IMG/VR virus record: IMGVR_UViG_3300042448_002584
Coordinates: 1 to 24,841 of that record
DNA length: 24,841 nucleotides
Origin: a virus
Reading direction: 5' to 3' (one strand)
Each line of letters begins with the position of its first letter. Within the stretch, counting starts at the first letter, position 1. This document shows, piece by piece, positions 1 through 24,841 of the stretch. A model generated the notes under the pieces. That model did not search any database, had not been told where the DNA came from, and worked only from the letters and a program-made list of their open reading frames with translations. The position numbers and the translations under genes are program-made.

Positions 1-93
1 AGCCGCTTTTGTAGCAGCGGATGGAGTCGCTTCAACGACGAATGCATTATTCTCAAGCATCAATGCGTATTTTGAAAGATCTAATTTTTTCAT
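1..93 (-). CDS. 5' part of a phage protein, N-terminus only (cut by window edge)
   Basis: Only the first 31 codons are visible, starting at the ATG at 91-93 and open to the window edge. The residues are Lys-rich at the start (MKKLDLSKYALML), then ENNAFVVEATPSAATKAA. The gene begins 23 bases after the stop of the upstream gene, on the same strand, so it probably belongs to the same transcript. I see no strong ribosome binding site. The short stretch ending in VVE-A resembles the leader peptides that T4-type prohead proteases remove after a Glu, but this is only a resemblance. The function cannot be assigned from this fragment. Confidence 0.6.
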   Translation of the reverse strand, partial: MKKLDLSKYALMLENNAFVVEATPSAATKAA

Positions 94-116
94 TAGGAAT
101 CAAATTTTGTTAGTTT

Positions 117-1106
117 TTATTTGTATGGATCTGTCTCCGGTGTGTATGTCCAGCCCTTATTTACAAAGTAGTATTTAACTTCTCCTGCTGGCGCTGGAGT
201 AGGTTTGTTATCGTCTAGCTTAGTTTCGTCAAAGATCTTCTTAACTGCTGCTTTATCTAGGCCATTTAATTTACACCATTTTGCAATATCAACAATTAGA
301 TCTGCTGTGATGCTGTTTTGTGAAGCACCGCTCTTAGTCAATAAACCAAGACCGTCTGCTGTACCATTACCGTAAATGCCGTCAACTCCTGAATTTCTTA
401 CTTTAACTGAAGCTCCACATTCGGTCTTTTTATCAGCTCTTTTGAACTTAGTAACCAAAGTCTGAGTTGCTTTTATCTCAACGATCTTTGTGCTAGACTT
501 GCTAAACTTAACAGCTTCGCCATTAAGTAACTTTGATTTTAAGAACGCGATTACGTCAGCATCCGCTTCAATGTTTTCAACATCAACGTATTCTGGGTTG
601 CCTGGTTTTTTCTCTTCAGGTTTTGGAACTAGGACTGGATCCTTTTTAATTTCCTCGATATCCTTTTTGATTTCTTCAGCAGTTTGCTTGTCTCCAGCTT
701 TCATCAACTCTGCAGAATTTGCATCGTAAATAGCGAAATCGCCAACTTTTGCGATAGGCTGAGCTTTAGTTTTGTCATAACCGTCTGCTTTCTTAAAGAT
801 AATTGAACCTTTAAGTAGGTCTCGTGGTGTTAAAAATCCAGGATCTCTCTCCTTGTTAATCATCATAAACGCAATTAATGTTGCGTCGTCTGCGAATTTC
901 TTAAATTCTGGCTTTGCCATTGCAGAGTTTGCAACTAATTGAGGCATGCTGGCCTGTGGATCGAGCTCTCGTAATACGACCTTAAAGACAGCGATTTCTC
1001 CAGCGTTTGCATTTGGAGTATCGACTTTAAGTTTAAACTTATCAGCAACTTCCTCGTTTACGATTGATTCGTTAATAAACTCATCGAATGATTTAAATAC
1101 TTTCAT
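117..1106 (-). CDS. Possible capsid-targeted internal head protein with T4-like leader peptide
   Basis: A protein of 329 residues from the ATG at 1104-1106. A longer reading from a TTG at 1136 is open but overlaps the upstream gene, and I reject it because the ATG gives a well-formed leader. The N-terminus MKVFKSFDEFINES is strikingly like the T4 capsid targeting sequence (MKTYQEFIAE, cleaved after Glu by the gp21 protease), so cleavage after INE is inferred. The middle (about residues 130-170) is Lys/Glu/Pro-rich and probably disordered. Near residues 235-245 there is a VDGIYGNGTADGL stretch, reminiscent of the DGxFGxxT turn of peptidoglycan-binding repeats, but a full domain is not evident. 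The gene lies one base after the 751-residue gene, with a TATAAATA element inside that gene's 3' end. By analogy with T4 internal proteins it may be packaged and injected. No enzymatic function is recognised. Confidence 0.75.
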   Translation of the reverse strand: MKVFKSFDEFINESIVNEEVADKFKLKVDTPNANAGEIAVFKVVLRELDPQASMPQLVANSAMAKPEFKKFADDATLIAFMMINKERDPGFLTPRDLLKGSIIFKKADGYDKTKAQPIAKVGDFAIYDANSAELMKAGDKQTAEEIKKDIEEIKKDPVLVPKPEEKKPGNPEYVDVENIEADADVIAFLKSKLLNGEAVKFSKSSTKIVEIKATQTLVTKFKRADKKTECGASVKVRNSGVDGIYGNGTADGLGLLTKSGASQNSITADLIVDIAKWCKLNGLDKAAVKKIFDETKLDDNKPTPAPAGEVKYYFVNKGWTYTPETDPYK

Positions 1107-1107
1107 T

Positions 1108-3363
1108 TCACTTTTTAGCGTTTTTGAATTGTTCAAATGTCATGAACTGACTTTGTTTATTTATATCTCCAGATTCATTAATCTTAGTTGAATCTTCGGC
1201 GGCACTAAGTGCTTTAGTTACTTCAGGTAGCTCTTCGCCAGAATCCCAGCTCTTTTTAATCTTTTCCATATAATCATTAAGCTCTTCAGCCGAACGAATT
1301 TGGCCTCTTTCCAATAAGTAGCTACCTGTTTTTTCAAGTCTAGATTCATCCTTGACGTTGATATTAAGAACTTTTCCTTTAGGATCATAAACGTCTGAGA
1401 AATAGAGTTTAACGATTGGATCAGCATTTGTCATATCATGTTGGGGATCGATATCTGGATCCATGCCTAACGATTTTAACATTGTTTTCTGCGTTTGCAT
1501 CAACTTGTCATAATCTTCTTCAGTTAAATCCTTTTCTCCAAACATGTTATCGTCGCCATATAGACCTGGATTGTACATATTTGCACCAGTTACTGCATTT
1601 GTTGCCTCTGAACCAAGACCGCAATCTGATTTAGCTTGATCGGCTTTACCTAGCGCAGAATCAACCAATGCTTCTAATTCAGCTTTACCTGATTCATTTA
1701 GGTCTTCCTGCTTGATGCCGTATTCTTTACAAATTTGTGCTCTAACTTCATCTCTACGTTTGTCAATCGCTTCATTGATGACTTTAGTCGCAGCAAGCGT
1801 CTTTAACTCATCAGCCGAATTTACGTCAGAGATTGCTTTAGTCCACTCTTTGTAACATTCATGTTGCATGATGGCTTTAGCTGTCTGTTTTAAGAAGAAT
1901 ATAAGCAAGCGTCTGCCTATTCTTTCGCGATATGCAAATCTCGTACCGATTTTTGTCAAAGTTGTCAGATAATCGTCAAAATGTCTACCATGCTTAATAA
2001 AGTCCTTTGGGTATTTTGAATATACTCGTAATACATTAGCTTCGCCTTCAGTTAATGTCTTTAGAATTGCTGGATTTTCAGTCATTTCTTTAAAGATTAT
2101 CTCAAGTGAAGCATCGTCTCCGGCATTAATTGCTTTCTTAACTAGATTGGAATCTGCTCGCCAACCAGCTCTCTGTAGAATTCTAGTGGCTTGTGGATTT
2201 GCTAAGATTTTATCAGTTGCCTTAATCGCATCGTCAAATGCCATACGAGCAACTGCTGCGTTTACGTAGGCTTCTTGTGCAGCTTTTGGTGCTCCAGCCT
2301 CGACCATTTCTTTAAATGCTCGGCTATTTGTTGCCTTTGCGACTAGATCACCATCGCCTACTCCTAATTTCTTAAATTTGCTAACCAATAAATCAACTTC
2401 GTCTGCTGCTAAACCTCGAGCAGCTGCCGCCACGTCAGTTCTAGTAGCAGTTGCTAGTGCTGCATCTCCCTCTTTTAGAGCGATAACTGCTTCTTCAGAA
2501 CCTTTAACTGCTTTCATTAATGGCACTTCGATATTAGCTTCAATGAATTTAACAATTCTCTCGCCTTTTACCATGCCAAATGTTGCAATACTAACTACTT
2601 TGCCCAATAGCGCGCCGACTGCTTTTAGAATCGTAACCAGCGAACCCTTTATAAAACCAATAAATCCCTGTAAAGCGCCAGATAGCGAAGCTGCTTTGTC
2701 TACACCGGCTGCTGCTTTTAATTCAGCTGATGCGATTTTAACGGCGGCTGTGTCTGCTTTAAAGATTGCAATACCTAGTTTATCTAGAATTTTTGCAAAC
2801 GGAGTAAGACTTAATTTAAGTCCTTTAAATACGTAGTTTGCTGGAATCGCTGCAATCGCAGATATGATTGCAAGAAACCACATTCCTCTAGCTCCATAGA
2901 TTAGAGCGTTTAGAATATTTGCGACAACGTCGATTGGGAAACCAACCCAGCTACCCGGTACTAAACCTATAATATCTAAAATTAGGTGTAAAATCCCGAT
3001 TGCTGATCCGCCTTCGGTTATTGCAGATAGGAAACTCTTAACTGTGTCCCATAATCCTTCGTATACAGCGAAGGCTTCGTTTACTGCGTTTTTGTATGAT
3101 TCGGCTGAAATTAGGCCGGCCTCAACAATGCCTGCAAAAAATAGGGCACGTTGAGAATCATTAATTTCTTCAATTTCATCAAATGATTCTAATAGAACCT
3201 GTTGATAGCTTTGAGTCTCAGAAGTTGCTTCTTGGAAAGTTAATTGTATTGAATCTAAAGATTCCCAAAACTTGGTTGGAATAGATTCGACTAAGTTTCT
3301 TAATTGTAGAGACTCGTTGCTATTCCAGTATTGGTAATCTTGTGCAGTTAGCACATATTTCAT
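1108..3363 (-). CDS. Large virion-like protein with pretoxin-type hydrophobic helical segment
   Basis: A protein of 751 residues from the ATG at 3361-3363, preceded by AAAAAGG and an ATAAATAA element 18 bases upstream. Residues 1-110 are acidic and helical. Residues about 120-185 form hydrophobic helices around an LDIIGLVPGSWVGFPID and NALIYGARG pattern, like the hydrophobic 'pretoxin' segments found before toxin domains in polymorphic toxins and in some phage virion proteins. Residues 190-520 are Ala/Lys-rich helices. The rest is acidic. The extreme C-terminus carries INESG followed by FMTFEQF, like a displaced capsid targeting/protease-site peptide. Roles to consider are an injected internal protein (as T4 Alt is), a membrane-penetrating ejection protein, or a tail component. 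I do not recognise a catalytic domain. The gene is followed after one base by the gene with a capsid-targeting-like leader. Confidence 0.8.
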   Translation of the reverse strand: MKYVLTAQDYQYWNSNESLQLRNLVESIPTKFWESLDSIQLTFQEATSETQSYQQVLLESFDEIEEINDSQRALFFAGIVEAGLISAESYKNAVNEAFAVYEGLWDTVKSFLSAITEGGSAIGILHLILDIIGLVPGSWVGFPIDVVANILNALIYGARGMWFLAIISAIAAIPANYVFKGLKLSLTPFAKILDKLGIAIFKADTAAVKIASAELKAAAGVDKAASLSGALQGFIGFIKGSLVTILKAVGALLGKVVSIATFGMVKGERIVKFIEANIEVPLMKAVKGSEEAVIALKEGDAALATATRTDVAAAARGLAADEVDLLVSKFKKLGVGDGDLVAKATNSRAFKEMVEAGAPKAAQEAYVNAAVARMAFDDAIKATDKILANPQATRILQRAGWRADSNLVKKAINAGDDASLEIIFKEMTENPAILKTLTEGEANVLRVYSKYPKDFIKHGRHFDDYLTTLTKIGTRFAYRERIGRRLLIFFLKQTAKAIMQHECYKEWTKAISDVNSADELKTLAATKVINEAIDKRRDEVRAQICKEYGIKQEDLNESGKAELEALVDSALGKADQAKSDCGLGSEATNAVTGANMYNPGLYGDDNMFGEKDLTEEDYDKLMQTQKTMLKSLGMDPDIDPQHDMTNADPIVKLYFSDVYDPKGKVLNINVKDESRLEKTGSYLLERGQIRSAEELNDYMEKIKKSWDSGEELPEVTKALSAAEDSTKINESGDINKQSQFMTFEQFKNAKK
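1157..1165 (-). promoter_or_regulatory. Late-promoter-like element TATAAATAA
   Basis: An exact TATAAATA on the minus strand, 51 bases before the ATG of the capsid-targeting-leader gene and inside the 3' end of the 751-residue gene. It shares TATAAATAAAC with the element at 7115-7123. Confidence 0.5.
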
Positions 3364-3381
3364 GGATAAAAACCTTTTTGG

Positions 3382-3389
3382 TTATTTAT
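3382..3389 (-). promoter_or_regulatory. Late-promoter-like element AATAAATAAC
   Basis: ATAAATAA on the minus strand, 18 bases before the ATG of the 751-residue gene. It includes the stop codon of the glycosyltransferase-like gene. Confidence 0.55.
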
Positions 3390-4429
3390 TCATGAGATCT
3401 GCCTTTATTGATAAGTTGATTAACCTGATGCGAATATAGTGATAGATAGTCATCAACTGATACTTCAGTCAAATACACAAGTTGCTGAATTGCTTGTTCT
3501 ACACTCGTAAAGCTCATAGCTGGGTGCAGATTTTTATCTAAATATGACACAGTTACTGTGCCAAACATTGCAGCTTCATAGGTTCTTGCCGGTAAAAAGC
3601 CACGTTCAATATACAGATCTTTACTAATATTGATACTCGCAGCAGCTTCAGCAAAACTATGCCAAATACTGAGACGATTAGTCCTTGGAATCTGCTTGTA
3701 GACTTTAACCTCAGATACTGGCTTGCCGGCATGAGTTACCATAAATTGACTGCCATCGAATAGTGAATACTCGTCCAGCATATTCAATAGCTCAACGATA
3801 ATTGGATTTTTTGAGTGGCCGACTTTGTAATTCTTAAAATCCAAATTGCCATAGTATAGGACAGTTGGTAATTTGGGTCTCTTACGAATTCTTTCGGTGT
3901 TTATTGATAAACAATCTTCAGCAAAACGTTTACCGATTCCTGGCATATCTATTGATGGAACCTTTATTGTAAATGGATATCGAGTTGATTCCATAAAAGA
4001 AGCAGGTAGAGATAGATCAGTATCTAATATGTAAACTGGTACTCCAATTGAAGCTGCAATTCGAATAAGATCTTCAAATTCCTGTGCATCAAATAGGCCT
4101 TTTGCTAACGTTGATAAATTCCTAAATCTTGCCTTTAAATAGATTACGTCATACTCTTTTGAAATAATTCGATTCGTGACTTCATGAAAAGGAATATCAT
4201 AGTCTTCGACTAGCTCTTTAAAGTATGAGATATTTAATCTACCTAAGTCATCGTCCGGAAAGACTAGAGTTGTATTAGCTGTAGGTAGATACGAATAGAA
4301 ATCTATTTTACAATCTCCTTCAATATCACGAATTGCATCCAATAGCCCAATTTGATAAAAAGAATGGCCTGGAATATCTTCGTCAAATAGTCCAAGTTTA
4401 CCAAAGTATGCATATAGGATCTTCTTCAT
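3386..4429 (-). CDS. Glycosyltransferase-like protein (GT-B/CgeB type, tentative)
   Basis: A protein of 347 residues starting at the ATG at 4427-4429 (MKKILYAYFGKLGLFDE). Upstream in-frame starts would overlap the methyltransferase gene, and the residues there do not look coding. The pattern fits a two-domain GT-B fold. There is an N-terminal strand and loop, a central hinge around PTVLYYGNLDF, and a C-terminal stretch GFLPARTYEAAMFGTVTVSY that resembles the donor-sugar-binding region (R..E....G) of family-1 and CgeB-like glycosyltransferases. The gene starts 4 bases after the FkbM methyltransferase stop, so the two are co-transcribed and probably act on the same glycan. Its stop codon lies inside the ATAAATAA element of the next gene. 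Donor sugar and acceptor are unknown. The fold assignment is inferred from local motifs and overall architecture. Confidence 0.6.
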   Translation of the reverse strand: MKKILYAYFGKLGLFDEDIPGHSFYQIGLLDAIRDIEGDCKIDFYSYLPTANTTLVFPDDDLGRLNISYFKELVEDYDIPFHEVTNRIISKEYDVIYLKARFRNLSTLAKGLFDAQEFEDLIRIAASIGVPVYILDTDLSLPASFMESTRYPFTIKVPSIDMPGIGKRFAEDCLSINTERIRKRPKLPTVLYYGNLDFKNYKVGHSKNPIIVELLNMLDEYSLFDGSQFMVTHAGKPVSEVKVYKQIPRTNRLSIWHSFAEAAASINISKDLYIERGFLPARTYEAAMFGTVTVSYLDKNLHPAMSFTSVEQAIQQLVYLTEVSVDDYLSLYSHQVNQLINKGRSHE

Positions 4430-4433
4430 GGAG

Positions 4434-5237
4434 TTAAATGTTTTTAAAGCCGGCAAAGTGCGTAATAAAATGCTTGCCTGAAGCAGCATTCTTATTTACA
4501 AATACTTTATCAAAATTTGCGTGAAAGATTTCCATCATTTCGGCAAATTTGCTTTCGCGATCCTTACCCGTTAACCATGAATAGTGAAAATGATATTCGA
4601 TTATTGCTAATCTGATGTTGGACCAATCTGTGATTGCTTTGACCATATCATACTCCATGCCTTCGATATCCATCTTGATTGCAGTTACTCCACGTAACGC
4701 ATCATTAATATTGATTGCAGGTACAGACGTTGTTGCTCGACCTTTGATTGGATGGACAGAGTGTTTGCCTGAGTCCTGTGATAAAAAGAAATCAACTGAT
4801 TCCTGATCGTCATGTACTAGTGCTTTTTCGATTATTTCGCAACGATCAGCTACTCCATTCAACTCAATATTACGCTGAGCAAAATCAACATTATTTCTAA
4901 AAGGTTCGTAACTATATACTTTTTTTACTTTTGGAAACTGAGTCAGTAATCTAGTTGCAAAGATTCCAATGTGACCACCGGCATCTAACCAAACGTCCTC
5001 TTGATTAAGATCGTCCAAGGTTAGGATGTTACCATCTGCTGCAAAATGCGGAGTAAATAGCGGTTTAAAATACTCGCCACCGGTTGGCTTAATCGAGATA
5101 TTTTGAGAAACATTGAATTTGATCTCGTCTTCGGAGCGAACTACGAATTCATATTCATGATATTTGGTTTTCTTCTTAAAAGTTCGTAATTCTCCAGAAG
5201 CTAGGGCTTCATCATATGAAGACAGGACATTTGACAT
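4434..5237 (-). CDS. FkbM-family SAM-dependent methyltransferase
   Basis: A protein of 267 residues from the ATG at 5235-5237. The Rossmann methyltransferase core is clear. SAM-binding motif I is VWLDAGGHIG at residues 82-91. An acidic strand end (YSYEPF) follows near residue 111. The FkbM signature KMDIEGMEYD lies at 188-197 and IIEYHFHYSW follows. The family methylates hydroxyls on sugars and polyketides, so O-methylation of a glycan is the likely reaction. It is the first gene of a two-gene unit with the glycosyltransferase-like gene. Unlike most unit-leading genes here it has no perfect ATAAATAA element. Instead AGTATAATAGC lies 22 bases upstream, as it also does before the tmRNA. Family is confident; the substrate is unknown. 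Confidence 0.9.
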   Translation of the reverse strand: MSNVLSSYDEALASGELRTFKKKTKYHEYEFVVRSEDEIKFNVSQNISIKPTGGEYFKPLFTPHFAADGNILTLDDLNQEDVWLDAGGHIGIFATRLLTQFPKVKKVYSYEPFRNNVDFAQRNIELNGVADRCEIIEKALVHDDQESVDFFLSQDSGKHSVHPIKGRATTSVPAININDALRGVTAIKMDIEGMEYDMVKAITDWSNIRLAIIEYHFHYSWLTGKDRESKFAEMMEIFHANFDKVFVNKNAASGKHFITHFAGFKNI

Positions 5238-5259
5238 AATCTAAGTAATATAGTTTATT

Positions 5260-5270
5260 GCTATTATACT
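5260..5270 (-). promoter_or_regulatory. Putative -10 type promoter element AGTATAATAGC upstream of the methyltransferase
   Basis: The minus strand reads AGTATAATAGC here, with TATAAT at 5268-5263, 25 bases before the ATG. The same 11 bases occur on the plus strand at 21490-21500 just before the tmRNA. No convincing -35 box is visible. Promoter function is inferred. Confidence 0.4.
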
Positions 5271-5272
5271 AC

Positions 5273-5536
5273 TTATTTGTCTTTCTGGTTTAAAATTGGA
5301 CTAGAATCTTTTAATGTAACATGCTGCAATTTCGGTTGAAACTGTAAATCGGCTGCCGACTTTTTAACAAAAGAAAACGGTACCTCAGAAGAAGTACCGT
5401 CGTCAAATAATATTAAATATGTGTCTAGGTTAACTGCTGTAATCTTTCCAAGCTTACCGTCCTTTAAAATTACTCTGGTTCCAACATTAAATTTCTTACC
5501 AGTTGTGATCAGAAGCTCTTCGGATTCAGTTAGGCC
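5273..5536 (-). CDS. Startless reading frame after the 512-residue gene; possible -1 frameshift extension with SH3/KOW-like domain
   Basis: This frame is open for 87 codons and ends with TAA at 5273-5275, but has no ATG, GTG or TTG before its last quarter. It overlaps the end of the 512-residue gene in the -1 frame exactly at TCT AAA AAA AAG GCC TAA, where A AAA AAG is a canonical -1 slippery heptamer within eight A (5537-5544). Slippage would replace the final KA-stop by GLTESEELLITTG and so on, giving a fusion of about 598 residues. The extension contains VGTRVILKDGKLGKI and YLILFDDGTSSEV, a strand pattern like a small SH3/KOW barrel. Alternatives are a one-base assembly error in the poly-A, or initiation at a non-standard codon such as CTG. 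The protein-like composition argues against chance. The mechanism is inferred. Confidence 0.6.
   Translation of the reverse strand, partial: GLTESEELLITTGKKFNVGTRVILKDGKLGKITAVNLDTYLILFDDGTSSEVPFSFVKKSAADLQFQPKLQHVTLKDSSPILNQKDK
5367..5400 (-). terminator. Possible intrinsic terminator hairpin inside the startless frame
   Basis: On the minus strand ACGGTAC and GTACCGT form a perfect 7-bp stem with a 10-base loop, followed by TTTTCTTTT. It would lie about 130 bases after the end of the 512-residue gene. Because the same bases read well as protein (DDGTSSEVPFSF), it may be chance or may limit readthrough. Confidence 0.3.
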
Positions 5537-7068
5537 TTTTTTTTAGACTGATCAAGCGTGATATACTGGCTCTTTAACGAATTTACATTCTTTTCTAGAG
5601 CTAGTTTCAATTCTCCAAGTTTGTCAGAATAGTCTTCGTTAACTGATGCAGTTGCTAAAGCCTCATCAATTGATTTGATAGAACTTTCAAGTTTTTCAAT
5701 GTTCTTTTCGATTCTAGCTTTTTCTGAATCAACGTTCTTATTAAATTCTGCGCTTTCTTCAAGTTGGATTGAGTATAATTCAGTCACATCATACTGGAAG
5801 TTTTCCATTACATAATTATGAAATGTTGTACCTTCCATCTTTTTGATTGTTCTAGTTTGACCAAGTTTCTCAAATACGAATAGTGATTCGTTTACTGTGA
5901 ATACGTATGCGTCGTTTCCAAGTCTTTCATTGATTAATCTTTTTGCAAAATCTAAGTGTGCAATGTTTTCAAGGTTAGATAGGACTTTAGCGATATTTGT
6001 GCGAGTTTCAACTGATTCCATTACAAAGATTTCGGATACATTTGCAGAAGCTGCATCTTCAATCGATTTACCGTTTACTGTAAACTGTAAACTATTTTCG
6101 TGTAGCTCAAATCCGACAGTCATTGTCTTTAATTTGGCAGTATAGTTATTACCTGTGTGAGAGAAGCCTAGAGCATTGAGAGCTTCATACATTTCAAAGA
6201 ATTCTGGATACTCAGCTTCAACTTTTTCTGATTCGATTTGAACTGGTGCTTCTTCAGTTGATAGTTTAACAAAGCTATTATCAACTACTGTTACCACTTC
6301 ATTCTCAGAAATTGCTAAATACGGTAGAACTACTGAATTAACTTGAGCGTCTCCATTACCGATACCGATGTTGAATGTGCCAGCTGAACGTGCTTCAACC
6401 ATGCTTAGAGTATTAACTAGACGGTTAACGATTGGCATGTTTACCTTACCACGAAGCTTCATCTTTAATGAATCAGACGTAATCGTTCCTTCCAATAGGC
6501 ACTCTTCCAAGATTGAACAAGCTTCTTTGTAAATTACTGGACTAGCTTGACGCATTTCGTGAACAGCATTCATAATCTCAAACTTAGAACGGTTTTGTTC
6601 GAGATGAGAAGATACATCAGCTAATGCTTCAGAAACTGCTGGATCATATGCGTATTTAGATAGACCTGAAATAAAGTGAGAAATCATTCTGAATTCTGGC
6701 TGAGTATTTAGACCGCTCTCTAAAATAGCTAGAGTGTGTCTGAATACTGGGTCAGTCGCTAGAGCACTTTCTTGCAAGGCTTTAACCTTTGTTGCAAGGT
6801 CAGCTGATCCAGACATGTCCTTTAATTTTTTAGCAGGCGTATTAGCTAAGCTCTTGAATTTAGCAACGACTTCTTTTAGAGATTCGTTAGCAGTTGATTC
6901 AGAAAGCTGAGTTAATGTATTTAGAGCATTTTCGAATACCTCCGCTGGAGATACTCCCAATAGAATAGAGTTGTTAATTGATTCAACTACCATTTTAGTG
7001 GTAATTGCATCCTTTACACTCACATTAGAGTTTAGCTCGTTTACTAGTTCTTGGATAAGGCCGTTCAT
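5530..7068 (-). CDS. Unassigned 512-residue phage protein, helical with C-terminal coiled coil
   Basis: It starts at the ATG at 7066-7068 behind a strong AAGAAGGA ribosome binding site, with two late-promoter-like elements further upstream. Residues 1-215 are mostly helical (ELVNELNSNVSVKDA, SHLEQNRSKFEIM). Residues 225-400 look alpha/beta. From about residue 440 there is a charged coiled coil (KARIEKNIEKLESSIKSI) that ends in KKKA. The stop codon comes directly after a run of eight A, a good -1 frameshift site that would append an 87-residue SH3/KOW-like domain. The strong initiation signals imply abundant synthesis, as for a structural or scaffolding protein. I recognise no known family. 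Confidence 0.8.
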   Translation of the reverse strand: MNGLIQELVNELNSNVSVKDAITTKMVVESINNSILLGVSPAEVFENALNTLTQLSESTANESLKEVVAKFKSLANTPAKKLKDMSGSADLATKVKALQESALATDPVFRHTLAILESGLNTQPEFRMISHFISGLSKYAYDPAVSEALADVSSHLEQNRSKFEIMNAVHEMRQASPVIYKEACSILEECLLEGTITSDSLKMKLRGKVNMPIVNRLVNTLSMVEARSAGTFNIGIGNGDAQVNSVVLPYLAISENEVVTVVDNSFVKLSTEEAPVQIESEKVEAEYPEFFEMYEALNALGFSHTGNNYTAKLKTMTVGFELHENSLQFTVNGKSIEDAASANVSEIFVMESVETRTNIAKVLSNLENIAHLDFAKRLINERLGNDAYVFTVNESLFVFEKLGQTRTIKKMEGTTFHNYVMENFQYDVTELYSIQLEESAEFNKNVDSEKARIEKNIEKLESSIKSIDEALATASVNEDYSDKLGELKLALEKNVNSLKSQYITLDQSKKKA

Positions 7069-7089
7069 TAATAGTCCTTCTTTTTTTTG

Positions 7090-7097
7090 TTATTTAT
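7090..7097 (-). promoter_or_regulatory. Late-promoter-like element GATAAATAAC
   Basis: ATAAATAA on the minus strand, 22 bases upstream of the ATG at 7068. It matches the T4 late -10 consensus TATAAATA closely and recurs before other unit-leading genes in the window. Confidence 0.55.
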
Positions 7098-7114
7098 CTG
7101 TCAGTTGACTATGT

Positions 7115-7123
7115 TTATTTATA
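7115..7123 (-). promoter_or_regulatory. Late-promoter-like element TATAAATAA
   Basis: An exact TATAAATA on the minus strand (7123-7116), 47 bases before the ATG at 7068 and 25 bases from the second copy, giving tandem elements before the 512-residue gene. Confidence 0.55.
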
Positions 7124-7141
7124 CGCAAACCTGCATACATC

Positions 7142-9229
7142 TTAAAACATAACCTGTCCTGGGTTAGATGAGTTTCCACCAAATTCACCAAATTCGCTAG
7201 ATAACTGATTTTTTATGATAGCTGATCTTGGTGTATTAGTTGAGGATCCTGTTGAATTCTGCGCAGTCTGATTTGCTAAATTAGTGGAAGCAGATGTGGT
7301 TGCAGCGCTTCTTACTGGAATTGAGCTAATTGCATTAATAGTAGCAGCTGGCTCAACGATTTGAGTACCGATCTTAATTGATCTAGCTGCTGCTGCTTTT
7401 TTCCACTTATCAACTTCCGATTCGAGAGAACTAACTTTATCAGTTAATGATTTTATTAATTCGGCGCTCTGTGAAGCTTCAAGCATCGCAGCGGCCTCGG
7501 CCAATTCGTTTTGTATAATTGTTTGATAGTCAGTCGAGGCTCTCCATTTGCCAGTGTACAGCATAGATTCAGTACCGTCTTCTGAAATTACAGTAATTAT
7601 GAATAGATCGTCTTTTGAGTCTAAGATCTTTAGAGCTTCCGCTTTATTAATTTTAAACGCAATCTGTCCATACTGTAAATTTTCATAGGCTGCATCTTTC
7701 ATATTAGTAAATTCAGCAGATGAGTTTTTACCAAACGTTAATTTAAACGATGAATTTAGATTTAAAGAAAGTGGAGTTGGGCTAGTTGATGTTGCAATCT
7801 GTTTGTAGATATTAAATCTGATAAAATTATCAGTCGGGTCAATTGGTAAAATCATTTTGCCTTGACCATATACAACTTCATTACCGAGTTCAGTTGAGGT
7901 AATTAGAGCATTTCTTGAGCTCATCATCACATTAGACTTGTGGAAGAATACTGGTGCCGCAACCTTTGTCTCTTTGATTTGAATTTGAGAATTCGAATTG
8001 CCTAATACTACATTAAATGCTCCAGACGCATCAAATGTTGTCTGTTGAATTTTATTATAGACGATATTCGATTGAGGACCGCCAACTAATTCAATTTTAG
8101 CTAAAGACTTGCCGTATTTGTTTGGATTAAACAGAGTCATTGACCCAGTTCTAATTATATTCTCACTAGTGCCCTTATTGAATAATCTAAGAGTGTAATC
8201 AATCGTCATTGAAACTGCAACGCTTGCGTTCTTTAAGATAGGTCGATAAGCAAGAGGTTCTCCAAAATTATCTTCTTGATAAATTACGATATTTCCGGCT
8301 GGCAAATACGCTGTGCCGACTTGTTCATACACTTGTAATTGGTGAATTAGAATCCAGTTCTGATTGCTGCCTCGACGATTTAAGATTGAAATTAAGTCTT
8401 CTGGAAATGCTCCATTCCAAGTTGCATAATATTCAATATAGTCTCCGTCTGGTGCCTCTTGAATTACTGCACCAAGATTATCAAACTCATTAGTTTGAGC
8501 AATCGCAGTTTCAAAATTTTCAGTAACTAAGTAACCTGTGTATTCAATATTGTTTGTTCCGTAAAGAGATTGAGTATTTGCTTCCTGAATAAAGACTGTA
8601 ACTGGTGCATTTTTAATAAAGCCAATGCCATCAGTTGCCAAGTACTCAAACGAGTTAGGTCCAAATTGATCAAAGTTATCATCCAGGTATTTTATCGATG
8701 GGATCTTAATGTCAATATACTTATCATAAATTGCATCACCTAGATAAAGCGGTCGCACATTAAATGATAGGATTGCCTCGGCTGTAATATCATCAAGTAC
8801 GATATTTGCAAAGATAAAGTTTCTAAGATCATTTAGCTTATGTTTTACACCAACGATTAACGAACCGACTTCGCTAAAATTAAAGCCGGCAGCAAAGTGA
8901 AATCTAACGGTATCAAATACTAAATTCGCAGAGTAAGTTGGATCAATTGGTGATTGTGACAGGGCTGGATCATAGTCTTGATATTCTGGGGCAATATCGC
9001 TATCTAGTAAAGCTAGTCTTGAGCCCCCGATTGGCGCAACCGTAATATCCTTAACGTTGCGAGTCGTTGCAAAATCTCCATCGTCGTTATAGATCTGAAT
9101 TAGGTCCATAGTGGTATTACTCAACTTATAAAAAGTCGAAGTAACCAACTCTGGCGACGGATCGCCAAGTGGATGTGCCATAAATTCTAGCACACAATAA
9201 TCAGATAATGTAACGTACGTTGAAATCAT
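7142..9229 (-). CDS. Large phage structural protein (tail/baseplate type, unassigned)
   Basis: A protein of 695 residues. Its ATG at 9227-9229 overlaps the upstream stop as ATGA, indicating translational coupling to the membrane-anchored protein before it. Residues 1-540 look beta-rich with many Asn, Thr and aromatic residues, as in virion proteins. Residues about 590-625 form a coiled coil (SAELIKSLTDKVSSLESEV). The last 80 residues are Ser/Thr/Asn/Ala-rich and probably flexible, ending in NSSNPGQVMF. No enzymatic motif is seen. It is the last gene of the 11430-7142 run before an intergenic gap carrying two promoter-like elements. A tail fibre, baseplate periphery or adhesin role is possible, but I cannot assign the family. 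Confidence 0.75.
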   Translation of the reverse strand: MISTYVTLSDYCVLEFMAHPLGDPSPELVTSTFYKLSNTTMDLIQIYNDDGDFATTRNVKDITVAPIGGSRLALLDSDIAPEYQDYDPALSQSPIDPTYSANLVFDTVRFHFAAGFNFSEVGSLIVGVKHKLNDLRNFIFANIVLDDITAEAILSFNVRPLYLGDAIYDKYIDIKIPSIKYLDDNFDQFGPNSFEYLATDGIGFIKNAPVTVFIQEANTQSLYGTNNIEYTGYLVTENFETAIAQTNEFDNLGAVIQEAPDGDYIEYYATWNGAFPEDLISILNRRGSNQNWILIHQLQVYEQVGTAYLPAGNIVIYQEDNFGEPLAYRPILKNASVAVSMTIDYTLRLFNKGTSENIIRTGSMTLFNPNKYGKSLAKIELVGGPQSNIVYNKIQQTTFDASGAFNVVLGNSNSQIQIKETKVAAPVFFHKSNVMMSSRNALITSTELGNEVVYGQGKMILPIDPTDNFIRFNIYKQIATSTSPTPLSLNLNSSFKLTFGKNSSAEFTNMKDAAYENLQYGQIAFKINKAEALKILDSKDDLFIITVISEDGTESMLYTGKWRASTDYQTIIQNELAEAAAMLEASQSAELIKSLTDKVSSLESEVDKWKKAAAARSIKIGTQIVEPAATINAISSIPVRSAATTSASTNLANQTAQNSTGSSTNTPRSAIIKNQLSSEFGEFGGNSSNPGQVMF

Positions 9230-10044
9230 TTGTACTTTTTGCCTAATTTAAGTGTTAACCATGATGGTGTGTAACTAAGACCGACTCCGATATATGGAAA
9301 GAACGTCGGCTGCTGTTGCATTGATAGTCCGTAACCTGCATGGATTCCCAAGCCTAAATAACTGCTGTATTTTTGATTCAATTGTCTCTCTATCATGTTG
9401 ATTCCTGACATTTGAACTTGTGCTGGAAATTTAGTGCTTGATGTAATATGGAAAATTCCCTCTTTGTCTTTAGACATTGCAAGAGCTAAACTTAACCCAA
9501 ACTCTGGATTAATTTCAACTTTACCGTCTTCTATTTTATTATCTCTTAATTTGGTCGTAACTTCACCCAGTATTTTGTAATAATTACCATCACCAAATTG
9601 CTTGTCAATATTGATTGAAATTGATGAGTCCGAAGATAGTGAAGCGATACTACCTGGAGCTCCTAATCCTGAAATAACTTGATCCTTAAATTTAATTTGA
9701 TTTTCTAGATAAGCAATCATTTCTTGACCCTTTGCTCTGTCGCCAAGTACATCTTCATACTTATCCTTGTACTTTGATAAGCTTTCTTCAATTGTTTCTT
9801 TGTCGCCAGTCAAGATGCTGATTTCAGACTTGAAATTACCAGCTTCGTCTTGCCAGTATTCCATGGTGTCCTGTAAAACCTTTAGGTTGTTTTGTGCAGT
9901 CTTTTCCTTTTGTGCAAGAATCGCAAGTTGTTGCTTTAAAGTATCTTTATCTGAACACTGTTTTAGAGCCATTAAGATAAAGATTCCAAGTACCGCAATG
10001 ATCACCCACTTGAGATTGGCAGTAAGGAGCTCAATGATTTTCAT
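9226..10044 (-). CDS. Membrane-anchored coiled-coil protein, spanin-like (DUF6808-like, tentative)
   Basis: A protein of 272 residues from the ATG at 10042-10044. Residues 12-27 form one transmembrane helix (WVIIAVLGIFILMALKQ), followed by QCSD. Residues about 30-125 form a long charged coiled coil. The C-terminal third is beta-rich and ends YLGLGIHAGYGLSM, FFPYIGVGLSY, SWLTLKLGKKYK, similar to outer-membrane-like strands in proteins of Bacteroidetes phages. A single N-terminal anchor plus periplasmic coiled coil is the layout of an inner-membrane spanin, which helps disrupt the outer membrane at lysis. It overlaps the upstream coiled-coil gene by 14 bases and its own stop overlaps the next start as ATGA. 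The topology is well supported; the lysis role is inferred. Confidence 0.7.
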   Translation of the reverse strand: MKIIELLTANLKWVIIAVLGIFILMALKQCSDKDTLKQQLAILAQKEKTAQNNLKVLQDTMEYWQDEAGNFKSEISILTGDKETIEESLSKYKDKYEDVLGDRAKGQEMIAYLENQIKFKDQVISGLGAPGSIASLSSDSSISINIDKQFGDGNYYKILGEVTTKLRDNKIEDGKVEINPEFGLSLALAMSKDKEGIFHITSSTKFPAQVQMSGINMIERQLNQKYSSYLGLGIHAGYGLSMQQQPTFFPYIGVGLSYTPSWLTLKLGKKYK

Positions 10045-10273
10045 TTTGTATTAGTTCCAGTATTTTTCTGAAGTCAACTGGCTCGCCAATTTCCTTCTCT
10101 ATTTTATCTATTAGACGCCTTTCCTTTTCTCTATTCTGTTCGATCTTCAGCATTGAATTATTGCGCAGGATCTCAAGAGTTTCAATTCTAGCCTTTATTC
10201 CGTCCAGCTCGTTGCTGATTAAATGATATTCGGAAATAATTTCCTTTACTTGTGGTAGATACTTTTCTATCAT
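10031..10273 (-). CDS. Small coiled-coil phage protein, unassigned
   Basis: An 80-residue, highly charged helical protein (ELDGIKARIETLEILRNNS, KEIGEPVDFRKILELIQ) from the ATG at 10271-10273. There is no signal peptide or membrane segment. It overlaps the upstream peptidoglycan-binding gene by 4 bases (ATGA) and the downstream membrane-anchored gene by 14, so the three are translated as a coupled set. It may be a cytoplasmic or virion-assembly partner of its neighbours. No family recognised. Confidence 0.7.
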   Translation of the reverse strand: MIEKYLPQVKEIISEYHLISNELDGIKARIETLEILRNNSMLKIEQNREKERRLIDKIEKEIGEPVDFRKILELIQNENH

Positions 10274-11430
10274 GATGATATTTTAACTTTAATTCCAGCA
10301 ACCAAGGTTTCATAGATTGCTGACAAATACACTTCATTTAGGTTTAGTTCGCTACTAGGCTCTTCAGCTTTGCCTTTAGCTAGCTCAACTTGAGCAGGGC
10401 TGCCTTTTTCGCCAGCGGTATTGTAAATTGAGCTTTGATCGACTTGCGTTACTTGTGAAGTTGACACATTATCGCCAGTTTTCATATTCGAAATATTTGT
10501 ACTTAAATCAGTACTCATATTCTGAATTTCCTTTTTAACACCAGTTCCCATCGTTTCAACTGCTCCGACTATTGGATTCGGTGGATTTATGATCTGTGAC
10601 GCTTCAGTCTTTGTAATTAACTGGGTGTTTTCAACTCTAGCCGCTTCGTTTGTGTTAGTTGTCGCTTGATTGGTTTGAGTTTGATTAACTGTGTTTGTTC
10701 CAGTTAAAGTAGTAGTTAAATTCTGAGCTTGCTCAGTTTTATTTTGAATATTTTGTATCTCTGGCCCAGTTAATAGCGAATTAAAATTATCGACTTTTTG
10801 GATCGAGTTATTTTGATTCATGCTAGTCTGTTCGATCATTTTTGAAGTTTCAACTCTAGATCGGTCAACCGCCTGATTTAAATTATTGGTTGTATTGTTT
10901 GCAGTATTTAGAGTAGTCTGTGCATTATTGATATTTGTCGTTGTCGACTGCACAGTAGATACAGTTTGTGAAGCTTCAGTTTGAGGTCTAGCTGCTAGAT
11001 TAGCAAGCAGAGAATCGAACGTATACATTCCAGATTCAAAGGAACCTTCATTTGACTGAGCAGCTAATGCATTATCATAAATCTCTCCACTCTCAAGTCT
11101 AAATGGCTGAGATAATTGTTGAAACTGATTATTTGCGAGTGCATTAAAATTCGCAGTATAGTCTTCAATCGGCGCAGTAGAATTAATACCTAATTCTTCG
11201 GCCGTAGCCTCAACTGTTGCCACGCTAACCTTTTGTGCAAATTCTAGAGCAAGAGTTGATACAATCTGTGGAGTTGCAATGCCAGTTTCAGCTTGACCAT
11301 TCTTTGTTTGCCAGGCTTTCAGCGCATCTTCGGTAACTGGCCCAAACGTACCAGTCGCTGGATCTACTCCCAAATACTGCTGTAGTCGTTTAACTGATGA
11401 GCCGGTTGATCCGCGTTTTAAGTCTGGCAT
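10270..11430 (-). CDS. Peptidoglycan-binding (PG_binding_1) domain protein with Asn/Thr-rich body
   Basis: A protein of 386 residues from the ATG at 11428-11430. Residues 1-60 are a typical PG_binding_1 domain: LKRGSTGSSVKRLQQYLG, then TGTFGPVTEDALKAWQTKNG with the conserved GxFGxxT and AlkxxQ pattern. These domains bind cell-wall peptidoglycan. No lytic catalytic domain follows. The rest is low-complexity, rich in Asn, Gln and Thr (NNAQTTLNTANNTTNNLNQ), and probably forms an extended helical or fibrous body. An ATAAATAA element is 24 bases upstream of the start. It begins a coupled gene set with a coiled-coil protein and a spanin-like protein. A virion tail-tip wall-binding role or a lysis accessory role are both possible. 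Confidence 0.85.
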   Translation of the reverse strand: MPDLKRGSTGSSVKRLQQYLGVDPATGTFGPVTEDALKAWQTKNGQAETGIATPQIVSTLALEFAQKVSVATVEATAEELGINSTAPIEDYTANFNALANNQFQQLSQPFRLESGEIYDNALAAQSNEGSFESGMYTFDSLLANLAARPQTEASQTVSTVQSTTTNINNAQTTLNTANNTTNNLNQAVDRSRVETSKMIEQTSMNQNNSIQKVDNFNSLLTGPEIQNIQNKTEQAQNLTTTLTGTNTVNQTQTNQATTNTNEAARVENTQLITKTEASQIINPPNPIVGAVETMGTGVKKEIQNMSTDLSTNISNMKTGDNVSTSQVTQVDQSSIYNTAGEKGSPAQVELAKGKAEEPSSELNLNEVYLSAIYETLVAGIKVKISS

Positions 11431-11454
11431 TTAAGAATGAATTATTTACTAAGA

Positions 11455-11462
11455 TTATTTAT
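11455..11462 (-). promoter_or_regulatory. Late-promoter-like element GATAAATAAT
   Basis: ATAAATAA on the minus strand, 24 bases upstream of the ATG of the peptidoglycan-binding gene and just after the stop of the gp51-like gene. Confidence 0.55.
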
Positions 11463-11467
11463 CCGAA

Positions 11468-11680
11468 TTATGAATCTGCTGCCGGAAATTTCGGGCGAGC
11501 CCTTTCTATTTCAAAGGACTCTTGTGAAATTGTACTAGTCGAGCCATCGCCAGCTGATTCAATCTCCTTAACAATGATCTTTTTGTAGATTGAATATTCG
11601 TAAAACGGTAATCGATAGAGGCTTTCAAGCGGTTGATTAAGCTTCACTGATAATACCCTGTTTGCCTCAAACAAGTTCAT
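11468..11680 (-). CDS. gp51-like baseplate/tail assembly chaperone partner (overlaps gp26-like gene)
   Basis: If translated independently it starts at the ATG at 11678-11680 (MNLFEANRVLSVK), giving 70 residues. A CAGG lies about 9 bases upstream. It overlaps the end of the gp26-like gene by 14 bases in the +1 (equivalently -2) frame. The same frame stays open upstream to about 11745, beyond a run of seven T, so it could also be made as a frameshifted C-terminal extension. The pattern LFEANRVLSV...LESLYRLPFYEYSIYKK resembles the short helical segment with an L-P-x-x-E core typical of tail assembly chaperone extensions and of T4 gp51-type proteins. The C-terminus is acidic and Ser/Thr-rich. Role inferred from position directly after a gp26-like gene. 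Confidence 0.55.
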   Translation of the reverse strand: MNLFEANRVLSVKLNQPLESLYRLPFYEYSIYKKIIVKEIESAGDGSTSTISQESFEIERARPKFPAADS

Positions 11681-12671
11681 CAAGTCTACCTGAAATAAGG
11701 AAAAGACTTTTAATAGTGAAGCTTGATCCCAAAAAAAGTGGAGACGTCATTTTGGAACCGCACTTTGGGCAAGCCATCGTAACGCTTAGCGATTTGCCTT
11801 CTTGGAAGAGATTTGCAAATCGATCAATGAATGAAAATTTATTGATGTGCCAAGACAGTGAATCTGATTTGAGCTTAGTGTATTCGGCATCGTCAAATGA
11901 GCTCCAATCTTGGATGAGGTATGGCAAGGCTTTAATAAATGCTTTATCAACAGTTTTACCCTTTTTGCGGTCGGCTGTAATCTTTGCCTTAATTCTTTCA
12001 ATTACACCAAGAGTCGGTGCATATAAGTAAAAGGTTTCATTCAACTTTTCAGACACGACTTCAAAGCACTTATAGTCAGCTCTAAAATATGGCCTTAACT
12101 CTCCATCAAGCTCGTAATTTTGTAATAGCGAGCTCGTAGTTCTAACCTCAGTTGAGAATTTACTGTCAGTTGAACACGTCTCATTGCACTCAAAACGAGT
12201 CCACAAGATATTTTCTTTATTTGGAAAAGTTTGCTCGTGGATCGCAAAGATCAGATACATGCGGTCAACATCACAAATATCTCTCCATGATAACCAGGCA
12301 GCATTATCCTTTGTTTTTATTCTTAAACATTTTTCAAGAATAAAATTGAGCATATCGTCAATGTTTAGCGCATCGCTTTCGTCAATTGTAGACCAGTGCC
12401 TAATTTCGCCAACTGATGCTGCTCTAACTGTAATTTCTGTGTCGTCTGGATAAAAAATTCCGCCAGAAGGCAGGTTTTGAATTGGAATATTCTTCCAAAA
12501 TGAATCATTTGCTCCAGAAATAGTTGATGCAATCGGTTGCTCGGCAATAGCTGCAGTACCTAAAGAATTAGCGGGCTTTTCAGACTCCACCGTATTCTTA
12601 CCGTACGCTCTATCAGTTTGTTCGAGGAAGGATTGAGCATCTTCTGGAATATAACCAGTATTTTCGCTCAT
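11667..12671 (-). CDS. gp26-like baseplate hub assembly/tail chaperone protein
   Basis: A protein of 334 residues from the ATG at 12669-12671. After a disordered N-terminus of about 65 residues comes NLPSGGIFYPDDTEITVRAASVGE, the LPSxGxxYP and VRxxSxxE opening of the T4 baseplate hub assembly family. Next are DDMLNFILEKCL and DVDRMYLIFAIHEQTF. Four cysteines may form a zinc site: FECNETC in the middle and ACPKCGSK near the C-terminus. T4 gp26 (208 residues) helps build the central hub around the tape measure, so this protein is longer mainly at its N-terminus. The overlapping downstream gp51-like frame and the C TTT TTT TGG stretch at 11728-11738 suggest a frameshifted long form. Family assigned from pattern recognition; not verified by search. 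Confidence 0.6.
   Translation of the reverse strand: MSENTGYIPEDAQSFLEQTDRAYGKNTVESEKPANSLGTAAIAEQPIASTISGANDSFWKNIPIQNLPSGGIFYPDDTEITVRAASVGEIRHWSTIDESDALNIDDMLNFILEKCLRIKTKDNAAWLSWRDICDVDRMYLIFAIHEQTFPNKENILWTRFECNETCSTDSKFSTEVRTTSSLLQNYELDGELRPYFRADYKCFEVVSEKLNETFYLYAPTLGVIERIKAKITADRKKGKTVDKAFIKALPYLIQDWSSFDDAEYTKLKSDSLSWHINKFSFIDRFANLFQEGKSLSVTMACPKCGSKMTSPLFLGSSFTIKSLFLISGRLDELV
11728..11738 (-). other. Homopolymer slip site candidate in the gp26-like gene
   Basis: The minus strand reads CTT TTT TTG GGA in the gp26-like frame. A +1 slip on TTT, or a -2 slip, enters TGG GAT CAA, the frame of the gp51-like gene, which is open from here onward. Phage Mu uses a -2 shift in its tail chaperone pair. 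Function here is inferred. Confidence 0.35.
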
Positions 12672-12692
12672 ATTGTTGACTTTTTTAGAATT

Positions 12693-13151
12693 TTATATTA
12701 AAAATTCCAAGAAAGTTTTTGCTTTAGCTGTATTGTGCTGGACTGACTCGTTTAGCCTAATTAGTGTCTCTGGATAAACTTCGTGCTTTTCTAGAGTGTT
12801 TGGATCGGTGATAAATGCTCTAATTGTTTTAGTATTTTTATCAACCTTAAATGAATCAAATTTACCGACAATTGCTTTTGGATTTTTATCGGTATGGACA
12901 GAATTAACTTTAACTCCCTTAATTCGGCCGCCTGCTTTAAATTGACTAGTTAACGCCTTTACTTCTTTTTCGAAATCAGAAGGTTCAACGTCAGTATTGG
13001 GTTTAGATAAATCAGCTAGTGGTAAAATCTTAATTGCAATACCTGGCGTAAAATTACCCCTTGACGCAACGAAATTAAAATCGCCCTTACCATAAAACGG
13101 TAAGCCTGACATTGCATTTTGACGCTGACTATATGTTAAAACTGGTCCCAT
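12693..13151 (-). CDS. Unassigned virion-type protein with C-terminal LNES...TFLEF peptide
   Basis: A protein of 152 residues from the ATG at 13149-13151. That ATG overlaps the upstream stop as TAATG, which indicates coupled translation and is why I prefer it to the in-frame TTG two codons earlier. The body looks like small beta-rich folds (GGRIKGVKVNSV, KAIVGKFDSFKVDKNTKTI). The extreme C-terminus is RLNESVQHNTAKAKTFLEFLI, with the same INES/LNES plus TF-x-x-F arrangement seen at the end of the 751-residue protein. It sits between another unassigned virion-like gene and the gp26-like baseplate gene, so a baseplate or head-assembly role is plausible. No family recognised. Confidence 0.7.
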   Translation of the reverse strand: MGPVLTYSQRQNAMSGLPFYGKGDFNFVASRGNFTPGIAIKILPLADLSKPNTDVEPSDFEKEVKALTSQFKAGGRIKGVKVNSVHTDKNPKAIVGKFDSFKVDKNTKTIRAFITDPNTLEKHEVYPETLIRLNESVQHNTAKAKTFLEFLI

Positions 13152-13732
13152 TAGCAAAAACTATTTGGATCTGGATTTGTTTTCGACGAGATTAATAAAC
13201 CTTTAACTCGAATGCTGTAATCTGCATTCGGATTAGTTATCGTAACTTTATTTAGCAATTGACGAGCATCATCGGCATCGGCATTTGCAAAATGAGAGAA
13301 CATTTCGCCAACTGGTAGAACAAACGAACCAGTTGCAGGTCTATCGAATATCGTTAAATTTGAAGAATAAGTAGTAGCTTCAATCGCATTGCTTGCTGGA
13401 TAGATTATTGCTAATAAGATTCCTCTAACGTAGGTTTCATCGGCGTCTAGTGGATATTCTCCATTAACTGCCGCAATTGATTGTAGATTATTATCAAACA
13501 GAGTTTCAGTTGAATTTGCACAAACTGATAGATCAATTAGCGAAAAGCCATCAACTGGAAAACTTAGGTGTTTGAATTCGCAAAAAGAGGCAAGCAATTT
13601 TTCTCTTTCGAATATCGAGAAACAGCCATCAACCAATTTTAGAGTATTCTTAATAGGGTCTCCGTCACACAAACTGCCAAATGCGGAGTTTACGCGTCTT
13701 TTAACTGGATCATCTACGTATTTAATGTACAT
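13151..13732 (-). CDS. Unassigned virion-type protein
   Basis: A protein of 193 residues from the ATG at 13730-13732. The sequence is mixed alpha/beta with no membrane segment. It contains five cysteines (SLCDGD, DGCFSIF, SFCEF, SVCANS and a C-terminal Cys) but no tidy CxxC pair. Motifs such as TSSNLTIFDRP-like strands and GSFVLPVGEMF suggest a structural protein. It is translationally coupled (TAATG) to the next gene and lies upstream of the gp26-like gene, in what appears to be a baseplate gene run. I cannot name the family. Confidence 0.65.
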   Translation of the reverse strand: MYIKYVDDPVKRRVNSAFGSLCDGDPIKNTLKLVDGCFSIFEREKLLASFCEFKHLSFPVDGFSLIDLSVCANSTETLFDNNLQSIAAVNGEYPLDADETYVRGILLAIIYPASNAIEATTYSSNLTIFDRPATGSFVLPVGEMFSHFANADADDARQLLNKVTITNPNADYSIRVKGLLISSKTNPDPNSFC

Positions 13733-13749
13733 TCTTGCCGGCTACTTTT

Positions 13750-14295
13750 TTAAACCCGGCCGCCCCTAGATAAAATCTCATCCGGATTTACCTTCTTTGT
13801 GGTTTGGACAGGCTCCTTTTTATTATCTATAATGGGCTCTTCCAAAACTTTTGGTTCAGGCTTTATGTAATCAACTAACGATTTGATGAAGCCTAGCGCT
13901 ACGATTGGTAGGATTGCACCAGACACGATCGACAACATTCGTTTTTGATAGATTAGCTCCTCTTCGTTTAGGCCAAACAGCTCAATCCAACCTTGGAAAT
14001 TTTCAAGGTGAGTATAAGCATAATAGGTATTACCCATTGCCTGCATTGCTGTTAAGATAATGAATAGCAACCAAACAATAGTCTTATTCATTTTCTCTAG
14101 CGCAATGATTGATGCTAAAGAGGCTGCTGCTCCTATTTCAAAGGCAATTGCCAAGCTAACGGCCAACCAGGTCGGGTTGGACATCTTAAAGAAATCTATT
14201 ACGTGAATCGTCGAGATAATCGAAACTAGAAAATAGAGAGTAACAAAGGTTCCGATAATAAAGACGTTCACCGCTTTGTTGCGGTCAAGGGTCAT
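13750..14295 (-). CDS. Multi-pass membrane protein, phage, unassigned
   Basis: A protein of 181 residues from the ATG at 14293-14295, overlapping the upstream stop as ATGA. Four hydrophobic helices are evident: near residues 9-33 (VFIIGTFVTLYFLVSIIST), 42-64 (WLAVSLAIAFEIGAAASLA), 71-90 (TIVWLLFIILTAMQAMG) and 122-142 (IVSGAILPIVALGFIKSL). A cytosolic-looking Pro/Lys-rich tail follows. It is in a block of three membrane proteins downstream of the sigma factor. A holin or other membrane effector is possible, but there is no diagnostic motif and four helices is not the usual small-holin layout. Confidence 0.75.
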   Translation of the reverse strand: MTLDRNKAVNVFIIGTFVTLYFLVSIISTIHVIDFFKMSNPTWLAVSLAIAFEIGAAASLASIIALEKMNKTIVWLLFIILTAMQAMGNTYYAYTHLENFQGWIELFGLNEEELIYQKRMLSIVSGAILPIVALGFIKSLVDYIKPEPKVLEEPIIDNKKEPVQTTKKVNPDEILSRGGRV

Positions 14296-14573
14296 TTAGT
14301 CTCTATCTTATTTTTGATATCAGATAGACTTGTTTTACCCTTATCGACGTCCTCTTCGTAAATCAAAAACTCAAACATTGTCTGCTGACTGATGTGTTTA
14401 ACTTGCTCAGCAGTTACTGGGCCAGCTTTAACTAACGAATCAACTGTTGCAGTTGATAATTTGGCTTGCTTATAAGCATTGTCCGCTTTTCTAGATACAC
14501 TGCACTGTTGAACAAACAGGATAAAAAGAAAACCTAGTACAATCTGCTTAAAATATTTTTCAATGAATTGCAT
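14292..14573 (-). CDS. Small single-anchor membrane or lipoprotein-like protein
   Basis: A protein of 93 residues from the ATG at 14571-14573; a GTG immediately before it is an alternative start. One hydrophobic segment (IVLGFLFILFVQQC) is followed by SVSRKADNAY and a charged helical remainder. The VQQCS sequence is only a weak lipobox, so either a lipoprotein or an N-terminal anchor is possible. The same 'hydrophobic-QCS' arrangement occurs in the 272-residue spanin-like protein. An ATAAATAA element lies 17 bases upstream of the ATG, and the gene is coupled by ATGA to the four-helix membrane protein. Function unknown; an outer-membrane spanin subunit is one untested possibility. Confidence 0.65.
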   Translation of the reverse strand: MQFIEKYFKQIVLGFLFILFVQQCSVSRKADNAYKQAKLSTATVDSLVKAGPVTAEQVKHISQQTMFEFLIYEEDVDKGKTSLSDIKNKIETK

Positions 14574-14586
14574 CACTTAAAAATTT

Positions 14587-15093
14587 TTAGTTATTTATCT
14601 GCTGGTACCACATCCAGATAGACTTGGCAGCAGTTACTCCAATTTGATAGTTCACCGCGATTGTTACCAGCAATGAAATCCACAAAATGGTCTTGAGCCA
14701 GGTTGAAATTTTTGACTCCCAGCGGTACTTGATCCACACTAAATACGCATAATATTCAGCAGTTTTGATTCGACGATAATCAGCTTCAATTATCTCAAGA
14801 AGGCCGTCTTTCATAAAGACTTGATTTCGTTCAGCAATCGCTTCAGTAACTCGGCTTCGTTCTAACAGCTCAACGTCTGACCCTGCGAGTAGAGTTTCTG
14901 GCAATAGATTTATGACAAAATATACTCGTTTGAGAGTATCGGCTCGCATGCCCTTTTCTTTAAGGGAGCCATCTGCTGTTAATTTAGTAATAGTCTTGCG
15001 ATAGAAACGATAGTTTATTACGTCTTTATAGCATTGACTTACATTTTTCCAAAATGAAACTGGATTTAAGAAATCTAATATCGAATTCAGCAT
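14587..15093 (-). CDS. Membrane protein with C-terminal transmembrane helix, unassigned
   Basis: A protein of 168 residues from the ATG at 15091-15093, directly following the sigma factor gene. Residues 1-130 are charged and helical with many Arg, Lys and Tyr (YRFYRKTITKL, DYRRIKTAEYYAYLVWIKY). A hydrophobic helix lies near residues 133-156 (LKTILWISLLVTIAVNYQIGV), and a short Trp-rich tail follows. Its last codons (ATA AAT AAC TAA) contain the late-promoter-like element of the next gene. No family recognised; the context is a phage membrane-protein block. Confidence 0.7.
   Translation of the reverse strand: MLNSILDFLNPVSFWKNVSQCYKDVINYRFYRKTITKLTADGSLKEKGMRADTLKRVYFVINLLPETLLAGSDVELLERSRVTEAIAERNQVFMKDGLLEIIEADYRRIKTAEYYAYLVWIKYRWESKISTWLKTILWISLLVTIAVNYQIGVTAAKSIWMWYQQINN
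14591..14598 (-). promoter_or_regulatory. Late-promoter-like element GATAAATAAC
   Basis: ATAAATAA on the minus strand, 17 bases before the ATG of the 93-residue membrane protein; it overlaps the last codons of the previous gene. Confidence 0.55.
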
Positions 15094-15095
15094 TA

Positions 15096-15722
15096 TTATA
15101 GAAATTCTTTTAGTCTGTCCTTGAATTCTGGATTCTTTTCTAGGACTTGATCTCTAAGCATTTTTCTGGCCTTACGAATTTTAGTCTTGACAGTGTTCAG
15201 ATTCATATCGTATTTTTCAGCCAGATCATTACCTTTCATGTGATTGAGTTCTTTGTCAATTAGGATTGACTTTTCAATACAGTCAGGTAGAGTGGTCATC
15301 ATACGTAGAGTCTCAACATAGAGAGATTCAATGTAAGTTTCCTTTTCTAGGACAAAGCCTGAGTCGTCCGGTCGATCTACTTTATTTTCAACGTCATCCA
15401 ATCTGACTGCAAATTGAGTTCTCATTTTGTGCTGATGCAACAGGGACTCGTTCTTGGCAATCGTATAGATCCACGTAGTAAATCTAAATTTATCACTGTA
15501 TGATTCAATGCTCTTGAATATTTTGTACAGTGTGTTGTGCAGAACCTCTTCAGTAGGTTCAGTATCGTTAAAGAACTTCCAAATAAAGTACTTTAACTTC
15601 GGGTACATGATTGACGCTAGTCTATTTCTATCTCTCTCGGAGTAATCGCCGCTTTTGATTTTCTCAGCAAGCGACTGCATCTCATCATTTAATTGGCGGT
15701 TTAATTGGTCGTAAGTGCTCAT
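15096..15722 (-). CDS. ECF-type sigma-70 family RNA polymerase sigma factor
   Basis: A protein of 208 residues from the ATG at 15720-15722. Region 2 spans about residues 38-104, with the core/-10 recognition signature EEVLHNTLYKIFKSIESY then KFRFTTWIYTIAKNE. Region 4 spans about 145-190, ending in a helix-turn-helix GNDLAEKYDMNLNTVKTKI-RKARKML. This two-domain layout is that of ECF sigma factors, rather than the highly diverged T4 gp55, though both direct RNA polymerase to phage promoters. Its most likely targets are the ATAAATAA elements that precede late genes in this window. It lies 9 bases after PhoH and 2 bases before a membrane protein gene. Family is confident; the regulon is inferred. 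Confidence 0.9.
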   Translation of the reverse strand: MSTYDQLNRQLNDEMQSLAEKIKSGDYSERDRNRLASIMYPKLKYFIWKFFNDTEPTEEVLHNTLYKIFKSIESYSDKFRFTTWIYTIAKNESLLHQHKMRTQFAVRLDDVENKVDRPDDSGFVLEKETYIESLYVETLRMMTTLPDCIEKSILIDKELNHMKGNDLAEKYDMNLNTVKTKIRKARKMLRDQVLEKNPEFKDRLKEFL

Positions 15723-15731
15723 TTAGTTAAT

Positions 15732-16460
15732 TTACCTAAGAAATGTATGATTTGGATTCTCATTTTTCCATTGTTCATATCTTTCGGTGATTTCAACTAA
15801 AATTTTATTTCGAACAATATCGGAATCCTTAAATTGGTGAACTCCAACGCCTTTTACTCCGGAAACAAGTTTGATAAAATCAGGTAAAGCTACCTTATTT
15901 TTTGAAATATCATATTGGCTGACATCGCCACAAATGAGAACTTTAGAGTCCTTACCCAGTCTAGTCAAAAAGAGCATCAGTTGCTTAAAATCAGCATTCT
16001 GAGCCTCGTCTAAAATCATAAAGGCATTATCAAAAGTTGCACCTCTCATGTACGCTAATGGTCTAAATTCTATGATACCGGTTCCTTCTAACCAGTCAAC
16101 GACGTTTTCGTCATGTAATAATTTTACCATATTCGAGCGATAACTTTCCATAAATGGATCAATTTTATCCTTAATTTCTCCAGGTAAAAAACCGAGCTTT
16201 TCGCCAGATTCTTGGATAGGCTTGGACAGGATAATTTTTGAGATTGATCCGCTCAAATACAGTCGTAGAGCCGCATAACACGCGGTGAATGTTTTACTGG
16301 TGCCAGCTGGGCCAAAACAAAAGGCAATTTCACTATTTAGAATTGTATCAAAATATTGCTTTTGGCTTTCATTTAGAACGACCTGTCTCAGGTCAGATTG
16401 TGATAGTTCGAGCGTTTTTGAATTACGTCTTGGCGGTTGTTTCTTTGGTCTAGTCGGCAT
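15732..16460 (-). CDS. phoH: PhoH-family ATPase
   Basis: A protein of 242 residues from the ATG at 16458-16460. Walker A is GPAGTSKT at residues 50-57 and Walker B is FMILDEAQ at 147-154, with the PhoH hallmarks SKPIQESGEKLGFLPG at 79-94 and LICGDVSQYD at 175-184. PhoH proteins are P-loop ATPases common in large phages and are thought to act in RNA metabolism or phosphate-stress responses; their phage role is not settled. It overlaps the upstream small gene by 11 bases. The N-terminal 15 residues are Lys/Arg/Pro-rich, consistent with nucleic-acid contact. There is no additional PIN domain, so this is the short phage form. Confidence 0.95.
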   Translation of the reverse strand: MPTRPKKQPPRRNSKTLELSQSDLRQVVLNESQKQYFDTILNSEIAFCFGPAGTSKTFTACYAALRLYLSGSISKIILSKPIQESGEKLGFLPGEIKDKIDPFMESYRSNMVKLLHDENVVDWLEGTGIIEFRPLAYMRGATFDNAFMILDEAQNADFKQLMLFLTRLGKDSKVLICGDVSQYDISKNKVALPDFIKLVSGVKGVGVHQFKDSDIVRNKILVEITERYEQWKNENPNHTFLR

Positions 16461-16728
16461 CGATATTTAAGTCGTTATTTTTTAGGTAATCTGAGAGAGT
16501 TTTGCACTTTGCGCACTTCTCATAATTTTCAAGGCTCTCAAAAAAGTCCTGAGCCTTTTTCAAGGTGAATGGCCAATCGGCCCGTTCTACGACGACATCT
16601 AATTTATCGCCAAGAACGACTATGTCTTTTATAAAAAGTCTAGCGGATTTTTGCTCAATAGCAGTTTCAATACCAAGTATTAGAGTATTAAAAATTCTGA
16701 TTTTATCGTCAACTAAATCAAACTTCAT
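16450..16728 (-). CDS. Small acidic protein with CxxC motif, unassigned
   Basis: A protein of 92 residues from the ATG at 16726-16728, placed between the large terminase gene and phoH. It has an N-terminal helix, a beta segment (ARLFIKDIVVLGDKLDVVV) and a C-terminal KCAKC with nearby acidic residues, which could bind a metal as a dimer. It overlaps phoH by 11 bases and follows the terminase by 7, so all are expressed together. No family recognised. Confidence 0.75.
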   Translation of the reverse strand: MKFDLVDDKIRIFNTLILGIETAIEQKSARLFIKDIVVLGDKLDVVVERADWPFTLKKAQDFFESLENYEKCAKCKTLSDYLKNNDLNIDAD

Positions 16729-16735
16729 TCGCGGT

Positions 16736-18688
16736 TTATGAATTTCCGTAAAAATATCCCAACATTCTCTTATACTCAGAAACTGAATCTGGATCTAATG
16801 CAGTTTTAACTTTAGGCTGCCCAACCGATGGTGTGGAGTTTAGTGCTCGCAGCTCGCCAAAATCAAAGCCTGTATCCAACGTCAAATATGCTTGATCTAG
16901 TATTTTTTCGTGAACTTCTTTCAAAAAAGCCGGATCTACTCTCTCCAATTCTTCGTTTGCAATTTCCCAAAAGTTAGGTGATTCAAAGAAGGCTGAGGTG
17001 TTTACGCAAGTTATTGCCAAGTCGTCATTACCGCTCTGGCTGCGATAAGTACCGTTAGTCGATTTACCGAATGAGCCCAGTTCATGGACTGTTCGGAATT
17101 CGTTCGGTAGAATTCGGTTTGTGCCAGAAATGTATTTGTAGCGCTCACAATACTTTGATTTGTTAGTTATAGTTAGCTTTAGTCCAGGTTTAAAACCTTT
17201 CATTGCTTCAGTATGCTTAGAATGAATTAACTGACCAGGCCAATATTGCTCGGTATTTGTGATTCGATCTAATACATATTCGCCTTTGTGGTTTAACTCA
17301 ATCAAGAGTCTAACTTTATCTGGATTAAACACCGAATACGTTAATTTTTCAAGTGAATTACAGAACTCATTAATGTCCTTAGTATTGGTTCGAAGAGCCG
17401 CTACTTGAATGAGGCCAAATATGTCTGTTTCATCTTTCACAAAGTCCTTCACGCCCATTAACATTTTAATCGGTAATGTGGTGAATTTAAAGACATTTAT
17501 TACTGAATAGTCTTTACCCACGCCGTCTGCCGTATCAACTGAAAAGATATAATAATTACCATCATTTCTAATATCATCTGGTGTGAGCTTTGCAAAGTTA
17601 GGATGTGCCATAAACTCATCAAACAACTCATTAACTGAGGGATCCTGGCACCATTCAGGTTGAACGTATTGGGTCCTTAGATTGAATATCTTTTTAAGAT
17701 CCTTTGATGATAGCAATAACTTATCAGAAGAGAAGAATTGTAGACCATATTCCTGGTTAAAGTCTTCCTCTGAACCCAAGTTTGCAATTGTCATCTTCTT
17801 CCATTCATCATCTCTACCTGGTACTTGCCACCAGTCCACACGCAATGGCACATAAGCATTTTTGCCCTCAACTGCATCCATGTAAATTTCATAGAAACGG
17901 TTCATTCCGTTTGGTGTCGAGGTTATGATGACTTTTGAATTTGACATCGATGAAATAGTCGGATAGATCGCTCGATAAAAGAAATCTAAATATGCTGGAT
18001 TGATGTGAGCAAACTCGTCAATATAGAGCAGGTGAATTGTAAAACCAATACCTGTATTTTTGGTGGTAGTTCTACCAATCAAACGACAGCCATTATCGAA
18101 CTTCATTGACAAGACGTTATTTGATACACAGCCTGGCTTGAGGAAGAACGGCAAGTTTTCAAAAATTGATTTGATCTTATCGACAACCTCTTTTGTTGTT
18201 GATGCAACGTTAGCAACTGCCAACACGTTTTTATCTGCATGGAAAGTTAGGAACCAGGCAATGAATACTCCGGACATTACAGTTTTACCAATCTGACGAG
18301 ATGCCATTAGGATATTGAATCGATTGGCCTTGAAAGAACCGATAATTTCTTCCTGATAGTCTCTTAGTTCAATAATGTCAATGCCATTTTCGGTCATGAC
18401 TTGACAGTATTTGTTTGCAAAGTAGACTGGATCAGCCTTACACTTTGCAATTTCGTCCATCTCTTCAGGCGTGTACTCAAAAACGAGGTTAGCCTTTTTC
18501 CAAGCTGGATCGTTATCTTTAAATGGCGAGTTTTTGACAGTTTTAATGTCAATTAGTCCATTCTCAAAATCTTCCAATAGTTTATTAACCTTCTCTGAGG
18601 TCCAAATTGCATTTGACCCAGCGCCATCGTCCAAATTTGAGACTTTGGTTCTGGTTGAACCACCAGACGAAGTTATGAAATCTCTCAT
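16736..18688 (-). CDS. Terminase large subunit (T4 gp17-like)
   Basis: A protein of 650 residues from the ATG at 18686-18688, overlapping the upstream stop as ATGA. The packaging ATPase domain has Walker A MASRQIGKT at residues 128-136, Walker B HLLYIDEF at 219-226 and the coupling motif ITSTPNG at 255-261. The C-terminal RNase-H-fold nuclease begins near residue 380 with FSVDTADGVGKDYSV (Asp385 a likely metal ligand) and continues through LLIELNHKGEY. The protein translocates DNA into the prohead and cuts concatemers. Its length is near that of T4 gp17 (610 residues). The presumed small subunit is immediately upstream. This is one of the firmest calls in the window. Confidence 0.97.
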   Translation of the reverse strand: MRDFITSSGGSTRTKVSNLDDGAGSNAIWTSEKVNKLLEDFENGLIDIKTVKNSPFKDNDPAWKKANLVFEYTPEEMDEIAKCKADPVYFANKYCQVMTENGIDIIELRDYQEEIIGSFKANRFNILMASRQIGKTVMSGVFIAWFLTFHADKNVLAVANVASTTKEVVDKIKSIFENLPFFLKPGCVSNNVLSMKFDNGCRLIGRTTTKNTGIGFTIHLLYIDEFAHINPAYLDFFYRAIYPTISSMSNSKVIITSTPNGMNRFYEIYMDAVEGKNAYVPLRVDWWQVPGRDDEWKKMTIANLGSEEDFNQEYGLQFFSSDKLLLSSKDLKKIFNLRTQYVQPEWCQDPSVNELFDEFMAHPNFAKLTPDDIRNDGNYYIFSVDTADGVGKDYSVINVFKFTTLPIKMLMGVKDFVKDETDIFGLIQVAALRTNTKDINEFCNSLEKLTYSVFNPDKVRLLIELNHKGEYVLDRITNTEQYWPGQLIHSKHTEAMKGFKPGLKLTITNKSKYCERYKYISGTNRILPNEFRTVHELGSFGKSTNGTYRSQSGNDDLAITCVNTSAFFESPNFWEIANEELERVDPAFLKEVHEKILDQAYLTLDTGFDFGELRALNSTPSVGQPKVKTALDPDSVSEYKRMLGYFYGNS

Positions 18689-19449
18689 ATTAAATCGTCG
18701 ATGTCATCAGTAGACAAGGTCTCGTCCTCTTCGCTTTCAGCAGAGATTAAATTGTCGAGGCCTCTTTCCTGCATCACCTGTATCTTTTTAGCTGGGTGAG
18801 TTAGGTGTCGAACTTCATGCTCTTCTATTTCGAGCGGTTCGACGTCTATTGCTTTGACTAAATTTTTTGTGCCGGCTGTAACAAAGTATTCACCGGATTG
18901 GGCACGGCCATTGCCAAGTTGAGCAGTACCATTACCTTGAGTGCCGCCTTCTTTAAGTTCAACTTCCTGTTTTGCCTTTTTATATGTGTCTTCTAAGAAG
19001 AGCAGATAATTGGCTTGAGTTTTAACAACAGCTGATAACTTATCCTGTAATTGCCCAAAGACCTCAAACAGTCTTGGGTGAGTGTTACCCTGATTGATCT
19101 CTTCGGCAATCTTTTCAATTGCCATCTTAATCGTATTGAGTTGAAAAAAGATATTTGAGATATTGGCATTATCGAGTGCCTGCTTATGTTTGAAATACTC
19201 GTGGCGATCAATTACACCAAGATCAACATAGAATTTAAATAATGAGTCGGTTATTGACTTAGCTTGAGATTCAAACTTTGCATTCATCTCAGCAAAATCA
19301 ATCGGCGGTGCCTGTTGAATTTCATGTAGCTGATCATCAACAATGTCTTCGTGAGCGGCGTTTGGATTGCCTGAATATGAGCTGAGTAAATCTTCTAATT
19401 CACTCTTGATTTGAGCCTTCTTTTCTTTAGAAAAAACTTGTCCTGCCAT
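18685..19449 (-). CDS. Probable terminase small subunit (by position)
   Basis: A protein of 254 residues from the ATG at 19447-19449, coupled to the large terminase by an ATGA overlap. It is helical: residues 55-155 look like long helices (KSITDSLFKFYVDLGVIDR, LNTIKMAIEKIAEEIN, GQLQDKLSAVVKTQANYLL), as in the coiled oligomerisation core of T4 gp16. An Asn/Gly-rich linker and a very acidic C-terminus (SAESEEDETLSTDDIDDLI) follow. T4 gp16 is shorter (164 residues). The assignment rests on position directly before gp17 and helical content; there is no diagnostic motif. Confidence 0.6.
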   Translation of the reverse strand: MAGQVFSKEKKAQIKSELEDLLSSYSGNPNAAHEDIVDDQLHEIQQAPPIDFAEMNAKFESQAKSITDSLFKFYVDLGVIDRHEYFKHKQALDNANISNIFFQLNTIKMAIEKIAEEINQGNTHPRLFEVFGQLQDKLSAVVKTQANYLLFLEDTYKKAKQEVELKEGGTQGNGTAQLGNGRAQSGEYFVTAGTKNLVKAIDVEPLEIEEHEVRHLTHPAKKIQVMQERGLDNLISAESEEDETLSTDDIDDLI

Positions 19450-19453
19450 AAAA

Positions 19454-19699
19454 TTAGTTTAAGCGATTTTCGTTCTTATCCAGAGCCGGATTTGCGAAAA
19501 TCTTAATCTGCTTAACTGCTTCTATGTGTTCATAAATGAAACGTTCAAGTCGACTTAGAACTCCGTCAAGTACCGGCGTTGCGCCAAACATCTGGTTAGA
19601 AAGGGTCTTTTTTAAGATATTACCTTTATAGTAATAGCCTAGATGTAATCTTTTATCCTTTCTATTATACGCCGTCCAATATATTGAGTTTCTTATCAT
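19454..19699 (-). CDS. Small basic phage protein, unassigned
   Basis: An 81-residue basic protein from the ATG at 19697-19699, between the baseplate wedge gene (6-base gap) and the probable small terminase (5-base gap). It has a beta-hairpin-like start (SIYWTAYNRKDKRLHLGYYY) and a helix (DGVLSRLERFIYEHIEAV). No membrane segment. Tight packing and codon use like its neighbours support a real gene. Function unknown. Confidence 0.7.
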   Translation of the reverse strand: MIRNSIYWTAYNRKDKRLHLGYYYKGNILKKTLSNQMFGATPVLDGVLSRLERFIYEHIEAVKQIKIFANPALDKNENRLN

Positions 19700-19704
19700 A
19701 GTAA

Positions 19705-21414
19705 TTAATTTAAGTTATATGAAGTGATGCTTTTTCTAGGTACTCTCTTTTTGATTTGAATATTGAGAGCTCCAAGCTTGGTGTCAGATAGGCCTTCTGC
19801 ATAAGTATTACCTTTGCTGTCAGACCAACCGCCACGAATAACTGGAAATTCATCCAGTCCAATAATAATATCGTTAAATTCATCTAATCCGATCGGCGAG
19901 GCAGTCGGATCCGCTTTGAGTGAAATTTCATTCTTTTCGCTAAGGATACTGATATTAACTGAATCAACTCCGTTAACTCCTTCGATTACCTTAATTAGAT
20001 CGCTCTTTGGTACACGGTCCTGACGCTTAAGATCGATAAAGTATTTACCGAGTACGTCGACGATATCGGATTTAACAATTTCTGGTGCAATATCATCGAA
20101 TGCAATGATACTTACAAATATCACATATTTTGAAATGGTTGGATCAACGATTTGAATATCTGTTGAAATCATCTTTGTACCTGACCGCTCAATGTATTTT
20201 AGGAGCTCGTTCTTTTGGAATTGACTTAACTTAAATTTAGAAGTCGGTAGGTTGAAGTAGTCTTCGCCGCTCTTGAATAGTTTGGCAACATTTGGTACCA
20301 AGAATAAATTGATCATACGGCTGTCCAGGATTGTGCCGTTTGCGTCTTGCGGCAGATAAACTTTAATCGTTGAAAACATCTGCATTTTTCTAAGCAGCAC
20401 TTCATAGTTGTCAACGTTAACCAGTGCAAAGTTTTTGCTCGCTTTTGGTGCAATCAATTTAGTCAACTCAAGATTTTCGGGATCAACTCCAAAATTCGGA
20501 GGAGAAACTGTGAAAATATCAAAGTAGTCATTCATATTAATGTCTTCGCCGGTTGGTGCAAATGCTGTGTCCTGGAAAGTAAACTGAATTTGACTAGGAT
20601 CGTCAACTTTAATGTTGCCTGAACTGCCATCAGTTGTTAAGTACTCAACGATAATTTCGGAACCAGCATCTGGAATTAGTCCAAAATTGCCATTGCCGAA
20701 ATAGAGATCAACTCCGTTTGTAATACCAGTTCTGCACAGGAAGCCTTTACCATTTCTTGGAATATCTAGCAGCGATTCATATTTTGTCCACTTTTCTCCA
20801 TTGACATAAATATTAATCATAAAGTTATCAATATAGAAGTTGTTGGGATAACCTAACTGAAACGAATCGAAGGCTTGACCCTTTGCGGTAAAAGTTTGAC
20901 TCTCAATAATTCCCTGTCTTAAGCTAAACACATTTTCTCCAGTTTCGCCAGTTAAGGCTAATCTGATTTCGTCTTGTGGCAGCTCCATTACGTAGATTAA
21001 ACCGTTTTGTGTACACTTTAATCTAAATAAGTTATTTAAGATTGCTTTTGATGCTGGCAATTCAGCGGCATTTAGATTTGGTTTTCTAACTACTCTAACT
21101 TGAGCAGTTGCACCAATTGCACGGCTTGGGTTGTGGCCGGCGATTGCGGCAAGCGAATAGATTGAGCTCGCTCTAGAAGCCTCATTTAAGTTTAATTCAG
21201 TAATCGCATCCTCAATGTAGTAGAAAATCAGTTGACTTAGGTTCTCAAATACAATCAGGAGCTGACCATATGGAGAAGCTGCAGTAAAAACTGATCTACT
21301 CTGTTTAAAACGATCTTGCAGAAACTGTAGAGTTTCTGATAGAATATCACGGATGTTAATTCGAAGACTTGTAAATAACTTGTAATTCGAATTTTGACTA
21401 GACAATTCTGCCAT
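19705..21414 (-). CDS. Baseplate wedge protein, gp6/gpJ-like
   Basis: A protein of 569 residues from the ATG at 21412-21414, with AAGAAG just upstream and an ATAAATAA element 18 bases away. The N-terminal helices (SRSVFTAASPYGQLLIVFE, LSQLIFYYIEDAI, EASRASSIYSLAAIAGH) match the start of gp6/baseplate-J proteins. Beta-rich domains make up the middle. Near residues 445-500 comes the typical J-family C-terminal module: DVLGKYFIDLKRQDRVPKSD followed by LIKVIEGVNGVDSVNISIL. T4 gp6 (660 residues) forms the wedge dimers that ring the baseplate. It leads the minus-strand run that continues into the terminase genes. Family call is from pattern recognition. Confidence 0.8.
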   Translation of the reverse strand: MAELSSQNSNYKLFTSLRINIRDILSETLQFLQDRFKQSRSVFTAASPYGQLLIVFENLSQLIFYYIEDAITELNLNEASRASSIYSLAAIAGHNPSRAIGATAQVRVVRKPNLNAAELPASKAILNNLFRLKCTQNGLIYVMELPQDEIRLALTGETGENVFSLRQGIIESQTFTAKGQAFDSFQLGYPNNFYIDNFMINIYVNGEKWTKYESLLDIPRNGKGFLCRTGITNGVDLYFGNGNFGLIPDAGSEIIVEYLTTDGSSGNIKVDDPSQIQFTFQDTAFAPTGEDINMNDYFDIFTVSPPNFGVDPENLELTKLIAPKASKNFALVNVDNYEVLLRKMQMFSTIKVYLPQDANGTILDSRMINLFLVPNVAKLFKSGEDYFNLPTSKFKLSQFQKNELLKYIERSGTKMISTDIQIVDPTISKYVIFVSIIAFDDIAPEIVKSDIVDVLGKYFIDLKRQDRVPKSDLIKVIEGVNGVDSVNISILSEKNEISLKADPTASPIGLDEFNDIIIGLDEFPVIRGGWSDSKGNTYAEGLSDTKLGALNIQIKKRVPRKSITSYNLN

Positions 21415-21432
21415 TAATGGGCTTCTTTTTGA

Positions 21433-21440
21433 TTATTTAT
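21433..21440 (-). promoter_or_regulatory. Late-promoter-like element GATAAATAAT
   Basis: ATAAATAA on the minus strand, 18 bases before the ATG of the baseplate wedge gene; it would start the long minus-strand run through the terminase genes. Confidence 0.55.
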
Positions 21441-21476
21441 CAGCCAGCCTAAAAAGAATGCGAATAGGAAACCTAC

Positions 21477-21484
21477 TATAAATA
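21477..21484 (+). promoter_or_regulatory. TATAAATA element upstream of tmRNA
   Basis: An exact TATAAATA on the plus strand, 24 bases before the mature 5' end of the tmRNA. It could start a precursor in the late phase, in addition to the AGTATAATAGC element downstream. Confidence 0.35.
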
Positions 21485-21489
21485 GATTT

Positions 21490-21500
21490 AGTATAATAGC
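21490..21500 (+). promoter_or_regulatory. Putative tmRNA promoter, -10 element AGTATAATAGC
   Basis: TATAAT at 21492-21497 ends 11 bases before the first paired base of the tmRNA (21509), which is suitable -10 spacing. The identical 11-mer occurs on the minus strand before the FkbM methyltransferase. No clear -35 box. Confidence 0.5.
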
Positions 21501-21508
21501 TATTATAT

Positions 21509-21874
21509 GGGGGTGCTTGGAATTGACGTGAGTTGTTCCGGTATGCTCGCACGCCGAGGATGATGCTAAGACTCGTAAAAACGTATCGAAACGATAAGTG
21601 GCAACACTTCTATTTGGGATGTAATCAACGGGTTCGTTGGTGCTCCTGCAACCGAGGTTGAGTACGCAGTAGCGGCCTAACCAAGGCGGGCCGATGGAAG
21701 CCTAGGAACAGAAGACCATCAAAAGGGAGTCGGCTCATCCTTAACTGGGCCAGCATGGTTGATCAGCTGACCTATAGTTGAATAGTTCGTCAGATTAGAA
21801 TAATGTGACTAAGCGTGTGAATGAGGGCCTATCGAAAGGCTAAACGGACAGGGGTTCGACTCCCCTCACCTCCA
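21509..21874 (+). ncRNA. ssrA: Phage-encoded tmRNA
   Basis: The 366-base RNA has a tRNA-like end: GGGGGTG at 21509-21515 pairs with CACCTCC at 21867-21873 (one G-U), with discriminator A at 21874. The T arm AGGGG-TTCGACT-CCCCT lies just before, and TTGGAATTGACG after the 5' strand resembles the tmRNA GGATTCGACG box. The messenger part encodes a short tag ending in ...EYAVAA-stop (TAA at 21678-21680). CCA is not encoded. tmRNA frees stalled ribosomes and tags the unfinished peptide for proteolysis, with host SmpB as partner. It is flanked on both sides by phage genes, so it belongs to the phage genome. A terminator follows. Length and folding elements match one-piece tmRNAs. Confidence 0.93.
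21639..21680 (+). other. tmRNA proteolysis-tag reading frame
   Basis: Codons GGT GCT CCT GCA ACC GAG GTT GAG TAC GCA GTA GCG GCC TAA encode GAPATEVEYAVAA. The hydrophobic end -YAVAA corresponds to the -YALAA degron of host tags. The exact resume codon is uncertain: glycine (GGT) would fit Bacteroidetes practice, but GCT or GCA are possible. The resume codon cannot be fixed from sequence alone. Confidence 0.75.
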
Positions 21875-21878
21875 CTCC

Positions 21879-21918
21879 GACTGCGTTATGGCTATTTGCT
21901 ATAACGCAGTCTTTTTTT
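21879..21918 (+). terminator. Intrinsic terminator of tmRNA
   Basis: GACTGCGTTATGGC and GCTATAACGCAGTC form a 14-bp stem (one G-U) with a TATTT loop, followed by seven T. It lies 4 bases after the tmRNA 3' end. Confidence 0.9.
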
Positions 21919-21956
21919 AAACTAAACTATACCAGAATAGGGAGTATAACTTTAGT

Positions 21957-22418
21957 ATGTTGGATGTATTTAGAAAATTGGGCGATCATTCAGTAGTTAC
22001 AGATCTCGGAGATTATATTCGAGAGCAAATAGCTACGCACAAGGACGTAAAGATCTACGTTGGCTCAGATTCTCATAATACAATAACTGAAACTCGCCTT
22101 GCAACAGTTATCGTTATTCACTATGGCAATAATGGGGCGCATGTGCTCTATAATAAAAGTGCAATTCCAATCATTGTGGATCGCTTCACCAGACTGTGGC
22201 TTGAAGTAACTTCATCCGTTGATGCAGCTAAGTTTTTAAAGGAGGAGTGTAACATCAAGGTCAATTATGTCGATCTTGATCTTAATGACGATCCTCGATA
22301 CAAGAGCAATTCAATTTTACGAGCCGCGCTCGGTTATACTGAAAGCATGGGTTTTAAAGCTCGCTGGAAACCATTTAGCCCATTCTCAGTTTCAATCGCC
22401 GATTCGATTTGTCGATAA
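21957..22418 (+). CDS. YkuK/DUF458-family RNase-H-like protein
   Basis: A protein of 153 residues from the ATG at 21957. The N-terminal strand IYVGSDSHN at residues 33-41 carries the first conserved Asp of the RNase-H-like fold. An ATVIVIHYG strand follows. The C-terminal half has NYVDLDLNDDPRYKSN at 104-118 and GYTESMGFKARWKPFSPFS with a final AD at 148-149, all features of the YkuK (DUF458) family. The biochemical activity of this family is not established; a nuclease role is inferred from the fold. It stands directly after the tmRNA terminator on the plus strand, and an AGGGAG lies before the start. The link with the tmRNA may be only positional. Confidence 0.8.
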   Translation: MLDVFRKLGDHSVVTDLGDYIREQIATHKDVKIYVGSDSHNTITETRLATVIVIHYGNNGAHVLYNKSAIPIIVDRFTRLWLEVTSSVDAAKFLKEECNIKVNYVDLDLNDDPRYKSNSILRAALGYTESMGFKARWKPFSPFSVSIADSICR

Positions 22419-22421
22419 ATA
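22414..22421 (+). promoter_or_regulatory. GATAAATA, weak late-promoter-like match
   Basis: It overlaps the stop of the YkuK-like gene and lies 6 bases before the next ATG. As a promoter it would yield a nearly leaderless message, so I hold this lightly. Confidence 0.2.
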
Positions 22422-22427
22422 GACTAT

Positions 22428-23171
22428 ATGAGGAATCTTAACACAGACGACATCTTTCTCCGAAATCTCGCGATTGCTGTCCTAGACTTACTAAACGGCG
22501 AAACTCAAATTGACCTGGCTCGTAATAACGTTGTACAGAGCTATGCCGTGCCATTTTTCTATAATTACGGTACAGATGAAGGCTTTCTAAAAGACTTTTA
22601 TGTTGGACTACCGGATAATTGTCGAGTACCTGTTGCGGAAGGCACTTATGATATTGTGCCCAGAGGTATTGTGACACTAAGCTCTTTTCAGGTAAAGTCT
22701 GGAGATATTACAAATAAATTCGTTAGAGGTAACTTTGCAGAAGATGGAACTAATGCGGCTGGCGAAATCACGTATGAAGCCAAGAGTGCTCTACTCTATT
22801 CTCTACCACTACAGGTAAAATTTGATGTTAAAGTTATTGTTGATAATCTCAATAAGACCTTCAAAGTTGCAGAATCGCTAATGGACCTCAACTATTCAAA
22901 TCGAGTGGTTTATTTCCAGTATAAAGGCGTCCGAATTCCTGCACAGATTCAATTTCCGGAAAGCGAGTCATTTGATAAGCAGTATAAATTCACGTATACT
23001 GACAACAATAAAATCAATTTGACACTGTCACTAAATATTGAGACCTACTTCCCAAGCTTCGAAAAGACCTCGACAAGGAATCGTGCTAACGTAATGGATA
23101 AGATATTAGTTGCACACAAAGATCCCAACGGAGGTGTCCTGAAGAGTGACTGGACTGATCAGAATACTTAA
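22428..23171 (+). CDS. gp15-like tail sheath stabiliser/tail completion protein (tentative)
   Basis: A protein of 247 residues from the ATG at 22428. The order of motifs follows T4 gp15: NCRVPVAEGT, then VPRGIVTLSSFQV and TNKFVRGNF, then a YSLPLQVKFDVKVIV strand, FKVAESLMDLNY, YKGVRIPAQIQFPES, and LTLSLNIETYFPSF near the C-terminus. T4 gp15 (272 residues) caps the finished tube and sheath and joins the tail to the head. The gene follows the YkuK-like gene by 9 bases on the plus strand. Its stop shares TTAA with the convergent stop of the tail-tube-like gene. Similarity is judged by eye and is distant; another tail structural role is possible. Confidence 0.5.
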   Translation: MRNLNTDDIFLRNLAIAVLDLLNGETQIDLARNNVVQSYAVPFFYNYGTDEGFLKDFYVGLPDNCRVPVAEGTYDIVPRGIVTLSSFQVKSGDITNKFVRGNFAEDGTNAAGEITYEAKSALLYSLPLQVKFDVKVIVDNLNKTFKVAESLMDLNYSNRVVYFQYKGVRIPAQIQFPESESFDKQYKFTYTDNNKINLTLSLNIETYFPSFEKTSTRNRANVMDKILVAHKDPNGGVLKSDWTDQNT

Positions 23172-23779
23172 CTAAAGTCCAAATCTAAATCAAAATTGTA
23201 GTATTGGAATGTTGCAGTAAACGTTTGAAACTGTGGCGTGTTTGAACTATAAGACAGTTTCATTTCACTAAGGCTGGTTAACATTGGGCGATTAAGCACG
23301 ATTGATGCAACTGCGTAACCTTCGTTGTTTAGTAAAGTTAACCTAATAGGCTTAAAGAATGGGTGGTTTTGATTGACTACTGCTTTGGATTGTGCGATAC
23401 CCAAGCTGTTTTGAGTATTTTCCTTGGTTACATTGAGTGGACTCAAATAGTTGAGAGAATTATCCAAAAAGATAAAGTAGTTTAGGAAGGCATCTGACAA
23501 TTTAAAAGTCAAGGTCAAAGATCTTTCAAATTGATCTTCGATTGGCTTTGCACTCTGTCTTTCTTGAATTTTACCAAGCGGATTGACCTGTGTCAAGAGC
23601 GTGCTCTTAAAGCCAGGAAAATTAATCCCCTGAATTGTCGATGTCATAAAGTCATCAAGATTATCGTATGGTAGCAGTAGACTGCGATAGTATTTTTCAT
23701 ACTTCTTCTGCACAGCTTCATTAAAGAAGTCTGCTGGCAGTTGTACCATAAAGCCATTTTGTCGTGCGTTAAGTATCAT
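23168..23779 (-). CDS. Tail-tube-fold protein (gp19/gp54-like, tentative)
   Basis: A protein of 203 residues from the ATG at 23777-23779. Features seen in tail tube and tube-initiator proteins are GINFPGFKSTLL early on, LTLTFKLSDAFLNYFIFLDN in the middle (strand then a helix with paired aromatics), and near the end VLNRPMLTSLSEMKLSYSSN then FQTFTATFQYYNFDLDL, the alternating strand pattern of the tube fold. T4 gp19 is 163 residues and gp54 about 320, so the length fits neither exactly. It converges on the gp15-like gene with overlapping stop codons. An ATAGATAA one-mismatch version of the late element lies 7 bases upstream. Confidence 0.5.
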   Translation of the reverse strand: MILNARQNGFMVQLPADFFNEAVQKKYEKYYRSLLLPYDNLDDFMTSTIQGINFPGFKSTLLTQVNPLGKIQERQSAKPIEDQFERSLTLTFKLSDAFLNYFIFLDNSLNYLSPLNVTKENTQNSLGIAQSKAVVNQNHPFFKPIRLTLLNNEGYAVASIVLNRPMLTSLSEMKLSYSSNTPQFQTFTATFQYYNFDLDLDFS

Positions 23780-23811
23780 ATAAAGTTATCTATTTGCGAA
23801 TCTCGTTTAAC

Positions 23812-23837
23812 AAAAAATGCCAGCTAAGTGCTGGCAT
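23812..23837 (-). terminator. Intrinsic terminator after the DUF1617-like gene
   Basis: On the minus strand ATGCCAGC and GCTGGCAT form an 8-bp stem with a 5-base loop, followed by six T. It lies 22 bases after the stop of the 149-residue gene. Confidence 0.8.
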
Positions 23838-23858
23838 CTCTTGCGTGTATAGGTAGAT

Positions 23859-24308
23859 TTAAGCTTCGATGAACTTAAATAGAGTTGCATAGTTATTCTC
23901 ACTCTCAATGTTTGCTAGATCGCTAAGCTTGATCGGAGCATAACTAACCTCCTTTTCAACTGAGAGTAGTTCATTGAATTCTTGGTTGAATTCTAGAAAC
24001 TTTGGATTTGGCTTGCGAATTTCAACTCCGCTCTCATCTTTCTCAACGATTGATGGTGCTAATGAGACTCCACCGTCGCCGTCTTCAGTTCCGTATTTTT
24101 TAATTAGCTCATCTCTTTGAGCATCAAGTAAAGCAACTTCTGCCTTAACTGTGTTTGCTAATTGAGTTAACCAATATTTTGCAACAAGAGATACCTTTTC
24201 GTCCAAGATACCAGTTGCGATCTTTTGGCCAGTTTGCTGATTAACGCGTCCGTTTAGGTCAACATCCAGATTGTAAAACTCAAATAACTTGATTTTTTGT
24301 GATTGCAT
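23859..24308 (-). CDS. Small phage protein, DUF1617-like (tentative)
   Basis: A protein of 149 residues from the ATG at 24306-24308. It has an N-terminal FEFYNLDVDLN, helices VSLVAKYWLTQLANTVKAEVALLDAQRDELIKKYG (about residues 40-72) with a charged loop EDGDGGV, and a C-terminal FNELLSVEKEVSYAPIKLSDL. The 'R-x-E-L-I-K-K-Y-G ... dG' pattern resembles DUF1617-type proteins found next to phage tail genes, but the match is by eye. A strong terminator follows and another precedes it, so it is a single-gene unit; AGTATAAG lies 21 bases before the start. Function unknown. Confidence 0.7.
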   Translation of the reverse strand: MQSQKIKLFEFYNLDVDLNGRVNQQTGQKIATGILDEKVSLVAKYWLTQLANTVKAEVALLDAQRDELIKKYGTEDGDGGVSLAPSIVEKDESGVEIRKPNPKFLEFNQEFNELLSVEKEVSYAPIKLSDLANIESENNYATLFKFIEA

Positions 24309-24329
24309 ATTACGTAAAAGCTTTATGGT

Positions 24330-24337
24330 CTTATACT
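24330..24337 (-). promoter_or_regulatory. Putative -10 element AGTATAAG
   Basis: AGTATAAG on the minus strand, 21 bases before the ATG of the 149-residue gene and just after a terminator, resembles the AGTATAAT elements before the tmRNA and methyltransferase. Confidence 0.3.
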
Positions 24338-24358
24338 AGATTTTTTGGAAAAAGTTTC

Positions 24359-24387
24359 AAAAAAAAAGACCCCAATTGGGGTCTTTT
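24359..24387 (-). terminator. Intrinsic terminator after the Thr-rich protein gene
   Basis: A perfect inverted repeat AAAAGACCCC/GGGGTCTTTT with an AATT loop, followed on the minus strand by more T. It lies 22 bases after the stop of the 120-residue gene. Confidence 0.9.
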
Positions 24388-24408
24388 AGAATTTCATAGG
24401 TTTGGTAA

Positions 24409-24771
24409 TTATTCACCAGGAGCTTCAGTCGTCGTAGTTGTCGTAGGCTCTTCGGCTGGCACTGGCGCAGCAGTTGTCGTTGTAGTCAATTCAGGTAGAG
24501 TCGTAGTTGGCTGAACCCAGTTGGTATCGCGAACAAAACCTTCTTTATCAAGAATTGCATCAATTAGAACCATATCATCGGTACCCCAATTTTCAAGCTC
24601 TTCAGCGGTTAAGTTAACTACTTTTGTTGTGAAGTATTCGCCTTCTTCCTCATAAAGGTTAAATGTGCAAGATGCGTTCTTTGAAGCAAGATCGTAATGC
24701 ATTAGGCGAATTCCTGCAAAAACAGCAGTTTTACCAAAACCAGTTACAGGTTGAATTCTAACTTTCATCAT
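24409..24771 (-). CDS. Small phage protein with Thr/Pro-rich C-terminal tail
   Basis: A protein of 120 residues. Two successive ATG codons (24771 and 24768) can both start it. Residues 1-85 form a compact alpha/beta domain (KVRIQPVTGFGKTAVFAG, TKVVNLTAEELENWG). From residue 86 the chain is low-complexity, with runs of Thr broken by Pro, Ala and Glu (ELTTTTTAAPVPAEEP, TTTTTTEAPGE). Such linkers occur in virion surface and host-contact proteins. An ATAAATAA element lies about 20 bases upstream and a perfect terminator follows, so it is a single-gene late unit. No family recognised. The Thr runs could be O-glycosylation sites, which is speculation. Confidence 0.75.
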   Translation of the reverse strand: MMKVRIQPVTGFGKTAVFAGIRLMHYDLASKNASCTFNLYEEEGEYFTTKVVNLTAEELENWGTDDMVLIDAILDKEGFVRDTNWVQPTTTLPELTTTTTAAPVPAEEPTTTTTTEAPGE

Positions 24772-24790
24772 TTTGTGTATATCTTTTTAG

Positions 24791-24798
24791 TTATTTAT
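24791..24798 (-). promoter_or_regulatory. Late-promoter-like element GATAAATAAC
   Basis: ATAAATAA on the minus strand, 19-22 bases before the start of the Thr-rich protein gene, in the same AGATAAATAACTAAAA context as the element at 14591-14598. Confidence 0.55.
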
Positions 24799-24801
24799 CT
24801 A

Positions 24802-24841
24802 TTAGCTTATACCGTATTTAGTACGGACAGTTTTATAATTT
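24802..24841 (-). CDS. C-terminal end of a gene entering from the window edge
   Basis: A frame open from the edge to TAA at 24802-24804 reads NYKTVRTKYGIS. It is only 12 codons, and another frame is also open, so it is a weak call based on position just before the next promoter-like element. Confidence 0.35.
   Translation of the reverse strand, partial: NYKTVRTKYGIS

Follow-up and report, generated by a model that had tools for sequence, protein, structure and literature searches.

How can a reading frame be expressed when it has no start codon near its beginning and a stop codon bars entry from upstream? This question arises at the 3′ end of a 512-residue gene in the window, the whole stretch of 24,841 nucleotides analysed here (IMG/VR virus record IMGVR_UViG_3300042448_002584). 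The gene ends with TCT AAA AAA AAG GCC TAA, and an earlier note, made from the sequence alone, had suggested that a slippery heptamer in the A run extends this gene into an 87-codon frame in the -1 register. On re-reading the sequence, the gene end, the heptamer and their coordinates were all found to be correct (Table 1). Indeed, the -1 frame is open for 87 codons with codon 69 as its earliest ATG, GTG or TTG, whereas 8 and 9 stops interrupt the remaining two frames in this interval. The 512-residue ORF itself has a helical N-terminal part, a strand-rich middle and a C-terminal coiled coil at approximately residues 429–511.

Table 1. Positions of the frameshift gene, its slip site, its extension and selected neighbouring genes in the window.
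Feature	Position	Strand	Basis or remark
Zero-frame gene, short form, 512 residues	5530..7068	minus	ORF list and conserved length in relatives
A run, n = 8 (A9 in most relatives)	5537..5544	minus	sequence and relatives
Slippery heptamer A_AAA_AAG	5536..5542	minus	register fits tandem -1 slippage
Zero-frame stop TAA, one codon past slip site	5530..5532	minus	spacing same in all relatives (TAA or TGA)
-1 frame stop TAA, immediately 5′ of A run	5543..5545	minus	bars entry from upstream
-1 frame extension, 87 codons and stop	5273..5536	minus	open 5536–5276, stop 5275–5273
SH3/Tudor-like barrel (predicted), ∼residues 18–60 of extension	5357..5485	minus	structure model and fold matches
FkbM-type methyltransferase, next gene downstream of frameshift gene	4434–5237	minus	
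Sigma-factor-like protein (phrog_1740) and adjoining PhoH-like protein	15096–15722 and 15732–16460	minus	just downstream of TerL
TerL	16736–18688		
Baseplate wedge protein	19705–21414		

Judging from the sequence, we propose with a probability of roughly 0.85 that programmed -1 slippage at this site gives rise to the 512-residue form and to a minor form of ∼598 residues. Most translation would stop at the TAA codon one codon past the A run and would yield the 512-residue protein. In a minority of cases, tandem slippage of tRNA-Lys on A_AAA_AAG would move the ribosome back by one base, upon which the slipped ribosomes would read the 87 further codons. The computed length of the resulting long form is 598 residues (511 + 87), and its SH3/Tudor-like barrel would be placed C-terminal to the coiled coil. 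The long form is presumably the minor product, and slippage on the A run is the only supported route into the -1 frame.

The 40 relatives of the gene comprised 39 IMG/VR loci and one MAG contig, with identities of 48–100%. Together with the window, the IMG/VR loci represented 27 distinct sequences, of which 24 representatives fell into ∼16 groups at <90% nucleotide identity. A scan of bacterial genomes gave one 254-kb contig, which came from a MAG named uncultured Bacteroidetes. The gene belongs to a large virus whose hosts are probably Bacteroidota. In 40 of 40 relatives the body was exactly 512 residues long, the zero-frame stop was located one codon past the slip site, and A8G or A9 was found at the same point, followed by an open and conserved -1 frame of 78 to 102 codons (L013 ends with its contig). 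A9 was present in every lineage except that of the window, whose clade has A8 followed by G. The earlier note had itself raised the possibility that the eight-A run hides a homopolymer error of sequencing or assembly, the true gene being one continuous frame. Some sequencing methods do make mistakes in homopolymers, but the same frame relation recurred with either A8G or A9 in 40 independently assembled loci, and nine loci of a single genotype were identical at the slip region. The independent assemblies exclude an error of this kind, to which we attach a negligible probability. Since the slip site and the hidden extension are conserved in every close relative found, they point to a programmed signal rather than to a sequencing error.

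Conceivably, the tail could also be a gene of its own, for which ribosomes either reinitiate or use a non-standard start codon. Tail codon 8 is ATT, ATC or ATA in most relatives, and some have GTG or ATG from codon 11 onwards. The positions of these starts, however, differ between lineages, and the window has no start before codon 69. Furthermore, the interval from the -1 stop to the slip site contained no canonical start in the 24 representatives, and the start codon that the earlier note had considered for the downstream frame in homologues was absent from the close ones. The codons directly after the slip site are already conserved among the relatives, ahead of any such start, which argues that the -1 frame is translated from the slip site and not from a later start. 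Two separate genes would, in addition, give no reason for the freezing of the A run, and we consider this explanation very improbable.

Selection on the -1 frame was apparent from close pairs of sequences, in which its dN/dS was ∼0.02–0.23 as compared to 0.04–0.11 for the body. The upper value was that of the window versus L003 (0.23), the other measurable pairs ranging from 0.02 to 0.16, and in most close pairs the substitutions concentrate at third codon positions when read in the -1 frame. The -1 frame is accordingly under purifying selection. All 24 representatives encode the slip lysines by AAA AAA AAR. Eight other invariant lysine columns, in contrast, contain a mixture of AAA and AAG, which indicates a constraint on the slip codons that goes further than the amino acids they encode. 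The serine preceding the slip lysines is encoded by five different codons among the representatives.

The number of A≥8 runs expected in the coding sense was determined by codon shuffling. In the related genome G001 (271 kb) 2 such runs were observed versus 43.7 expected, a depletion of ∼20-fold, and in G002 (253 kb), also a relative, 5 versus 34.3, a depletion of ∼7-fold. The remote genome G006 (65 kb) had 4 runs versus 14.8 expected, so that the depletion across the three genomes ranged from 4- to 20-fold. In each of them, the sole coding-sense A9 is the end of the homologous gene. Taken with the retention of the run and the open frame in all 40 relatives and with the purifying selection on that frame, this scarcity places the arrangement far outside what chance would produce. 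The second A8 run of G001 lies at the end of ORF 122909–124018 and is followed by a -1 frame that is open for 114 codons; this candidate was rejected as a frameshift since its -1 frame is the next gene, whose own ATG overlaps the stop.

The same protein outcome could be reached if the RNA polymerase, rather than the ribosome, slipped on A8 or A9 and either added one A or dropped two. Bacterial genes employ this kind of transcriptional slippage (PMC5009743), and it would be in line with the presence of A9 in all lineages but that of the window, with the avoidance of long A runs elsewhere and with the lack of a conserved RNA stimulator. On the other hand, the window clade with its A8G combines a shorter run with a stronger ribosomal heptamer, and the ribosomal -1 register is preserved in every lineage. 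Transcriptional slippage thus strikes us as a somewhat unlikely but serious alternative, and slippage probably takes place in translation. The earlier claim of a short and a long form made by slippage is in this respect supported by the sequence, with the reservation that slippage in transcription would serve equally well. The ribosomal site of the window, A_AAA_AAG, is the highly shift-prone shift site of E. coli dnaX (PMC5009743). It does count against ribosomal slippage that most relatives have A_AAA_AAA, which in E. coli is ribosomally weaker than A_AAA_AAG. The sole tRNA-Lys of G001 has a UUU anticodon, a tRNA-Lys with a CUU anticodon being absent. The same genome (L042, L043 and L050) carries 26 tRNA genes for nearly all amino acids, as well as a tmRNA with the tag GNTNFWSLVNESVNAPVTEELLAA.

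A downstream hairpin or pseudoknot that acts as a stimulator is usual for -1 frameshift sites, though not obligatory. No conserved downstream RNA structure was detected among the relatives (RNAalifold, 0 pairs), and the fold downstream of the slip site in the window had a z of ∼0. An 8-bp stem, GGACATTA / TAGTGTCC, is present ∼16 nt past the A run in L004, L007, L012, L017, L029, L033, L034 and L040. As a stimulator it was discounted, because it is confined to part of the A9 clade and is absent from the other subclades and from the window clade. The window clade, which lacks this stem, carries the stronger heptamer A_AAA_AAG.

What, then, would slippage add to the protein? The structure of the extension was modelled as a confident five-stranded barrel with its strands within residues 21–60, a core pLDDT of ∼90 and disordered ends. 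Its fold matches in the PDB were SH3-like barrels (Tudor, PWWP, Hfq, MscS and others) with modest E-values, and matches in Pfam were sub-threshold only. The extension is accordingly predicted with confidence to be an SH3-like small barrel, as the earlier note had read from the translation. A search of INPHARED (cultured phages) with the tail returned nothing useful, and no further copies of the tail domain were confirmed in a scan of IMG/VR.

The body likewise found no match among the cultured phages of INPHARED. Sequence searches of PHROG, Pfam and PDB assigned it to no family, and a fold search of the PDB revealed nothing significant. A remote homologue with 21% identity was identified in IMG/VR (L101/L102), and hhalign aligned the body with L101 over 407 columns (probability 98.4, E 9.6e-15). 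In L101 a single ORF runs in frame beyond the coiled coil into FQVGDYVKVKESGNTGKIISVDSTSGSYTVLMDNG, and this segment matches the profile of the -1 tail (E 5.5e-7). Because of this in-frame match, the tail is regarded as a domain of the body's own protein family, attached in frame in the L101 lineage and via the slip in the lineage of the window.

The in-frame barrel of L101 also means that the split state could be derived. It is in this sense that a fixed frameshift mutation has to be weighed, by which an ancestral gene with the barrel in frame was broken through an indel within the A run, slippage rescues some full-length protein and the short form has no role. A single further indel would rejoin the frame, yet the split persists among lineages whose synonymous divergence is saturated; moreover, the stop always lies one codon past the slip site and the slip codons are frozen. 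We consider a fixed mutation improbable, and programmed slippage the better explanation for the split.

Three further proteins relate to the body. LR756500.1, a 462-kb huge phage, encodes a one-ORF homologue of the body (hhalign, E 8.4e-8), the C-terminus of which is barrel-like, yet unconfirmed by comparison with the tail profile. With Foldseek, the body matched ORF-242 of Tenacibaculum phage PTm1 (E 4.6e-15) and BPT24_169 of Tenacibaculum phage pT24 (E 3.5e-9). PTm1 ORF-242 is linked to the body by fold only, no sequence link having been found, and contains neither the barrel nor the slip site. BPT24_169 (LC168164.1 144057–146867; L059:24058–26868) is annotated as ‘DNA ligase 1’, a label that is probably wrong, as its fold matches the family of the window gene. 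The N-terminus of BPT24_169 resembles a capsid-targeting sequence.

Some indication of the role of the protein comes from the genomic neighbourhood. The frameshift gene is part of a region of virion genes in a T4-type jumbo phage, TerL and a baseplate wedge protein being encoded nearby in the window. Relatives of this TerL include those of Sphingomonas phage PAU, Tenacibaculum phages and Lak phages. After the homologue, L101 encodes late sigma factor gp55, head closure gp4 and the portal. The head cluster of G001, which includes the capsid gene, is located ∼100 kb away from the homologue; the G001 homologue, too, is followed by an FkbM-type-like ORF (212 kb). The motif [LI]xE[SAG] is the site motif of the gp21-type prohead protease of T4. 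Its density in the homologous proteins reached a z of 3.1 in the window, 7.1 in L101, 7.6 in PTm1 and 7.8 in pT24, with 2.2 in LR756500 and 1.1 in G001, so that such sites were enriched in part of the homologues only. The core proteins of T4 are degraded by the prohead protease (PMC9958956). The odds seem even to us that the gene product serves head morphogenesis or is an internal head protein, in which case some of its copies would carry the barrel as a binding module. These barrel-tipped copies would then contact a partner that the short form does not. The gene does lie among head and packaging genes, but the ‘phage structural protein’ of the earlier note is likewise an inference.

At least 13 ORFs of G001 (L041–L054), for example 30276–30839, 52436–53767 and 218314–218784, start with F..F[VILT].E and encode otherwise unrelated proteins. 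This motif resembles the capsid-targeting/prohead-protease sequences of T4 and may mark a large set of head-packed proteins in G001.

The L101 gene (3979–6774, plus strand) itself ends in A9, reading TCA AAA AAA AAC TAA. After this run the -1 frame is open for ∼60 codons, which resemble the preceding in-frame acidic repeats. The end of the L101 gene may thus be another slip site of this family, and we treat this as a lead rather than a result; it is seen in one lineage, represented by two nearly identical contigs. More tentatively still, the jumbo-phage protein family might reuse A-run slippage at positions that shift between lineages, thereby setting the number of copies that receive each C-terminal module. 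If true, slippage would act in T4-type jumbo phages as a switch that sets the stoichiometry of a head-assembly protein.

The principle of adding C-terminal domains by frameshifting is already known in phages. Frameshift-derived C-terminal extensions have been described for structural proteins such as the major coat protein of T3/T7 and those of Lactobacillus phage A2 and Listeria phages A118, A500 and PSA, and they include Ig-like domains (PMC5009743). The assertion in the earlier note that no described phage structural protein has such an arrangement was therefore too strong. As in T3/T7, A2 and A118/A500/PSA, slippage near the end of the window gene would give a minor form with an added C-terminal domain. 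In contrast to these cases, the body belongs to an uncharacterised family and is neither a major capsid nor a tail shaft protein, and the predicted cargo is an SH3/Tudor-like barrel instead of an Ig-like domain. In the tail assembly chaperone G/GT of lambda, -1 slippage near the gene end similarly fuses a second domain to a minor share of the product. However, the window body of 512 residues is unrelated to it and a long A run takes the place of the lambda site. Nor does the frameshift gene have the position expected of G/GT, directly upstream of a tape measure gene: the next gene downstream is the FkbM-type methyltransferase. With E. coli dnaX the window shares an identical A_AAA_AAG heptamer (PMC5009743), but the dnaX shift leads to a shorter product, whereas that of the window would lead to a longer one and lacks a conserved RNA stimulator. 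Finally, the related bodies of L101/L102, LR756500.1, PTm1 ORF-242 and pT24 BPT24_169 have no slip site at the junction of body and tail.

Measured against the open-access papers that were checked, the novelty lies in the protein family, in its barrel cargo, in the counterpart with the barrel in frame and in the possible second site. The case is conserved: an uncharacterised protein family of T4-type jumbo phages appears to use programmed slippage, and ordinary ORF calling misses the extra domain. The in-frame counterpart in L101 provides a natural comparison between constitutive and slippage-controlled addition of one domain. Likewise, the occurrence of A8G and A9 within one family allows ribosomal and transcriptional slippage to be compared directly, in hosts that are probably Bacteroidota.
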